Positions 1 to 64,000 of a stretch of 64,000 bases of DNA are shown one piece after another (position 1 is the stretch's first letter; every line of letters begins with the position of its first letter). Origin of the DNA: Natribaculum luteum (GTDB lineage: Archaea > Halobacteriota > Halobacteria > Halobacteriales > Natrialbaceae). The stretch spans positions 1,054,001 through 1,118,000 of the forward strand of contig NZ_CP095397.1 in NCBI RefSeq assembly GCF_023008545.1. The letters are read 5' to 3'. The notes under the pieces are model-generated. The model did no database searches and was not told the origin of the DNA. It saw nothing but the letters and a program-made list of their open reading frames with translations. A program made the translations under genes and the position numbers.

Positions 1-132
1 ATTTCCATCTTCTGGGGACGACGAAATACTGTCACGATCGCCGTCGACGACGGCACGGCTGTGACGACGACTCGAGGAACGCGATCGGTTCCGTACGCCT
101 TTTGAGCCTCGGCCGGATACTACGGGTACCGA

Positions 133-1128
133 ATGATCTCCAAGGGCTGCGAGCAGTGCGCGAAAGGTGGCAAGATGGTGCTGTTCGTCTACGGGTACTG
201 CGACCAGCGCGACTGCTTTTACTGCCCGCTCGGCGAGAACCGCAAGAACGTCACCGACGTCTACGCGAACGAACGCCTCGTCGAAGACGACGAGGACGTT
301 ATCGAGGAGGCCCACAGGATGGACGCACTCGGCACCTCGATCACGGGTGGCGAACCCCAGGAGGCCTTAGACCGGACCTGTCACTACCTCTCTCTGCTCA
401 AAGACGAGTTCGGCGAGGATCACCACACCCACCTCTACACTGGCATCACCGGCGGTCGCGAGAACATGCGCCGCCTTTCTGAGGCCGGCCTCGACGAGAT
501 CCGCTTTCACCCGCCACTCGAGCAGTGGGGTGACCTCCACGGCACCGAGTGGGAGGAGATTCTCTACGTCGCCCGCGAGGAGGGACTGACGCCGGCGTTC
601 GAGATCCCGGGGATCCGTCCCGAACCGGAGTTCCTCGAGTTCTTAGACGAGGGTGCAGCCGAATTCTGTAACGTAAACGAGTTCGAGATGTCCCAGGGGA
701 ACTACCGGCGGATGCAGGAAGCGGGATTCGAACTCAAGGAGGGCCACATGAGCGCCGTCGAGGGCTCCCGCGAGGAGATCCTCGAGGTGATGGGCGATCA
801 TCCGAAGGTGTACTTCTGTACCTCCGTGTTCAAGGACGCCGCCCAGCACCGCCGTCGGCTCAAGCGCATGGCCCGGATCGTTCGCCGAGAGTTCGACGAC
901 GTCACCGACGACGGGACCCTCGTCTACGGAAAGACCTACGCCAACCCTGCCCGCTTCGAGGAACTCGGCGTCCCCGAGGAGTTCTACACCGTGAAATCGA
1001 ACCACGTCGAGGTGGCGTGGTGGCTCCTGGAAGAGATGATCGAGGAGGGCGACCTCGAGGACGGCGAGATCGTCGAACAGTACCCGACGTACGACGGACA
1101 GGTCGTCGAACGAACGCCGCTGGCGTGA
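133..1128 (+). CDS. Radical SAM protein related to pyruvate formate-lyase activating enzyme (COG2108-like)
   Basis: 331 aa, cytoplasmic. Near the N-terminus the protein shows C-x4-C-x2-C (YGYCDQRDCFYCPL, residues ~20-33), which would bind the 4Fe-4S cluster that cleaves S-adenosylmethionine. The classic spacing is C-x3-C-x2-C, so this is a variant. A CEQC pair lies just before it (residues 6-9). The radical SAM glycine motif (SITGGEP) follows at ~70. The family is conserved in archaea and has no settled substrate. The gene stands alone, and a T6 run at 1158-1163 after the stop may terminate it. Family call is firm; function unknown. Confidence 0.85.
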   Translation: MISKGCEQCAKGGKMVLFVYGYCDQRDCFYCPLGENRKNVTDVYANERLVEDDEDVIEEAHRMDALGTSITGGEPQEALDRTCHYLSLLKDEFGEDHHTHLYTGITGGRENMRRLSEAGLDEIRFHPPLEQWGDLHGTEWEEILYVAREEGLTPAFEIPGIRPEPEFLEFLDEGAAEFCNVNEFEMSQGNYRRMQEAGFELKEGHMSAVEGSREEILEVMGDHPKVYFCTSVFKDAAQHRRRLKRMARIVRREFDDVTDDGTLVYGKTYANPARFEELGVPEEFYTVKSNHVEVAWWLLEEMIEEGDLEDGEIVEQYPTYDGQVVERTPLA

Positions 1129-1651
1129 CTGCGAGCGAACCGGGTGCGTGAGTGGCTTTTTTCGTCGGACGTCCGCTCTCGTGACGATGACGACAGAGGA
1201 AGGGACACACGGCTACGGAATCTGTCGTGAGAAAAAATAGGACGGAGGCCACGATTTGGACCCGAACGGGAGCCGTGTTCCACAGCCCGTCGGTCCGGAA
1301 CATCCGCAGTTTCCGGATCTCGCTTCTACGAGATCCGTTACTGAGCCGTCTCCGACTCACCGTAGTGGGCTGTTTCGGTCTCCACTGAGGCGTTCACCTC
1401 GGTCCCCTTTTACGGGGAGTTCGGTTTGTACCTCGTCTTCGAGTCGACGTTCCGTGAAGGTGTTCGACTCGAAGCGTTCGGTCGATCCTCGTGGCTTCCG
1501 TCCTCTGTATCTATGTAGTATGGTACCATGCAGCATAAAATTTTCGTTCGAACGGCCCACCACCGAATGGCCGTCGTGGACAGTCCGGAGAAGTGAGACA
1601 CCCGACCGAAACGAGAGCGACTGGCGACTGCGAGTACGTTCTACCGCGGTG
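1129..1651. other. Intergenic region with hairpin, no convincing gene
   Basis: About 520 bases without a credible gene. It holds a T-rich stretch just after the radical SAM gene (1158-1163, possible terminator). It also holds a 9-bp perfect stem at 1314-1337 (arms CGGATCTCG / CGAGATCCG around a 6-base loop). An AT-rich island lies at 1534-1543. Read on the minus strand the island resembles a TATA box, but no convincing reading frame lies below it. Short frames on both strands have unlike-haloarchaeal composition (Ser/Arg rich) and were not called. Confidence 0.5.
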
Positions 1652-1737
1652 TCATAACGATGGCTGTGAGTCGGTACCGTCGCAACCGCGAACCGCCTTG
1701 CGGTTGCGTCGGCAGCCAGTCACAGCCACCAGTATCA
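1652..1737. repeat. Palindromic MITE-like element, copy A
   Basis: 86 bp. Two 35-nt arms match at 27 positions around a 10-nt loop. Ends read TAACGATGGCTGTGAG (left) and, on the other strand, TACTGGTGGCTGTGAC. The innermost stem is GCAACCGC/GCGGTTGC. TCA flanks it on both sides. The right TCA (1735-1737) is the TGA stop codon of the minus-strand gene next to it. Nearly identical in length and design to the copy at 37139-37224. Confidence 0.8.
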
Positions 1738-2955
1738 CTCGACCTCGGTCAGATCGACTTCCGGCAGCGTGATCAGGTTCTCCCGGCCGATCCGGAGTTT
1801 CCTGATCTCTCCGTCGTCGTCCATCTTCGAGAGCAGCTGTGAGACCTTGGCGTTCGACCAGCCGGTCTCTTTGACGATCGACGCCTGCTTCATCCGACCG
1901 CCGTTTTTCCGGAGCAGCCGGTGGACGCGTTCTTCGTCGCTCAGGAGTTCGACGTCGACGTCGTCGTCTTCGTCGTCGAGGCCGTCGTACTCGGTTACGA
2001 CTGGCGCGTCGGACGCGGGTGGAGCGGCGGCCGATGCGTCATCCATCGCGGCAGGAGACGACCGCTCGTCGGTCAGGTGGTCGGGAACGTAGCGGTCGAC
2101 CGCCGAGCCGTCGGCAGCGTGGTATCGCATCGCGAGCAGGTACCCACCGAGTCCGACGAGCGCGAGGAGGGCGACGAACGCGATCACGACGAGAATCATC
2201 GAGCCGAGAGAGAGGTCGGGCAGGATACTGTCGGTTCCGCTCGGTCCCGGCCCCGCACCCTGAAAGAGCGTCACCTCGAGTTCGCCGTCCTCGAACTGGT
2301 GTGGCCCGCTCCAGACGAGCGCGCCGTCTTCCGTGCCGACAGGCGGGTCCTCGAACCCGTAGTTCGGCGGCGGTTCGACGACGAGCCGCTGCCCGCTGCT
2401 TAACTTGGGAAGCCAGGTTCCGTCGGCGGTTCGGAAGGCGTCGCCGAGGTAGAGGCGAGTCCCGTCGACGGCAGCGAAGTTCGACCAGGTAAACGAGTAC
2501 GAGATGACGCCGATATCGCCGGCATCGGGACCGTCATCCGCCGGTTCGACGCGGGGGTCGTCCCAGCTGGCGTTCTCGATGCTCATATCCCGATCCGTAG
2601 ACTGCTCGGAGAGCCGCTGGAACCGTTCGAACGTCGACGCATCGTAACCGACCTCGCGCTCGCCGGACGCGACCGCGTCGGCGTATGCTTCGAACGCCTC
2701 GACGTCGGCGTCGGTCTCGAGGAGGTACCGGCTCTCGATCGTCCAGCGCGCGTCGCCGTCGGCGGTGACGTTGATCCGGATCACCTGCTGTGGATCGGCA
2801 GGATCGAGCGGCTGGATTTCGGTTGCCACGGTCGACGTCTGTAGCGGGGACCGCTCTGAACCCGTCGCGGCAGACGGGGTCGCAGCCACCACTCCCAGAG
2901 AGGACGTGACGAGGAGGACGGTGAGGGCGACAGTGATGGCCGTGGATGACCGCAT
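1735..2955 (-). CDS. Membrane-anchored winged-helix protein (DUF7343/DUF7345 type)
   Basis: 406 aa from the start beginning MRSSTAITVALT; an upstream in-frame ATG at 2991 would add 12 residues ahead of the signal peptide and is less likely. Order: signal peptide (1-~30), extracytoplasmic beta-rich domain (~45-255), one transmembrane helix (SMILVVIAFVALLALVGLGG, ~265), acidic linker, then a C-terminal winged helix (~340-400, SDEERVHRLLRKNGG ... WSNAKVSQLLSKMDDDGEI). This architecture is common in haloarchaea and suggests a surface sensor that contacts DNA or a partner inside. The target is unknown. Its TGA stop coincides with the repeat at 1652-1737. Confidence 0.75.
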   Translation of the reverse strand: MRSSTAITVALTVLLVTSSLGVVAATPSAATGSERSPLQTSTVATEIQPLDPADPQQVIRINVTADGDARWTIESRYLLETDADVEAFEAYADAVASGEREVGYDASTFERFQRLSEQSTDRDMSIENASWDDPRVEPADDGPDAGDIGVISYSFTWSNFAAVDGTRLYLGDAFRTADGTWLPKLSSGQRLVVEPPPNYGFEDPPVGTEDGALVWSGPHQFEDGELEVTLFQGAGPGPSGTDSILPDLSLGSMILVVIAFVALLALVGLGGYLLAMRYHAADGSAVDRYVPDHLTDERSSPAAMDDASAAAPPASDAPVVTEYDGLDDEDDDVDVELLSDEERVHRLLRKNGGRMKQASIVKETGWSNAKVSQLLSKMDDDGEIRKLRIGRENLITLPEVDLTEVE

Positions 2956-3082
2956 GCGTATCAACGCGTGGTTTCCGCGGGGAAAAAACACTTTCCATCC
3001 GAAAATAAAATGTTACCAGCGTCTTTGAACGGTCTGAGGGCACGTCAGCACCGCAACGGAGTCCGTAAAACGTGCCGACTGG

Positions 3083-3091
3083 TTTTTATAC
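3083..3091 (+). promoter_or_regulatory. TATA-like promoter of the secreted-protein gene at 3115
   Basis: A TTTTTATAC run lies about 25-30 bases before the ATG at 3115. That spacing predicts a transcript starting at or just before the start codon (leaderless), which is why the internal ATG at 3115 is preferred to the upstream frame opening at 2968. Confidence 0.5.
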
Positions 3092-3114
3092 TTGTAGTTC
3101 ACAGTATCGAGAAG

Positions 3115-4329
3115 ATGAAGGACGCGGTCGCTCCCCTCCTCGCGTTGCTTCTCGCAGTGTCGCTGCCGGTCGGAGCCGTCGCTGCAACCGGTCCGATCGA
3201 CGGCGGCGTCGCGGCATCGACCAAACCGATCGAGACCAACGAGACGACAAACCGGCTGGCACTCGAGAGCGACGTCCAGAGCGGCTACGCCGAGACTGGC
3301 CCGGACCTCGCGACGACGCTCGCGATCCAGGACGACGCGATGCGAGTCGACCGTGAACTGTTCGTGGTCGACGAGAACTTCGCCGCGCAAACGAACGACG
3401 AGCGACGCGAGACGCTCGAGGCGGCGTACGACCGGCTCCGACAGCGGATCGACGCACTCGAGCAGCGAGAGCGTACCGCGGTGCGACGCCACACTCGCGG
3501 TGAGATTTCGGACGGGGAGTTCGTGACCGTGCTGTTGCGCAATTACCGGGAGGCGACCGAACTCGAGGACGCCCTCACCGAGCTAGAAGACCGCGCGACT
3601 CGCGTGCCGGGGTACTCGATCTCGATCGACTCCGATCGGGGTCGACTCGGGACCTACCAGAGTCCCGTTCGCGCTCAACTCGACGCGACCACGGACGGCG
3701 GGGTGGAGACGATCGACGGTGCCGTTCTCGTCGACACGTCCCAGGACGGGTTCATCCTCTCGGCGATGCACGGTCGCGTCTACCTCCGCGAAGCGACACG
3801 GTTCGACAACCGCGACGTGACCAGACCGAACCAGTTCCAGAGTATTTCCGACGCGTTCGAACACGCCGAGAGCCAGTACCCGTGGGCGTTCGACCAGCCG
3901 CCCGGCGTCGGCTCGAGGGGTGCCACGGAGTTTACCGCGGCACAACTGTATCGAATTCGGGCACCGACGGTCCACGGCGACCTCGAGGCGTACCTCGACG
4001 GCGGGAGCAAGGAAGTCTACCGCGAGTTCCAGGAGTTGACGATCGACGAGTTACCCTCGACGCCGGAAAACCGGACGTGGACGAGCGACTCGCTCGCGCT
4101 GTCGGTCAACCGAACGCCGGTGAACGGCCCGGTCGAGATTACCGTCGTCGACCGAGAGACGGGCGAACCGGTCGATGGAACGGTCACCGTCAACGGATAC
4201 GACGTCGGTCGGACGGGTGAGGACGGAACGGTGTGGATTCTCCCGCCAGCAGATGACTTCGACGTCGCGGTTCGATCGGCAGACGGGAACATGGACGTGA
4301 GTATCTCGAGTTCCTACCCCAGCGTTTAA
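3115..4329 (+). CDS. Secreted haloarchaeal protein with C-terminal Ig-like domain, function unknown
   Basis: 404 aa. The start MKDAVAPLLALLL opens a signal peptide ending near VAAT (residue ~24). A mostly helical region with coiled-coil character (~75-145, RLRQRIDALEQRERTAVRR) and a central domain follow. The last ~80 residues (GPVEITVVDRETGEPVDGT ... GEDGTVWILPP) resemble a carboxypeptidase-regulatory/Ig-like fold. No transmembrane helix other than the signal is visible. The gene lies 25 bp before a pilin-like gene on the same strand, so an operon concerned with the cell surface is likely. Recognised only as a haloarchaeal conserved type. Confidence 0.65.
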   Translation: MKDAVAPLLALLLAVSLPVGAVAATGPIDGGVAASTKPIETNETTNRLALESDVQSGYAETGPDLATTLAIQDDAMRVDRELFVVDENFAAQTNDERRETLEAAYDRLRQRIDALEQRERTAVRRHTRGEISDGEFVTVLLRNYREATELEDALTELEDRATRVPGYSISIDSDRGRLGTYQSPVRAQLDATTDGGVETIDGAVLVDTSQDGFILSAMHGRVYLREATRFDNRDVTRPNQFQSISDAFEHAESQYPWAFDQPPGVGSRGATEFTAAQLYRIRAPTVHGDLEAYLDGGSKEVYREFQELTIDELPSTPENRTWTSDSLALSVNRTPVNGPVEITVVDRETGEPVDGTVTVNGYDVGRTGEDGTVWILPPADDFDVAVRSADGNMDVSISSSYPSV

Positions 4330-4354
4330 GTACGAACGCCCGGCCAGACAGGCC

Positions 4355-4840
4355 ATGCCGACCGCTGGATCGTCGAGCGAGCGTCGAGCCGTCAGTCCCG
4401 TCGTCGGCGTCGTTCTGTTACTCGCGATCACGATCGTACTGGCCGGCGTCGTCGCCGCGAGCGTCGGAGCGTGGTCGCTCGGCTCGCCCGGTCCGCAGGC
4501 CACGTTCGACCTGGCCGTCGACGCAGACCGAGGAGAGGTGTGCGTCGAACACGTCGGCGGGGACGCGATCGACGTTGACGACCTCTCGGTGACGGTCACG
4601 ATAAACGGTGAGTCGCTTTCGAATCAGCCGCCGGTCCCGTTCGTCGGTGCTACCGGATTCCGCGACGCGCCGGGTGGTCCGTTCAACGCGGCAGCGGATT
4701 CGCAGTGGACGCCGGGAGAACGTGCGACGTTTCGGATCGCGAGAACGAACACGCCGACAGTCGACGAGGGCGACGAGGTCGTCGTCAGGCTCTCGGTCGA
4801 CGGACAGCGAGTTGTGAGCCTCGAGACGAGAGCGACCTAG
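4355..4840 (+). CDS. Type IV pilin-like protein with archaeal pilin N-terminal domain
   Basis: 161 aa. A short Arg-containing leader (SSSERR) precedes the hydrophobic segment AVSPVVGVVLLLAITIVLAG (residues 12-31), the hallmark of archaeal type IV pilins processed by the PibD prepilin peptidase. The remainder is a beta-rich soluble head (~45-160). It would be assembled in, or anchored at, the envelope. Its TAG stop overlaps the stop of the convergent methyltransferase in a shared CTAG. Specific pilus unknown. Confidence 0.8.
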   Translation: MPTAGSSSERRAVSPVVGVVLLLAITIVLAGVVAASVGAWSLGSPGPQATFDLAVDADRGEVCVEHVGGDAIDVDDLSVTVTINGESLSNQPPVPFVGATGFRDAPGGPFNAAADSQWTPGERATFRIARTNTPTVDEGDEVVVRLSVDGQRVVSLETRAT

Positions 4841-5460
4841 TTCTCGGGCGCGCGAGCGACGGTCGTGATGGCGACGTCAGGTTCGTAGGACGGGCCCTGA
4901 AACATGTGTTTTACGTCCTCGAATCCGGCGGTCTTGAACATGCGGTCGGCCTCGTACTCGTCGTAAAAGAGCATTATCGCGTCGGCGAGTTTCTGCGTGA
5001 TCGTGTGGTCGGGATAGTTCGGCCCGACGACGAGAACCTGCCCACCGGGTTTCGACACGCGGCGGAACTCCCGGAGCGTGCGGACGGGATCGGGCCAGTA
5101 CTCGATCGACCCCGACGACCAGACGACGTCGAACGTGTTCGTGGCGAACGGGAGCCGTTCGGCGTCACCGACGTGGAAGTGGACGGGCCCTCGCTTCCCG
5201 AACTTCTCGTAGGCTTTCTCGAGTTGGTGTTCACTCTGGTCCAGGGCGTACACCTCGTCGACGTGCTCGAGGAGTCCCTCGGTGGCGAATCCGGTGCCAC
5301 AGCCGACGTCGAGGACCATCGCGTCGTCCGGAAACTCGAGCAGTGAGAGTGCCTCGGCACGCATCTCCTCGTTCCAGATGAACGGGTTGATCTGGTCGTA
5401 CACCTTCGAGAGGTACTTGTAGAACACCCGAGCGCGGGCCTTGTTCTCGAGGATACCCAT
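4837..5460 (-). CDS. SAM-dependent methyltransferase resembling plant/cyanobacterial MPBQ/MSBQ methyltransferase (VTE3)
   Basis: 207 aa from MGILENKARARVF (an ATG 27 bases upstream is possible). SAM-binding motif VLDVGCGTGFAT (~49-60), acidic loop GDAERLPF, and GSIEYWPDP (~117-125). The N-terminal YKYLSKVYDQINPFIWNEEM and the GSIEYWPDP motif are characteristic of the 2-methyl-6-phytylbenzoquinol methyltransferase family. That suggests an isoprenoid quinone (for example menaquinone) as substrate. This is inference from motifs recalled, not a search. No quinone-pathway neighbour is in the window. Confidence 0.75.
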   Translation of the reverse strand: MGILENKARARVFYKYLSKVYDQINPFIWNEEMRAEALSLLEFPDDAMVLDVGCGTGFATEGLLEHVDEVYALDQSEHQLEKAYEKFGKRGPVHFHVGDAERLPFATNTFDVVWSSGSIEYWPDPVRTLREFRRVSKPGGQVLVVGPNYPDHTITQKLADAIMLFYDEYEADRMFKTAGFEDVKHMFQGPSYEPDVAITTVARAPEN

Positions 5461-5587
5461 TGGCCGTGACTTTCGTGGCGACTGCAATAGGTCTGCTGTT
5501 CTCGCTCGAGCGAGCGAAAGTATTGTTCGATAAATTCGCGAAATGGGCCATTGTACGCCAGAGATCGCGAGTCAGTTCCGCAACTAC

Positions 5588-5597
5588 CATATACGCG
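5588..5597 (+). promoter_or_regulatory. Candidate TATA box of the ATP synthase operon
   Basis: ACCATATACG lies ~30-38 bases before the atpH start, the usual haloarchaeal spacing. The 165-base gap to the divergent methyltransferase gene is the only long non-coding stretch before atpH, so the operon promoter must lie here. Confidence 0.45.
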
Positions 5598-5625
5598 TTG
5601 CTGCAAACGTTCGCGTGCTTAAAGT

Positions 5626-5958
5626 ATGCCGAGGCCAGAGGTTCTCGAACGAATTCAGTCGGCAGAGGAGGAGGCCGACGAGATCGTCGCATTGGCAGAA
5701 AACGACCGCGACGAGCGAATAGCCGAGGCCCGGGAACGTGCTGAGGAGATTCGTTCGGAAGCGGAACGGGAGGCGCGCGAGCTCAAAGAGCAGCGTCTCG
5801 AGGAGGCACGCGAGGAGATCGACGCCGAATGTGAGCGTCTCCTCCGCGAAGGAGAACAGGAGCGCGAGGCGCTCGAAGACGTCGCCGAGCGCCGCGTCGA
5901 CGAGGTGACAGCGTACGTCGTCGAACTGTTCCAGGAGGAAGTCCATGCTCAGACCTGA
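5626..5958 (+). CDS. atpH: A-type ATP synthase subunit H (peripheral stalk)
   Basis: 110 aa, almost entirely a charged coiled coil (EEADEIVALAENDRDERIAEA...), the expected form of the H subunit. H pairs with E to make the peripheral stalks of the archaeal A1A0 ATP synthase. First gene of the cluster; its last 14 bases overlap the start of atpI. Without the context it could be any coiled-coil protein, but position and length fit. Confidence 0.9.
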   Translation: MPRPEVLERIQSAEEEADEIVALAENDRDERIAEARERAEEIRSEAEREARELKEQRLEEAREEIDAECERLLREGEQEREALEDVAERRVDEVTAYVVELFQEEVHAQT

Positions 5959-8194
5959 GCGGATGAGCAAGGTCTCGGTGACCGGTTCGAAGGGCGTGAT
6001 GCCCACGGTCATCGAGACGATCCACGAACTGCACGTCGTCCACCTGAGCGATTACGACGGGTCGTGGACCGGCTTCGACAACGGCAACCCGATCGAGGGT
6101 GCCGACCGGGCGTCCGAGCGGCTCGTCACCGTCCGCTCGCTCGAGAGCGTCCTCGACGTCGACGAAGACGACGCCGGACCCGGCCGGCTCGAAGCCGACT
6201 GGGAAGACCGCCTCGAGCGGATTCGAGAGCAGGTCAACGACCTCGACGACCGTCGCGACGAGGTTCGCAACGAGTTGCGCCAGGTACAGGAGAAGATCGA
6301 CCGCGTCGCACCCTTCGCGGAACTCGGAATCGACCTCGACTTGCTGTCGGGCTACGACTCGGTCGACGTCGTCGTCGGCGAGGGGAACGTCGACGAACTC
6401 GAGTCGGCTCTCGAGGCCGCCGAGGAGGTCCGCGCCTACGAGACGTTCACCGGCGGGGACGTGGTCGCGATCGTCGCCGCACCCACCGAGGATGCGGACG
6501 AAGACGTGATCGACGACGCGCTCGTCGGCGTCGAGTTCACCCGCCACAGCGTCCCGGAGACCGAACAGAGCCCGGAGGCGTACGTGGACGAACTCGAACA
6601 CCGCAAGCGCCAGCTCGAGTCGGACCTCGACGACGTCGACAGCGAACTCGAGCGGATCAAACTCGACGAGGCGGGCTTTCTGCTTCGCGTCGAAGAGAAG
6701 CTGACCGTCGAGGTCCAGCGCGCCGAGGCCCCGCTGCAGTTCGCGACGACGGATCGTGCGTTCGTCGCCGAGGGGTGGATCCCCACCGACTCCTACGACA
6801 GGTTCGTCGCCGAACTCGACGCCGCCGTCGGTGACAGCGTCGAGATCGAAGAACTCGAGCGGGCGGATTACGACCGCCACGGCGCGCCACACCACACGGA
6901 AGACGTCCAGCAGGGCGGCCCGTCCGCTGGCGACGAGGAGCCGGCCGAACGAGAGGAAGAGCCGCCGAAGGCAGCGACCGACGGCGGCGTCGTGACGATG
7001 AACGACGAACCGCCGGTCGTTCAGGACAACCCCGGCCCGACGAAGCCGTTCGAAACCCTCGTGCAGGCGGTCTCGCGGCCGAAGTACGGTGAACTCGATC
7101 CGACGATCTTCCTGTTCCTGACGTTCCCAGCGTTCTTCGGGTTCATGATCGGCGACGTCGGCTACGGGATCATCTACATGGCGATCGGGTACTACATGTA
7201 CTCGAACTTCGAGAGCAGTGGAATCCGCAGCCTCGGTGGTATCGCCATGTGGGCGGGCGGATTCACGATCCTCTTCGGCTTCCTCTACGGCGAGATCTTC
7301 GGCCTGCACGTGCTTGGGGAAGTCGTCTGGCCGAGCGGCCACCCGCCGATCGAGAAGGGTCTCGACCCTGCCGGTGAGGAGTTCGCGCTGGGCTGGCTCG
7401 TCATCAGCGTGCTGGTCGGGATTATCCACCTCAACGTCGGGTACATCCTCGACTTCTACGAGAACCTCAGCCACGGGCTCAAAGACGCGATCACCCACAG
7501 CGGGTCCTGGATCCTGCTGCTGAACGGCGTCTGGATCTGGATCCTCTCGGTCCAGGGCTACAATGCGGAGAATCCCGAAGAGAGCACGAAGCCGCCGTTC
7601 CTGTTCGAAACGTTCAGCTCGGACGGCCCGTTCCCGATCGGGTTCGAGGGCTTCCCCGTCATGGAAGTGTTCACGCTCCCCGAAGCCGTTCCTGGGCTCG
7701 GTGGCGTCCCGATCGGTGCCCCCTTGCTAGTGGCGTTCCTGGGACTCGTCTTGCTCGGCATCGGCGACACGCCGGAGCTCATCGAGTCGCTGTCGGTGCT
7801 CGTGAACGCACTCTCGTACACCCGGATGGCAGCGGTGTTGCTGGCGAAAGCCGGTATGGCGTTCGTCGTCAACCTGCTGTTCTTCGGGGCCTACGAGGAC
7901 CCCGACGGCGCGTTCCACTTCCTGCGGAGTCACGAGCCAAGCTACGTCGCCAGCAACTACGGCGGCGAAGCGGAGTTGATCTTCCCCGGACTGATGCACT
8001 CGGGCGTCGCCGCGCTGCTCGGTGGTCTCGTCATCCTCGTGTTCGGGCACCTCCTGGTGCTCGCGCTCGGGGTGACAAGCGCCGGCTTACAGGCCGTTCG
8101 TCTCGAGTACGTCGAGTTCTTTGGGAAGTTTTATGAAGGCGGTGGAAAGAACTACGAACCGTTCGGACACGATCAAAAACACAGTGAGGACTAA
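5945..8194 (+). CDS. atpI: A-type ATP synthase subunit I (a-subunit of the membrane A0 sector)
   Basis: 749 aa. The start MLRPERMSKVSVTGSK is typical of haloarchaeal AtpI. The N-terminal half (to ~370) is cytoplasmic with two coiled-coil arms; a Glu/Pro-rich linker (~320-350) is halophile-like. From ~385 onward there are seven to eight hydrophobic helices that form the half-channels against the c-ring, including the region LSVLVNALSYTRMAAVLLAKAG that carries the conserved essential arginine. Translationally coupled to atpH by a 14-base overlap, and followed by atpK after 5 bases. Confidence 0.95.
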   Translation: MLRPERMSKVSVTGSKGVMPTVIETIHELHVVHLSDYDGSWTGFDNGNPIEGADRASERLVTVRSLESVLDVDEDDAGPGRLEADWEDRLERIREQVNDLDDRRDEVRNELRQVQEKIDRVAPFAELGIDLDLLSGYDSVDVVVGEGNVDELESALEAAEEVRAYETFTGGDVVAIVAAPTEDADEDVIDDALVGVEFTRHSVPETEQSPEAYVDELEHRKRQLESDLDDVDSELERIKLDEAGFLLRVEEKLTVEVQRAEAPLQFATTDRAFVAEGWIPTDSYDRFVAELDAAVGDSVEIEELERADYDRHGAPHHTEDVQQGGPSAGDEEPAEREEEPPKAATDGGVVTMNDEPPVVQDNPGPTKPFETLVQAVSRPKYGELDPTIFLFLTFPAFFGFMIGDVGYGIIYMAIGYYMYSNFESSGIRSLGGIAMWAGGFTILFGFLYGEIFGLHVLGEVVWPSGHPPIEKGLDPAGEEFALGWLVISVLVGIIHLNVGYILDFYENLSHGLKDAITHSGSWILLLNGVWIWILSVQGYNAENPEESTKPPFLFETFSSDGPFPIGFEGFPVMEVFTLPEAVPGLGGVPIGAPLLVAFLGLVLLGIGDTPELIESLSVLVNALSYTRMAAVLLAKAGMAFVVNLLFFGAYEDPDGAFHFLRSHEPSYVASNYGGEAELIFPGLMHSGVAALLGGLVILVFGHLLVLALGVTSAGLQAVRLEYVEFFGKFYEGGGKNYEPFGHDQKHSED

Positions 8195-8199
8195 GTAAA

Positions 8200-8466
8200 A
8201 TGACTGAAATCGCACTCGCAGAATTCGCCAACGTTGTACTGCAGAACGGAGAAGCGTCCGGAAATTTCCTGACGGAAAACGGTGCCGCGGCAATCGCCGT
8301 CGGTCTCGCTGCCCTCGCAGCAGGGTACGCAGAGCGCGGTATCGGAAGCGCCGCCGTCGGCGCGATCGCGGAAGACGACGACATGTTCGTCCCGGGCCTG
8401 ATCATGACAGTCCTGCCTGAGACGCTCGTGATCCTGGCCCTGGTCGTCGTGTTCCTGGTCGGTTAA
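8200..8466 (+). CDS. atpK: A-type ATP synthase subunit K (c-ring proteolipid)
   Basis: 88 aa with two transmembrane helices (~28-48 and ~64-87), i.e. a single hairpin per subunit. The ion-carrying carboxylate is the Glu in MTVLPETLVILALVVVF (residue ~74). The loop AERGIGSAAVGAIAED contacts the central stalk. No obvious Na+-site signature beyond the Glu was noted, so proton coupling is presumed from family knowledge of haloarchaea. Confidence 0.95.
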   Translation: MTEIALAEFANVVLQNGEASGNFLTENGAAAIAVGLAALAAGYAERGIGSAAVGAIAEDDDMFVPGLIMTVLPETLVILALVVVFLVG

Positions 8467-8486
8467 ACACCCCCTTTCTCTCATCC

Positions 8487-9068
8487 ATGAGTCTGGACAC
8501 AGTCGTTGAGGACATCCGAGACGAAGCCCACGCGCGTGCGGAGAACATCCGTGCGGAGGGCGAAGAGCGCGCCGAGGAGATCGAGTCGGCCGCCGAAGAC
8601 GACGCCCAGGAGATCCTCGAGACGGCAGAGCAAGAGGCCGAACGCGAGATCGAACAGCTGCGCGAACAGCGACTCTCCAGTGCGAAACTGGAGGCGAAAC
8701 AGAAGCGCCTGGAGGCGCGTCGCGACGTCCTCGGCGACGTCCGCGAACAGGTCGAAACGGAACTGACGAGCCTCGAGGGAGACACGCGAGAGGAACTGAC
8801 TCGAGCGCTTCTCGAGGCCGCGAGCGTCGAGTTCGACGAGGACGACGACGTCAGCGTCTACGGCCGAGCCGAAGACGCAGACCTCCTCGAGTCGATCGCC
8901 GACGACTACGACGGCTACGAGTACGCCGGCGAACACGACTGCCTCGGCGGCGTCGTCGTCGAGAGCGAACAGTCGCGGGTCCGGGTCAACAACACGTTCG
9001 ACTCGGTCCTAGAGGACGTCTGGGAAGACAACCTCCGGGAGATCAGCAACCGACTCTTCGAGCAATGA
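8487..9068 (+). CDS. atpE: A-type ATP synthase subunit E (peripheral stalk)
   Basis: 193 aa. The N-terminal ~110 residues form a long charged coiled coil that pairs with H. The C-terminal alpha/beta head ends in the conserved GGVVVESEQSRVRVNNTFDS (~152-171), which binds the top of the A3B3 head. The TGA stop (9066-9068) overlaps an ATG at 9065 that opens a 24-codon frame leading into atpC. Confidence 0.95.
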   Translation: MSLDTVVEDIRDEAHARAENIRAEGEERAEEIESAAEDDAQEILETAEQEAEREIEQLREQRLSSAKLEAKQKRLEARRDVLGDVREQVETELTSLEGDTREELTRALLEAASVEFDEDDDVSVYGRAEDADLLESIADDYDGYEYAGEHDCLGGVVVESEQSRVRVNNTFDSVLEDVWEDNLREISNRLFEQ

Positions 9069-9139
9069 GCACGGTCGTTTCCACTCGTACGGCCCGCACA
9101 CTCCCTGCTCGCACCCACCACACGGGGTGGTTCGCGTGA
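9065..9139 (+). CDS. Possible 24-aa coupling peptide between atpE and atpC
   Basis: ATG at 9065 overlaps the atpE stop as ATGA. The frame runs 24 codons (MSTVVSTRTARTLPARTHHT then GWFA) and stops at 9137-9139, overlapping the atpC GTG start at 9136 as GTGA. The frame therefore fills the only sizeable gap inside the operon with stop/start overlaps at both ends. The peptide is basic, unlike the acidic haloarchaeal proteome, so a role in translational coupling seems likelier than a protein function. Could also be chance. Confidence 0.4.
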   Translation: MSTVVSTRTARTLPARTHHTGWFA

Positions 9140-10188
9140 GCGCAGGTGCCTCCAATCCGGAGTACGTAAACGCCCGCGTTCGGGCACGGAGAGCCTCGCT
9201 GTTTTCCGACGAGGACTACCGCAAGCTGATCCGGATGGGGCCAAGCGAGATCGCACGGTTCATGGAAGAGACGGAGTACGAGCGCGAAATCAACGCGCTC
9301 GGAACCCGCTTTTCCGGCGTCGACCTGATCGAGTACGCCTTAAACCGAAACCTCGCGAAGCACTTCGACGACCTGCTGGACTGGTCGAAAGGTCAGACCT
9401 ACGACCTCATCGCCAGGTACCTCCGGAAGTTCGACGTCTGGAACGTCAAGACGATCATCCGCGGTATCTACACCGACACGCCGGCCGAAGAGATCCAGAC
9501 GGACCTCATCCGGGCCGGTGAACTCGAGGACGCGCTGCTCGACCGGATGGTCGAGGCAGACGAGATCGAGGACGTCGTCGAGATGCTCGACGGGACGATC
9601 TTCTACGACGGTCTCGTCGACGCCTACGAGGAGTACGAGGAAAGTGGGATGCTCATCCCGCTCGAGAACGCACTCGACCGCGAGTTCTACGAAAACCTCC
9701 TCGAGGACCTCGGGCGACCACAGGAGGGGCCGCGGGCGATGTACGTCGAGTTCCTCGAGGCCGAGATCGACTTTCGGAACGCCCGTAACGCCTTGCGACT
9801 CGCTCGCACTGGTGCCGACATCGATCCTGCAGAGTTCTACATCGAGGGTGGCGTGTTGTTCACGCAGTCGGAGCTGAGTCGGCTGGTAAACGACTACGAC
9901 GAACTCGTCTCCCACATCGCCGACAACCGCCGCTACGGTGACCGACTCTCGACGGCGCTGAACCGGCTTCGCGAGGCAGAAAGCCTCATCGAGTTCGAGC
10001 ACGCCCTCGACGCGGCGTTGCTCGAGTACGCCGACAGACTTTCCAGTATCTATCCCGTCTCCATCTCTGCGGTGCTGTCGTACATCCTCGCGAAAGAGCG
10101 GGAGGTCGAGAACATCCGTGCGATCGCACGCGGACGCGAGGTCGGCCTCTCGGAGAACGAGATCGAAGACGAACTGGTGATCCTATGA
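9136..10188 (+). CDS. atpC: A-type ATP synthase subunit C (central stalk socket)
   Basis: 350 aa from GTG at 9136 (SAGASNPEYVNARVRARRAS); a GTG at 9127 would add three residues. All-helical V-type subunit C/d family (YVNARVRARRASLF...), made of three related helical domains, which caps the c-ring and holds subunits D and F. The start at 9136 is preferred because haloarchaeal homologues begin close to the NPEYVNAR motif and because it overlaps the short upstream frame. Ends in ATGA overlap with atpF. Confidence 0.92.
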   Translation: MSAGASNPEYVNARVRARRASLFSDEDYRKLIRMGPSEIARFMEETEYEREINALGTRFSGVDLIEYALNRNLAKHFDDLLDWSKGQTYDLIARYLRKFDVWNVKTIIRGIYTDTPAEEIQTDLIRAGELEDALLDRMVEADEIEDVVEMLDGTIFYDGLVDAYEEYEESGMLIPLENALDREFYENLLEDLGRPQEGPRAMYVEFLEAEIDFRNARNALRLARTGADIDPAEFYIEGGVLFTQSELSRLVNDYDELVSHIADNRRYGDRLSTALNRLREAESLIEFEHALDAALLEYADRLSSIYPVSISAVLSYILAKEREVENIRAIARGREVGLSENEIEDELVIL

Positions 10189-10514
10189 GCCAGGAAATCG
10201 CAGTCGTCGGCAGTCCGGAGTTTACGACTGGATTCCGACTCGCGGGCGTCAGGCGCTTCGAGAACGTCCCGGACGCCGAGAAAGACGAAACGCTGGACGA
10301 CGCGGTGACGGACGTGCTCGACGACGACGGCGTCGGCATCGTCGTCATGCACGACGACGACCTCGAGTACCTCTCCCGGAACGTCCGCCAGAACGTCGAA
10401 ACGAGCGTCGAACCGGTCGTCGTCACGATCGGCAGCGGTACCGGTGGCGGCGGCCTGCGCGAGCAGATCAAACGCGCGATCGGTATCGACCTGATGGAAG
10501 AAGACAACGAGTAA
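10185..10514 (+). CDS. atpF: A-type ATP synthase subunit F (central stalk)
   Basis: 109 aa, CheY-like alpha/beta fold typical of V/A-type subunit F ([19 protein letters not shown] at the start, [11 protein letters not shown] in the middle). With D it forms the rotating shaft. The ATG overlaps the atpC stop by 4 bases, and atpA follows after 4 bases. Confidence 0.93.
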
Positions 10515-10518
10515 AACT

Positions 10519-12282
10519 ATGAGTCAGGCAGAAGAAACCGAGACCGTCCAGGAGGACGGTGTCATCGAAAGCGTGAGCGGTCCGGTCGTAACCGCCACGG
10601 ACCTCGACGCCCGGATGAACGACGTCGTCTACGTCGGCGACGAAGGACTGATGGGCGAGGTCATCGAGATTGAAGGGAACCTGACCACGATTCAGGTGTA
10701 CGAGGAGACCTCCGGGGTCGGCCCCGGAGAGCCCGTCGAGAACACGGGCGAACCCCTGAGCGTGGACCTCGGGCCGGGCATGCTGGACTCCATCTACGAC
10801 GGCGTCCAGCGCCCGCTCGACGTCCTCGAGTCGAAGATGGGGACGGCGTTTCTCGACCGCGGGGTCGACGCCCCCGGAATCGACCTGGAGAAGACGTGGG
10901 AGTTCACTCCCACCGTCTCCGAGGGCGACGACGTCGAACCCGGTGACATCATCGGTGAAGTGCCGGAAACCGAGAGCATCACCCACAAGGTGATGGTCCC
11001 GCCGGACTACGAGGGCGGCGAAGTCACCTCGATCGAGGCAGGCAACTTCACGGTCGAGGAGACGGTCGCGACCCTCGACTCCGGCGAGGAGATCACGATG
11101 CACCAGGAGTGGCCGGTTCGGCAGGCCCGCCCAGCAGCAGAGAAGGAGACGCCGACGGTTCCGCTCCAGTCGGGTCAGCGCGTCCAGGACGGGCTGTTCC
11201 CGATCGCCAAGGGCGGTACCGCGGCGATCCCCGGGCCGTTCGGATCGGGCAAGACCGTCACCCAGCACCAGCTCGCAAAGTGGTCCGACGCGGACATCGT
11301 CGTCTACGTCGGCTGTGGCGAGCGCGGTAACGAGATGACCGAGGTCATCGAGGACTTCCCCGAACTCGAGGACCCGATGACGGGCAAGCCGCTGATGAGC
11401 CGGACGTGTCTCATCGCTAACACCTCGAACATGCCCGTCGCGGCCCGCGAATCCTGCATTTACACCGGGATCACCATCGCGGAGTACTTCCGTGACATGG
11501 GCTACGACGTCGCGCTGATGGCCGACTCCACCTCACGGTGGGCAGAGGCGATGCGCGAGATCTCCTCGCGACTCGAGGAGATGCCCGGCGAGGAAGGCTA
11601 TCCGGCGTACCTCGCGGCTGCACTCTCCGAATTCTACGAGCGAGCCGGCCTGTTCCAGAACATCAACGGCACCCAGGGTTCGGTGTCGGTTATCGGCGCA
11701 GTCAGCCCGCCGGGTGGCGACTTCTCCGAGCCAGTCACGCAGAACACCCTGCGTATCGTCAAGACGTTCTGGGCGCTCGACGCCGACCTCGCGGAGCGTC
11801 GGCACTTCCCGTCGATCAACTGGAACGAGTCGTACTCGCTCTACCGCCAGCAGCTCGACCCCTGGTTCCGCGAGAACGTCGCGGAGGACTTCCCGGAAGT
11901 CCGCCAGTGGGGGATCGACGTCTTGGACGAGGAAGACGAACTCCAGGAGATCGTCCAGCTCGTCGGTAAAGACGCCCTGCCGGAGGACCAGCAGCTGACC
12001 CTCGAGGTCGCCCGCTACATCCGCGAGGCGTGGCTCCAGCAGAACGCGTTCCACGACGTCGACACCTACTGTGAGCCCAAGAAGACCTATCGGATGCTCC
12101 AGGCGATCAAGACGTTCAACGACGAGGCGTTCGAGGCCCTCGACGCGGGTGTCCCGGTCGACGAGATCGTTGACGTCGACGCCGTACCGCGGCTCAACCG
12201 GATGGGCACTGCAGAGGAGTGGAACGAGTTCATCGACGAACTCGAGGACGACCTCAAAGAACAGATTCGGGAGCTGTACTGA
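10519..12282 (+). CDS. atpA: A-type ATP synthase catalytic subunit A
   Basis: 587 aa, the usual length with no intein. Walker A GPFGSGKT at ~235-242, the adjacent [12 protein letters not shown] with the catalytic Glu (~265-275), and Walker [16 protein letters not shown] (~333-347). The bulge domain characteristic of A/V-type A subunits lies between ~110 and ~200. Catalyses ATP synthesis at the A/B interfaces. Two bases separate its stop from the atpB start. Confidence 0.97.
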
Positions 12283-12284
12283 AA

Positions 12285-13700
12285 ATGAAAGAATACCAAA
12301 CTATCACGGAGATCAGCGGTCCGCTGGTGTTCGCCGAAGTCGACGAACCCGTCGGGTACGACGAGATCGTCGAAATCGAGACGCAAGAAGGCGAGACCCT
12401 GCGCGGACAGGTACTGGAGTCGAGCGAAGGGATCGTCTCGATCCAGGTGTTCGAGGGGACCGGCGGTATCGACCGCAACGCCTCGGTACGCTTCCTGGGC
12501 GAGACGATGAAGATGCCCGTCACCGAGGACCTCCTCGGACGCGTCCTCGACGGGTCGGGTAACCCGATCGACGGGGGCCCGGAGATCGTCCCCGACGAAC
12601 GACGCGACATCGTCGGCGCGGCGATCAACCCCTACTCCCGGGAGTATCCCGAGGAGTTCATCCAGACGGGTGTCAGCGCCATCGACGGCATGAACACCCT
12701 CGTTCGAGGGCAGAAGCTGCCGATCTTCTCCGGATCGGGGCTGCCACACAACGACCTCTCGCTCCAGATCGCACGACAGGCGACCGTGCCGGAAGAAGAA
12801 GGAGAGGGCGAAGAAGGCTCCGAGTTCGCAGTCATCTTCGGCGCGATGGGTATCACCCAGGAGGAAGCAAACGAGTTCATGGCCGACTTCGAGCGCACGG
12901 GCGCACTCGAGCGCTCGGTCGTCTTCATGAACCTCGCGGACGACCCCGCAGTCGAGCGGACGGTCACGCCGCGACTCGCGCTGACGACCGCGGAGTATCT
13001 CGCCTTCGAGAAGGGGTATCACGTGCTCGTCATCCTCACCGACATCACCAACTACTGTGAGGCGCTGCGAGAGATCGGTGCCGCCCGTGAGGAGGTTCCG
13101 GGTCGTCGTGGCTACCCCGGGTACATGTACACCGACCTGGCCCAGCTCTACGAGCGTGCCGGTCGGATCAAAGGCCGTGAGGGATCGGTCACACAGATTC
13201 CGATCCTCACGATGCCCGGCGACGACGACACCCACCCGATCCCCGACCTGACGGGGTACATCACGGAGGGACAGATCGTGATGGATCGGGACCTCAACAG
13301 CCAGGGTATCGAGCCGCCGATCAACGTCCTGCCGAGCCTCTCTCGGCTGATGGACGACGGGATCGGCGAGGGGCTCACCCGCGCCGACCACGCCGACGTC
13401 TCAGACCAGATGTACGCCGCGTACGCGGAGGGTGAAGACCTTCGCGACCTCGTGAACATCGTCGGTCGCGAAGCGCTCAGCGAGCGGGACAACAAGTACC
13501 TCGACTTCGCCGACCGCTTCGAAGAGGAGTTCGTCCAGCAGGGCTACGAGACGAACCGCTCGATCGACGAGACGCTCGAGATCGGCTGGGACCTGCTGTC
13601 GATGCTACCCAAGGAGGAACTCAACCGCGTCGACGAGGACCTCATCGCGGAACACTACCGCGAAGACGAGGGCGAGCAGGTCGAAGCGACCGCCGACTGA
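12285..13700 (+). CDS. atpB: A-type ATP synthase non-catalytic subunit B
   Basis: 471 aa from [16 protein letters not shown]; longer in-frame extensions run into atpA and were discarded. The P-loop position is the degenerate [20 protein letters not shown] (~147-166), as expected for the regulatory B subunit, which binds nucleotide without hydrolysing it. An acidic insertion [13 protein letters not shown] (~168-180) is a halophile feature. Last gene of the contiguous run: atpD does not follow directly but lies 2.6 kb further on. Confidence 0.97.
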
Positions 13701-13851
13701 CGCTCACGACGTTCGTCTCGTCTTTTCTCCTCGCCTCGCACTCGAGAGCGGTAGGTCCATCTCGAGGCCGTTCGACGAATCGGTAACAATCGAGCCGTCG
13801 GCGTGCAAATCGGTGTATCGGATAGCCGTCAGGTACCACAAACGCCATAAC

Positions 13852-13868
13852 GATAATGAATAATCGTA
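13852..13868 (+). promoter_or_regulatory. AT-rich promoter of the acyl-CoA synthetase gene
   Basis: GATAATGAATAATCG sits immediately upstream of the ATG at 13876 in otherwise GC-rich sequence. It marks a separate promoter after the ATP synthase run, so the acyl-CoA synthetase is probably its own transcription unit. Confidence 0.35.
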
Positions 13869-13875
13869 TGGGTGT

Positions 13876-15489
13876 ATGCAAAAGCCACTACTCGTTACGG
13901 AGTTTCTCGACCGGGCGCGCGAGTACTACGCGGACGACGAGGCGGTCGTCGCGACGACCGGCGAGCGGTACACGTACGGCGAGCTCGGCGAGCGCGCCGA
14001 TCGGTTCTCGTCCGCGTTGCAGGAGCGGGGCATCGAGAAAGGCGACCGCGTGGCAGTGCTCGACCCCAACACGCACTACCACCTCGAGGTAGCCTACGGG
14101 TCGATGCAGATCGGGGCGGTTCACACGCCGCTTAACTACCGGCTGACGCCCGCCGACTTCGCGTACATCCTCGAGGACGCGGGCGTGGACGCGATCTACG
14201 CCGACTACGAGTACGCCGAGAAGATCGAGCCGATCCGCGACGACGTCCCGACGGAGACGTTCCTCACGAACGACGCCGAGGCTGTGGACGGCGACTGGGA
14301 GGAGTTCGACGAGGTACTCGAGGACGCGGGCACCGAGTACGAGCGGCCGACGATGGTCGAAGACGAGGTCATCACGATCAACTACACGTCGGGAACGACT
14401 GGCGACCCGAAAGGTGTCTGTCGGACCCACCGGACGGAGACGATCCACGCCTACCTGATCGCGAACCACCTGGAGATCGCCGACGACGACGTCTACCTGT
14501 GGACGCTGCCGATGTTCCACGTCAACGGCTGGGGGCACATCTACGCCGTCACGGGCATGGGTGCGAAACACGTCTGTACGCGTGGCGTCGACGCCGAGTG
14601 GATCTTCGACACCGTCCGCGAGGAGGACGTCTCCTACATGTGTGGCGCACCGACGGTGCTGAACATGCTGATCGACTACCACGGCGAACACGACGTCGAG
14701 ACGAGCGGAGAAAACGACGTCCGGATCGCCACTGCGGGGAGTGCGCCGCCGGAGGCGACCATCCGAACGGTCGAAGACGAGTTCGGCTGGTACCTGAAAC
14801 ACGTCTACGGCGCGACGGAGACCGGGCCGCTGATCACCACCTCGGACGCCTGTCGGACCTTCGACGACGACTCCCCGGATCGGTTCGCGGTCAAGAAGCG
14901 CCAGGGGCTCGGCTTTCTGGGCACCGAGATCCGCGTCGTCGACGAGGGCGGCGAGGACGTCTCCCGCGACGACGAGACGATCGGCGAGGTCGTCGTCCGC
15001 GGCAACCAGGTGATGGACCACTACTGGAACAAACCGGAGGCCACGGAGGAGGCGTTCAACGACCGCGTCGAGGGCTACTACCACATGGGCGACCTCGCAA
15101 CCGTCGACGACAACGGCATGATCTCGATCCAGGACCGCAAGAAAGACATCATCATCTCGGGTGGGGAGAACATCTCGAGTATCGAACTCGAGGACACGCT
15201 GTTCGACCACGACGCGGTCGCCGACGTGGCCGTGATCCCCGCACCGAGCGACGAGTGGGGCGAGACGCCCAAAGCGTTCGTCGTCCCCTCGAACGGAGAT
15301 CCGGAGAATCCGCCGGTCTCCGAGGAAGAACTCACGGAGTACACCCGCGAGAACCTGGCGGGATACAAGGCGGTTCGGCGGGTCGAGTACGTCAGGCAGC
15401 TCCCGACGACGGCGACCGGCAAGGTTCAGAAGTACGAACTCCGCGAGCGAGAGTGGGAAGACGAAGACCGGATGGTCGGGCAGGGCTGA
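13876..15489 (+). CDS. AMP-forming acyl-CoA synthetase (ANL superfamily), copy 1
   Basis: 537 aa. The adenylate-forming P-loop YTSGTTGDPKG (~172-182), A4/A5 motifs VYGATETGPL (~310-319), the hinge region DLATVDDNGMISIQDRKKD (~402-420) and the C-terminal acylation lysine in TATGKVQKYELRE (~512-524). Activates a carboxylic acid to its CoA thioester at the cost of ATP to AMP; substrate unknown, probably a short or medium-chain acid. A very similar protein of identical length is encoded at 44499-46112. Its TGA stop is one end of a palindromic repeat. It separates atpB from atpD. Confidence 0.9.
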   Translation: MQKPLLVTEFLDRAREYYADDEAVVATTGERYTYGELGERADRFSSALQERGIEKGDRVAVLDPNTHYHLEVAYGSMQIGAVHTPLNYRLTPADFAYILEDAGVDAIYADYEYAEKIEPIRDDVPTETFLTNDAEAVDGDWEEFDEVLEDAGTEYERPTMVEDEVITINYTSGTTGDPKGVCRTHRTETIHAYLIANHLEIADDDVYLWTLPMFHVNGWGHIYAVTGMGAKHVCTRGVDAEWIFDTVREEDVSYMCGAPTVLNMLIDYHGEHDVETSGENDVRIATAGSAPPEATIRTVEDEFGWYLKHVYGATETGPLITTSDACRTFDDDSPDRFAVKKRQGLGFLGTEIRVVDEGGEDVSRDDETIGEVVVRGNQVMDHYWNKPEATEEAFNDRVEGYYHMGDLATVDDNGMISIQDRKKDIIISGGENISSIELEDTLFDHDAVADVAVIPAPSDEWGETPKAFVVPSNGDPENPPVSEEELTEYTRENLAGYKAVRRVEYVRQLPTTATGKVQKYELREREWEDEDRMVGQG

Positions 15490-15565
15490 CATTGCCTGCT
15501 GTACCCGTGTTCCGAAAACGGCCGGGCTGCTCGCGGTTTTCGGGACCGACACACAGCAGACGTGA
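15487..15565. repeat. Palindromic MITE-like element, copy F
   Basis: 79 bp. The left TGA (15487-15489) is the stop codon of the acyl-CoA synthetase; the right TGA is at 15563-15565. Ends CATTGCCTGCTGTACCCG and, on the opposite strand, CGTCTGCTGTGTGTCGG. The inner stem is CCGAAAAC/GTTTTCGG. Located between the 3' ends of two convergent genes. Confidence 0.75.
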
Positions 15566-15598
15566 TGAAGCCGACGCCGGCGACCGACGAGGTCCGGA

Positions 15599-15844
15599 CT
15601 ACTCGTCCCACCGGCTGTCGACGCCCCACTCGTCGCGATCGGTGCGGTCGTCCCGGTCGGTCCGTCGATCGGGCGACTCGCGCCGATCCGTCTCGTCGAG
15701 GCCACCGCGTTCTCTCGCGATCCGTTCGGCCTCCTCGCGGTCGACAACCGTCGGATTCGAGGTTTCTCCGGCGATGAGCAGCCACAGCACGAGCGGTGCT
15801 GCGAGCGCGAACAGCACGAACAGCACGAACAACTCTGCCGCCAT
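15599..15844 (-). CDS. Small single-pass membrane protein, unknown function
   Basis: 81 aa. One strong transmembrane helix at residues ~4-25 (ELFVLFVLFALAAPLVLWLL), then a highly charged Asp/Arg/Glu-rich cytoplasmic tail with a near-repeat DRRTDRDDRTDRDE. Haloarchaeal genomes contain many such small proteins. It diverges from the zinc-ribbon gene at 15907 and shares the intergenic promoter region with it. Confidence 0.6.
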   Translation of the reverse strand: MAAELFVLFVLFALAAPLVLWLLIAGETSNPTVVDREEAERIARERGGLDETDRRESPDRRTDRDDRTDRDEWGVDSRWDE

Positions 15845-15873
15845 CTCGGTTTCACACTCGGTCGTGCCAACAC

Positions 15874-15884
15874 AAAGATTTTAT
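15874..15884 (+). promoter_or_regulatory. TATA-like promoter of zinc-ribbon gene
   Basis: AAGATTTTATC ends ~23 bases before the ATG at 15907, giving a leaderless transcript, and supports that start over longer in-frame extensions. Confidence 0.45.
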
Positions 15885-15906
15885 CGTCAGGTTAAGATGT
15901 ACTCCT

Positions 15907-16122
15907 ATGTCCAGTACGGAAGATATCGGCGAACACGGCTGTCCGAAGTGCGGGCACACGGAAACGGAAGTCGACGAGATCGCGACGACCGGATCCGGTC
16001 TCTCGAAGATGTTCGACATCCAGAACCGGAGGTTCACCGTCATTTCGTGTGCGAACTGCGGCTACGCCGAACTGTACAAGGGCCGATCGTCCGGCGACGT
16101 CATCGACCTCTTTCTTGGGTAG
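15907..16122 (+). CDS. Zinc-ribbon protein (predicted nucleic-acid binding, COG3478-like)
   Basis: 71 aa. Two CxxC knuckles, CPKCGH (~12-17) and CANCGY (~49-54), frame a small beta domain that should bind one zinc. The C-terminal AELYKGRSSGDVIDLFLG is the conserved tail of this family. Molecular role is not established. It sits between the acyl-CoA synthetase and the detached atpD. Confidence 0.75.
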   Translation: MSSTEDIGEHGCPKCGHTETEVDEIATTGSGLSKMFDIQNRRFTVISCANCGYAELYKGRSSGDVIDLFLG

Positions 16123-16265
16123 CCACACCGACCGTCGACCGACCTTCCACGATCCATCGCCACTCCCGCGTTTGACGCGCTCGAACGTTTCGCATCGATA
16201 CGGCACCAGACCGAGCGGCGTCCGCTCGCACACTCGACCCGTAAACGTCGTCGAGGACGGAACAA

Positions 16266-16279
16266 AACTGTAAACAGTT
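16266..16279. promoter_or_regulatory. Perfect inverted repeat in the atpD promoter region
   Basis: AACTGTAAACAGTT, two 6-base arms around AA, lies 31-44 bases before the atpD start, at the position of the core promoter. It could be an operator or simply an AT-rich TATA region that happens to be symmetric. Confidence 0.35.
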
Positions 16280-16309
16280 ATCCGACTGGGGGCGTAAGGC
16301 ACCCACAAG

Positions 16310-17029
16310 ATGGCCAAGGACGTCAAGCCCACCCGTAAAAACCTGATGGCGATCGACGATCGCATCGATCTTTCGGAGCGGGGCCACGGCACGCTCGAGA
16401 AGAAACGCGACGGGCTCATCATGGAGTTCATGGACATCCTCGACAAGGCCCAGGACGTTCGCGGGGAGCTGTCCGACGACTACGAGGAAGCCCAGAAGAA
16501 GATCAACATGGCACGCGCCATGGAAGGCGACGTCGCAGTCCGGGGAGCCGCGGCCGCACTCGAGGAACACCCGGAGATCACGACCGAGGCAAAAAACATC
16601 ATGGGCGTCGTCGTCCCGCAGATCGAGTCCTCCCGGGTCTCGAAGAGCCTCGATCAGCGTGGCTACGGTGTACTCGGCACCTCCGCGCGCATCGACGAGG
16701 CTGCAGAGGCCTACGAGGACCTCCTGGAGAGCATCATCCTCGCCGCCGAGGTCGAGACGGCGATGAAGAAGATGCTTCGCGAGATCGAGACGACCAAGCG
16801 CCGCGTCAACGCCCTCGAGTTCAAACTCCTGCCGGAGCTCTACGAGAACAAAGAGTACATCGAGCAGAAACTCGAGGAGCAAGAGCGCGAGGAGATCTTC
16901 CGCCTGAAGAAGATCAAAGAGAAGAAAGAACAGGAAGAACAGCGGGAGGCAGAGGCGGCCGACGAGGAGACCGAAAGCGACGAAGCGGTCGAGCAGGCGA
17001 CGGCGGGTGGCGTACCGGGCGGCGACTGA
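16310..17029 (+). CDS. atpD: A-type ATP synthase subunit D (central rotor shaft)
   Basis: 239 aa. The N-terminal [21 protein letters not shown] and the long antiparallel coiled coil with C-terminal [12 protein letters not shown] (~165-177) are typical of V/A-type subunit D. An acidic, Ala/Glu-rich tail follows. It is needed in equimolar amount with F, yet is separated from atpB by four unrelated features and has its own upstream region, so its expression must be matched from a different promoter. Confidence 0.93.
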
Positions 17030-17032
17030 CCG

Positions 17033-17425
17033 ATGGCCTGTTCGGTATGTGGAGCCGAGACGGTCGACTTTCTCGTTCCCGACGCGTACCGCGAGTACGC
17101 ACCGGACGGTGCACACGCCGCGTCGATCTGCTCTCGGTGTCTCACGGTCGAGGCGGCAGACGAGGGGTGTGAAGATCCGGACTTCACACGGGTGAGCGGT
17201 GCGTTCCCGACGCGTCCCGACGCGGCGGTCCCGCTCGCGCTGGCGCTCGGTTGCTGTGAGTCGCTCGCGACGAACCGCGCGGCCCTCGAGACCCTGCTCG
17301 AGCGGATCGAACGGGCGGGCGTCGACCCGTTGCTGGCGCTCGATCGACTGCTCGCGGAGCCGTCGGTCGAGCCCGCGATCGATCTCGAGCGCAGACGAGT
17401 ACAACTCGAGGCGTTGCTGTACTGA
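17033..17425 (+). CDS. DUF6276-type cysteine-rich protein
   Basis: 130 aa. N-terminal CSVCGAETV (~3-11) and CSRC (~33-36) look like a zinc-binding pair. The rest is helical with a Leu-rich C-terminus. It starts 3 bases after the atpD stop, so the two are co-transcribed. Function unknown. Its TGA stop is the left end of the repeat at 17423-17507. Confidence 0.65.
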   Translation: MACSVCGAETVDFLVPDAYREYAPDGAHAASICSRCLTVEAADEGCEDPDFTRVSGAFPTRPDAAVPLALALGCCESLATNRAALETLLERIERAGVDPLLALDRLLAEPSVEPAIDLERRRVQLEALLY

Positions 17426-17507
17426 TACGGACCGCTGTACGTCAGTTTCGGCACAACCACAGACTGTTCGCGATTGTGCCGGGAACCCGTTACAGCAGAC
17501 TGTATGA
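17423..17507. repeat. Palindromic MITE-like element, copy E
   Basis: 85 bp. TGA at both edges; the left one is the stop codon of the DUF6276-type gene. Ends TACGGACCGCTGTACGTC and, on the opposite strand, TACAGTCTGCTGTAACGG; inner stem CGGCACAA/TTGTGCCG is perfect. Lies between convergent gene ends. Confidence 0.78.
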
Positions 17508-17522
17508 CCGACGTCCCGACGA

Positions 17523-18308
17523 TTACGCCGGCGGATCGAGCTTCGTCGCGGTCGCCCGGTGGCGGCGATAGACCGCGTCGGCCCACTCGAGTGCGGCCGG
17601 CGAGTCGTTCTGGATCACGCCCTGGACCTCGGCGGCCTCGTTCTGGACGACGACGAACGCCTGGGAGGACGACTGTGTCTCGACGATACCGAGGCCGTAC
17701 GGAATCGACTGAATCGAGTAGATGTCGAGGGTGCCGTCGACGAGGAGTTTGCGGATCTCTCGTGGGCGGTCCTCGAGCAAGAACGTGGTGAGTTCGTCGG
17801 TGAACAGCACTTCGGCGTCGAGCGTGCCGTCGAGAGTCCGGTCGTACAGCTGGTGGCGAAACTGGGGGATGCGGTCGGCCGCGGCGAACCCACGGAGACG
17901 ATCCGCAGTGCCGATCAGGGACGCGATCTCCTCGAGCGGTTCGTTCGGTGCGTGGGGTTCGCGTTCGTGGACGGTCGCCCCCTCGAGCATGCTGGGGGCC
18001 ATCGGCGCGTCGTGTGGAACGTACTCGAGGAGGTCGGCGACCCGTGCGATTGCGTCGATCGACTCGAGACGCCGTCGGTGTTCTGCGAGCGCGAGTTGTC
18101 CAGCGACGGTGAGCCGATACGCGCCGTCGGTCCGGTCGACGAAGGCGAGCCACTCGAGTTCTCGAATCGCCCGATCGATCGTCGAGCGCGAACACTCGAG
18201 CGCGTCGACGATGTCGCGTTTGTCCCGAGGACCATCCTCGAGTGCTGCGAGGAGAGATCGCCGCCGGGTGATCGTCTCGAGGACGGAATCGTCAGGAGAA
18301 GCTGGCAT
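17523..18308 (-). CDS. Winged-helix transcription regulator with FilR1-type middle domain
   Basis: 261 aa. The N-terminal winged helix (~10-80, RDKRDIVDALECSRSTIDRAIREL) is MarR/ArsR-like. A conserved C-terminal domain (~120-255) of the type found in the methanogen regulator FilR1 (DUF1724) may bind a ligand. A 30-base stretch directly upstream is repeated upstream of the crotonase gene at 29275-30054, which makes that gene a candidate target and suggests autoregulation. Confidence 0.75.
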   Translation of the reverse strand: MPASPDDSVLETITRRRSLLAALEDGPRDKRDIVDALECSRSTIDRAIRELEWLAFVDRTDGAYRLTVAGQLALAEHRRRLESIDAIARVADLLEYVPHDAPMAPSMLEGATVHEREPHAPNEPLEEIASLIGTADRLRGFAAADRIPQFRHQLYDRTLDGTLDAEVLFTDELTTFLLEDRPREIRKLLVDGTLDIYSIQSIPYGLGIVETQSSSQAFVVVQNEAAEVQGVIQNDSPAALEWADAVYRRHRATATKLDPPA

Positions 18309-18328
18309 CGGAACTGTTTAACCCCGAA

Positions 18329-18357
18329 TACATATCTATTCGACAAAAATTACACGG
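18329..18357 (-). promoter_or_regulatory. Promoter with shared upstream motif (site 1)
   Basis: On the minus strand this reads CCGTGTAATTTTTGTCGAA followed by TAGATATGTA, ending ~21 bases before the ATG at 18308. The GTCGAATAGATATG part is a good BRE/TATA; the CCGTGTAATTTTTG part would be the upstream activator region. The same arrangement recurs at 30124-30152. Confidence 0.5.
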
Positions 18358-18375
18358 TTTCTATCAGTTTGCCGA

Positions 18376-19632
18376 TCAGACGCCGGTCGAGTACCGGAGA
18401 ATGCCGGCGATGCCGCCGAATGCGTTGTAGAGCTGCTCGCCTTTCTCGAAATCGGTCGAGATGAACTTGGTCTCGGTGCCTCGCTGTTCGGCGATCCCGA
18501 TGAGGTGGTCGATGGCGTCTTCTCGCTCGGCCTCGTCGGCGTCGATCTCGGTGTCACACTCGCTGCAGGTGTGTGACGGCGTCGCCTTCCGCTGGTCGAG
18601 GAGTTCGCGATCGGTGTTGCCACACTCCGGGCAGTCGTAGATGACGACGTCTTTCCGGAGGTCTTCGCTGATCAGGAGCCGATCGACCGAGCCCATCATC
18701 AGGTTGGTCCGGGTCTGCTCGAACCCGTAGGTGGCGAGGTCGCCGGCGTGCAGTTCCTCGAAGAACTGCTCCATCTGCCGTTTGTCCTCCATCACCTCGG
18801 CGTCGGCCAGCACGTCCTGTGCGGCGTCGACGAGGTCTTTCAGGCCGGATTCGTCAGTGTAGGCGACGTCGAACTTGCCGAGTACCTTGTCCTGGAGTTC
18901 GTGGTGGAGGTAGTCGCCGTCTAAGAACTCGTCTTTGGTGGGCGAGGGACCGCCGACGAGCACGCCATCTAGGTCGTGGCGTTTGGGGACGAACAGATCG
19001 TTTGCCATGCCCGCGACCTCCTGGTAGAAGTTGTCGATCGCCTCGAGACGGAGGCGGGCGAATCGCTGTGCGGACTGGCCACCTTTGCGCTGTTTGCCAG
19101 GAACGAGCGAGGAGGCCGACTTGACCGGCTCGATCCGCTTGCCTTTGAGCCAGCCGACGTTGGCCTCGCGACGGTCGAGGACGATCAGGCCGTACAGGCC
19201 CTTGTCCTCGAGCATCTCCTCGAGCGGTCCGGTGAGGAAGTCGGAGTCGCAGTGATAGCGAAACGACTCGATAGGCTGGGGCGGTCTCTCCAGGACGTTG
19301 GTGACCATCTCGGTCCGGCCACCGCCGGAGTCGACGGCACCCGAGAACAGCACCATGCCGTTCTCCGGCGGCTCCTTGTAGTACTTGAGTCGATCCTTGA
19401 TGCTCGTCAGCGCGTCCTGAACGTTCGTCCGGGTCTGTTTGGACTTGATGTTCGACGCCTCGCTGTGTTCCTGGGTGACGTGGGCGACGACGTCGCTGAT
19501 CTGGCGATCCTCGGGGACGTAGATGGAGACTAGCTGCGTGCCCGAGCCCTCGTAGTTTTTGAGGTCCTCGATTACCTTCCGGAACTCGTATTTTTTCCGG
19601 TCGGATTGTTCCTGCTCGCCCTCCTGGCTCAT
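18376..19632 (-). CDS. prf1: Peptide chain release factor aRF1
   Basis: 418 aa from MSQEGEQEQSDRKK; an in-frame ATG 42 bases upstream is less likely. NIKS motif (61-64) for stop-codon reading and GGQ motif (184-186) for peptidyl-tRNA hydrolysis are both intact. A C4 zinc ribbon (CPECGN ... CSECDT, ~325-360) is present as in other archaeal aRF1. Recognises all three stop codons and works with aEF1A and ABCE1 (encoded at 58738-60552) in termination and recycling. Confidence 0.97.
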   Translation of the reverse strand: MSQEGEQEQSDRKKYEFRKVIEDLKNYEGSGTQLVSIYVPEDRQISDVVAHVTQEHSEASNIKSKQTRTNVQDALTSIKDRLKYYKEPPENGMVLFSGAVDSGGGRTEMVTNVLERPPQPIESFRYHCDSDFLTGPLEEMLEDKGLYGLIVLDRREANVGWLKGKRIEPVKSASSLVPGKQRKGGQSAQRFARLRLEAIDNFYQEVAGMANDLFVPKRHDLDGVLVGGPSPTKDEFLDGDYLHHELQDKVLGKFDVAYTDESGLKDLVDAAQDVLADAEVMEDKRQMEQFFEELHAGDLATYGFEQTRTNLMMGSVDRLLISEDLRKDVVIYDCPECGNTDRELLDQRKATPSHTCSECDTEIDADEAEREDAIDHLIGIAEQRGTETKFISTDFEKGEQLYNAFGGIAGILRYSTGV

Positions 19633-19778
19633 TGACTGTACAAAGTGGTGCTGTGGGTAAGTATCCTTTGACACGCTACACGCCCGACGACTGCGATCAG
19701 GCGGCTGTCACTTTCCTTCGCGTGCGTGTGGTCACGATTTAAGACGTTCCCGCCACACTGTCTGGACAACGACCGAGT

Positions 19779-20612
19779 ATGTCCGAACAAACGGTGTACG
19801 CCATCGCGAGCGGTAAAGGCGGCGTCGGGAAGACGACGGCGACGGTAAACCTTGGGACGGCGCTCGCACAGGCCGGCGAGCGCGTCGCGATCGTCGACGT
19901 CGATCTCGGCATGGCGAACCTCGCCGGGTTCATCAGCCTGAACGCCGATTCGACCACCCTCCACGACGTGTTGGCCGGTAACGCGTCGATCCACGAGGCC
20001 ACGTACAAGATAGCAGACAACATCGTCGCGATACCGAGCGGAACGGATCTCGACGAGTACGCGGCGACGTCGCCCGAAGGGCTCCGTGACGCCGTCGAGA
20101 CGCTCCGCGAGCAGTTCGACTACGTCCTGCTCGACGTCGGGGCGGGCGTGAGCCACGAGACCGTCCTCCCGCTCGGGCTCGCCGACGCCGTCGTGCTCGT
20201 CTCCACACCCGAACCTGCCGCCGTCCACGACGCGAAAAAGACTCTCGAGTTGACCGACCGCGCCGGCGGCCGTGTCGAGGGACTCGTGATCAACCGAACC
20301 CGTCCGGCGGGCGACGTTTCCTACGACGAAATCGCGTCCCGACTCGACGTGTCGCTGCTCGCGACGGTTCCGGACGATCCGACCGTTCGCGAGAGCGTCT
20401 ACGCCGGGACGCCGCTCGTGGTCCACGATCCCGAGAGCCCCGCAGCTGCTTCGTACCGCCGTCTCGCTGCCGAAATAGCCGGAGTCGAAATGCCAGACGA
20501 CGACTCCGACGACGAAGACACACTCGAGGAAGAGCCAGACGACGACACGACGGTCGCCTCCCACGACGACGTCTCGAGTGCGATCACCGAAGCGGAGTCG
20601 AACGCCAACTGA
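19779..20612 (+). CDS. MinD/ParA-family ATPase
   Basis: 277 aa. The deviant Walker A KGGVGKTTATVNLG (~14-27) with its signature lysine, Walker A' VDVDLGMANLAG (~40-51) and Walker B YVLLDVGAGV (~109-118). Such ATPases position proteins at the membrane; haloarchaea carry several MinD paralogues, mostly outside cell division. The last ~40 residues are a very acidic tail; no amphipathic membrane-targeting helix was obvious at the end. Divergent from prf1. Confidence 0.85.
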   Translation: MSEQTVYAIASGKGGVGKTTATVNLGTALAQAGERVAIVDVDLGMANLAGFISLNADSTTLHDVLAGNASIHEATYKIADNIVAIPSGTDLDEYAATSPEGLRDAVETLREQFDYVLLDVGAGVSHETVLPLGLADAVVLVSTPEPAAVHDAKKTLELTDRAGGRVEGLVINRTRPAGDVSYDEIASRLDVSLLATVPDDPTVRESVYAGTPLVVHDPESPAAASYRRLAAEIAGVEMPDDDSDDEDTLEEEPDDDTTVASHDDVSSAITEAESNAN

Positions 20613-20671
20613 TCTCGACGCCGCGTTTTTCCGATCGGTAGTTCCGCGACGATCGATATCCCCCGTCGCCG

Positions 20672-22450
20672 TCACATCGACCGCGGAGCGGCGACGCCGA
20701 GCACCGACAGCGCGTTGGCGATCGTGTGTCTGGCGGCGGCGACCAGCGCGAGTCGCGCCTCGCGCAGGTCCGGATCGACGTCGTCGGCGAGGACCGGACA
20801 CTCGCGGTAGAAGGCATTGAATCGCTCTGCGAACTCGCGAGTGTAGGTCGCGACCTGGTGGGGTTCGAGGTCGTCGGCAGCGGCGTCGATCACCGACGGG
20901 AAGCGCGCGATCGTCTCGAGGAGGTCGCGCTCCTCGGGCGTCTCGAGTAGGGAGGCGTCGACGTCAGTCTCGACCTCGCTCGTCCCGGTTTCGAGGTCGA
21001 TCCCCGCTTCCTCGAGAATGCCACAGCAACGTGCGTGGACGTACTGGACGTACGGGGCAGACTGGGCCTCGAAGTCGAGCGCGCGGTCCCACTCGAAGGT
21101 GATCGCCTTCGTCGGCTGCTTGGCGACGATGTCGTAGCGGACCGCGCCGATCCCGACCTGGTGGGCGATGCGCTCGACGTCCGCCTCGTCCAGGTCGTCG
21201 TCGCGGATGCGGTCGTCCAGGCGCGTCTCGACTTCCTCGCGGGCGCGGTCGATCGCCTCGTCGAGCAGGTCGTCCAGGTCGACGCCTGTGCCCCGGCGGG
21301 TCGACATCTTCCCCTCTGGCAGGTTGACGTAGGAGTAAAGCACCTGCCGGAGCGGGTCGGTGTCGTTGCCGAGCAACTCGAGCGTCTGCCGGAGCTGTTC
21401 GGCCTGGAGCTTGTGGTCTTCGCCGAGCACCGTGACGGCGCGATCGTAGTTGTCGAACTTCCACTCGTGGTGGGCGAGGTCGCGAGTGGGGTAGAGAGAG
21501 GTGCCGTCAGAGCGCAGGAAGACGAGGTTCTTGTCGATGCCGTACTCGTCGAGTTCGAGTTGCCAGGCGTCCTCCTCGTAGACCGACTCCTCGAGGTCCT
21601 GGATCCGGGAGACGACGTCGTCGGTCGAACCGTCGAACATGAAACGCGTCTCCTTGACGAACTCGTCGAACTCCGCCGGCAGGCGAGCCAGACACTCTTT
21701 CATCCCGCCGAGGACCTGGTCGACGACCTCGCTGACCCGCTCGTAGGTCGCCTCGTCGCCCTCCTCGAGTCCCTGCATGATGGCGTCGATCTCGGCCTCG
21801 GCCGCCTCGACCTCGCTCTCGGGACCCTCCTCGAGGAACTCGTTGCCCTTGCGGTAGTAGCGTACGAGGTCGTACTCGATGCGGTCGCGTTCGGGCTCGG
21901 TCTCGAGGTCGTCCTCGTCGAAGGTCTCGTAGGCCCACGTGAAGACCGCCATCTGCCGGCCGGCGTCGTTGACGTAGTAGTGGCGATCGACGTCGTAGCC
22001 AGCGGCGTCGAGGACGTTCGCTACCGCGTCGCCGATGATCGGGTTGCGGGCGCGCCCGACGTGGACCGGTCCCGTCGGGTTCGCGCTCGTGTGTTCGACG
22101 ACGACCGACTCATCGCGGTTCGGGAGGGTGCCGTAGTCGTCGTCGGTCCCGTTCGCCAGGGTCTCCGCGAAGTAGGCCTCGCTCGGCAGGAAGTTGAGAT
22201 ACGGCCCCTGGGTCTCGACGCGAGAGACGTAGGTCAACTCGTCGGTGTCGATCTCGTCGGCCACGTCTGCGGCGGCCTGTGGCGGGGCCACGCCGAGTTC
22301 GCCGGCGAGCCGGAAGGCGACGCTCGAGGCGAGGACGCTGTCGACGTCGTCTGGCGGCTCTTCGATCCCGAGGTCGTCGGTCGGGAGCTCGAGGGTAGAG
22401 AGCGCCTCGCGCAAGGCGTCCTCGACCTCCGTGCGTAGGGCAAGGAACAT
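20672..22450 (-). CDS. argS: Arginyl-tRNA synthetase
   Basis: 592 aa. Class I synthetase: N-terminal additional domain (to ~105), HIGH-like HVGRARNP (~126-133) after [14 protein letters not shown] (~381-388), and the C-terminal DALR anticodon-binding domain (~470-592). Charges tRNA-Arg. Length and motifs are complete. Confidence 0.97.
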
Positions 22451-22515
22451 ACCCGCCCGTATATTGGCGGGGAGTAAAGGAATGTCGGGTTACGGCGGCG
22501 GGCGGCGACCCCAGC

Positions 22516-22600
22516 TCATACTGATGGCTGTGACTGGTTGCCGACGCAACCGAAGACGGGTCGCGGTTGCGGCGGTAACGACTCACAGCTATCGGTATCA
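22516..22600. repeat. Palindromic MITE-like element, copy B
   Basis: 85 bp between the argS start and the threonine synthase end. TCA at both edges; the right TCA (22598-22600) is the TGA stop of the threonine synthase gene. Ends TACTGATGGCTGTGACTGG and, on the other strand, TACCGATAGCTGTGAGTCG. Inner stem GCAACCG/CGGTTGC. Confidence 0.8.
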
Positions 22601-23701
22601 GAGCGTCTTCAGTCCGCTCCCGGTCAGCGGGACGACGACGTCGTCGCTCTCGTCGACGACGCCTTGCTCGCGGTAGTGACGAAGCGCCGCCGGGGCGGCG
22701 GCGGCGGTCGGTTCGACGTAGAAGCCGTTCCGGTGGAGTCGATCCAGCGTGGCCTCGACGGGATCGGAGCCGAGTGCGACGACCTCGCCGTCGGTCGCCT
22801 CGATGGCCTCGAGGAGCTGGGTCCCCCGGGCGGGTTCGCGGATCTGGATGCCGTCGGCGATGTCGTTGTCGCTGCCGTCCTCGCTGACGACGACGCCGTC
22901 GGCTGCGGTCACGATCGGGGCGTACCCGGTGGCCTGTGCGCCGAGCAGACGGGGCATCTCGTCGACGATCCCCGCCTCCTCGAGCAGCGAGAAGCCGCGA
23001 TAGGCACCGAGAAAGAGCGTGCCGTGTCCGACCGGGAGGACGACCGCGTCAGGGACGGTCCAGTCACGCTGGGCGGCGACCTCGAACGCGAACGTCATCG
23101 TCCCGGCGTAAAACGCCGGGTTCCAGGCGTGACTCGCGTACCAGCCCTCGCCGGACTCGACGGCGTCGACGCAGGCGATCGTGACGTCTTCGCGCGTCCC
23201 CTCAACTCGAACCGGGCGAGCACCGGCGCGCTGGATCGCCATCAGCTTCGACTGCTTGACGTCCGCCGGCACGTAGATGTCGGCCTCGAGGCCGGCGCGG
23301 GCGGCGTAGGTCGCGATGGCGGCACCGGCGTTGCCCGAGGAGTCTTCGATCACCTTCTCGACGCCGAGTTCGACGGCCCGAGAGAGCGTCGTCGTCGCAC
23401 CACGGTCCTTGAACGAACCCGTCGGGAAGACGTACTCGAGTTTGAACTGGGCGTCCCACCCGGGTGCGTCGACCAGCGGCGTGAACCCCTCGTGGAACGT
23501 GACGTGTTTCTCGATCGGGAGGAACTCGAAGAACGTCCACAGGCCGTCGCTCGTGTCGAGTCTGGACAGCGGTAACGGGTTCCCCTCCGGGTGGGGACGG
23601 TCGACGAACTCGAGTGCGTGCCCGCACGCACAGCGCCAGGGCTCGTCCGGCCCGGCCTCGTACTCCGCACCGCAGTCGGGGCAGTAGAGATCGGTCGGCA
23701 T
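22598..23701 (-). CDS. thrC: Threonine synthase-like PLP enzyme
   Basis: 367 aa from MPTDLYCPDCGAEY; upstream codons run into the next gene. N-terminal zinc-ribbon-like CPDCG ... CACGH (~7-34), PLP lysine in FPTGSFKDRGATTT (~96-109), phosphate-binding SSGNAGAA (~126-133). Fold-type II PLP enzyme converting O-phosphohomoserine to threonine. Because such proteins can also be related lyases, the exact reaction is inferred. The start is one base from the stop of the upstream gene, so both are one transcript. Confidence 0.8.
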   Translation of the reverse strand: MPTDLYCPDCGAEYEAGPDEPWRCACGHALEFVDRPHPEGNPLPLSRLDTSDGLWTFFEFLPIEKHVTFHEGFTPLVDAPGWDAQFKLEYVFPTGSFKDRGATTTLSRAVELGVEKVIEDSSGNAGAAIATYAARAGLEADIYVPADVKQSKLMAIQRAGARPVRVEGTREDVTIACVDAVESGEGWYASHAWNPAFYAGTMTFAFEVAAQRDWTVPDAVVLPVGHGTLFLGAYRGFSLLEEAGIVDEMPRLLGAQATGYAPIVTAADGVVVSEDGSDNDIADGIQIREPARGTQLLEAIEATDGEVVALGSDPVEATLDRLHRNGFYVEPTAAAAPAALRHYREQGVVDESDDVVVPLTGSGLKTL

Positions 23702-23702
23702 G

Positions 23703-24662
23703 TTAGTACCTGTCGACGTTCGTCCCGACCGAACAGACGTACTCGCCGGTCGCGACCTGTGGCAGCCGTCGCGCACGCCAGAAGAGCCCGTCGCTGTCGG
23801 CGGTGATCTCGGCTTTCGGTTCCCCGAAGGGCGTCGTCACCGTAAACAGCGTGTCGCCGGCGCGAACGCGGTCGCCGAGATCCTTCTCGAACGAGACCAG
23901 GCCACCCGCAGGTGCGCCGTACTGCTCGAATCCGGAGGCACGCGTCTGCGCCTCGACGTCGACTTCGCCCTCGAGGAAGCCGTAGTAGGTGAGGACGTTG
24001 AAGATGCCCTCGACGCCCTTGCGAATGCTCTCTTCGTCCCAGCCGACGCAGCCGCCGAGTTCCGGATCGATCGTCGGAATGCCCTCGTCTGGGGCGGCCC
24101 GGGCGAGCTGGCCGCTGGGTCCTTTCTGGTCGAGGACGTATCCACAGCCGAAGACCTTCGCGAGTTTGAGACAGTCGCCGTGGAGGCGGTGGCGTTTCCC
24201 GCACCGAACGCGGGCCTCGTCGATCATCCGACTCGTCGATCCCTGATGGAGGTCGAGGATCAGGTCCGCACGCATCGCCACCTCGAAGGTCGCCGCCGCG
24301 ATACGCTCGCTCGAGGTCCCGGCCTCGTTGCCGGGGTACGCGCGGTTCATCTTCGTGTCGTCGACCGGGTTTCGGTGTTCGGCCACCTGGAAGGCGTGGT
24401 AGTTGACGATCCCCACCACGAGGATCGTCCCCGACAGTTCGGCGGGGTCGACCTGCGGAACGAACTGCTGGACGACACCGAGTCCGTTCAACTCGTCGCC
24501 GTCGCTCACCGCCTGCACGTAGAGGGTCTTCCCCGGCTTTGCGCCGTTTATCACGGCGACCGGCAGCCCGAACGAGGCCCCGTCTCTGGTCTCGCCGACC
24601 TCGAGACGGCCCGTATCGATCTCACCCGGGGCCGCGCTCGCCGTTCCGAGCGTCGTCGTCAT
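23703..24662 (-). CDS. Succinylglutamate desuccinylase/aspartoacylase-family deacylase, atypical zinc site
   Basis: 319 aa from MTTTLGTASAAPGEIDTG; in-frame codons further upstream overlap the divergent MFS gene. Family features: NGAKPGKTLYVQAV, MNRAYPG (~135), DLHQG (~165-169, zinc His) and a C-terminal beta domain with barrel-sandwich character (~245-319). The usual first zinc motif HGxE reads DGDE (AVSDGDELNG, ~50-59), so Asp replaces His. It may hydrolyse an N-acyl amino acid or a related amide. Coupled to threonine synthase. Confidence 0.7.
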   Translation of the reverse strand: MTTTLGTASAAPGEIDTGRLEVGETRDGASFGLPVAVINGAKPGKTLYVQAVSDGDELNGLGVVQQFVPQVDPAELSGTILVVGIVNYHAFQVAEHRNPVDDTKMNRAYPGNEAGTSSERIAAATFEVAMRADLILDLHQGSTSRMIDEARVRCGKRHRLHGDCLKLAKVFGCGYVLDQKGPSGQLARAAPDEGIPTIDPELGGCVGWDEESIRKGVEGIFNVLTYYGFLEGEVDVEAQTRASGFEQYGAPAGGLVSFEKDLGDRVRAGDTLFTVTTPFGEPKAEITADSDGLFWRARRLPQVATGEYVCSVGTNVDRY

Positions 24663-24834
24663 GTGGGCGACGACGGGCGCGCCTGCCTTTACTGGTTCGG
24701 TTACATCTATCTGACGGGGCCGAGTTCGACGACGAGTGCGTCGAACGGAGCCGGTCGCGATTCGAGCCTGCGATCCCGTGCCGAGCCGGGAAACCAACGA
24801 CAAAGAGTGTCGAGTCACAACCACAGGGACACTG

Positions 24835-26196
24835 ATGAGTCTCGAGGAAGAAGCACCCTCACGGGACGACGCCGACCCGTTCGACGCGTTCCGGCAGTTT
24901 TTCGCCCTCGAGCGTGACGTCCTGGTCCTCTCGCTTGCGATGTTCGCGTTCAGTCTGGGCTTCCAGATGACCAGCCGGTACATGGCCGAGTACATCTACG
25001 CGCTTGGCGCGGGAGCGCTGGTGGTCGGTCTGTTCGGCTCTGTCGGCAACGTCGTCAGCGCGCTCTACCCCTATCCGGGCGGAGCGATCTCCGACCGGAT
25101 CGGCTCCCGGTACGCGCTGACAGTCTTCGGCCTGCTGTCGACGATCGGGTTCGTCGTCTGGCTCGTCGCTCCCTGGCTCGGCCCGCTGGCGATCCCCGCG
25201 GTCTTCGCCGGACTCTTTCTCTCCCAGGCCTGGAAGTCGTTCGGTCTCGGGGCGTCGTTCGCCATCGTCAAGCAGGCGGTGTCGCCCTCCCGGCTGGCGG
25301 CGGGCTTCGCCAGTACCGAGACGTTCCGGCGGACGGCCTTCCTCGTCGGCCCGCTGATCGCCGCCGCCCTCTTCTACCCGTTCGGCTCGAGCGACGCCGA
25401 CGTCGTCCTCGCCTTCCAGTTGATCCTCGCCGTCGCAGTCGTCTTCGGCGTCCTCGGAACCGTCGCTCAGCACGTCCTCTACGACTCGAGTGGCGACAGC
25501 TTCGGGACGGAGTTCGCGGGCGTTTCGCAACTCGTCGCGGACCTCCAGAACCTCCCACCGGAACTGCGGCCCCTGCTGGTGGGCGACACCCTGGTCCGGT
25601 TCGGCAACGGCATGGTCTACGCCTTCTTCGTCGTCGTCGTCACCCGCTTCCTCGAGGTCGGCCTCTCGCTGTCGCTGCCCGTCGTCGGGACGCTCTCGCT
25701 GTCGCCGCAGTCGTACTTCGGCCTCCTGCTCGGCCTCGAGATGCTGGTCGCGTTGCTCACGATGATCCCGGTCGCGAAGGCCGCCGAACGCGTCGGACTG
25801 AAACCTGTCGTCGGCCTCGGCTTTCTCGTCTACGCGGTCTTCCCGGTCCTGTTGATCACTGCACCCCCGGACGCCGCCGTCCTCGCCGTCCTCTTTGCGT
25901 TCTCGGGGCTGCGCTTTGCCGGCCTGCCAGCACACAAGGCGCTCATCGTCGGCCCTGCGGAGATGGGAACCGGCGGGCGCGTGACGGGCGCGTACTACCT
26001 CGTCCGGAACCTGCTCGTGATCCCGAGTGCAGTACTCGGCGGCCTCCTCTACGGCGGCGTCTCGAGTCCGCTGACCGGCGAGGCCGTCTTCGCCGGCAGT
26101 CCCGTCCTCGCGTTCGCCGTCGCCAGCGTCGTCGGTCTGGTCGGCACCGGCTACTTCGTCGTCTTCGGCGAGGAGTTCGAGGCGTACGCCCGATAG
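24835..26196 (+). CDS. Major facilitator superfamily transporter
   Basis: 453 aa from MSLEEEAPSRDD. About 12 hydrophobic helices between ~25 and ~445; the loop GGAISDRIGSRYALT (~80-94) after helix 2 is the MFS motif A. Substrate cannot be told; a drug or metabolite exporter is possible. It is transcribed away from the deacylase/threonine synthase pair. Its last codons CGA TAG fall on the left edge of repeat copy D. Confidence 0.8.
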   Translation: MSLEEEAPSRDDADPFDAFRQFFALERDVLVLSLAMFAFSLGFQMTSRYMAEYIYALGAGALVVGLFGSVGNVVSALYPYPGGAISDRIGSRYALTVFGLLSTIGFVVWLVAPWLGPLAIPAVFAGLFLSQAWKSFGLGASFAIVKQAVSPSRLAAGFASTETFRRTAFLVGPLIAAALFYPFGSSDADVVLAFQLILAVAVVFGVLGTVAQHVLYDSSGDSFGTEFAGVSQLVADLQNLPPELRPLLVGDTLVRFGNGMVYAFFVVVVTRFLEVGLSLSLPVVGTLSLSPQSYFGLLLGLEMLVALLTMIPVAKAAERVGLKPVVGLGFLVYAVFPVLLITAPPDAAVLAVLFAFSGLRFAGLPAHKALIVGPAEMGTGGRVTGAYYLVRNLLVIPSAVLGGLLYGGVSSPLTGEAVFAGSPVLAFAVASVVGLVGTGYFVVFGEEFEAYAR

Positions 26197-26279
26197 TGAT
26201 GGCTGTCTGTCCCTGTATATCGAGGAGACTGTGACCCGTCTTGTGGCTGCCCGGAACGGACTCACAACCATCGTTACGA
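26191..26279. repeat. Palindromic MITE-like element, copy D (diverged)
   Basis: 89 bp. CGA flanks it on both sides. The left CGA is the last sense codon of the MFS gene, and the element's first bases TAG form its stop codon. Ends TAGTGATGGCTGTCTG and, on the opposite strand, TAACGATGGTTGTGAGTCC. The central AAGACGGGTC is shared with copy B (same strand sense after reversal). Confidence 0.65.
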
Positions 26280-26332
26280 ACCGCGTGGGAGGTTTCGACG
26301 CGGTTTTGGTCCCGTGGGAACTACACTCGAGC

Positions 26333-26623
26333 GTGTCACAGGATCGACCCGAGCGGCCGCCGACGGCGCGGTTCCTCGACGCACTCGAGGTCAAACGAAA
26401 CGCGAAGATCGGCCTCCTGAGCGGCGTCGTCGTCGCGACGGCGCTTTTCGTCTTCTTCGTCGCCCTCGCACCCGACACGAGGGGGAGTCCGATCTACTAC
26501 GTCGGGCTGGCGTTCGTCGTCGCAACGACGCTCGCCGGTGCCATCGCAGTCGTGTTGACGATCCGATCGGCGATCGCGCTCTCGCGGGAACTCGAGGACG
26601 TCGACCGACCCGAGGACGTCTAG
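26333..26623 (+). CDS. Small two-helix membrane protein
   Basis: 96 aa from GTG at 26333 (SQDRPERPPTARFLDALEVKRNAK). Two transmembrane helices (~28-50 and ~57-80) joined by a short loop. A conserved haloarchaeal small membrane family by appearance; function unknown. An earlier GTG at 26231 would start inside the repeat and is rejected. The TAG stop shares a CTAG with the convergent PhoU-domain gene. Confidence 0.6.
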   Translation: MSQDRPERPPTARFLDALEVKRNAKIGLLSGVVVATALFVFFVALAPDTRGSPIYYVGLAFVVATTLAGAIAVVLTIRSAIALSRELEDVDRPEDV

Positions 26624-27822
26624 ACGAGTTCCTCGAGTCGGTCTGCGCCCGACCGGGTCCCTTTCGCAAGGACGACGTCCCCGGCGTGGAGTTTCGTCTC
26701 GGGACCCGGCTGGATCTCCCACTCGTCGTCCGCCACGTTAGGAGAGCCACGCGGGCGACGGACGGCGATGATTCGCATTCCCGTCTCCGTGCGGACCATC
26801 TGCTCGCCGAGCGTCGCGCCGTCGAGTGTGCTTTCCTCGCCGACGGTGCGACGGACGATCACCTCGTCGCTCTCCGAGACGGCTTCGGCGACGACCGGGT
26901 GCGTTCCGAGCCCGCGGAGGACGCCCTCGCTGATCTCGAGGGCGGCGTCGCTGATCACCTCCGTGCTCTGGGCGAGGTGGACCAGCCCGCGCAGGTCGAC
27001 GGGGTCGTCGACGCGGGAGGCCGCCCGGAGCGTCCACGCCTCGAACCGGGACTCGAGCTGATCGACCTCGGCCTCGAGGGCGGCGACCTCCTCGGCGAGG
27101 TCCGTGCTGTCGTACAGCACTGCGCCGTAGGCGAGGTCGACGGCGAGTTCGCTCATGTTCTTCATGAGGACGATGGCGTCGACGGCCCGCTCCAGGTCGG
27201 CGATCCCGGGTTCGGCCGCCGCCGGCGTCTCGTAGGGATCGCCGGTGACGGTCTCGTAGACCGGTCCGAGGTTCTCCTCGGACCCACGCAGGAGCACGAC
27301 GTCGACGGGCTCGAGGACGGTGTCGAAGTTGGGGTCGAGCAACCACTCGCCGCGTCGCCTGATGGCGATCACGCGAACGCCGGTCTCGGTCTCCAAGTTG
27401 ATTTCGCCGAGGCTTCGACCGGCGAACCGGGAGTCGTCGTCGACGGTCGCACGGACGATCGACTCGATCGCTTCGGGCAGGGCCGTCCGCATCGCGTCCG
27501 GGAGTCCGATCTCTTCCAGGACGACCTTGGCGATGTCGCCCGCGGCGTCGGAGACCTTCTCGGCGGCCCCGACAACGCCGAGTACCGGTGCGAGCTGTTC
27601 TGCGTCGTCGGTGCTCCGGGCGGCCATCAACAGGCTCATCCGGGCCTGCAGCTGGAGGATGTCCATGCGCTCTTCGAGCGCGAGTACCTCCTCTGCGACC
27701 TCCGCGCTACCGAACAGCACCGCCGAGTACGACAGGTCGATCAATAGCTCGGCGGTGTCTTTCATCTCCGCGAGCACCTCCTTGACGCTGACTGGGCGGT
27801 ACTCGACGTCCCGGGCGTCCAT
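26620..27822 (-). CDS. PhoU/TrkA-C tandem-domain protein, probable potassium transport regulator
   Basis: 400 aa made of an internal duplication: PhoU-like helical domain (~10-110), TrkA-C/RCK-C domain (~112-195, SLGEINLETETGVRVIAIRR), second PhoU-like domain (~212-305) and second TrkA-C domain (~307-400, TLGEQMVRTETGMRIIAVRR). TrkA-C domains bind nucleotides such as c-di-AMP and gate K+ uptake. No channel gene is adjacent, so the partner is elsewhere. Soluble, cytoplasmic. Confidence 0.85.
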   Translation of the reverse strand: MDARDVEYRPVSVKEVLAEMKDTAELLIDLSYSAVLFGSAEVAEEVLALEERMDILQLQARMSLLMAARSTDDAEQLAPVLGVVGAAEKVSDAAGDIAKVVLEEIGLPDAMRTALPEAIESIVRATVDDDSRFAGRSLGEINLETETGVRVIAIRRRGEWLLDPNFDTVLEPVDVVLLRGSEENLGPVYETVTGDPYETPAAAEPGIADLERAVDAIVLMKNMSELAVDLAYGAVLYDSTDLAEEVAALEAEVDQLESRFEAWTLRAASRVDDPVDLRGLVHLAQSTEVISDAALEISEGVLRGLGTHPVVAEAVSESDEVIVRRTVGEESTLDGATLGEQMVRTETGMRIIAVRRPRGSPNVADDEWEIQPGPETKLHAGDVVLAKGTRSGADRLEELV

Positions 27823-27951
27823 ATAGTAAGTCTTCCCCGGCGGGTGAGAAAAACGTTACCGACTGTGCGGAAACGGCGTGGAGAACGTCGTGAGACGAAC
27901 TCGAGTTCCACGTCCGTCGACGGGTTTCACCGGGTTCTGCATTGAAAAAGA

Positions 27952-27961
27952 CAATACTTTT
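27952..27961 (+). promoter_or_regulatory. TATA-like promoter of citrate synthase
   Basis: CAATACTTTT lies ~26-35 bases before the ATG at 27987, predicting a leaderless mRNA and fixing the start at MADDLKKG. Confidence 0.5.
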
Positions 27962-27986
27962 CCAGAGGCGTGCGAAAGTCATCACC

Positions 27987-29129
27987 ATGGCTGACGACCT
28001 CAAGAAAGGGCTAGAGGGTGTGCTCGTCGCTGAGTCCGAGCTCAGCTCGATCGATGGTGACGAAGGCCGGTTGATCTACCGCGGGTACACCATCGAAGAC
28101 CTGGCTCGAAACGCCAGTTACGAAGAAGTCCTGTACCTGCTCTGGCACGGCCACCTTCCGGACGAGGGGGAACTCACGACGTTCGCCGACGCGATGGCGG
28201 CAGAACGCGAGGTCGACGACGGCGTCCTCGAGACGGTCCAGATGCTCGCCGACGCCGACGAGGAGCCGATGGCCGCCCTCCGAACTGTCGTCTCGGAGCT
28301 ATCGGCGTTCGACCCCGACGCGGGCGCCGAACCGACCGACCGCGAGGCGAACCTCTGCAAGGGTCGTCGCATCACGGCGAAGGTCCCGACCGTCCTCGCC
28401 GCGTTCGAACGCGCCCGCCGCGGCAAACCGTTCCTGTCCCCACGGGAGGACCTCGGCCACGCCGAGAACTTCCTCTACATGCTAAACGGCGAAGAGCCCG
28501 ACGAGGTGCTCGCCGAGACGTTCGACCAGGCGCTCGTCCTCCACGCCGACCACGGCCTCAACGCCTCGACGTTCTCCGCGATGGTCACCGCGAGTACGCT
28601 CGCCGACCTCCACGCCGCGATCACGAGCGCGATCGGCACGCTCTCCGGAAGCCTCCACGGCGGCGCGAACCAGGACGTCATGCAGATGCTCAAGGAGGTC
28701 GACGAGAGCGAGATGGAACCCCTCGAGTGGGTCGAGACCGCCCTGGAGGAGGGACGGCGGGTTCCCGGCTTCGGCCACCGCGTCTACAACGTCAAAGACC
28801 CTCGCGCGAAGATCCTCGGCGAGAAGTCCGAGGCGCTGGGTGAGGCCGCAGGCGACATGAAGTGGTACGAGATGAGCGTCACCATCGAAAACCACCTCAG
28901 CGAAGAGAAGGGGCTCGCGCCGAACGTCGACTTCTACTCGGCGTCGACGTACTACCAGATGGGTATCCCGGTCGACATCTACACGCCCATCTTCGCCATG
29001 TCCCGCGTCGGCGGCTGGATCGCCCACGTCTTAGAGCAGTACGACGACAACCGCCTGATTCGACCGCGCTCGCGGTACGTCGGTCCCGACCCGATGGAGA
29101 CGGAGTTCGTCCCGCTCGAGGACCGGTAA
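27987..29129 (+). CDS. citZ: Citrate synthase
   Basis: 380 aa. Catalytic residues in order: His in HADHGLNAS (~188-196), His in GFGHRVYN (~263-270), Asp in NVDFYSAS (~313-320); substrate region SLHGGANQD (~222-230). Condenses oxaloacetate and acetyl-CoA at the entry to the TCA cycle. Type II-like archaeal/Gram-positive length. The start at 27987 is chosen from the promoter spacing. Confidence 0.95.
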   Translation: MADDLKKGLEGVLVAESELSSIDGDEGRLIYRGYTIEDLARNASYEEVLYLLWHGHLPDEGELTTFADAMAAEREVDDGVLETVQMLADADEEPMAALRTVVSELSAFDPDAGAEPTDREANLCKGRRITAKVPTVLAAFERARRGKPFLSPREDLGHAENFLYMLNGEEPDEVLAETFDQALVLHADHGLNASTFSAMVTASTLADLHAAITSAIGTLSGSLHGGANQDVMQMLKEVDESEMEPLEWVETALEEGRRVPGFGHRVYNVKDPRAKILGEKSEALGEAAGDMKWYEMSVTIENHLSEEKGLAPNVDFYSASTYYQMGIPVDIYTPIFAMSRVGGWIAHVLEQYDDNRLIRPRSRYVGPDPMETEFVPLEDR

Positions 29130-29147
29130 CGCGACGACCCTCGTTCT

Positions 29148-29233
29148 TTCGTACGGTCTGCTGTACCTGTGTCCCAGAGCAACCGCAAACGGTTGGCGGT
29201 TGCCCCGGTAACGACGTACGGCGGTCCGGCTGA
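29148..29233. repeat. Palindromic MITE-like element, copy G (degenerate)
   Basis: About 86 bp after the citrate synthase stop, between convergent gene ends. Left end TACGGTCTGCTGTACC, right end (other strand) CCGGACCGCCGTACG. The inner stem GCAACCGC/GCGGTTGC is the same as in copies A and C. Flanking triplets are TCG and TGA, so the direct repeat is no longer exact. Could act as a shared terminator. Confidence 0.6.
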
Positions 29234-29274
29234 GGCCACACTCGAGGCCGACCCCAGCGTCTGGCAGCGAACGG

Positions 29275-30054
29275 CTACTGCCCCGACCACTCGGGTTCGC
29301 GACCGTCGAGGAAGGCGTCGATCCCCTCGGCAGCGTCGTCGGTGGTGCACAGCGCGGCGAACCGCTCGTTCGAGTACTCGAGTGCCTCCTCGTACTCCAT
29401 GTCGGCCATCTCGTAGTACGCTCGCTTGCCCAGCTGGACGGCGGTCGGGCTCTTCGTCGCGATCGTGTCCGCGAGTTCTCTGGCGGTCTCCTGGAGCCGA
29501 TCCTCGGGGACGACGCGGTTGGCCAGCCCCCACTCGAGGGCCGTCTCGGCGTCGACGAGTTCGCCGGTCAGCAAGAGCTCGAGACACCGCTTCTCGGTGA
29601 CCGAGTTCATGATCGGCACCGCAGGCCCCATACAGAAGAGGCCGACTTTGGGCGCAGTCGCGCCGAGTTTCGTCCCCTCGGCGAGGACCGCGAGGTCGCA
29701 GGCGGCGACCAGTCCGAGCCCATTTGCGGCGGCGTGGCCGTGTGCGGCGGCGATGACCGGCGTCCCCATGCTGACGAGCGTCCGGAACGGCTCTTCCATC
29801 CGGGCGACCCACCGTTCGTACTCCGCTTTCGTATCGTAGTCGGCGTGCTCCGAGACGTCGATCCCCGCAGAGAACGCGTCGCCAGCGCCGGCGACGACGA
29901 TCGCACGGACGTCGTCGTCCGCCTCGAGGGCCTCGAGCGCGTCGTCCAGGTCGACGGCGAGTTGTGTGCTGAACGTGTTCATCGCTTCGGGCCGGTTCAG
30001 CGTGATCGTCGCGACGTGCTCGTCGGCGTCGACAGTGATGGTATCGTATTCCAT
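29275..30054 (-). CDS. Crotonase-fold protein (ECHDC3-like) lacking both classic catalytic glutamates
   Basis: 259 aa. Oxyanion-hole regions AGAGDAFSAGIDV (~58-70) and HGHAAANGLGLVAACD (~105-120) are clear. The two glutamates of true enoyl-CoA hydratase are replaced: Gly at NGLGL and Lys at APKVGLFCMG. KVGLFCMGPAVPI and the C-terminal AFLDGREPEWSGQ resemble the ECHDC3 branch, whose reaction is poorly defined. It binds an acyl-CoA but probably does not hydrate. Start at 30054 (MEYDTITVDADEHV). Confidence 0.8.
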   Translation of the reverse strand: MEYDTITVDADEHVATITLNRPEAMNTFSTQLAVDLDDALEALEADDDVRAIVVAGAGDAFSAGIDVSEHADYDTKAEYERWVARMEEPFRTLVSMGTPVIAAAHGHAAANGLGLVAACDLAVLAEGTKLGATAPKVGLFCMGPAVPIMNSVTEKRCLELLLTGELVDAETALEWGLANRVVPEDRLQETARELADTIATKSPTAVQLGKRAYYEMADMEYEEALEYSNERFAALCTTDDAAEGIDAFLDGREPEWSGQ

Positions 30055-30123
30055 ACGCAGTGACCGCTCGCCATCAGTGTCAAACTTTTGGTGAGTGCGG
30101 TCGAGCGTCGGCCAGCGGTCACA

Positions 30124-30152
30124 CAAATATTATTTCGACAATAATTTCACGG
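30124..30152 (-). promoter_or_regulatory. Promoter with shared upstream motif (site 2) and palindrome
   Basis: Minus strand CCGTGAAATTATTGTCGAA followed by ATAATATTTG: a BRE/TATA with upstream motif, nearly the same as the site before the regulator gene at 18329-18357. Within it ATTATT-TCGAC-AATAAT (30129-30145) is a perfect 6-base inverted repeat. It would drive the crotonase gene (start 30054) with a ~45-base leader. Confidence 0.5.
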
Positions 30153-30248
30153 TTCGAAGAGGTGAATGACGCGCGTCTGCTCACCGTCAGACAGTCAGCT
30201 CACACCGCCGCCTTCTTGCGGTTACACTTTCAGGTCGCGTGCATGAGA

Positions 30249-30257
30249 TTTATATAC
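30249..30257 (+). promoter_or_regulatory. TATA box upstream of threonine deaminase
   Basis: TTTATATAC is the strongest TATA sequence in the crotonase/ilvA intergenic region. A start ~27 bases below would give a ~95-base leader before ilvA, containing the hairpin at 30316-30339. A weaker box (ATCTTAACA, ~30341-30349) would give a leaderless ilvA message instead. Confidence 0.45.
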
Positions 30258-30315
30258 TCTGCGATCCCCTGTTCACTCGCACGTCACACGCCGTGCACTC
30301 CCTGTATTCCCTGTC

Positions 30316-30339
30316 GTGCTGCCCGGCACCCGGCAGCAC
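30316..30339 (+). promoter_or_regulatory. Perfect 8-bp hairpin in the ilvA leader
   Basis: GTGCTGCC and GGCAGCAC face each other across the 8-base loop CGGCACCC, 34-57 bases before the ilvA start. If the upper promoter is used, this stem is in the leader RNA. It could affect termination or translation, or be an operator for a dimeric repressor. Confidence 0.4.
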
Positions 30340-30372
30340 AATCTTAACAACACCCCACGAATAGTCGGCAGT

Positions 30373-31584
30373 ATGCTCGAACTTTCAGATATTCTCGAGG
30401 CGCGTGAACGGGTACGGGAAACGTCTCGCCACACGCCGCTTACATACTCGTACACGTATTCGGCGATGACCAGTGCCGACGTCTCACTGAAACTCGAGAA
30501 CTTCCAGCGGACGGGCGCGTTCAAGATCCGCGGGGCGACAAACCGTATCGCGACGCTCTCGGCGGCGGAGAAAGAGGCCGGGGTGGTCACCGCGAGTGCG
30601 GGCAATCACGCACAGGGAGTCGCGCTGGCGGCCTCCCGGGTGGGCGTCGACTCGAAGATCGTCATGCCCGAGAACGCACCGATCTCGAAGGTCAAAGCAA
30701 CGCAAGCCTACGGTGCGGAGGTCGTCCTCGCCGGTGGAGACTACGACGAGGCCGCCGAGCGAGCCCACGAGATCGAACGCGGGGAGGGGCGAACGTACGT
30801 CCACGCGTTCGACGACGAGTACGTGATGGCCGGCCAGGGGACGATCGGCCTCGAGATCCTCGAAGACCGTCCCGACGTCGAGACCGTCGTCGTCCCGATC
30901 GGCGGCGGCGGCCTCATCAGCGGCATCGCGACCGCGATCAAAGAGAAAAAGCCCGACGCGCGGGTGATCGGCGTCCAGGCCGAGGGTGCCTCGAGTCTGG
31001 TCCAGTCACTCGAGAAAGGCGAGGTCGTCACGCGAGAGGGCGTCGAGACCATCGCCGACGGCATCGCCACCCGCAGCGTCGGCGAGAAGACGTTCCCCAT
31101 CATCGAGCGGTACGTCGACGAGGTCGTGACCGTCTCTGACCCCGAGATTGCGATGGCCGTCGTCTACCTGCTCGAGCGCTCGAAGACGCTCGTCGAGGGG
31201 GCAGGCGCGGTGTCGCTCGCCGCGATGCTGTTCGAGAAGTTCGACTTCGACGACGACGAGGTGATCGTGCCGACGATAAGCGGCGGCAACATCGACCTCA
31301 ATACGCTCACGACGGTCATCGTCCGCGGCCTGGTCGAGACGGGCCGCTATCTGAAGATCAGGACCGTCCTGAAAGACCGGCCGGGCGCACTCGAGGACCT
31401 GCTGGCGATCATCTCCGGCCACCGGGCGAACATCTACGCCATCCAGCACGACCGCACCTCCCGTGACATCGGCATGAGTGACACCGAAGTCGAGATCGAC
31501 CTCGAGACCCGCGGCCACGACCACGTCGAGGAACTCATCGCCGCGGTCGAGAAGCAGGGATACGAGGTCGAGGTTCTCGTATGA
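30373..31584 (+). CDS. ilvA: Threonine ammonia-lyase (threonine deaminase) with ACT domain
   Basis: 403 aa from MLELSDILEARERV. PLP lysine in RTGAFKIRGATNR (~45-57), phosphate-binding IGGGGLISG (~177-185), and a C-terminal ACT domain (~325-403, LKIRTVLKDRPGALEDLLAIIS) for amino-acid feedback. Converts threonine to 2-oxobutanoate for isoleucine synthesis. RidA, which clears the reactive enamine this enzyme releases, is encoded 1 kb downstream on the same strand. Length matches the short biosynthetic/catabolic TdcB-like form. Confidence 0.92.
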   Translation: MLELSDILEARERVRETSRHTPLTYSYTYSAMTSADVSLKLENFQRTGAFKIRGATNRIATLSAAEKEAGVVTASAGNHAQGVALAASRVGVDSKIVMPENAPISKVKATQAYGAEVVLAGGDYDEAAERAHEIERGEGRTYVHAFDDEYVMAGQGTIGLEILEDRPDVETVVVPIGGGGLISGIATAIKEKKPDARVIGVQAEGASSLVQSLEKGEVVTREGVETIADGIATRSVGEKTFPIIERYVDEVVTVSDPEIAMAVVYLLERSKTLVEGAGAVSLAAMLFEKFDFDDDEVIVPTISGGNIDLNTLTTVIVRGLVETGRYLKIRTVLKDRPGALEDLLAIISGHRANIYAIQHDRTSRDIGMSDTEVEIDLETRGHDHVEELIAAVEKQGYEVEVLV

Positions 31585-31651
31585 CTACAGAAACAATAGC
31601 TAATTACTACAGAATTTGAAGTATCTGCAGTCGGATCGCAGCGACTCGCGG

Positions 31652-32512
31652 TCACGGCCTCGAGCGCTCGATGCCGTAGCGAATCGTCAGGAACTGCCGG
31701 CCGAACAGCCACATCTCGTGGGTCGCGACGAGGTCGGCGTCGGTCTGCACGCGCGGGGCGTCGGGTGAATCGGCCGGCCAGACGCGAAACCGCTGTGCCA
31801 TCGGCAGGTCGAACACACCGATCGGCGTGACCAGAAAGAGTCCGCCGTCGCTGTCCCCGTCGTCTCGAGTGGTAAACACGACGCCGCCGCCGTCTCCGTC
31901 GCCGCGGATCGCCTCGGGTCGCAGCACCGTCGAGAGGTTCGCCCACGGCAGCGGGGTCGCGACGTTCGCGTAGACCACCCCGTCGCGTTCGTGGGTGGTG
32001 TAGATCGCGACGAACACCGCCTCCCCGGTGTCGGGATCGGTGCGCGTCCACACTCGCGAATCCCCGCGCGGATCGGCAGCCGGCGAGACGCGGGCGATTC
32101 GGCTCTCGAGGCGACGGCGGCGGCCGTCGGATCGACCCGGCAGGTTCAGCTGCTCGAGACGGCTCGTCGCGATCGAGGCGAGCCACGCACCCAGGCGAAA
32201 GCCACGGTGCCAGGTCGTCTCGTAGGTAAGATCGTAGTCGGCGGTGCGTTCGTAGAACCGGCGGACTTCGGGGTGGATCGCACTCGAGTCGAAGTCGTCC
32301 CGGTCGTAGACCGCGAAGTCCTCGAGTTCGCCCGGTGCCGGTTCGCTCGCGACGTCACGGCGGGACGCCCACTCCGGGCCGACGCGACCGCGAGCGAAGA
32401 GCGGACAGAACGGAACGTCGTCGACGCGACGGGCAGCGAGCGCCCGAACGAGAGCGACAGCGGCAGCGGCGAGTGCGCCGACGAGGAGCGCGAGCCAGCG
32501 TGTTCGACCCAT
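31652..32512 (-). CDS. Haloarchaeal protein of unknown function with N-terminal membrane helix
   Basis: 286 aa. One hydrophobic helix at the N-terminus (WLALLVGALAAAAVALVRAL, ~6-25), then a soluble domain with no motif I recognise (HRGFRLGAWLASIATSRLEQLNLPG; QRFRVWPAD; THEMWLFGRQFLTIRYGIE). The C-terminal phrase describing a beta-rich fold is well formed and codon use is typical, so the gene is real. It lies between ilvA and ridA on the opposite strand. Confidence 0.6.
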   Translation of the reverse strand: MGRTRWLALLVGALAAAAVALVRALAARRVDDVPFCPLFARGRVGPEWASRRDVASEPAPGELEDFAVYDRDDFDSSAIHPEVRRFYERTADYDLTYETTWHRGFRLGAWLASIATSRLEQLNLPGRSDGRRRRLESRIARVSPAADPRGDSRVWTRTDPDTGEAVFVAIYTTHERDGVVYANVATPLPWANLSTVLRPEAIRGDGDGGGVVFTTRDDGDSDGGLFLVTPIGVFDLPMAQRFRVWPADSPDAPRVQTDADLVATHEMWLFGRQFLTIRYGIERSRP

Positions 32513-32597
32513 CGTCCGACGGTAGGTGCGTCGTTCGCTTGTACGCGACGGTCGCGTTTCGCGGACGTTTAAGGTTCGTCACAGCGACGACTCGCAC

Positions 32598-32978
32598 ATG
32601 AAACGGACGATCAGCACCGACGACGCACCCGAAGCGGTCGGCGCGTACAGTCAGGCGACGACCAACGGCTCGCTGCTCTTTACCGCGGGGCAGATTCCGC
32701 TGACGCCCGACGGCGAGTTGCTCGCGGACGAACCGATCGAGACCCAGACCGAGCAGGCGCTGGACAACCTCGTCGCAATCCTCGAGGCCGAAGGCGCGGC
32801 CGTCGACGACGTCCTCAAGGTGACCGTCTTCCTCACGGACATCGAGGAGTTCGAGGCGATGAACGAGACCTACGCGAACTACTTCGCGTCGGAGCCACCG
32901 GCCCGAAGCGCCGTCGAGGTGGCGAACCTCCCCAAGGGCGTCGGCGTCGAGATCGAAGCCGTCGCCGCCCTCGAGTGA
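32598..32978 (+). CDS. ridA: RidA-family enamine/imine deaminase
   Basis: 126 aa. YjgF/YER057c/UK114 fold: PEAVGAYSQATTNGSLLFTAGQIPL (conserved AYSQA and GQ), VTVFLTDIEEFEAMNETYANYF, and PPARSAVEVANLPKGVGVEIEAVA with the conserved Arg (~104) that binds the carboxylate. Hydrolyses 2-aminoacrylate and 2-aminocrotonate produced by PLP deaminases such as IlvA upstream. Trimeric cytosolic protein. Confidence 0.93.
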   Translation: MKRTISTDDAPEAVGAYSQATTNGSLLFTAGQIPLTPDGELLADEPIETQTEQALDNLVAILEAEGAAVDDVLKVTVFLTDIEEFEAMNETYANYFASEPPARSAVEVANLPKGVGVEIEAVAALE

Positions 32979-32979
32979 C

Positions 32980-33195
32980 GTGAACCCTCGCGTCAGGTCC
33001 GCCGTGCTGTGGGGAGCCGTCGGCTTCCTCGCCTTTCTCGTACTCACGCAGGGCTACGCCCTGCTCGTCGAGCCGCTGGTCTCGATCACGCAGGCGGTGC
33101 TCGTCGCGGTCGCCGTCGGCGCTGGTGCGGGAGTGGGCGCGTACGTACTCGAGGTTCGGGTCGTCAGGTGGGCGGCGAGGCGAGCCGACGAGTAG
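32980..33195 (+). CDS. Small two-helix membrane protein, unknown function
   Basis: 71 aa starting at GTG one base after the ridA stop, so it is co-transcribed and coupled. Two hydrophobic helices (~7-29 and ~34-57) and a short Arg-rich end. No motif of known function. Confidence 0.55.
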   Translation: MNPRVRSAVLWGAVGFLAFLVLTQGYALLVEPLVSITQAVLVAVAVGAGAGVGAYVLEVRVVRWAARRADE

Positions 33196-33200
33196 CCGAG

Positions 33201-33479
33201 TCACAGATCGAGCAAGAGGTCCGGACTCGCCTGCCGTTCGACGACGTCGATCGACTCGACGCCGACGAGCATCGGCGGGAGGTCGTCGATATCGGTTCGC
33301 TCTCGCTCGTAGGTCACCCGGACGACGCTGTCTTCCTCGAGGTCCCACTCGCGTCGGTGAAAGCACACGTCCCGCGGCTGGCCGTACTGGTGGTCGACGT
33401 CGTCGTACACGCGACCGAAGACGAGTCGGTCGCCGACGGTGGTCACGTACAGACGATGGATGTGATTCGAATCGGTCAC
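33201..33479 (-). CDS. Conserved haloarchaeal protein, unknown function
   Basis: 92 aa from GTG at 33479 (TDSNHIHRLYVTTVGDRLVFG). An ATG at 33515 lies inside the TATA box (TTTATATGC on the minus strand, 33513-33521), so it cannot be the translated start; the GTG ~10 bases below the predicted transcription start is chosen instead. Beta-rich, acidic, with one Cys. No family recognised. Confidence 0.5.
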   Translation of the reverse strand: MTDSNHIHRLYVTTVGDRLVFGRVYDDVDHQYGQPRDVCFHRREWDLEEDSVVRVTYERERTDIDDLPPMLVGVESIDVVERQASPDLLLDL

Positions 33480-33591
33480 GGTCGTATTCCATCGGCTCTG
33501 GCCCCGCCATCGCATATAAACAGTCGTGTCGGTCGACGCCGGCTATCGCGACGGTGAGACGCCCCCACATCCCGTAGCAGGCTTCGAAATA

Positions 33592-33598
33592 GTTAAAC
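33592..33598 (+). promoter_or_regulatory. Promoter of the tRNA-Ser gene
   Basis: CGAAAT followed by AGTTAAAC is a BRE/TATA pair 26-32 bases before the tRNA 5' end. Confidence 0.5.
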
Positions 33599-33623
33599 GA
33601 CCGACGTGGGTAGGTACGGACGA

Positions 33624-33705
33624 GCCAGGATGGCCGAACGGTAAGGCGCACGCCTGGAAAGCGTGTTCCCTTTCGGGATTCTGGGTTCAAATCCCAGTCC
33701 TGGCG
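33624..33705 (+). tRNA. tRNA-Ser (GGA anticodon)
   Basis: 82 bases plus a T5 run after it. Acceptor GCCAGGA pairs with TCCTGGC, discriminator G. Anticodon loop CTGGAAA gives GGA, reading UCC/UCU. A long class II variable arm (TGTTCCCTTTCGGGATT region) and T-arm CTGGGTTCAAATCCCAG are typical of serine tRNA. No intron; CCA is not encoded. Confidence 0.95.
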
Positions 33706-33762
33706 TTTTTCGAATTCATCAGCCGCGAGCGGCGTGTAGGCGGGCTGTCCTTATGAGTCGGC

Positions 33763-33906
33763 TCACTGCTGGATTTCGACCGGCGAGTCGGTCGCGATCC
33801 AGCAGTCTGGATCGTCGCGGTCGCGGAGCTCGAGCGTGCCGTCCTCGCAGACGACCATCTCGTATCGGGTCTCCATGGCGGTCTGGTCGTCCCGATCCGA
33901 ACACAT
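33763..33906 (-). CDS. Small acidic haloarchaeal protein (47 aa; DUF7331-like)
   Basis: 47 aa: MCSDRDDQTAMETRYEMVVC then EDGTLELRDRDDPDCWIATD and SPVEIQQ. Three cysteines, no membrane helix. Recalled as a widespread short family in haloarchaea (METRYEMVVCEDGT core); function unknown. Typical codon use and a complete frame between tRNA-Ser and the SRAP gene support it. It may start at the internal METRYEM. Confidence 0.65.
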   Translation of the reverse strand: MCSDRDDQTAMETRYEMVVCEDGTLELRDRDDPDCWIATDSPVEIQQ

Positions 33907-34068
33907 GGTAAACCCCGCCGTACTGGCGTCGCGAAACCGGGTAAGCGGTGCCTATCGATCCGATGGGGTACGTTTCACCCGCAAGGAGACAGGAACGGCA
34001 GGGTGACGGGAACGTGGTTCGACGACGAGAGGGGCAGCGATTTGTCCGTCGCCCGCGTACGCGGAGAC

Positions 34069-34761
34069 ATGTGTGGCCGCTACACGCTGTTCGTCGACCA
34101 GGCGGACCTCGAGGAGCGGTTCGACGCGACGTTCGACGAACCGTTCTCGCCGCGGTACAACGTCGCGCCCGGCCAGCGTGTGCCGGTGATCACGAACGAC
34201 GATCCCGAGACGGTCCGGCGACTCGAGTGGGGACTCGTCCCGTCGTGGGCCGACGACGACGCGGGCGGGATCGTCAACGCGCGTGCGGAGACGATCGCCG
34301 AGAAGCCGAGTTTTCGCGAGGCCTACGCCCGACGGCGGTGTCTCGTCCCGGCCGACGGGTTCTACGAGTGGGTCGAGACGGAGGAGGGAAAACGACCCTA
34401 CCGGGTCGCCTTCGAGGACGACCGGCCGTTCGCGATGGCGGGGCTGTGGGAACGGTGGGAGCCGGAGACGACGCAGGTCGGACTCGACGCGTTCGGCGAC
34501 GGCAGCGTCGAGAGCGGCGACGACGCGCTCGAGACGGTGACGATCGTCACGACCGAACCGAACGTCCTCGTCGCCGACCTCCACCACCGGATGGCAGTCG
34601 TCCTCTCGCCCGACGACGAGCGTCGGTGGCTGAACGACGACGACCCACGGGAGGTACTCGAGCCCTACCCGGCCGAAGAGATGCGGGCGTACCCGGTCTC
34701 GACGGCGGTCAACGATCCGACGGCCGACGACCCGTCGCTGGTCGACCCGGTGGAGCCGTGA
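34069..34761 (+). CDS. SRAP-family protein (HMCES/YedK type), abasic-site DNA-protein crosslinker
   Basis: 230 aa from MCGRYTLF, where removal of Met exposes the catalytic Cys2. Other active-site residues visible: Asn in NARAETI (~74), Glu in ADGFYEWVE (~101), His in HHRMAVVL (~182-189). The family crosslinks to abasic sites in single-stranded DNA and shields them. Upstream in-frame starts lack the Cys2 rule and are discarded. Soluble, cytoplasmic. Confidence 0.9.
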   Translation: MCGRYTLFVDQADLEERFDATFDEPFSPRYNVAPGQRVPVITNDDPETVRRLEWGLVPSWADDDAGGIVNARAETIAEKPSFREAYARRRCLVPADGFYEWVETEEGKRPYRVAFEDDRPFAMAGLWERWEPETTQVGLDAFGDGSVESGDDALETVTIVTTEPNVLVADLHHRMAVVLSPDDERRWLNDDDPREVLEPYPAEEMRAYPVSTAVNDPTADDPSLVDPVEP

Positions 34762-34925
34762 TCGGCACGTCCGACAGTACTTAAATGTAGCGCCTCTCGT
34801 GCGGAAATTCGCCCGCGAGGCTGACGGTATCGTGTCACAGGTACTCCGACGATTCCCGCCTCAGTACGGTGTTTTTCGCTGTTTCTCCCCGACGCTCATC
34901 GATAGATGCACGCCACGAATAGCGG

Positions 34926-34935
34926 TATTTTTATG
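34926..34935 (+). promoter_or_regulatory. TATA box of the thermosome gene
   Basis: TATTTTTATG, an extended AT-rich box ~30-39 bases before the ATG at 34965. It places the transcription start near 34957, after the alternative ATG at 34950, which decides the start. Haloarchaeal thermosome genes are heat-inducible from such core promoters. Confidence 0.55.
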
Positions 34936-34964
34936 TAGAAGGACAATCAATGATTCAGCTGACT

Positions 34965-36629
34965 ATGAGCCAGCGAATGCAACAGGGCCAGCCGATGATC
35001 GTCATGAGCGAGGACTCCCAGCGCGTCAAAGACCAGGACGCGCAGGACTACAACATCCGCGCTGCCCGCGCGGTCGCGGAGGCCGTACGCTCGACGCTCG
35101 GCCCGAAGGGAATGGACAAGATGCTCGTCGACTCGATGGGCGACGTCACCATCACGAACGACGGCGTCACCATCCTCAAGGAGATGGACATCGACAACCC
35201 GACGGCCGAGATGATCATCGAGGTCGCCGAAACCCAGGAGGACGAGGCCGGCGACGGTACCACGACGGCCGTCGCGATCGCAGGCGAACTCCTCAAGAAC
35301 GCCGAGGACCTTCTCGAGCAGGACATCCACCCGACGGCTATCATCAAGGGCTTCCACATGGCCGCCGGGCAGGCCCGCGAGGAGATCGACGACATCGCGA
35401 CGGAGATCGACACGGAAGACGAGGACCTCCTGCGCAAGACCGCCGAGACCTCGATGACCGGCAAGGGTGCGGAGGTCAACAAAGAGCACCTCTCCCAGCT
35501 CATCGTCGACGCCGTGCGTGCGGTCACCGTCGAGAACGAGGAGGGTGACAACGTCGTCGACCTCGAGTTCCTCAACATCGAGACCCAGACGGGCCGCGCC
35601 GTCGGCGAGTCCGAACTGCTCGAGGGCGGTATCGTGGACAAAGACCCCGTCCACGACAACATGCCCACCGAGGCGGAAGATGCCGACATCCTCCTGCTGA
35701 ACGACCCCATCGAGGTCGAGGAGACCGACATCGACACCGAAGTCTCCGTCACCGACCCCGACCAGCTCCAGCAGTTCCTAGACCGCGAGGAACAGCAGCT
35801 CAAAGAGAAGGTCCAGCACATCGCCGACCTCGGTGCCGACGTCGTCTTCTGCCAGAAGGGCATCGACGACCTCGCCCAGCACTACCTCGCCAAGGAGGGC
35901 ATCCTCGCCGTCCGCCGCGCGAAGAAGTCCGACCTCGAGTTCCTCAAGGAAGTCGTCGGCGCGTCGATCGTCTCGGACCTCGAGAGCGCGACCGAAGACG
36001 ACCTCGGCTTCGGGACGATCACCCGCGACGAGGAAGACGAGCTGTTCTACGTCGAGGGCGAGAATGCCCACGGCGTCACCCTCCTGCTGCGTGGTTCGAC
36101 CGACCACGTCGTCGACGAACTCGAGCGCGGCGTCAACGACGCGCTCGACGTCGTCGCCCAGACAGTCTCCGACGGCCGCGTCCTGGCTGGTGGCGGTGCG
36201 ATCGAGGTCGAACTCGCCGGCCGCCTGCGTGACTACGCCGACAGCGTTTCGGGCCGCGAGCAGCTGGCCGTCGAGGCCTTTGCCGACTCGCTCGAGCTCG
36301 TCCCCCGTGTGCTCGCCGAGAACGCTGGCCTCGACTCCATCGACACGCTGGTCGACCTCCGTGCAGCCCACGACGAGGGCGACGTCACGGCCGGCCTGAA
36401 CGTCTTCTCGAGTGACGTCGAGGACACGTTCGAAGCCGGCGTCGTCGAGCCCGCACACGCCAAAGAGCAGGCCGTGACGAGTGCTTCCGAGGCGGCGAAC
36501 CTCGTGCTCAAGATCGATGACATCATCTCGGCTGGCGACCTCTCGACCGACAAGGGTGAAGACGAGGAAGGCGCCCCCGGTGCCGGCGGCATGGGCGGCA
36601 TGGGCGGCGGCATGGGCGGCATGATGTAA
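34965..36629 (+). CDS. ths: Thermosome subunit (group II chaperonin)
   Basis: 554 aa from [16 protein letters not shown]-binding GDGTTTAVA (~93-101), LGPKGMDKM (~46-54), and the catalytic Asp region [10 protein letters not shown] (~405-414). The C-terminal tail is rich in GGM repeats, as in other haloarchaeal subunits. Forms an 8- or 9-membered double ring that folds proteins. Paralogue subunits are expected elsewhere in the genome. Stands alone with its own promoter. Confidence 0.96.
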
Positions 36630-36789
36630 CCCGTCCGGGTCCTCACCTACCACCCACTACGCGCGAATCGAGTCGAGACCGTTTCGTCGGCCCCCTTTTC
36701 GACGCTCCTCTCTTCGAATTCCGTCGACGACCACAGGCGCCGCTCGAGAGACCGTTCGAGTCGATCTGGCGATCAGTGGCGACGGTCGT

Positions 36790-36957
36790 TCACGCGACGA
36801 GTACGACGTTCGACGCTCGGCACACTGGACAGACGCGCTCGCCGCCGACGTCGGCGTCGTTCTCGCGGATCATCCAGTTCAGTTCGTTCGCGTCGCCACG
36901 CCAGCCACAGTCGAGACACTCCGAGTCCATCGAGCGGAGTACGCTACGTGCGAACAT
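36790..36957 (-). CDS. Small CPxCG-type zinc-finger protein (55 aa)
   Basis: 55 aa: MFARSVLRSMDSECLDCGWR then GDANELNWMIRENDADVGGE and RVCPVCRASNVVLVA. Two CxxC motifs, CLDC (14-17) and CPVC (43-46), spaced to hold one zinc. Haloarchaea encode many such small zinc-finger proteins, several with regulatory effects. It may start at the internal MDSECLDCGW. Confidence 0.65.
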   Translation of the reverse strand: MFARSVLRSMDSECLDCGWRGDANELNWMIRENDADVGGERVCPVCRASNVVLVA

Positions 36958-37115
36958 ACCACTTTCTCAGGAGATCGGGAAACTAGTCCGGAAGAGAGCT
37001 AGCTGCTCACTCGTCGACCGTCGACGACCGTCGGTTTGCTCGAATAGCGATCGGGTGACGGCCACGGCCGTCAGGACTGGTGTGCTGGTCCAGCGAAGAA
37101 CGCCGCGTACCCGGT
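36958..37115. other. Intergenic, nothing recognised
   Basis: Holds the promoter region of the minus-strand zinc-finger gene and otherwise no frame or symmetry that I can support; it runs into the composite repeat at 37116-37312. Confidence 0.4.
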
Positions 37116-37312
37116 TCGTACTGCCAGACAACACGGTTTCATAACGATGGCTGTGAGTCTGTACCGCCGCAACCGCGAACCATCGTGCGGTTGCGTCGGC
37201 AACCAGTCACAGCCATCATTATCAGACGTCGATCGCATTCGAACGATCGTCGCCACTGCGACGAGCCGTGAGACGCGATCGCGTCCTCACTGACTGTTGG
37301 CCGAGAGTATCA
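37116..37312. repeat. Composite palindromic element, copy C-outer (interrupted)
   Basis: A ~111-bp palindrome related to copy H (39476-39589), split by an 86-bp element of the A/B type at 37139-37224. Outer ends TACTGCCAGACAACACGG and, on the other strand, TACTCTCGGCCAACAGTC. The right TCA (37310-37312) is the TGA stop of the Lrp gene. The left flank reads TCG, one base off. Confidence 0.75.
37139..37224. repeat. Palindromic MITE-like element, copy C-inner (nested)
   Basis: 86 bp with TCA on both sides. Removing it plus one TCA restores CACGGTTTCAGACGTCGATC, which aligns with CACGGTTCAGCCTTCGATC in the uninterrupted copy H. This shows insertion with duplication of the 3-bp target. Near-identical to copy A. 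Confidence 0.85.
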
Positions 37313-37771
37313 GGTGTCGGCGACGTCGAGTTCGAACTGCTCGTTCTCGGAGACGGAGTTCAAGACGACGCTCGTGTTCGACTCTTTGATGTCGGGGTCG
37401 GTCAGCAGCGTCTTGATCTGCTCGTTCATCCCGTCGGTGTCTTTGAACTTCCCGACGGCGATAATGTCGTAATCGCCGGTAACTTCGTAGACACTCGTCA
37501 TCTGGCGGTGTTCGCGCAGGCTATCGGTAATGTCGGGAAGCGCGTGGCCCTCGACTTTGAGTTGAATGACTGCAGTGACGTCGTAGCCGAGCGAATCGTA
37601 ATCGACGCGCGGCGTGTAGCCCTCGATTACGCCCTGGTCTTCGAGTTCGGAGAGGTGATTCGAGACAGTCGTCACCGACACGTCGAGTTCCTCTGCCAGG
37701 CTGCGAAGGCTCGCCCGGCCATCGCCGAGGAGTGCATTCACCAACTTTGCGTCGAGATTTTCGTACGTCAT
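37310..37771 (-). CDS. lrp: Lrp/AsnC-family transcription regulator
   Basis: 153 aa from [16 protein letters not shown] (an ATG 9 bases upstream is possible). N-terminal HTH (~15-55, [23 protein letters not shown]) and C-terminal RAM ligand-binding domain (~65-140, [11 protein letters not shown] ... [12 protein letters not shown]). Divergent from glnA with a 125-base shared promoter region. Family knowledge and this arrangement point to control of glutamine synthetase and nitrogen metabolism. Its TGA stop is the end of the composite repeat. Confidence 0.9.
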
Positions 37772-37896
37772 CACGTACACCCTCTCACCCCACCCATTAG
37801 AACTTTACGAATATCCAGTTCCTCGGCGGTGAGAGAAGATTTGCTTAGAACAGCAGGATTTTAGTACTAGGGATAGTTGGATAAGACGACCAGAAG
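37772..37896. promoter_or_regulatory. Divergent lrp/glnA promoter region
   Basis: The AT-rich GGATTTTAGTACTAGGG (~37853-37869) lies ~30-40 bases before glnA and is the likely glnA TATA. On the other strand AAGTTCTAATGGG (~37794-37806) serves lrp. Being shared and short, it is the natural place for Lrp to bind; I see no unambiguous Lrp box. Confidence 0.45.
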
Positions 37897-39252
37897 ATGA
37901 CAAGCGGAAATCTCACTACCGCAGAAGAGCACGTGCTCGAGGAGATCGAAGAGAAAGACGTCGATTTCCTTCGGCTACAGTTCACCGATATTCTCGGCAC
38001 GGTCAAGAACGTCTCGGTCCCGGCACGGCAAGCCGAGAAGGCGTTCAGAGAGGGGATCTACTTCGACGGCTCGTCGATCGAGGGGTTCGTCCGGATTCAG
38101 GAGTCGGACATGCGCCTCAAACCCGATCCGGAGACGTTCGCGGTGTTGCCATGGCGGACCAACGAGGAAAGCGCCGCCGCGCGAATGATCTGTGACGTGA
38201 TCAACACCTCGACGGGCGAACCGTTCGAGGGCGACCCGCGGTACGTACTGAAGCAGGCCCTCGAGCGCGCAAAGGAGATGGGCTACACCGTCAACGCCGC
38301 GCCCGAGCCCGAGTTCTTCCTGTTCGAGGAAGACGAGGAGGGGCGTGCGACGACGAAGACCAACGACGCCGGCGGCTACTTCGACCTCGCACCCAAGGAC
38401 CTCGCCAGCGACGTGCGCCGCGACATCATCTACGGACTCGAGAACATGGGCTTCGAGATCGAGGCCAGCCACCACGAGGTCGCCGAAGGGCAACACGAGA
38501 TCAACTTCGAGTACGACGACGCCCTGTCGACGGCCGACAACGTCGGCACGTTCCGGACGGTCGTCCGCGCGATCGCCGCAGAGCACGACCTCCACGCGAC
38601 GTTCATGCCCAAGCCGATCGCCCGCATCAACGGCTCGGGGATGCACACCCACATCTCGCTTTTCACCGAAGACGGCGAGAACGCCTTCCACGACGGCGAC
38701 GACGAGTTCGACCTGAGCGACACCGCCAAGTCGTTCCTCGCGGGTATCCTGGACCACGCCGACGCGATCACGGCGATCTCGAATCCGACCGTCAACAGCT
38801 ACAAGCGCCTCGTACCGGGCTACGAAGCGCCAGTCTACGTCGCCTGGTCGGATCGCAATCGCTCGGCGCTGATCCGCCGGCCCGCCGCGCGCACGCCGGC
38901 AGCCTCGCGCATCGAACTGCGCTCGCCGGACCCGTCGTGTAACCCCTACCTCGCGCTGGCCGTCATGATCCACGCCGGTCTCGACGGCATCGAGAAAGAC
39001 CTCGAGGCACCGGACCCGGTTCGCGAGAACATCTACGAGTTCGACGAGGCCAAACGCGAGGAGTACGGTATCGACACGCTGCCGGCCAACCTCGGCGAGG
39101 CGGTCGAGGCCCTCGAAGCGGACGAGGCGATGCTCGAGGCCCTCGGCGACCACGTCTCCGAGAAGTTCATCGAGGCGAAAAAACAGGAGTTCGGCGATTA
39201 CATCGTCGAAGTCTCCGAGTGGGAACTCGACCGCTACCTCGAGACGTTCTGA
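37897..39252 (+). CDS. glnA: Glutamine synthetase, type I
   Basis: 451 aa, the short GSI-alpha length. Motifs: DGSSIEGF (~57-64), metal/ammonia site [11 protein letters not shown] (~132-142), [11 protein letters not shown] (~194-204), [19 protein letters not shown] (~234-252), [10 protein letters not shown] (~324-333), and [15 protein letters not shown] (~342-356). The C-terminus lacks the adenylylation-tyrosine loop of beta-type enzymes. ATP-dependent glutamine formation from glutamate and ammonia; divergent from the Lrp regulator. Confidence 0.96.
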
Positions 39253-39475
39253 GAGCGGCGAGACGACCGCCGTAACTCTATCTGCCGTCTTCTCCGGGCC
39301 GTATAGTCGGTCGTTCCCGTGCGGATCACCGGACGCTCGTCGTTTGACGCGCAGCGTCGCGGCCGACTCCGAAAGAAAACGGACCCCAACGGCGTTTCGC
39401 GGTCGTTGTCACGTCGCTGGTTCGCTTCCGAGCGAGCGGAAACGTCGACGAGGATCGCGTCGAATGCCGCGCTTT
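39253..39475. other. Intergenic region after glnA
   Basis: No gene supported. Short frames on both strands are Arg/Ser rich and lack a start context. Together with the adjoining repeat and the bases to 39661 it forms the ~410-base gap between glnA and the minus-strand secreted-protein gene. Confidence 0.4.
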
Positions 39476-39589
39476 TCATACTGCCGGACAACACGGTTCA
39501 GCCTTCGATCGCACTCGAGACGCTGTCGTCAGCGACGACAGCCGTCGAGACGCGATCGAGTATTCACCGACTGTTGTCCGGTAGTGTCA
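39476..39589. repeat. Long palindromic MITE-like element, copy H
   Basis: 114 bp with TCA on both edges. Ends TACTGCCGGACAACACGG and, on the other strand, CACTACCGGACAACAGTCGG. The arms run to the centre (GCTGTCGTC / GACGACAGC). It is the uninterrupted relative of the element at 37116-37312. Confidence 0.8.
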
Positions 39590-39661
39590 GGCCGTGACAA
39601 CACCCCCGTCCCGGAAAGGGGTCGCGGAGCCGACGAATCGGAGAATTCTCGGCAAAATTCG

Positions 39662-39994
39662 TCAGAGAATGTCGCCAAGACCGTCGTCTAGAGCGTCATC
39701 GACCGGGTCGTCGGGGAGACCCACGGAGTCTTCGGGGACGTCTGCCGGCGGTTCCGTAGGCAGGTCGCCGGGCACGTCGTCGAGGGCGTCATCCGGCACA
39801 GTGGATTCCTCTTCCGTAACCTCGACAGATTCCTGCTCGACGTTCTCGGAAACCTCGCTCGACTGCTGGTCGACACGTTCTTCGATCGTCTGCTGTGGGA
39901 CAGCGCCTACCGCACCAACTCCGACACTCGTCGCGAGTAGACCGAGCGCGATCAGTACCATCGTTACCGTTCCAAACCGAGTCGCTATTTTCAT
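39662..39994 (-). CDS. Small secreted acidic protein, unknown function
   Basis: 110 aa. Signal peptide (MKIATRFGTVTMVLIALGLL, cleavage near VGAVP at ~32), then a low-complexity acidic Pro/Asp/Glu/Val region (EEESTVPDDALDDVPGDLP) without a folded-domain signature. No cysteine. Possibly a surface or secreted filler protein. Confidence 0.55.
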   Translation of the reverse strand: MKIATRFGTVTMVLIALGLLATSVGVGAVGAVPQQTIEERVDQQSSEVSENVEQESVEVTEEESTVPDDALDDVPGDLPTEPPADVPEDSVGLPDDPVDDALDDGLGDIL

Positions 39995-40424
39995 GATCGG
40001 TCTGCCTGTCAGGGCACCGATCCGTCAATGCTACTGGCAATAAATCGACAGAGCCGTTCAACGATCGAACAGGAGATTTCGGTGACGGAACCGATTCGAG
40101 GAGCTACGGATAGCCGACAGATATCGCAACGGTAGATCGATGTTATTTTTTCGTGGTAATAACGTATGGATGTAGTCAGTTCCTGTCGCGTTCGTTCAAC
40201 CGGACCGGACGACTGTCTAGCGGTAGGCGTTCGATTCGTCCCCGGCGGCAGAACGGTTCGTCGACCGCGCCAGTGTCGCCGACAAACTCGACACAAAAGC
40301 GGAGATAGTCGACGAGTCGATCGACGACGGCCCGCAGAGTCACGCGAGGAGACGGTATCGCAACGAACCGGTAGAGAAGCCGTAGAACGGTGAGAGCAGC
40401 GGCGGTCGCGACTCGCCGGCCAGA
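39995..40424. other. Intergenic region, no gene recognised
   Basis: About 430 bases. An AT-rich patch (TTATTTTTTCGTGGTAATAACG, ~40142-40163) could be a promoter pointing either way, but the frame starting below it (from 40166) is Arg-rich and not haloarchaeal in composition. The left part is the upstream region of the secreted-protein gene. Confidence 0.4.
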
Positions 40425-41699
40425 TCAGGACCGACGCTCGCCGAGCCAGTCGCGCACGCGGCCGGGCACGTCGAGCAGCGACAGGCCCGTGCCGAAAAGC
40501 ACCATCAGCACGTAGACGCCGAGCGTCGAGGTCCAGACGACGAACATCGCGAGGACGGCCCACGGACCGTCGAGGAAGTAGAACGCCCCGATCGTCATCG
40601 CGGTGCCGTAGAGCAACACCAGGTACGGCCCCCAGTCGCGTGCGTGACCGCGGCGGACTCGACGACGGACGTACCGCTTGAGTTCGTTCTCGAGGGATTC
40701 TTTCTGGACGGTTCGCCGGTCGACGTCGTCTTCGAACGACTCGAGTTCGTCGCGCAGGCGCTCGATCTCCTCGCGCAGCACTTCGGGATCGTCCGCACGG
40801 TCGCTCGTCCGCGCGCTCGCGGCGGGTCCGCCTGCCGGCTCCTCGTCGGTCCCCGTGGCGTCGTCGGTCATCGCTTCTGAACGGACCTGTCGCGCGCCGG
40901 GACTTTGTAGCTGCCGGTCCAGATCTCGGCCGGCCAGAACGGCGTTAAGAACCGCCCCGAACACGACGACCACGGCACCGACGTACAGCCAGGTCAACAC
41001 GAGGAAGACACCCCCGAGTGCGCCGTAGAGGGCGTACGTGGTCGCGACGTCCGTGTAGACGCTGAACGTCCTGGCGAGCACCATCCAGCCCGTCGCCGCG
41101 AGCGCCGCACCGGGGAGCGCCTCGCCAGCCGTGACGCCGGCGTCAGGAAACACGATGTACATCGGGAGAAAGGCGACGAGCAGCGTGACGAAGAGAAAGA
41201 CCGGTCCGACCAGCGCCATCACGCTCGTCGCCGCGGCTCCGATCACGGTCTCGATGCCGCCGAGTGCGACCAGTCCGAACGTGATCGTGACGAGGACGGC
41301 CGTCCAGTCGCGGACGTGTTCGGCCAGCGACTTCGCCGCCACGGTGCCGTAAACCTGGGAGAACGCGCGATCGAGGCCGCGTAACACGCGCGTTCCGGCC
41401 CAGGAGAGGCCGATCGCACCGACGATCGTCGCCCCGCTGCGTCCGGCCTCGGCGGTGAGCGCGTCCGCGAGCAGCGCCTGTGCGTCCGATGTGAGCGCTT
41501 CGCTCAGCGCGTCGGTGACGAACGCGGCGAACTCCTGGCCGCCGACGAACGTCGCGAGTGCGAGTCCGATCAGCGCCAGGGGGACGAGCGAGACGAACGC
41601 GTAGAAGGCGACGCCTGCGGCGAGAAGCGTCAGCTGTTCGTCACGAGCTACCCGGAGGACCCGACGGGCGACCTCGAGTCCCGTCCTGTAGTCGATCAC
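40425..41699 (-). CDS. YihY/BrkB-family integral membrane protein with C-terminal extension
   Basis: 424 aa from GTG at 41699 (IDYRTGLEVARRVL); longer in-frame openings overlap trm1. The YihY/BrkB core (~1-280) has six hydrophobic helices and the family phrase LTLLAAGVAFYAFVSLVPLAL (~20-40). Unlike the short bacterial form, it continues with an acidic linker, a coiled coil (PEVLREEIERLRDELESFEDD, ~305-325) and two more helices near the end. Function of the family is unclear despite old RNase BN/virulence labels. Confidence 0.8.
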   Translation of the reverse strand: MIDYRTGLEVARRVLRVARDEQLTLLAAGVAFYAFVSLVPLALIGLALATFVGGQEFAAFVTDALSEALTSDAQALLADALTAEAGRSGATIVGAIGLSWAGTRVLRGLDRAFSQVYGTVAAKSLAEHVRDWTAVLVTITFGLVALGGIETVIGAAATSVMALVGPVFLFVTLLVAFLPMYIVFPDAGVTAGEALPGAALAATGWMVLARTFSVYTDVATTYALYGALGGVFLVLTWLYVGAVVVVFGAVLNAVLAGRDLDRQLQSPGARQVRSEAMTDDATGTDEEPAGGPAASARTSDRADDPEVLREEIERLRDELESFEDDVDRRTVQKESLENELKRYVRRRVRRGHARDWGPYLVLLYGTAMTIGAFYFLDGPWAVLAMFVVWTSTLGVYVLMVLFGTGLSLLDVPGRVRDWLGERRS

Positions 41700-41757
41700 A
41701 CGCCTCTCTACGACGAACGCGGCTAAATACGCACGAGGGGCGACCGCCTCGAGTCGG

Positions 41758-42873
41758 TCAGCCGAGACTCGCTTCGGTCGCCTCGCGGATCTCCCCGACG
41801 TCGGCGTCCGTCTTGAACGTCGTCCCCCCGTAATGGGCTCGCGAGGCGTCGTAGCCGGCCTCGCGGAGGTCCGCGAGGAAGTCGTCCATCGCGTTCGCGG
41901 GCAGCCCCCAGTTCTTGCAGAGCTTGTGCTGGTCGTAGTGGGTGGGTTCGTCGAGTTCCGTCTCGAGCGTCTCGAGCAGCCGATCCGCCGCCGTCGCCGT
42001 GCCGAACGACTCGGGGAATCGCTCGCGAACGTCGGCGACAAACGCGTGGTCGTGGACCGGTCCGAGCCAGACCGGGCCGGCCGCGAGCATCCGCTCGCCG
42101 CCGCAGTTCGGACATCGCTCGAGCGGGTCCGCGATCAGGCCGTCGTCGGCCTCGCGATAGAGGCAGTCCTCGCAGTGCGAGAGGTAGCCCAGCTCCTCGA
42201 TAGCAGCGTCGGCCGCCGTCGCCCTGTGCTCGAGTTCGAGGTAGGTGCGGACGTAGTGGCTCGTCGCGTGGGTCAGAATTGGCGTGACGCCGACGTCGTA
42301 GCGGGCGGCGGTCCGGGCGAGCGCGGAGAGAAGGATGCGAACGCCCATCTCGGGGTGGTAGTCGGTGTTCTGTGGAACGGCAGAGTACGACCGGACGCCG
42401 CTGTTGAAGTGTGCGCCACACAGCGGCGCGGTGTCGGTCGCCGTCACGCAGACGAGGTCCCGGCAGTTCGCGAAGGCGGCATCGGCGAAGGGGATCGGCG
42501 TCCCGTACGGGTCGAGGTCGATCACGTCGAACGTCGAGTCGTGCATGCAGGCGTTCGCGTCGCGGTGGATGACCGTCGCCTCGCGGTCGTTTCGCTCGAG
42601 GTTCTCCCGGGCCAGTTCGACGGCCTCCGGATCGCGGTCACAGCACGTGACGTCCCAGCCGTCGGCGGCGGCGCGGACACCCCGGACGCCGCTCGCGGTC
42701 ATCGCGTCGAGGTACGACGCCGCGCGCGGTTCTCGCTCGCGATAGGCGCGAAGCGTCGCGATGGTCAGGTCCCGGTTCAGCTCCTGTCGCGGGTTGTAGA
42801 ACACCGACTCCTCGACGCCCTCGGTCGACTCGCCCGGCACCTCGAGGTCGATGCCGCCCTCCGTAACGCGCAT
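41758..42873 (-). CDS. trm1: tRNA (guanine26-N2)-dimethyltransferase
   Basis: 371 aa. N-terminal EGGIDLEVP and [15 protein letters not shown] (~25-39), SAM-binding [16 protein letters not shown] (~54-69), catalytic [11 protein letters not shown] (~118-128), and a zinc pair CEDC ... CPNC (~234-254). Makes m2,2G at position 26 of tRNAs. The start at 42873 fits homologues. It precedes the BrkB-like gene by 58 bases on the same strand. Confidence 0.95.
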
Positions 42874-42948
42874 AGGGGTACTCGAGAGGCGACGGCGTTA
42901 AGCAGCGTGGTCTGTCTCTCGAGGACGAACGCGCCACGACGCCGACGA

Positions 42949-43611
42949 TCAGTCGTCGATCGAGGCGATCGCCCCGGAGACGGGCAACCCGTAGAGACGC
43001 TCAGTCCACACCGAGCGGACCGCGAATCCGTGCCGCTCGAGGACGGCAGGCAGGTCGATCGGCCGGCAGTCGAACACGCCCGGCGCGAGGCGGTGGAAGC
43101 GGTCGTAGACCGCGACCGAGAGGCGATCTTCGCGAGACAGCGAGAGGACGCCCAGCCGTCCGTCCGGCACCAGGACGCGACGACACTCCGCGAGGACCGT
43201 CCGCATCTCCTCGCGAGAGAAGAGTTCGAGCGTAAACGACAGCACGACCGCGTCGACGGAGTCGTCGTCGACGTGGCGCATATCGCGGGCGTCACCGTGG
43301 ATCAGGAGCGCCCGATCGCCAAAGCCACGCGTCTCGAGTCGGTCGCGAGCGAGGTCGATCATCCGCCCGGAGACGTCGAGGCCGATCACGACACCCTCCG
43401 GTCCCACGCGGTCGCCGAGCGCGACGAGCGCCGATCCCGGCCCGCAGCCGACGTCGAGGAGGGTCTCGCCCTGCTCGAGGTCGAGGGCAGTGACGAGGCG
43501 CTCGAGCGGGCCACGCTCGAACCAACTCACGTAGCGGTCGTAATACGGCGCGATCCGGTCGTATCGCCGTGCGGCATCTGCATCCGAACGGATCGCCTCG
43601 AGGAGGCTCAT
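42949..43611 (-). CDS. Class I SAM-dependent methyltransferase (UbiE-like)
   Basis: 220 aa. YDRIAPYYDRYVSWFERGPL (~17-36) is the N-terminal UbiE-type segment; TLLDVGCGPGSAL (~50-62) is motif I; GDARDMRHVDDDSVDAVVLS (~106-125) the acidic loop region. Substrate unknown; quinone or small-molecule methylation is possible. Not closely similar to the VTE3-like methyltransferase at 4837-5460. Confidence 0.75.
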   Translation of the reverse strand: MSLLEAIRSDADAARRYDRIAPYYDRYVSWFERGPLERLVTALDLEQGETLLDVGCGPGSALVALGDRVGPEGVVIGLDVSGRMIDLARDRLETRGFGDRALLIHGDARDMRHVDDDSVDAVVLSFTLELFSREEMRTVLAECRRVLVPDGRLGVLSLSREDRLSVAVYDRFHRLAPGVFDCRPIDLPAVLERHGFAVRSVWTERLYGLPVSGAIASIDD

Positions 43612-43786
43612 ACGGACGGTCGGTGGCGACGACGCGTAAATCCCCCGCGTGGGTGACGTACGCTCGATCGGGCGGAAGTCGATCCGACGCGCGAAACGAC
43701 CACGCCTCGCGACTGCTACGCGAATGCGTGATAGTCACACACTGTACGATACGTTGAAGGTTTTGCGTCGCCTCGTATCCAACACG

Positions 43787-44398
43787 ATGATGCTCCCGAC
43801 GCACGCCCTCGGCGGGATGGCACTCGCGTTGCCACTCGTCGCCGTGGCACCCGAATTCGCCCCCGTCGCGTTCGTCGCCGGGTTCCTCGGTGGCGTCTTC
43901 CCCGACCTGGACATGTACGTCGGTCACCGGAAGACGCTTCACTTCCCGGTGTACTTCTCTGCGCTGGCTGTCGTGGCGGTCCTCGCGGCGCTTTCCGTGC
44001 CGACGGCTGCGACGGTCGCCGCGGCCACGTTCCTGCTCGGCGCGGCGATTCACGCCGTCTCGGACGTCTTCGGCGGCGGACTCGAGTTGCGGCCGTGGGA
44101 GGGTACCTCCGACCGTGCGGTGTACGACCACTTCCGCGGTCGGTGGATCGAACCGCGTCGCCTGGTCCGGTACGACGGATCGCCGGGCGACTTCCTGCTG
44201 TCGCTGACGCTCGCGGGGCCGCTCCTGGTGACACTCGAGGGGACGCTCCGGGGCGTCGTCCTCGCGGCGCTGGCCGTCGCGGCCGTCTACACCGCCGTTC
44301 GGCGCGTCCTGCCGACGATGGCGACCGTCCTCGTCGGCGTGCTGCCGGCGGAACTACGCTCGTACGTTCCGATGCGGTACCTCGAGGACGGGCACTGA
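43787..44398 (+). CDS. Membrane-bound metal-dependent hydrolase (YdjM/DUF457-like)
   Basis: 203 aa from MMLPTHALGGMALAL (second Met at 43790 also possible). Metal-ligand motifs: THALGG (~5-10), FPDLDMYVGHRKTLHFPVY (~38-56) and IHAVSDVFGG (~83-92), lying between about five hydrophobic helices. Members of this family are predicted membrane hydrolases with unknown substrate. Confidence 0.75.
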   Translation: MMLPTHALGGMALALPLVAVAPEFAPVAFVAGFLGGVFPDLDMYVGHRKTLHFPVYFSALAVVAVLAALSVPTAATVAAATFLLGAAIHAVSDVFGGGLELRPWEGTSDRAVYDHFRGRWIEPRRLVRYDGSPGDFLLSLTLAGPLLVTLEGTLRGVVLAALAVAAVYTAVRRVLPTMATVLVGVLPAELRSYVPMRYLEDGH

Positions 44399-44498
44399 CT
44401 CGAGCGAGCACCCGGCGAGACGCCAGTCGAGTAGCGTCGGACGAAAATAGCCAATAGCTGGCGACGAACGCGCAGGCTCTACTGTCGGCGTCCAGGCG

Positions 44499-46112
44499 TT
44501 ATCCCTGACCGACCATCCGCTCTTCGTCTTCCCACTCCTGCTCGCGGAGTTCGTACTTCTGGAGTTTGCCGGTCGCCGTCTTGGGCAGTTCTTTGACGTA
44601 CTCGATACGACGGACGACCTTGTACCCCGCCAGGTTCTCGCGTGTGAACTCGGTCAGCTCCTCGGGCGAAACCGGCGGATTCTGCGGGTCGTCGTTCGAG
44701 GGGACGACGAACGCTTTGGGCGTCTCACCCCACTTCTCGCTCGGCGCGGGGATCACGGCCACGTCGGCGACCGCGTCGTGGTCGAACAGCGTGTCCTCGA
44801 GTTCGATACTCGAGATGTTCTCGCCGCCCGAAATGATGATGTCCTTCTCGCGGTCCTGGATCGCGATCATGCCGTTCTCGTTGACCACGGCGAGGTCGCC
44901 GGTGTGGAACCAGCCCTCGCGTTTCTCGTTGAACGCCTCGTCGGTCTCCTCGGGTTTCTCCCAGTATCCTTCCATGACCTGGTTGCCACGGACGAGGATC
45001 TCGCCGATCGTTTCGTCGTCCCATGGAACCTCGTTGCCGTCTTCGTCGACGACCTCGACCTCGGTCGCGAGCGGAGCGATCCCCTGGCGCTTTTTCAGGG
45101 CGAAGCGGGTGTCGCTGTCTTCGTCGATCAGCCGGCGGGTCGCGGACGTGCCGATGAGCGGGCCCGTCTCGGTCGCACCGTAGAGCTGGCGGAAGTGCCA
45201 CCCGAACTCCTCTTCGACCATCTCGATGACGGCCTCCGGCGGCGCGGCACCGGCCGCGGTGACGCGCATCGGGTTGTCGCCCTCGGTCTCGACGTCGTTG
45301 TCCTCGCGGTACTCGCCGAGCATGCTGAGCACCGTCGGCGCACAACAGAGGAAGGAGACGTCCTCCTCGACGATGTCCTCGAAGATCTGTGCGGGGTCGA
45401 CGCCGCGGGTGCAGACGTGTTTCGCGCCCATGCCCGTGATGGCGTAGATGTGCCCCCAGCCGTTGACGTGGAACATCGGCAGCGTCCACAGGTAGACGTC
45501 GTCGTCGGTGATCTCGTGGTGGATCGTCACGAGCTGGGCGTGCAGCGACTCGGTCCGGTGGGTGCGCATGACGCCCTTCGGATCGCCGGTCGTCCCAGAG
45601 GTGTAGTTGATCGTGATGACGTCGTCTTCGCTCATCTCCGGCCGATCGTACTCCGGCTCGGCGTCGTCGATGAGCGCCTCGAAACTCTCCCAGTCGCCGT
45701 CGACGGCCTCTGGGTCGTTCGTGATGAACGTCTCCGTCGGAACCTCGTCGCGGATCGCCTCGATCTTCCCGGCGTACTCGTAGTCGGCGTAGATCGCGTC
45801 CACGCCCGCGTCGTTGAGCATGTACTCGTAGTCGTCGGGCGTCAGTCGGTAGTTCAGCGGCGCGTGGACCGCGCCCAGTTGCATGATCCCGTAGGCCGCC
45901 TCGAGGTGGTAGTGCGTGTTGGGGTCGAGCACCGCCACGCGGTCGCCTTTCTCGATGCCACGTTCCTGCAAGACCGCAGAGAGTCGATCGGCCCGGTCGC
46001 CGAACTCGTCGTAGGTGTACCGCTCGCCGGTCGTGGCGACGATCGCCTCTTCGTCACCGTAGTACTTGCGCGCCCGGTCGAGGAAATCTGTAACCAGGAG
46101 TGGAACTTCCAT
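44499..46112 (-). CDS. AMP-forming acyl-CoA synthetase (ANL superfamily), copy 2
   Basis: 537 aa, the same length as the protein at 13876-15489 and alike along its whole length, with no gaps seen in the motif regions. YTSGTTGDPKG (~172-182), LYGATETGPL (~310-319), DREKDIIISGGEN (~416-428), TATGKLQKYELRE (~512-524). Differences cluster in 120-170 and 250-300, around the acyl pocket, so the two paralogues may prefer different acids. Not followed by a repeat, unlike copy 1. Confidence 0.9.
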   Translation of the reverse strand: MEVPLLVTDFLDRARKYYGDEEAIVATTGERYTYDEFGDRADRLSAVLQERGIEKGDRVAVLDPNTHYHLEAAYGIMQLGAVHAPLNYRLTPDDYEYMLNDAGVDAIYADYEYAGKIEAIRDEVPTETFITNDPEAVDGDWESFEALIDDAEPEYDRPEMSEDDVITINYTSGTTGDPKGVMRTHRTESLHAQLVTIHHEITDDDVYLWTLPMFHVNGWGHIYAITGMGAKHVCTRGVDPAQIFEDIVEEDVSFLCCAPTVLSMLGEYREDNDVETEGDNPMRVTAAGAAPPEAVIEMVEEEFGWHFRQLYGATETGPLIGTSATRRLIDEDSDTRFALKKRQGIAPLATEVEVVDEDGNEVPWDDETIGEILVRGNQVMEGYWEKPEETDEAFNEKREGWFHTGDLAVVNENGMIAIQDREKDIIISGGENISSIELEDTLFDHDAVADVAVIPAPSEKWGETPKAFVVPSNDDPQNPPVSPEELTEFTRENLAGYKVVRRIEYVKELPKTATGKLQKYELREQEWEDEERMVGQG

Positions 46113-46275
46113 ACTCGAAACCTCGAGGATAGTTCGTGATACTCTTTACGGATGGGGCCACAATCGCGTCGAGCAGGATCGACAGACGAAACGAGGGAAA
46201 GAATCGTGGCAAGAACGATCACCCGAGGCGCGACCGTCCGAACGGCGGGGCGATCCACCGTCGACCGCGGCCGAC

Positions 46276-47475
46276 TCACAGTTTGTGCCACGCGTCGTCG
46301 TCGTCCGAGTCGGGAAGCGACTCCGACGGCTCGTCGGCCGCGCCGAAGAGATCGGACGACGGAGAGTCGCCGTCGGTCCCGGAGAGTCGGTCGTGGTCGA
46401 ACTCGACGCCAGAACCGTCCTGGTGGCTGTCGATTTGGATCTCGGGCCAGGCCGTCCCCTCCCAGGTGCCCTGGTCGCTGTAGTAGTAGACCACGTCGTC
46501 GCTGACGACCGCGAACAACCCGCGTTGCCGGTCGTGCACGACGCGCTCGTTGGTGTCGATCGCGACGTCGACGACGTCCTCCAGGGTGTCGAGTTCGATC
46601 TGGTGGTCGCCGATCCACATCGGAATTCGGCCACGGGAGATCCACTCCGCGTACCGTCGTTCGTGGACTGCCCGGCGTGCCGACTCGACGTCGACGTCCG
46701 CTCGAGTGTAGACGAACGCGGCAGCACCGAACGATCCCACCGCGAGTACCCCCAGCAAGCCGACGAGCGCGGGATTTGGCGACTCGGTCACCTCGACCTC
46801 GGCGGTCTGGGGGTGACTCCGTTCTGCAGAGAGCCCTCCGTCGAACCAGTAGGCGTCGTCGGTGACGTGAAGCGTCGTCGACGACGTCAGGTTCCCCGCG
46901 TTCGACCCGGTATCGTACGCCGTCCGCACGTCGACCGAGGTCGTCACCGACCCCACGCCGGCGAGCTCGCGCTCGAGCGTGCGCTTTCGCTGGGCGATCG
47001 GTTCGACGTCCAGGGACGTCGACGACGTCCCCACGCCGTCTTCGACGCTCGCCGTCGCTCGCTCCTCGACGTGAACGTCTTCCCAGAACACCTCGCCGTT
47101 TCGGACCGCTTCGAATCGCACTGTGATCTCGTGGACGACCTTCGTCTCGTCGGTCGGGACAGCCGTCCGCGGCGCGAGGGTCACCGACGGCGACGCGTTC
47201 AGCAGGTAGACGGGATTGTTCTCGAGGTCCGATCCTCCTCGCCAGGTCCCGTCGTCCCAGAACCCGCTCTCGACGACCTCGGCGCGCGTGTCGACGTCGG
47301 TCGCGACGCGCTCCTGGCCGACCTCTTGCGTGACGGTCGTCGTCGACGGCGTCGCGACGACCCACCCTGCAGCAGCGACGGAGAGCACCCCGACGGCGAC
47401 CAGCGCGATCAACAGCGACCGACCGTGTCTGGCGATCAGCAGATCGACACGTGGATTCTCGATCACGTCACTCAC
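46276..47475 (-). CDS. DUF5305-domain membrane protein
   Basis: 399 aa. First membrane helix ~19-41 (SLLIALVAVGVLSVAAAGWV), extracytoplasmic beta-rich domain ~45-235 (VYLLNASPSVTLAPRT ... TLHVTDDAYWFDGGLS), second helix ~241-262, then a cytoplasmic part ending in an acidic tail. DUF5305 proteins are typically encoded next to signal peptidase I and DUF1102 proteins, exactly as here. A role in assembly or anchoring of the surface fibre is inferred. Confidence 0.75.
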   Translation of the reverse strand: MSDVIENPRVDLLIARHGRSLLIALVAVGVLSVAAAGWVVATPSTTTVTQEVGQERVATDVDTRAEVVESGFWDDGTWRGGSDLENNPVYLLNASPSVTLAPRTAVPTDETKVVHEITVRFEAVRNGEVFWEDVHVEERATASVEDGVGTSSTSLDVEPIAQRKRTLERELAGVGSVTTSVDVRTAYDTGSNAGNLTSSTTLHVTDDAYWFDGGLSAERSHPQTAEVEVTESPNPALVGLLGVLAVGSFGAAAFVYTRADVDVESARRAVHERRYAEWISRGRIPMWIGDHQIELDTLEDVVDVAIDTNERVVHDRQRGLFAVVSDDVVYYYSDQGTWEGTAWPEIQIDSHQDGSGVEFDHDRLSGTDGDSPSSDLFGAADEPSESLPDSDDDDAWHKL

Positions 47476-47620
47476 CTCTCGAGCGTCGCCTGCCGTCGAC
47501 CGGCGTCGACACGTGATCGACCGTCCGTAACGCGACGTCCCCCGACCGGTCCGATCCCGTGTCGTTCATCGGTTCGTGTGTGTTTCCAAACAGTATAGTC
47601 ATGGTGGTTCTTCGATGTCG

Positions 47621-48790
47621 TCACCGCCATCGCCGCAGTTTTCGCTCGATTCGAGTCGACAGTGGGACGTGGTCGCCAGCACTTCGAAGCCGCAGGTCGC
47701 CACCGCCGAACACCGCGAGGACGACGGCGACGGTGACGCCGACGACGACCGCGTCGACCGCAGCGATCGCGACGAGCGGGTGAACCGCGTGGAGCCGCCC
47801 GAGAACCGACGGCGGCAACACGGCGAGATAACGGTATTCGCCGACGTGGCGAACGTAGTCGCCGGTCTCGTCGGGGGCGGTCAGCGTGACCGTCACCGTC
47901 GTCGTCGTGCGACTGCCGACGGTCACTCGCCCAGGATCGACCGCGACACCCTCGCTTTCGGCCTCGAGGACGACCACTACCGGGACGAATCCGGCGTTGT
48001 CGACGGTCCGCGACAGCTCGGTCGTCTCGCCGGGGGCAACGATCTGTGGGTCGTCGGTCGGATCGTCGGTGCTCACGAGGCCGTACTCCGTGACGCCCGA
48101 CGGGGCCACCATCGCCGCGGTCGCGACCGTGACGAGGACGACTACAATCACCCCGAGTGTCGCACGCAACGCGAGCACGTGCTCCCGGGACGTCGACCGA
48201 CTCGTCTGTCGCTGTGTCGGTCCTAACCGATCGAGCAGGAGGCCGACGCCCAGCAGCGCGACTCCGAGCCCGACCAGCAGCGATCCCAGGTCGTCACTCG
48301 AGGCAGAAGTCGTCAGCCCGACCGTCGACGCCAGGATACCGTACCCCGACTCGAGGACGCCGTGGATCCCCATGATGACGGCCCCGAGATGAGGGATCGT
48401 CACGACCTCACCGTTTATCTGCAACGCGACGGCGACGATCTGGGCGTCCGACACGGGGGGTTCGCCGCCGTCCTGGTCGGTGAAGGGGTTCGCGTCCCCC
48501 TTCGTGACGTACCCCTCGTCGGTGACGCCGACGACGCGGTGAGTCGTCAGCCCGCCGCCGTGGAGTTCGTCCGCGTCGAAGACGACGACGTCGCCCTCCT
48601 CGATCGGTCCGGCGACGACGCCGGGGATCGCGACGAAGCCGTCGCCGGCGTCCATCGTCGGCTCCATGCTGCCCGTCGCGACGTACCCCAGCAAGATCGG
48701 CTGGCCGAGCACCTGTCCGAGGACGAGCAAGACGACGACCGCGGCGACGACGAGACCGACCGCTCGGCGTGCGATCGTCCCGCCCGTCAT
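47621..48790 (-). CDS. Signal peptidase I (SipW/ER type) with long C-terminal extracytoplasmic extension
   Basis: 389 aa. Catalytic core in the first ~150 residues: helix ~8-30, Ser in ATGSMEPTMDAGD (~37-49), GDVVVFD (~65-71), His in LTTHRVVGV (~79-87), and TKGDANPFTDQD (~95-106) with the Asp. His instead of Lys makes it the archaeal/eukaryotic/SipW type. After ~150 come further helices (~165-190, 210-232), an Ig-like lumenal stretch (~235-330) and a final helix (~340-365). The fusion is twice the usual size and suggests a peptidase dedicated to neighbouring substrates. Confidence 0.85.
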   Translation of the reverse strand: MTGGTIARRAVGLVVAAVVVLLVLGQVLGQPILLGYVATGSMEPTMDAGDGFVAIPGVVAGPIEEGDVVVFDADELHGGGLTTHRVVGVTDEGYVTKGDANPFTDQDGGEPPVSDAQIVAVALQINGEVVTIPHLGAVIMGIHGVLESGYGILASTVGLTTSASSDDLGSLLVGLGVALLGVGLLLDRLGPTQRQTSRSTSREHVLALRATLGVIVVVLVTVATAAMVAPSGVTEYGLVSTDDPTDDPQIVAPGETTELSRTVDNAGFVPVVVVLEAESEGVAVDPGRVTVGSRTTTTVTVTLTAPDETGDYVRHVGEYRYLAVLPPSVLGRLHAVHPLVAIAAVDAVVVGVTVAVVLAVFGGGDLRLRSAGDHVPLSTRIERKLRRWR

Positions 48791-48957
48791 ACTCGGTCGA
48801 ACCCCCCACGCATGGTCGATATTTCGCGTCTGCCGGTCGACGTGACGTCGCGTGCACCTGCCAACGTAACTTCTCCAGATACCCTACATGTCACTCGGAG
48901 CGAGAGGGGTCTAAGGTTTACGGCCGTTCGACGTGGTACGGTCCTCGAATCGACGTC

Positions 48958-50091
48958 TCACCGCCCGAGTCGGCGGGACACCGCCCCCAGCAAGAACAGC
49001 GAGGCGACCATCGCCGGTGGGACGACCGCCACCACGGTCGCACTCGCCAGTTCGCGATTGCCGACCGAGACACTCGATTCGACGACCGTGACCGTCCCCG
49101 CGTCGACGCCGTCGACCGCGACGTCGTAGGTTCCGGGCTCGGTGGGTCGCCACTCGAACGTCACCGTCGTCGCCTCGCCGGGCGAGAGCGCGAACGCGTG
49201 GGTGTCGACGACGGCCCCGCCGACCGCGAGTTCGCCCGTCGCCTCGAGCGAGGCGTTGCCCTCGTTTTCGAACGTGGCTGTCACGACGATCGACTCGCCG
49301 GGCGGGATTCGGTCTGCTGCGAGCGTGACGTCGGTCACCGCGACGTCGGGGTGCGAGACGACCACCGTCCGAAAGACGCCACCGACGCCGACCCTGACCG
49401 ACCCCGTTCGGACTATCGGCCGTTCGAACGCGACCGTCTCGGTCTCGCCCGGCCTGACGGTCACCACCTGCTCGTCGACGACCCGCCCGTCGACGGTCAG
49501 TTCGGCGATCGTCGTCCTCGTCACGTCGTCGTCGTCGTTCGCGTAGGTCGCCCGCACCGTCACGGCGTCGCCGGGATCGAGGACGGTCGGCGACACCTCG
49601 AGGTCCGTCACCTCGAGCGACGACGAGGCGTCGTCCTCGTCGTCGTCCGCGTACCGGACGTGAACCGAAAACGACTCGCTCGCGTCCGTCGCGACGTGCG
49701 TATCGACCGCGACGCCGACGGCAGCCGTGTCGCCGGCTGACAGCTCGAGCGGACTCGAGGCGTCGATCGTCGCAGTCGGGTCGCTCCCCCGGTAGAACGC
49801 CACCCCCGCCACCTCGTGGTCGATCCACACCGCCCCAACGTCGTCGGTCGCCGTGATCGTGAACACCGCGTTCGCAGTCGTCACCGCGTCGTCGTTGAGC
49901 CGCTCGAAGTCGACCTCGAGTTCGCCGCTCTCGAGCGTGGCGTACGTGCCGTTCGACGAGGACGAGGGCTCGAGGACGACCGCACCGGTGGCGTCGTGCT
50001 CGAGGGGGATCGCGGCGGTCGGAGCCGCGAGACCGAGTGTAAGAACGAGGGCGACGACGAGAGTAGGTTTGAGCGGGGACACGTTGTTCAC
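48958..50091 (-). CDS. Secreted CARDB/DUF1102-like surface protein with C-terminal membrane anchor
   Basis: 377 aa from GTG (NNVSPLKPTLVVALVL). Signal peptide ~1-27; a DUF1102-like beta domain (~50-150, WIDHEVAGVAFYRGSD ... FSVHVRYADDD); two CARDB-type modules (~155-250 and ~255-340, PGESIVVTATFENEGNASLEATGEL); a final transmembrane helix (~350-372) with RRLGR. Probably part of a surface fibre or its anchor. Same strand and close spacing to the DUF1102 gene upstream and signal peptidase downstream. Confidence 0.7.
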   Translation of the reverse strand: MNNVSPLKPTLVVALVLTLGLAAPTAAIPLEHDATGAVVLEPSSSSNGTYATLESGELEVDFERLNDDAVTTANAVFTITATDDVGAVWIDHEVAGVAFYRGSDPTATIDASSPLELSAGDTAAVGVAVDTHVATDASESFSVHVRYADDDEDDASSSLEVTDLEVSPTVLDPGDAVTVRATYANDDDDVTRTTIAELTVDGRVVDEQVVTVRPGETETVAFERPIVRTGSVRVGVGGVFRTVVVSHPDVAVTDVTLAADRIPPGESIVVTATFENEGNASLEATGELAVGGAVVDTHAFALSPGEATTVTFEWRPTEPGTYDVAVDGVDAGTVTVVESSVSVGNRELASATVVAVVPPAMVASLFLLGAVSRRLGR

Positions 50092-50162
50092 CTGCTGAGG
50101 GATCGGAAAGCGGTTCCGTACTCGAAGGAAAAATCAACTAGCCGAATTAAGCGACACAGACG

Positions 50163-50702
50163 TTACGAACTCTCTTCAGCGTGGATGGTAACATCAGTAT
50201 TCCCGTCTGCAGTGTAGGAGTCGTCGGTATCCACGATAACATCGATGTTTGTAGAGTCGCTTCCGGAAAGCGGCTCATGGTCGTTCACGTTGAACGTGAC
50301 TTTTGCCCCGTCGAGCGTGATAGTCGTCGAATCGCCTGCGAGAGTGTCACTCTCGTTACTAACACTGATATCAACAGTGCTTTCTCCCTGGTTCTGGATC
50401 TCAACTAATTGATTAAGCGTGGTCGTCGCATTCTCGTTGAAGCCACTACCACCAAAATCGGTTGTACCATTTTGACCGAGGTCAAACGTGAGTGATCCAT
50501 CACTATCGTTGGAAATGTAGGCACTTCCTTTGTAGTCGTCACCGGGAGTGATCGCGAGGTACGCATCCGCGTCACCAGCCGTTTCAACACTCACACCACG
50601 ATCCGCCTCGACGGTCGAGAACGCACCCGAACCGACGACGGCTCCGCCGATAGCGATGATCAATCCGAGTCCGATCAGAACGTTCTTGCGATTTGTTCTC
50701 AT
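50163..50702 (-). CDS. DUF1102 (TasA/camelysin-like) secreted protein 1
   Basis: 179 aa. Signal peptide ~6-27 ending GSGAFSTVEADRGVSVETAG, the signature of haloarchaeal DUF1102 proteins, followed by AYLAITP and a beta-sandwich rich in Asn/Ser/Thr/Asp. No cysteine. It is a candidate substrate of the signal peptidase at 47621-48790 and a candidate fibre subunit by analogy with TasA processed by SipW. First gene of the minus-strand surface operon. Confidence 0.75.
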   Translation of the reverse strand: MRTNRKNVLIGLGLIIAIGGAVVGSGAFSTVEADRGVSVETAGDADAYLAITPGDDYKGSAYISNDSDGSLTFDLGQNGTTDFGGSGFNENATTTLNQLVEIQNQGESTVDISVSNESDTLAGDSTTITLDGAKVTFNVNDHEPLSGSDSTNIDVIVDTDDSYTADGNTDVTIHAEESS

Positions 50703-50838
50703 GATTATGTATTACCTGTGTTTGTCCCGCACCGGCAACCGTATGCGTCGATTACCGGACGGCTTCTATCTCTATACTAGCGTCCTACCCACTTTGTATT
50801 GAGTAGCCAGAATCGCCGCACGGCGAGCGATACCTCCG

Positions 50839-50855
50839 TTCAAGCCCGTCTTGAA
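50839..50855. promoter_or_regulatory. Inverted repeat in the surface-locus divergent promoter
   Basis: TTCAAG-CCCGT-CTTGAA, a perfect 6-base dyad, lies between the divergent DUF1102 and winged-helix genes. A very similar dyad (TCAAGC-CCT-GCTTGA) precedes the giant pilin-like gene at 52526-52543. A shared operator is possible. Confidence 0.45.
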
Positions 50856-50929
50856 CGCTCGAGCGTCGCCACCGATCGACCCAAGACCAGCCTGAAAGAT
50901 ATGTGACAACGAACGACAGTACAGAACGC

Positions 50930-50938
50930 TTATACATC
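50930..50938 (+). promoter_or_regulatory. TATA-like promoter of the winged-helix membrane gene
   Basis: CTTATACAT lies ~28-36 bases before the ATG at 50966, fitting a near-leaderless transcript. Confidence 0.45.
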
Positions 50939-50965
50939 GATGCGCCCTAGTTCGGCGTAAGGGGG

Positions 50966-51502
50966 ATGGCGACGAAGTCCGAAAGCACGATCGAGCGGGG
51001 GGAGATCTTCGACCTGCTGAGTAACCACCGGCGGCGGTACGCCATCCACTACTGCAAGCGCGAGGACGAACCCGTCGAACTGGGCGACCTCGCCGAACAC
51101 GTCGCCGCCTGGGAACTCGACAAGGACGTCGCCGAACTCACCTCCGCCGAACGCAAGCGGGTGTACACGTCACTCCAGCAGACCCACCTGCCCACGCTCG
51201 AGCGCGCGGACATGATCGAGTTCGACGACCGAACGATCGAGTTGACCGACGAGGCGTCCGACCTCGAGGTGTACCTCGACGTCGTCCCCGGCGACTCGAT
51301 CCCGTGGGGGCTGTACTACCTCGGCCTGTCGGCGGTCGGATTCGTCGTGATGGCAGGCGTGTGGCTCGAGGTGGTGCCGACCGAGACAGTGCCGGCGGTC
51401 GGCTGGGCGACGCTCGTCGTCGGGCTGTTCGCGGCGTCGGCAGTCGTCCACGTGGTCCAGAACCGACGGATGCGACTCGGCGAGATGGAACGACCACCCT
51501 GA
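50966..51502 (+). CDS. DUF7344-type winged-helix membrane protein, probable local regulator
   Basis: 178 aa. The N-terminal winged helix (~10-95, EIFDLLSNHRRRYAIHYCKRED ... ERKRVYTSLQQTHLPTLERADMIEFDD) is followed by two transmembrane helices (~115-135 and ~141-162). Haloarchaeal proteins of this type often sit beside surface or signalling loci. Encoded between two DUF1102 genes and beside paired inverted repeats, it is the best candidate regulator of the surface locus. Confidence 0.7.
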   Translation: MATKSESTIERGEIFDLLSNHRRRYAIHYCKREDEPVELGDLAEHVAAWELDKDVAELTSAERKRVYTSLQQTHLPTLERADMIEFDDRTIELTDEASDLEVYLDVVPGDSIPWGLYYLGLSAVGFVVMAGVWLEVVPTETVPAVGWATLVVGLFAASAVVHVVQNRRMRLGEMERPP

Positions 51503-51597
51503 CACGAAGCCACGCTAGTCAAATCGATAGCACGTAAAGTTGACGCGCGGTATCACACGAACCCCACTCGAGATCCACACCAAACGCCAGTGACGAT

Positions 51598-52143
51598 ATG
51601 AAGACGATCACGAAACTCGGACTCGGACTCCTCGTCGTCGGAGCAGCCGTACTCGTTACGTCGAGTGGTGCGTTCGACTCGCTGTCTGCTGACCGTGGAA
51701 TTGGCGTCGAGACCGCACCCGACGCGGACGCGTACGTGGGACTCGAGTACCCCGAAGCCGATCAAGCGCGAACGATTCGACTGGAAAGCAGCACCGCAGA
51801 TAGCGGTGGCTTCTGTGTTTTGTATTCCTGTGACCCCTATCGCTACGACGATGTCGACGTCGTCGTGATCACGGACCAAACGGCGTCGGGAAATCTCGCC
51901 GTCGAGGACCTCACTGTCGTTTCAACTGGCGACGACGTGACAGCCGCGATCAATGAGGAATACGGGGAGAACAGTCTGAGAGTCGTCAGAGGGGACTTCG
52001 AGTGTCAGGTGGATCCCGTCTTCTTAGGCTACGGAACCCAGCAGGCAGCCACCGCGACGCTGACGATATCGCTCGAGGCAAGCGACGGGTCGTTTTCGAC
52101 CACGCTCGAGCGGGAAGTCACCGTCGAATGCGTGCCCGATTGA
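51598..52143 (+). CDS. DUF1102 (TasA/camelysin-like) secreted protein 2
   Basis: 181 aa. Signal peptide ~5-25, then SSGAFDSLSADRGIGVETAP and DADAYVGLEYP: the same signature as the protein at 50163-50702, but with a different body. It has four cysteines (CVLYSC ~79-84, FEC ~138, VEC ~178) that could form extracytoplasmic disulfides. Encoded on the opposite strand to the other surface genes. TGA stop at 52141; a repeat begins 17 bases later. Confidence 0.72.
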   Translation: MKTITKLGLGLLVVGAAVLVTSSGAFDSLSADRGIGVETAPDADAYVGLEYPEADQARTIRLESSTADSGGFCVLYSCDPYRYDDVDVVVITDQTASGNLAVEDLTVVSTGDDVTAAINEEYGENSLRVVRGDFECQVDPVFLGYGTQQAATATLTISLEASDGSFSTTLEREVTVECVPD

Positions 52144-52159
52144 TAGCCAGTGATCCGTC

Positions 52160-52242
52160 TGACACGGTCTGCTGTAACGATTTACCGGCGATCGCTCGAA
52201 GGGGGCTGCGATCACCAGTAAAGTATCACAACAACCGTATGA
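52160..52242. repeat. Palindromic MITE-like element, copy I
   Basis: 83 bp with TGA at both edges. Ends CACGGTCTGCTGTAACG and, on the opposite strand, TACGGTTGTTGTGATAC. Inner stem GGCGATCG/CGATCACC. Belongs to the same sub-type as copies E, F and G. Confidence 0.75.
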
Positions 52243-52351
52243 CAATACTGAGATCGATATTATCCGAAACAACGGCGGATCCAACGTCACGGTGCCGAGT
52301 GGTGGCGACAACAGTCGATATTTGCGCAGGAAGGCAACTGTCGCGGCGTAA
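52238..52351 (+). pseudogene. Possible remnant of a pilin-like coding sequence
   Basis: An open stretch without start reads YDNTEIDIIRNNGGSNVTVP then SGGDNSRYLRRKATVAA and a stop. The first half resembles the beta-rich head of haloarchaeal pilins or surface proteins. It begins exactly at the right edge of repeat copy I, so an older gene end may have been cut by the repeat. Weak; could be chance. Confidence 0.25.
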
Positions 52352-52525
52352 CGGCCACGGAAGAACACTTCGGCGACGCTCATCTCCGACTGCAATCAAA
52401 ATGGTCTACCAGAAGAAAGTGGGTCGCCAAGAAGTGGCAGGCCACCGGTAGCAAAACCAACAACGAGACCGATCGGAGTTTGCGATCTATCTGGTATCAC
52501 AGCCGAGGGTCGGACGTGGACTTCG

Positions 52526-52543
52526 TTTCAAGCCCTGCTTGAC
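52526..52543. promoter_or_regulatory. Inverted repeat upstream of the giant pilin-like gene
   Basis: TCAAGC-CCT-GCTTGA lies ~40-55 bases before the TATA box. Compare TTCAAG-CCCGT-CTTGAA at 50839-50855. Confidence 0.45.
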
Positions 52544-52581
52544 GCCATCTGTGTATTGCTGAAATCATAATATATCGTCAC

Positions 52582-52591
52582 AGTATATATA
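52582..52591 (+). promoter_or_regulatory. Strong TATA box of the giant pilin-like gene
   Basis: A TATATATAAG run after CACAG, ~28-38 bases before the ATG at 52620. The surrounding ~60 bases are unusually AT-rich. Confidence 0.55.
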
Positions 52592-52619
52592 AGAAGACTG
52601 TATATGTGGAAGTAATAAA

Positions 52620-52881
52620 ATGGTCCTCGGGACAGATTTCGGTAGCGACGACCCTTCCGAACGTGGGGCTGCACCCCTGCTTGGAATCGTACTGCTCTTC
52701 GGGATGGTGTTTATCGGTGTCACCCTCCTGTTTATTACAGGTACTGCACTGCTCGATTCGCTCGAAAGCGAGGGAAACGCAGAGCGGGCACACCAGTACA
52801 TGAGCCAGACGGACAAGGTGCTTTCGACGGCGGCGGTCACCGAAAGCGTTCACCAGCTCGACGTCCCACCAGGTGCTGATA
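52620..52881 (+). pseudogene. 5' fragment of a giant pilin-like surface protein gene (interrupted by IS)
   Basis: About 87 codons before the insertion. After SERG comes AAPLLGIVLLFGMVFIGVTL (~17-36), a class III (pilin-like) signal helix, then QYMSQTDKVLSTAAVTESV as in the haloarchaeal DUF7289 type. The frame enters IS630-family sequence at TA 52880-52881. The missing remainder is the fragment at 55398-58313. Read-through into the IS would end at 52994. Confidence 0.75.
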
Positions 52882-52882
52882 C

Positions 52883-53141
52883 TCACGGACATAAGTACGT
52901 AAAGACATCTGGCACGTTGATCTCGTCCAGTGCACAGAGAGCAGCATCACGAAGTTCGTCAAGCGTTTCGAATAGGCGGTTGCCGAGTGATTGATCGAGT
53001 TGTCGCCAGCACTCTTCCGCGGGGTTCAGCTCTGGTGAACCCCGCGGAAGGTAACACAGTTCGATCGGAGTACCTTCAACGAACTCTTGGACTCTGTTCG
53101 CCGTGAAATACGAGGCGTTGTCGAGGACAACGCAGATTTTC
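52883..53141 (-). pseudogene. IS630 transposase, C-terminal part (cut by ISH6)
   Basis: Encodes CVVLDNASYFTANRVQEF, then CYLPRGSPELNPAEECWRQL and ends FTYLCP. It holds the second Asp (LDNAS) and the final Glu (PELNPAEE) of the DDE triad. The first Asp lies in the part at 54584-54866. The stop is within a few bases of the IS end, as is usual in this family. Confidence 0.8.
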
Positions 53142-54583
53142 GGTCGTGTCCCAAACTCGTCTAGAGTCGTAACTGACTCCTGTGGAAACAGGGTCACCTC
53201 TGGTATCCACCCCGAAGTGACCCATGCACGCCACAATCGACGCGCAAGTCACGGTTAGTATCGACTTAGACAAAACGCTACCGCTTGCCACTCTCGCTGA
53301 ATCTTTTACAGAGCTTCACCTCGAGGCGACGATCCTCGAGGAGCTTGTCAAAAGCCTCGACGAGCGCCTCGTCGAGGCGTACTGTGGGGAGAAGCACGCG
53401 CGCGGAAACGGCGATCGCCGTTTCCAGCGCGCCGGAACCTCAACACGAACAGCTGTGACAACCGCAGGAGAGCACGAATTCACCCTTCATCACGTCAAAG
53501 ATACCGCTGCCACCGGTGACAATCCTACCTACTTCCGCCCTCTCGAAGATCTCATCAAATTCGACGGGCAGCGCATCTATCAAGAGGATATTTCACTCCA
53601 GAGTACCGAACTCGCTACGTCGCTCAGCTTTCGTGATGCCGTCGCCCACGGCGACGGCTTCACTCCGATGCCTTCGAGAACGACGATCAACCGCCGAGTC
53701 CGTGAGTACGGCAGCAAACTCGGTGACTTCGTTCGTGATCGGCTTCCTGGGACGAATGCAGACACTGTCGTTCCTGACGGAACGAAGTGTCATAGCCAGG
53801 ACGATCACTGCACGTACCACGACGTCAACGTCACTCTCGGACAGATCACCGAAGACAACGCGGAAACCACGCTCTTAGACGTCAATGTCAACGAGCCGTG
53901 GGACGATACAGCAGAAGATCTCGAAGAGAACGAGGCGATCACTGACGACGCGACGGTCGTCAGTGACGCCGAGGAATCCCTCGTCGACGCCTTCGAGACC
54001 AGCTATCGATCTCATCAGCTCGATCTCGTTCATGTCGGTCGAACGCTTGGATACAAGCTGTGGAAGGACGGTACCTTTTCGCTCGAAACGCGGAAAGCGA
54101 TCGCCTCAGACGTCACAAACGACTTGTTCCATCTGAAAAACTCGGTTGCGCTCCATGCACCGAGGAATGAGCGTTTGGCGATCCGCGAGCGGATCGCCCA
54201 AACGCTCGAGAACCTCACGAAGGAGGCGTGGCGCTTAGAGCAACAGGACTCTCCAAAAGCAGCGGCGTACCTCCGAAAATGGGCAGAAGCAACCGTCACG
54301 TTCGCCGAACTCGCACTCGAGGGACAAGAGGTTCTGTGGACGTCGAACGTGGTCGAACGAGCCATGGGCGAAATCTCGAAGCGGTGTAAAAACCAGTGGA
54401 TGAGATGGACAGAGTCCGGCTTAGAATCGCTCCTCTGGCTCAATCTCGTGAGATATGCCGAGTCCGAGCAGTTCGCGGCGTTCGCCGACGAACTGCTCGA
54501 GCGTTCAGCCAAAACAGCCATCACATTGGAGGTGTCAGTTGACGCTACCAGAGGCGAACTCTAGACGAGTTTGTGACGGGACC
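53142..54583 (+). mobile_element. ISH6-type insertion sequence
   Basis: 1442 bp with inverted ends GGTCGTGTCCCAAACTCGTC and, on the other strand, GGTCCCGTCACAAACTCGTC (then TAGAGT in both). An exact 8-bp duplication AGATTTTC lies at 53134-53141 and 54584-54591. Length, ends and duplication agree with what is known of ISH6. It inserted into the IS630 transposase gene and is therefore the younger event. Confidence 0.9.
53224..54564 (+). CDS. ISH6-family transposase
   Basis: 446 aa, apparently intact. Begins MHATIDAQVTVSIDLDKTLP. Acidic candidates of a DDE site include VVPDGTKCHSQD (~181-192), and the C-terminal VLWTSNVVERAMGEISKRCK with conserved Glu (~380). The gene fills almost the whole element and reads away from the IS630 transposase frames. 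Confidence 0.9.
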   Translation: MHATIDAQVTVSIDLDKTLPLATLAESFTELHLEATILEELVKSLDERLVEAYCGEKHARGNGDRRFQRAGTSTRTAVTTAGEHEFTLHHVKDTAATGDNPTYFRPLEDLIKFDGQRIYQEDISLQSTELATSLSFRDAVAHGDGFTPMPSRTTINRRVREYGSKLGDFVRDRLPGTNADTVVPDGTKCHSQDDHCTYHDVNVTLGQITEDNAETTLLDVNVNEPWDDTAEDLEENEAITDDATVVSDAEESLVDAFETSYRSHQLDLVHVGRTLGYKLWKDGTFSLETRKAIASDVTNDLFHLKNSVALHAPRNERLAIRERIAQTLENLTKEAWRLEQQDSPKAAAYLRKWAEATVTFAELALEGQEVLWTSNVVERAMGEISKRCKNQWMRWTESGLESLLWLNLVRYAESEQFAAFADELLERSAKTAITLEVSVDATRGEL

Positions 54584-54866
54584 AGATTTTCTCGCCGAAC
54601 TCGGTCTGGAGAGCGTCCAGAAAACGAATCGTCGTGTCGCTGTTGAAGTTCTCTTCGCAGGGGAGAAAGAACGTCTCATCAGTATCGCTGACTGCACCGA
54701 GAAGTTTGATGCTGTCCCACGCGCCCGTCACCGGGAGTGACGGGCGCTCACCCTTGGGAAACCATGCGTGAATCAGTGTCGAGAGAACCTGTCGCGTCTG
54801 ATCAATGGCTAAGATCGTGTATTCGTCGTCCAGGTTGTCGCGCTTTTTTTGAACCCGTCTTGCCAT
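54584..54866 (-). pseudogene. IS630 transposase, catalytic-frame N-terminal part (cut by ISH6)
   Basis: Reads DEYTILAIDQTRQVLSTL (first DDE Asp in AIDQT), then NSDTTIRFLDALQTEFGEKI, and is broken there by ISH6 (the continuation is at 52883-53141). Its start overlaps the helix-turn-helix frame at an A7 run (54844-54850 on the plus strand as T7), a plausible programmed frameshift site. Confidence 0.75.
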
Positions 54867-55354
54867 GCTTCCTGTGCTCTCTCATCGGATTTGTGAAACT
54901 CCGGCCGGGCTGTCTTCCAGGACAGCCCGGCCTCGGTCATCAATCGTCGAACGTGACGCTCACTGTACTCAACGTCGAATTCCTCGGCGAGATAGTGACG
55001 AGCTAGTGGAACGGACCACGCAGGCGCGTCAAGTCCAACTTCCTCTGGAGACTTGTGAAGCGCTTCAACGAACTGTTCATGTTCTTTGTCGGAGAGTTTT
55101 GAGGGCCTTCCTGAACGGTGCTCGTCGTAGACGACCTCCTCGAACGGCTCGTCGGCGAGCCGTTCGAGTCGATCAAGCCACCGCGAGAGCCAGCCAGCAG
55201 TGTATCCATAGCGTTCAGCGACCTCTTGTAGCGTTGCACCGTCTTCTTCAAGGTAATTGATCGCCGCCATGAGCCGTTGTGATGGCTTTTTTCCCTCGAC
55301 CTCCGCCAAGACCTGGCGGAGGTCTTCGGTAGAGACGTTGTCGAGAGAGGTCAT
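54809..55354 (-). CDS. IS630 transposase, helix-turn-helix frame
   Basis: 181 aa from MTSLDNVSTEDLRQVLAEVE. Helix-turn-helix DGATLQEVAERYGYTAGWLS (~35-54) and Winged-helix-33 type region EEVVYDEHRSGRPSKLSDKE (~72-91), then YSERHVRRLMTEAGLSWKTA. DNA-binding half of a two-frame IS630 transposase. No longer functional as a pair because the catalytic frame is interrupted. Confidence 0.8.
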   Translation of the reverse strand: MTSLDNVSTEDLRQVLAEVEGKKPSQRLMAAINYLEEDGATLQEVAERYGYTAGWLSRWLDRLERLADEPFEEVVYDEHRSGRPSKLSDKEHEQFVEALHKSPEEVGLDAPAWSVPLARHYLAEEFDVEYSERHVRRLMTEAGLSWKTARPEFHKSDERAQEAWQDGFKKSATTWTTNTRS

Positions 55355-55397
55355 ATCGGAGTAACGTGCTTTTCTTTGAAATATTTTTGGCTGACAG

Positions 55398-58313
55398 TAT
55401 GAGGCATCGATCGTGGACGACGGCGAGATCGAAGTCGTCTGGTACAACGCGAGCGCGTCGTCCGATCCACCGTGGGACGACGAGAGCCTGGGATGTACTG
55501 CCCCAGAGAACGTCTCTGGCGAGCTGAACGCACTCGAGTACGAACTCGACGGCCGAACGATCGCCCATCAGGGCGGCGGCGTCTGGGAGCGAAAGAACGG
55601 TGCGACGACGGTCGTCTCGGGGCCGAACGTCGGGTACGACGGCGAGACGCTCCAGCTCAAGATCATGCAGCTCGAGGAGGGCAAATTCGATGGTGAGTTG
55701 ACTGCACGGGCCAATCACAGCAAGTCGACGGCGTTGACGCGTGAACTCAAGGGCGCGGGCGACGACTGCCGGGACAAGGGCGACGTTGCGCTCAAAGTTC
55801 AGAGTTCCTACCACGACGGCTGGTACGAGCACTTTCAGGACTCGTTCGACACGAGCGACGGCAACGTGACCGTCAAATCCGATTCTGAGACGAGCGAGGA
55901 CGAAACTGTCGTTGTGGTGATCGAGGGCGTGCGAGAGACGGTCGAGAATCCGACGTTCGTTGTTGCAGAGGACAAAGGGCTGAAAGAGCCGGGAAAGGGT
56001 GGAGATCCGATCGATCCGCCAGTTCTCAGTAACGAGTCTTCTGCGTTCCGAATTGGCGGCATGATTGAGAACGTTGGTGATGAAGTGGACACCCAGGACG
56101 TCGGGATAACGATCGAAGACGAGAGCGAAGACGGATACAGCGATGACGTGGAGTTGACACTCGATCCCGAAGAGGAACAGGATATTTCCGAACCGAGCCT
56201 GATTGGTCAGTTCCCGTCACCTAGCTCAGCGCACTTCGAGTTCACGGACGGCGAGACTTACGAGTACACAATCTGGACCGAGGACGACGAACTCGACGAG
56301 CCAGGGTCGTTCTACTTCGGCAAGAAGGGAACGCACCTCGACCTGACCAACGACGACGTCGAAACGAGCGAAGAGGACGGCAACGTAACGATCAGCGTCG
56401 ACGTGCGGAACGTCGGCATCGAGAACGCGACGAACGCCGACGTCACCCTCGAGTTCGACGACCTCGACGTCAGCGATAACCAGACGTTGGACGTCGAGTA
56501 CGGCGGTACCGGCACCGTCGAGTGGACGGTGAACAAGAGTGCCCTGCCGGCGGGAGAACACGACGTCACGATCGACACCGGCGACGAAACCGCCTCGGCC
56601 ACGGTCGAGGGTGAGGCGACCGGCGAGGGGGGCGCGTTCGTCGTCGTCGAGGACGAAGGCGTCGGCGAGGATCAGCTCGTCGCGGACGACGGGACGATGT
56701 TCGAGGTGAGTGCCGCCGTCCAGAGCACGTACCCGACCGACGACGTGAGGCGGAACGTCACGCTGACGATCCCGAATGCGAGCGTGAACGTCGACGAGCC
56801 GGTGACACTCGACAGCGGCGAACGCGAGACGGTCACGTTCGACGTCGACCCAGACGCACACGACTTCGACCACGGACGCGCCTACGAGTACGACGTCCAG
56901 GCCGACGGAACCGGCCTGAACGAAACGGGGCGGTTCTACTTCGGCAAACCCGGTAGCGAGTTCGAACTGTCGAACGCGAACGCGTCGGACGGCGACGACG
57001 AAATCGTGCTCACAGCCGACCTGCACAACACGGGCGTCGACGACGACGAACAGAACGTGACCCTCGAGCTCGATTACCGGGGCGACCTGCCGGACGAACT
57101 CGAGGACGATCCCTATGCGGAGCCGATCGACGCGGGAAGCACCACCGAGTGGGCGTTCGGAAAGAACGACACCATCGAACTGCCGATCAACGAGAGCGTG
57201 CTCATCGACGGGACGTACGACGCGACGATCAAGACCGAGGACGACGAGGTCGATGTGAGGTTCAACGTGACTGCCGGCGTCGACCCTGGTCGGGTCGGAC
57301 TCGGTGAGGTCGAGAACGCGACCGTCGATATATCTGTGTTGAGTTCGCAAGTCTCCGGTATCTATGGAGGAGATCATGGGCTTGGAACCATGACGCTCGA
57401 AGTTCTCACTGAACGGGATGGGGAAACGAACACGGAACACGTGTTCGAGAATCCTGAAAACGGGAGCAATATTAACACGTACCCGACGTGGCAGGACAAG
57501 AGTCACCACGTCTACAACACGACGATAGAGATTGAAGAAGAAGCGACACTGACGCTCGCATCCAAGTCGTACGGCCTACCAGGACAGACAGCGGGGTGTG
57601 AACTAAGCGAAGAGGTCCGTAGCACCTTCTTTGGAATTCCTACTAGTCACCATCAGTGGTGCGAGGACTTCGATACCTCTTCGACAAGCTACCTCGTCGA
57701 TCCGGTCGACGCAACCGCCGACGAGCAAGAACAAAACCTCAGAGTTCGAACCGCGGAAAACAACGATCTCCCCAGTCTCCAACCCGGTAACGAAGAGCAA
57801 GAGAGTGTCGACGAGATTCTTTCGGATATCTCCGACCCTGCCATAGACCGCGACAATCTCTGGGAAGACGGTGAGCTTGACCTGAACGAAAATGAGTTCA
57901 TCTTCCTCTTCGAGATGACCACCGAATGTGGGATGTTTGACTCTGGTTGCAATGCCGACGATGACGATATCGATGCGCTGTGGGAGAGTGCACAGCAGCA
58001 AACTAGTGCTGGCGACCCGAACTTCAACGACCTGATCGTCTACGTCGAGGTCGAACGGGCAGACGTCGATCCCGGAAAGCCGAGCATCACGATCAGTCCT
58101 AGTGGTGGCGACGGACCCGATGTCGACCCCGGCGACGGGAGTGACGTGGGCGGCGTCGACGATCCCGACGTTGATCTCGGCGGCAGTGCCAGCGACGGTG
58201 GCTCCCCGGACCTCGGACCCGGCGAATCCGACTCGGACAACGTGGGCGGGTCGGACACGGTGATTGACGATACCGGTATCGACATCGATTCCGATCACAT
58301 CGTCGTCGGGTAA
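55398..58313 (+). pseudogene. 3' fragment of the giant pilin-like surface protein gene
   Basis: About 971 codons open after the insertion. Contains two long related modules: one from ~NPTFVVAEDKGL to SFYFGKKGTHLDL, another from ~GAFVVVEDEGVG to RFYFGKPGSEFEL, each ~200 residues, with CARDB-like strands (VDVRNVGIENATNADVTLEF). Several Cys in the last third and an Asp/Gly/Ser-rich C-terminus (PDVDPGDGSDVGG). Joining at a single TA does not restore one frame with the 5' fragment (net offset of one base). A GTG at 55413 could restart translation, but the product would lack a secretion signal. Confidence 0.7.
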
Positions 58314-58416
58314 GACCGCATCGACGTCAGCTGACGATCGTTCGGTATCCCGGAGCGGAAACGATCCTCGAGACCAACCCGAACGCCTTTTCACGCCCGA
58401 CCGCAGACATCGACCC

Positions 58417-58734
58417 ATGGCGACCGAATCGATCAGCGACCGACGCGAGCACGTCCGCTCGATCGGCGTGACGGCACTCGCCGCCCTGGCTGGCATCGGG
58501 TCAGCGCTGCTCTCCGCGACGATCACGAGCGGGATGGCAGCCGGCGAGGCGGCGGGCGATCAGCGGGCCCAGTTTATCGTCCTCGGGGCGATCCTCGTGC
58601 AGTTCCTGCTAATCAGAGTCACGGGGATCTACGACGAGGACGAACTCGGGCCGAAACACTACCTGTTCGTCGCGTTCATGACCTTCTCGCTGTGGTACGT
58701 GACGTGGGGAATCTTGCTGACGACGAGTGCATAA
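58417..58734 (+). CDS. EMC6-like small membrane protein
   Basis: 105 aa from MATESISDRREHV. Three hydrophobic helices (~14-36, ~45-66, ~78-102); the ordering and the charged GIYDEDELGPKHYLF loop match archaeal proteins annotated as EMC6-like. EMC6 is part of a eukaryotic membrane-protein insertase, and an archaeal insertion role is inferred only. Its stop is 3 bases before the ABCE1 start, so the two are co-transcribed. Confidence 0.7.
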   Translation: MATESISDRREHVRSIGVTALAALAGIGSALLSATITSGMAAGEAAGDQRAQFIVLGAILVQFLLIRVTGIYDEDELGPKHYLFVAFMTFSLWYVTWGILLTTSA

Positions 58735-58737
58735 ACG

Positions 58738-60552
58738 ATGGCAGACGATAGCATCGCCGTGGTCGACCTGGATCGGTGCCAGCCAGACCGCTGTAACTAC
58801 GAGTGCAAGAACTACTGTCCGCCCAACCGGACGGGCAAGGAGTGTATCACGCTCCGGGGCGAGGAGACCGACGAGGGCCAGCCAGATCAGGTTCGCATCT
58901 CCGAGGAGATCTGTCTCGGCGAGACGTGTGGGATCTGCGTCGAGAAGTGTCCGTTCGACGCCATCGAGATCATCAACCTCCCCCAGGAGCTGCAGGACGA
59001 TCCCGCCCACCGCTACGGCGAGAACGCCTTCTCGCTGTACGGTCTGCCTGCCCCCCAGGAGGGCCAGGTGACGGGTATCCTCGGGCCGAACGGGATCGGG
59101 AAGACGACCGCCGTCCGCATCCTGGCGGGCGAACTCGAGCCGAACCTCGGTCGCCACGACGACCCGCCGGACTGGGACGACGTCCTCGAGGCCTACCGCG
59201 GCACGGAACTCCAGGATTACATCGCCGCGGTGCGTGACGGCGAGATCACGGTCGCCCGGAAGCCGCAGTACGTCGACCAGATACCGAACCAGTTCGACGG
59301 CAACACCCGCGAGTTACTCGAGCGGACGAACGAACGCGACGCACTGGAGTCGCTCGTCGAGCGGCTCTCGATCGGTCCCGTCATGGACCAGTCGATCGAC
59401 GACCTCTCGGGTGGCGAACTACAGCGGGTCGCACTCGCGGCGACGCTCGCGCGGGATACCGACTTCTACTTCCTGGACGAGATCACGCCGTACCTCGACA
59501 TCGGCCAGCGGGTCACCGCGGCGCGACTCATCCGGGAACTCGCCGAGGAGGAGGGCAAGTCGATGCTGGTCGTCGAACACGACCTCGCGATTCTGGACTT
59601 GCTCGCGGACACGCTACACGTCGCCTACGGTGAGCCGGGTGCCTACGGTGTCGTCACGACGCCCAAGTCGGTCCGAAACGGCATCAACGAGTACCTCTCG
59701 GGGTACCTCGAGAACGAGAACATGCGGATCCGCCCGAACCCCATCGAGTTCGAGGAACACGCCCCGCGGGCGGTCGCGAGCGGTGACGTCTTAGTCGAGT
59801 ACCCCGACGTCGCGAAGTCCTACGGCGAGGGCGAGTTCGGCCTCGAGGTCGAAGGCGGCGAGATCCGCCACAACGAGGTGCTGGGGGTCGTCGGCCCGAA
59901 CGGGATCGGGAAGTCGACGTTCGCGAAGTTGCTGACCGGCGCGCTCGAGCCGGACGAGGGCGACGTCGACCTGGATCTCGAGATCTCGTACAAACCCCAG
60001 TACGTCACCATCGACCAGCACATGCGCGTCGACGCGTTCCTCTCGTCGATCACGGACCAGTTTGGCTCCTCGTACTGGAACACCGAGATCGCCCAGCCGC
60101 TGCAGCTAGAGCGGATCATGGAACAGAACCTCTCGGATCTCTCCGGCGGCGAGCGCCAGCGGGTGGCCATCGCGGCCTGTCTCTCCGACTCGGCGGACCT
60201 GTACTTACTCGACGAGCCGTCGGCTCACCTCGACGTCGAACAGCGTGTGCAGGCGACTCGCGCCATCCGGCGCTACGCCGAACAGCAGGACGCGACGGTG
60301 CTCGTGATCGACCACGACATCTACATGATCGACCTGCTCGCCGACCGGCTGATGGTCTTCGACGGCGAACCCGCCGTCCACGGTCACGCCGGCCGACCAC
60401 AGCCGATGCGCGACGGCATGAACGACTTCCTGTCGAACCTCGAGGTGACGTTCCGCCGGGACGAACGCACCTCCCGCCCGCGAATCAACAAGCCCGACTC
60501 GCAGCTGGATCGCCAGCAGAAACGCGAGGGCGAGTACTACTACGCGCCCTGA
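58738..60552 (+). CDS. abcE1: ABCE1/Rli1 ribosome-recycling ATPase
   Basis: 604 aa. Two 4Fe-4S clusters at the N-terminus (C at ~13, 18, 22, 26 and CLGETCGICVEKCPF ~60-74). Two ABC domains: Walker A GPNGIGKTT (~115) and GPNGIGKST (~388), signatures LSGGELQRV (~223) and LSGGERQRV (~466), Walker B FYFLDEI and LYLLDEP. Splits ribosomes after termination together with aRF1 (18376-19632). Confidence 0.97.
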   Translation: MADDSIAVVDLDRCQPDRCNYECKNYCPPNRTGKECITLRGEETDEGQPDQVRISEEICLGETCGICVEKCPFDAIEIINLPQELQDDPAHRYGENAFSLYGLPAPQEGQVTGILGPNGIGKTTAVRILAGELEPNLGRHDDPPDWDDVLEAYRGTELQDYIAAVRDGEITVARKPQYVDQIPNQFDGNTRELLERTNERDALESLVERLSIGPVMDQSIDDLSGGELQRVALAATLARDTDFYFLDEITPYLDIGQRVTAARLIRELAEEEGKSMLVVEHDLAILDLLADTLHVAYGEPGAYGVVTTPKSVRNGINEYLSGYLENENMRIRPNPIEFEEHAPRAVASGDVLVEYPDVAKSYGEGEFGLEVEGGEIRHNEVLGVVGPNGIGKSTFAKLLTGALEPDEGDVDLDLEISYKPQYVTIDQHMRVDAFLSSITDQFGSSYWNTEIAQPLQLERIMEQNLSDLSGGERQRVAIAACLSDSADLYLLDEPSAHLDVEQRVQATRAIRRYAEQQDATVLVIDHDIYMIDLLADRLMVFDGEPAVHGHAGRPQPMRDGMNDFLSNLEVTFRRDERTSRPRINKPDSQLDRQQKREGEYYYAP

Positions 60553-60582
60553 GAGCGAGACGGACGAAGGGGAAGACGGAGT

Positions 60583-61104
60583 TCAGTCGAGGAGTCGCTG
60601 GCAGCTCCCACAGAGATTCTCTTCTTTGATGTCGACTTCGCGTACCGTCGGCGAGAAGTTCATCACACAGCGGTTGTTGTCGCAGTGCTCGAGGCCGTAG
60701 GTGTGGCCGATTTCGTGGACGATCTCCTTTCGAACGCGGTCCTCGAAGATGTCCGAGGCGCTCTTGTTCGAGAAGCCGCCGTCGCTCGAGGTCTGGAGCC
60801 GGTAGGTCGAGACGACGCTTCCGCTGCCGTCGAGGTAGGCGAGACCGAAGACGTAGTTTCGTCGGCGATAGAAGAGGTCGTGGGGGGTGATCGCGATGTT
60901 CTTGTCGCCGCGACCGACGCGTTCGGCGAGCTGGATGAACGTCTCGGCACAGTACTGGTTCCGCCCGGAGTCGTACGCGCCGTTGGGGACCGACTGCGAG
61001 TCGTTGACCGTGACGTCGCAGTCGTAGACCGACCGCAGTGCGGAAGAGGCCGCCCGCTTGACCTCCGCGGGGACGTTGCCGACCGGCACGATGTCGACGA
61101 GCAT
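60583..61104 (-). CDS. amzA: Archaemetzincin (predicted zinc metalloprotease)
   Basis: 173 aa from MLVDIVPVGNVPAEVK. Zinc-binding motif HEIGHTYGLEHC (~124-135, HExxHxxGxxHC) with downstream CVMNFS and CGSCQ supplying the second, structural cysteine zinc site. Sequence order is as in archaeal archaemetzincins. Substrates unknown. Cytosolic, no signal peptide. The upstream in-frame extension (to 61176) overlaps the divergent UPF0146 gene and is rejected. Confidence 0.93.
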   Translation of the reverse strand: MLVDIVPVGNVPAEVKRAASSALRSVYDCDVTVNDSQSVPNGAYDSGRNQYCAETFIQLAERVGRGDKNIAITPHDLFYRRRNYVFGLAYLDGSGSVVSTYRLQTSSDGGFSNKSASDIFEDRVRKEIVHEIGHTYGLEHCDNNRCVMNFSPTVREVDIKEENLCGSCQRLLD

Positions 61105-61145
61105 ATGGCAACGTCTATGGCGGCACGTATCATAAACGTCCCGCC

Positions 61146-61550
61146 GTGGCACACTCTCGCCGGAATTGCGAGGCAATCATTGATTACCTCACGAGGTACG
61201 ACGAGGTCGTCGAGGTGGGGATCGGGCGTCGAACTGACGTCGCGAACGCGCTCGTAAAACGGGGCGTTTCCGTCACCGCGACCGACGTCCACCCTCGCGA
61301 GGTTCCCGACGGGGTCGCGTTCGTCGTCGACGACGTCGTCGATCCCGACCTCGCGGTCTACGCGGACGCCGACGCGATCTACGCGCTCAACCTCCCGCCC
61401 GAACTGCACAGACCAGCGCTCGAGGTCGCCCGTCGCGTCGACGCCGACTTCTGCTTTACGACGCTTGGCGGCGACCAGCCGACGATTCCGGTCGAACGAA
61501 AGACGATCCCCGGAGACACGCTGTACGTGGCTCGAGACCGCCCCCGGTAG
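61146..61550 (+). CDS. UPF0146 family protein (Rossmann-like)
   Basis: 134 aa from GTG at 61146 (AHSRRNCEAIIDYLTRYDEVV). VVEVGIGRRTDVANALVKRG (~21-40) resembles the first strand and loop of a SAM- or nucleotide-binding Rossmann fold; VTATDVHPREVPDGV and YALNLPPELHRPAL follow. Conserved across archaea, function unknown. Divergent from archaemetzincin with a 41-base gap. Confidence 0.85.
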   Translation: MAHSRRNCEAIIDYLTRYDEVVEVGIGRRTDVANALVKRGVSVTATDVHPREVPDGVAFVVDDVVDPDLAVYADADAIYALNLPPELHRPALEVARRVDADFCFTTLGGDQPTIPVERKTIPGDTLYVARDRPR

Positions 61551-61595
61551 CTGGAAGTCGACACGCCCATAGCCTCCGACCTCGTCGCCTCGGTC

Positions 61596-62465
61596 ATGAA
61601 CGTCGACGCCGTCGTACTGGACGTAGACGGGGTGCTCGTGGAAGTCAGCGATTCCTATCGTCGAGCGATCCTCGAGTCCGTCGAACGGGTTCACGGGCGG
61701 ACGATTCGCAAGGAGGACGTCCAGCAGTTCAAAGACGCCGGTGGGTTCAACAACGACTGGGAGCTGACCTACGCGGCCGCCCTCTACGTGCTGGCCACCG
61801 GCGAGGGGTATCGCGCGTCGATCGACGAGTTCACCGACGCCATCGCCGCCGAGGGAGGCGGGCTCGAGGCCGCCGAGTCGGTCGTCCGCGAGGCGCTCGG
61901 CGCGAACGCGACCCAGCGCGTCCAAGAGCGCTGGAACCGCGAGGAACTCCGTGACGTGTTCCAGCAGCTCTACCTCGGGGCCGACCTCTACCGCGCTCTG
62001 GAGGGCGACGAACCGGAGCTCGAGACGGCGGGATTCATCCACGACGAGCCGGTCCTGCTCGCCGAAGAGACCCGGGAGCACCTCACGGAACACTACGACG
62101 TGGGCGTCCTGACAGGTCGTCCCGAAGCCGAGGCGGAGATCGCACTCGAGCGCGTCGGGCTCGAGGTGTCACTCGAGCATCGCTTCACGATGGACGACTG
62201 GGAGGAGGGCAAACCCCACCCGAACGCGCTGACGACGCTCGCGGAACGGTTTTCCGCCGACGCAGTGGCGTTCGTCGGCGACACGCTGGACGACGTCCGA
62301 ACGGCGGTCAACGCGAGCGACGCGGATCCAGGCCGCGAGTACCACGGGATCGGCGTACTGACCGGCGGTCTGACCGGCGAGAATGGCCGCGAGAAGTACG
62401 AACGCGAGGGGGCAAGCGCCGTCTGCGAGTCGATCAACGAGCTTCCGGAGCTACTCAAGTCCTGA
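61596..62465 (+). CDS. HAD-family phosphatase (TIGR01548-like)
   Basis: 289 aa. HAD motif [14 protein letters not shown] (~6-18), motif [12 protein letters not shown] (~169-178), motif III Lys in [10 protein letters not shown] (~203-212) and motif [11 protein letters not shown] (~227-235). The cap domain lies between I and II. The family is conserved in haloarchaea, occasionally linked to histidine or phosphorylated-sugar metabolism; substrate not established. Same strand as UPF0146, 45 bases on. Confidence 0.88.
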
Positions 62466-62525
62466 TCCCTGCGGCTGCGCCCTCCCACTTTTTGCCCGGT
62501 CGCACCGTACTAGAGTAGAGCATTC

Positions 62526-64000
62526 ATGTGTGACGAGTTCACACGCGGCGCGGGTGCGCTCCCCGGCGAACCGACTTCGGTGTGGCTCGCAACGACGCCC
62601 GACGCGGGGTACGACCCACTCGAGGGGAGCCTGTCGGTCGACGTCGCGATCGTCGGGGCGGGGATCACCGGTCTCTCGACTGCAGTTCAGCTCCGCGAGC
62701 GAGGGAAGACCGTCGCCGTCCTCGAGCGGGACCGAGTTGCGGCGGGCGTCACGGGCAAGACGACGGCGAAGCTCACGAGCCAGCACGGACTGATCTACGA
62801 CCACCTGCGGCGAGAGTTCGGTCGCGAACGGGCCCGACAGTACGCCAGCGTGAACGAGGCGTCGATCGAGGAGGTCGCGTCTCGGGTCGAGGAGTCGGAC
62901 GTCGACTGTGGGTTCGAGCGCCGACCAGCGTACGTCTACGGCGACGATCGGGACGCGATCGAACGGGAGGTCGACGCCGCCCGCGGGGCCGGCCTGCCGG
63001 CGTCGTTCGTCACGTCCGTCCCGCCATTCGACCAGGCGGCGTGTGCCGTCCGGTTCGACGATCAGGCGAGCTTCCATCCCCGGAAGTACCTCCTCGCGCT
63101 CGCCGACGACCTGCACGGCGACGACGGCGCGTCGATTTTCGAACACACGCGCGTCACCGACCTCGGTCCCGGAACGCCGTGTCGACTCGAGACGTCCGAG
63201 GGCGACGTGACCGCGGACGCCGTGGTCGTCGCGACGGGTTTCCCGATCCTCGATCGGGCGGGCTACTTCGCCCGGATGTACCCGAAGCGGTCCTACGTCC
63301 TCGGGGTACGGATCGACGGCGAGCCGCCGGAAGGGATGTACTACAGGTCGGGCGACCCCTACCGGACGGTCAGACCACATCGCGACGAGGACGACACGTA
63401 CGTTCTCGTCGGCGGCGAGAACCACAAGACTGGACAGGGCGGCTCGACGGCCGAGCGATACCGCCGACTCGAGCGGTGGACGCGCGACCGCTTTCCCGTC
63501 GCGTCGATCGACTACCGGTGGTCGACTCAGGATTACGTGCCGGTCGACCGGGTGCCGTTCGTCGGGCGCATCGGCGCCGGTGCTGGAACCGTCTACGTCG
63601 CGACTGGCTTTCGTGGCTGGGGGATGACGAACGGCGTCAGCGCCGGACGACTGCTGGCAGCGGCGATCGACGGGCGAGAGCGGCCGGAACTCGGACTGTT
63701 CGACCCCCTCCGGTTTACGCCGAAGACGTCGTTGGCCGACACTGTCACCGAGAACGCCGACGCAGCCAGCCAGTTTGCCACCGACTGGCTCCGGAAGCTG
63801 CTCGCGCCCGACCTCGAGTCGATCGGGCGCGGCGAGGGAAACGTGATCCGACGGGGGCCGGAACCGATCGCGGCCGCTCGCGACGACGACGGCGAGCTCC
63901 ACGCCGTCTCGGCGATCTGTACCCACATGTACTGTCTCGTCGAGTGGAACGACGCCGAGGGAAGCTGGGACTGTCCCTGCCACGGCTCGCGGTTCTCGCC
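62526..64000 (+). CDS. FAD-dependent oxidoreductase with C-terminal Rieske domain (partial)
   Basis: At least 491 codons, open at the window end. Dinucleotide-binding VDVAIVGAGITGLSTAVQLR (~38-57), DAO-type core with VVVATGFPIL (~236), FRGWGMTNGVSAGRLL (~361-376), then a Rieske domain with CTHMYC (~463-468) and CPCHGSRF (~483-490). This amino-acid-oxidase/Rieske fusion is common in haloarchaea and bacteria; substrate unknown. 60 bases after the HAD gene. Confidence 0.85.
   Translation, partial: MCDEFTRGAGALPGEPTSVWLATTPDAGYDPLEGSLSVDVAIVGAGITGLSTAVQLRERGKTVAVLERDRVAAGVTGKTTAKLTSQHGLIYDHLRREFGRERARQYASVNEASIEEVASRVEESDVDCGFERRPAYVYGDDRDAIEREVDAARGAGLPASFVTSVPPFDQAACAVRFDDQASFHPRKYLLALADDLHGDDGASIFEHTRVTDLGPGTPCRLETSEGDVTADAVVVATGFPILDRAGYFARMYPKRSYVLGVRIDGEPPEGMYYRSGDPYRTVRPHRDEDDTYVLVGGENHKTGQGGSTAERYRRLERWTRDRFPVASIDYRWSTQDYVPVDRVPFVGRIGAGAGTVYVATGFRGWGMTNGVSAGRLLAAAIDGRERPELGLFDPLRFTPKTSLADTVTENADAASQFATDWLRKLLAPDLESIGRGEGNVIRRGPEPIAAARDDDGELHAVSAICTHMYCLVEWNDAEGSWDCPCHGSRFS

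Follow-up and report, generated by a model that had tools for sequence, protein, structure and literature searches.

Why does a haloarchaeal signal peptidase encoded among fimbrial-type genes carry an Ig-like domain, and are the two parts truly one protein? The question is raised by gene P0001 of Natribaculum luteum, which lies in a stretch of 64,000 nucleotides that we analyzed as a whole (hereafter the window; Table 1). A preliminary description of this DNA had recognized a signal peptidase from its motifs, had taken the long remainder of the protein as a fused extension with an Ig-like module, and had suggested that this extension couples processing to polymerisation.

Table 1. Features of the P0001 locus, with their positions in the window and the supporting evidence.
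Feature	Position	Strand	Evidence
Fused signal peptidase P0001	47621..48790	-	389 aa ORF; TIGR02228, conservation, model
Membrane helix 1, residues 10-28	48707..48763	-	Hydropathy mean 2.53 (49 sequences); model helix 3-27
Catalytic domain, residues 31-133	48392..48700	-	TIGR02228; invariant Ser41, His84, Asp99, Asp105; fold match
Membrane helix 2, residues 168-189, then Arg-rich loop 190-207	48224..48289	-	Hydropathy and charge (49 sequences); model
Membrane helix 3, residues 208-229	48104..48169	-	Hydropathy; model
Ig-like (MSP/PapD-like) beta-sandwich, predicted extracytoplasmic, residues 231-326	47813..48100	-	Model, fold search, conserved G strand
Membrane helix 4, residues 338-361, then Arg-rich cytoplasmic tail	47708..47779	-	Model; hydropathy/charge
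DUF5305 membrane protein, constant partner	46276..47475	-	PF17231 E 8.1e-50; co-occurrence; model
Probable fimbrial anchor with subunit-like domain (N-terminal), two CARDB repeats and a membrane helix (C-terminal)	48958..50091	-	
Fimbrial subunit/adapter, TafE/TafA-like, junction motif GSGAFSTVEADR	50163..50702	-	TafE E 4.3e-22, below cut-off; 9p0a
Divergent DUF7344 protein, probable regulator	50966..51502	+	PF24035 E 6.1e-30; family near peptidase in 66/81 loci
Second, divergent Taf-like subunit, motif SSGAFDSLSADR	51598..52143	+	TafE E 2.3e-6, below cut-off; motif

Catalytic core and predicted topology

The motifs GSMEPTM, TTHRVVGV and TKGDANP are all present in the 389-residue ORF. The archaeal type I signal peptidase model TIGR02228 matches residues 13-124 with 61.2 bits, above its cut-off of 51.85, while the Pfam S26 score of 22.1 falls just under the gathering score of 22.9 and the SipW model NF046067 gives 38.9 bits, far below its equivalog cut-off of 190. 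We picked 49 relatives at less than 75% mutual identity, and all of them match both TIGR02228 and, weakly, the SipW model at E <= 0.01; 45 also match Pfam S26 at this threshold. Ser41, His84, Asp99 and Asp105 are invariant in the 49 relatives and at least 97% conserved in an alignment of 81 loci. In the alignment with human SEC11A, Ser41, His84 and the Asp positions fall on the catalytic-site residues. By sequence, the core is closest in the PDB to SEC11A/C, which performs catalysis in a multi-subunit complex, and the fold of the core resembles those of signal peptidases, with SipA of Streptococcus pyogenes as best structural match (PDB 4n31; Z 10.4, rmsd 2.0, 90 residues) and SEC11C at Z 9.8. 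A separate TIGR02228 copy in the same genome scores far better (117 bits). Judged by the curated cut-off and the conserved catalytic residues, the window protein is an archaeal type I signal peptidase; the ORF and its motifs are as the preliminary description had given them.

To describe the remainder of the protein, we relied on an AlphaFold2 model built on the 49-sequence alignment (mean pLDDT 81.9). The model has helices at residues 3-27, 135-157, 166-189, 208-228 and 338-361, and a beta-sandwich with strands between residues 232 and 322, whose pLDDT is about 92-97 in 10-residue blocks. In the 49 sequences, lysine plus arginine reach 19% in residues 1-9, 29% in loop 190-207 and 31% in the C-terminal tail, as compared to 3.6% in the catalytic part and 5.5% in the Ig-like domain. 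By the positive-inside rule, this distribution indicates four membrane helices, with the catalytic and Ig-like domains outside and the loop and the tail inside. In the topology predicted from the conserved arginines, active site and Ig-like domain thus share the outer face. The domain is also acidic, like other haloarchaeal surface domains. We discarded a topology with five membrane helices and the Ig-like domain inside, as helix 135-157 has no more than mild hydrophobicity (mean 1.03) and five helices would leave the Arg-rich loop and tail outside. The extension described at the outset is therefore made of three further membrane helices and a confidently modelled beta-sandwich, and topology prediction and structural modelling, two of the checks that had been proposed for it, both point to an outward-facing Ig-like domain.

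The sequence match to Ig-like families is weak (Ig_VWA7, E 0.0029, below cut-off), and the label 'Ig-like' therefore rests on the model and on the fold search. Residues 226-346 match MSP/VAP, ASH/HYDIN and PapD-like domains with Z between 6.5 and 8.0 in VIA-align, whose background level is 8, and with E 1.6e-3 and weaker in Foldseek. The pilus chaperones Caf1M, CupB2, YadV and FimC are among these matches (Z 6.5-6.7). Because the Z values are at the background level of the tool itself, they name a fold class and no function. The fold matches include no accessory chain of the signal peptidase complex of eukaryotes, but this list has one chain per entry and excludes nothing. The domain is best conserved in strand G and immediately after it, with the consensus TGxYxRxVxExRYLxVLP in the 49 sequences: Tyr321 is present in all 49, Leu325 and Pro326 in 48, Glu318 in 46 and Arg320 in 45. 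The conserved positions of strand G include the charged residues Arg314, Glu318 and Arg320, and the strand has no alternating hydrophobic face.

Conservation of the fusion

A sequencing error that joined two neighboring genes could also produce such a protein, and a related copy divided into two overlapping frames could be taken in its favor. We consider this explanation hardly credible, as the fusion recurs in independent genomes. A scan of genome_contigs returned 80 named loci, which were chosen by similarity to the window protein and are hence biased to full-length copies; together with the window, 81 out of 81 have a single full-length fused frame. Searches genome by genome, which are less biased, found a full-length copy in 56 out of 61 family genomes, 57 of which gave some match, and in 72 out of 97 genomes of the class. 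Any match was detectable in 84 of the 97 class genomes, 12 of these matches being weak or partial, and 13 genomes had none; throughout the phylum, 66 out of 120 genomes had a match. One further family of the phylum (hereafter the second lineage) has fused homologues of 327-354 residues, intact in 10 of the 11 loci read. Three more diverged copies (G132, G006 and G118) are also fused and adjoin fimbrial and DUF5305 genes. We therefore rejected a joining artefact: the fusion is conserved across loci, across the class and in the second lineage. The fusion that the preliminary description had recognized is real, and it is widespread in haloarchaea.

The divided copy (L124:7709-8723, minus strand) owes its break to a single frame change, located where the cytosolic loop has an A-rich run of lysine codons, and its halves, two overlapping frames, are still adjacent. 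From the sequence, sequencing error, decay and phase switch appear indistinguishable as causes, and the break probably says little on whether the extension can be a separate gene. We searched for the extension as an unrelated gene elsewhere, an arrangement that would speak against a true fusion, and found none; L124 is the only divided copy.

Shorter peptidases also occur. Two genomes (G095 and G107) have an orphan peptidase of 194 residues (L114:3708-4289 and L115:3917-4498) that closely resembles the core of the fused proteins and has no extension. In the 8 kb inspected around these peptidases, neither an extension gene nor a cassette gene was found. The core can therefore exist alone. In another family of the phylum, L135 (23-1481, 1481-2704) and L137 (4300-7119) have a short peptidase of 226-242 residues that lacks the Ig-like domain and lies beside secreted proteins. 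At L135 these secreted proteins match cytochrome c7/c3 models, in one case above the cut-off, and the peptidase is possibly dedicated to extracellular cytochromes. Relatives of the fused protein were absent from viral_contigs; in plasmids, 12 records match, of which three cover 80% or more of the query at a single location.

The fimbrial cassette and DUF5305

To characterize the neighborhood of the fused peptidase, we called the genes of each locus with a score of amino-acid composition, for which eight window genes had served as training set, and grouped them with BLAST. Fimbrial-type genes lie within 8 genes of the peptidase in 74 out of 81 loci, DUF7344 genes in 66, and DUF5305 genes in 77. 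In 62 loci DUF5305 is at position +1, directly downstream on the same strand, and only at L078, L090, L094 and L104 was it not found within 8 genes. The genome of N. luteum itself has three fused peptidases and three DUF5305 genes, every pair lying within about 0.6 kb by coordinates, and reading of the two stretches with the paralogous copies showed fimbrial-type genes near both. The association is also detectable at the level of whole genomes. DUF5305 is present in 72 out of 72 class genomes with a full-length fusion, as compared to 5 of the 25 without (P-value about 2e-16, Fisher test, not corrected for relatedness). In two of those five (G118 and G121) both signals are diverged, and the G118 copy (L123) is fused. 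The 11 loci of the second lineage repeat the pattern, with fimbrial-type genes in all 11, DUF5305 in 10 (not in L131) and DUF7344 in 6. The model of DUF5305 has a helix at residues 8-41, a beta-rich domain at 45-230 and a second helix at 235-257, followed by a smaller domain; the fold search returned no clear relative for it (best Z 7.8).

The subunits of the cassette are homologous to those of Taf fimbriae, which are represented by the NCBIfam models TafA, TafC, TafE and TafF and by PDB entry 9p0a. The subunit encoded next to the anchor gene misses both equivalog cut-offs (TafE, 78.7 vs 155; TafA, 41.5 vs 190); on its own it matches 9p0a, described as 'Pilin', with E 6.9e-17, and the profile of its family does so with E 3.5e-44. 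TafA and TafE are each matched by 51 out of 52 members of the subunit family at E <= 0.01. No family match at E <= 0.01 gives the peptidase or DUF5305 a Taf name. The preliminary description had placed DUF1102 proteins next door, which holds at the family level and not for the window itself: Pfam DUF1102 (PF06510) has no match in the window subunits and is matched by 4 of the 52 haloarchaeal subunits, whereas the two second-lineage subunits tested match it with E 2.2e-52 and 4.4e-41. TasA entries are absent among the PDB sequence matches of the subunits at E <= 10, a comparison of sequences only. The CARDB protein between subunit and peptidase matches CARDB with E 2.8e-13 and, in its N-terminal domain, the subunit family alignment with E 5.6e-15; 5 of its 30 relatives match TafF. 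It is likely the membrane anchor of the fibre.

At the end of their signal peptides the subunits share the motif G-A-F-x-x-V-x-A-D/E-R, which in the second lineage reads G-A-x-F-x-x-Y-x-A-D-R. The motif occurs in 107 out of 252 fimbrial-type proteins, as compared to none of the 1186 remaining genes in the 80 named loci, an enrichment that is partly circular because the pattern was written after these subunits had been seen. It is present in 78 of the 103 members of the main subunit cluster and in none of the 42 anchor proteins; in the 11 second-lineage loci it recurs in 24 proteins, of which one is probably unrelated. This resembles TasA, whose special site is reported to be cut by SipW as its dedicated peptidase (PMC10269814). 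At the start of the subunit signal peptides Arg5 is invariant and Arg6 at least 90% conserved, and 23 of the 52 match the TAT-target model weakly. The subunits may thus be exported by the twin-arginine route, in which case they would be folded before export.

Further along the window, pieces of a DDE_3-type (IS630-like) transposase gene lie at 52886-53236 and 54564-55447 on the minus strand. They are split by a Mutator-type transposase gene (53224-54561, plus strand), with imperfect inverted repeats of 26 nt at 53142-53167 and 54558-54583. The arrangement is one of nested insertion sequences. On either side, the plus-strand segments 52620-52994 and 55413-58313 correspond to the beginning and the remainder of DUF7289 (profile positions 1-53 and 98-232), and they appear to be a single gene for a surface protein, about 1,100 codons long, that the nested insertions interrupted.

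Taken with its neighbors, the fused protein is very probably a dedicated fimbrial signal peptidase with an outward-facing Ig-like domain.

What the Ig-like domain may do

Among the closest known arrangements is that of SipW in the Bacillus subtilis tapA-sipW-tasA operon, where a dedicated peptidase is encoded with the fibre subunits that it cleaves (PMC9674648). The window arrangement is SipW-like in that the peptidase gene lies beside fimbrial-type genes, both in the 81 haloarchaeal loci and in the second lineage at the frequencies given above. Unlike the window protein, SipW has no Ig-like extension (its model has 189 positions), and it is not known to have a DUF5305 partner. Archaeal signal peptidase I (TIGR02228) and SEC11 share with the window protein the core, its fold and the invariant Ser, His and Asp, and lack its 230-residue membrane-Ig-membrane extension. 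SipA is a bacterial protein that acts in a sortase pilus system. According to the title of its structure entry, it is homologous to signal peptidases and essential for the polymerisation of pili, which is a precedent for such an enzyme in pilus assembly; the archaeal protein retains the catalytic residues. SipW has also been reported to be bifunctional (PMC13082335). A literature search in a limited collection returned no paper that names TafA-TafF, 9p0a or DUF5305, nor one that names a fused signal peptidase of fimbriae; since the NCBIfam models and the PDB entry exist, a description of the Taf fimbria may be in print elsewhere.

The reading that we prefer, and for which we see an even chance, is that of a SipW-type enzyme whose tethered Ig-like domain docks fimbrial parts at the place where their signal peptides are removed. 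Subunits of the Taf/DUF1102 family would be exported and retained by their signal peptides, and the outward Ser-His-Asp core would cut them at or near the GAFxxVxADR junction. The cut would make a subunit ready for polymerisation if the segment following the signal peptide were a donor strand as in TasA, where the segment right after the signal peptide joins each subunit to the next (PMC9674648). The Ig-like domain, set between helices 3 and 4, would hold the enzyme beside newly cleaved subunits, the CARDB anchor and/or DUF5305, so that cleavage and incorporation would happen in one place. Fusion, predicted topology, catalytic residues, cassette, co-inheritance with DUF5305, junction motif and the conservation around strand G all support this reading. 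Against it count the 194-residue peptidases, in which the core occurs alone and away from cassette genes, the partly circular enrichment of the motif and its absence from the anchor. The proposal that the extension may be an assembly platform coupling processing to polymerisation is plausible. Profile comparisons detected no relation of the fused protein or its extension to the subunits, nor of the fused protein to DUF5305, and we found no support for the idea that the extension is a relative of either; between the Ig-like domain and the CARDB part of the anchor there is a weak match (probability 61%).

The domain could instead be a scaffold of the enzyme itself, which braces the catalytic domain or sets its distance from the membrane and makes no contact with the fimbria. 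Accessory lumenal subunits act as such a scaffold in the eukaryotic signal peptidase complex, and the best sequence match of our core, SEC11A/C, belongs to that kind of multi-subunit assembly; core and Ig-like domain moreover share one chain and one face. However, archaeal and SipW-type peptidases exist without an Ig-like domain (the TIGR02228 and SipW profiles have 158 and 189 positions), as do the short forms of L135 and L137, and the fused form stays with the fimbrial/DUF5305 cassette; we regard this role as rather unlikely. A contact with the S-layer or another envelope component, with fimbria assembly independent of it, would fit the outward position and the acidic surface of the domain. 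That the domain keeps to the same cassette in two lineages argues against such a contact, which we consider improbable.

The fold matches also suggest a donor-strand chaperone of the PapD kind, in which an edge strand of the Ig-like domain would cap freshly cleaved subunits until they polymerise. The chaperone-usher chaperones Caf1M, FimC, YadV and CupB2 have an Ig-type fold similar to that of residues 226-346, at Z values that are nonetheless under the tool's background level. PapD-type pilus chaperones have two Ig-like domains and a G strand with an alternating hydrophobic face. The window protein differs in having a single Ig-like domain in the model and a charged G strand, and in being fused to a peptidase and tethered to the membrane. 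The N-x-G-x-x-P pattern carries little weight, as it is widespread in Ig-type domains. Nor was an usher gene seen. In favor of a chaperone role, the thread-filament cluster is reported to contain no definitively assignable chaperone or usher (PMC9715654). With a fold match at background and two chaperone hallmarks missing, we lowered this candidate from a main reading to one that is doubtful at best. A bolder form of the docking reading, which we hold to be unlikely as it stands, is a 'cut-and-hold' machine on one chain, whose tethered domain, directly after signal-peptide removal has freed the N-terminal segment of a subunit, captures the freshly cut subunit and passes it to the membrane-anchored base of the fibre.

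If it were true, cut-and-hold would do the work for which bacterial donor-strand pili have a chaperone and an usher as separate proteins, and it would predate the split of the haloarchaea from the second lineage of the same phylum. The cassette belongs to a widespread haloarchaeal fimbria, and its constant gene pair speaks for annotating DUF5305 as a protein of fimbria assembly. For the assembly of archaeal fibres joined by donor strands, two concrete candidates for the apparatus can now be named, the fused peptidase and DUF5305.
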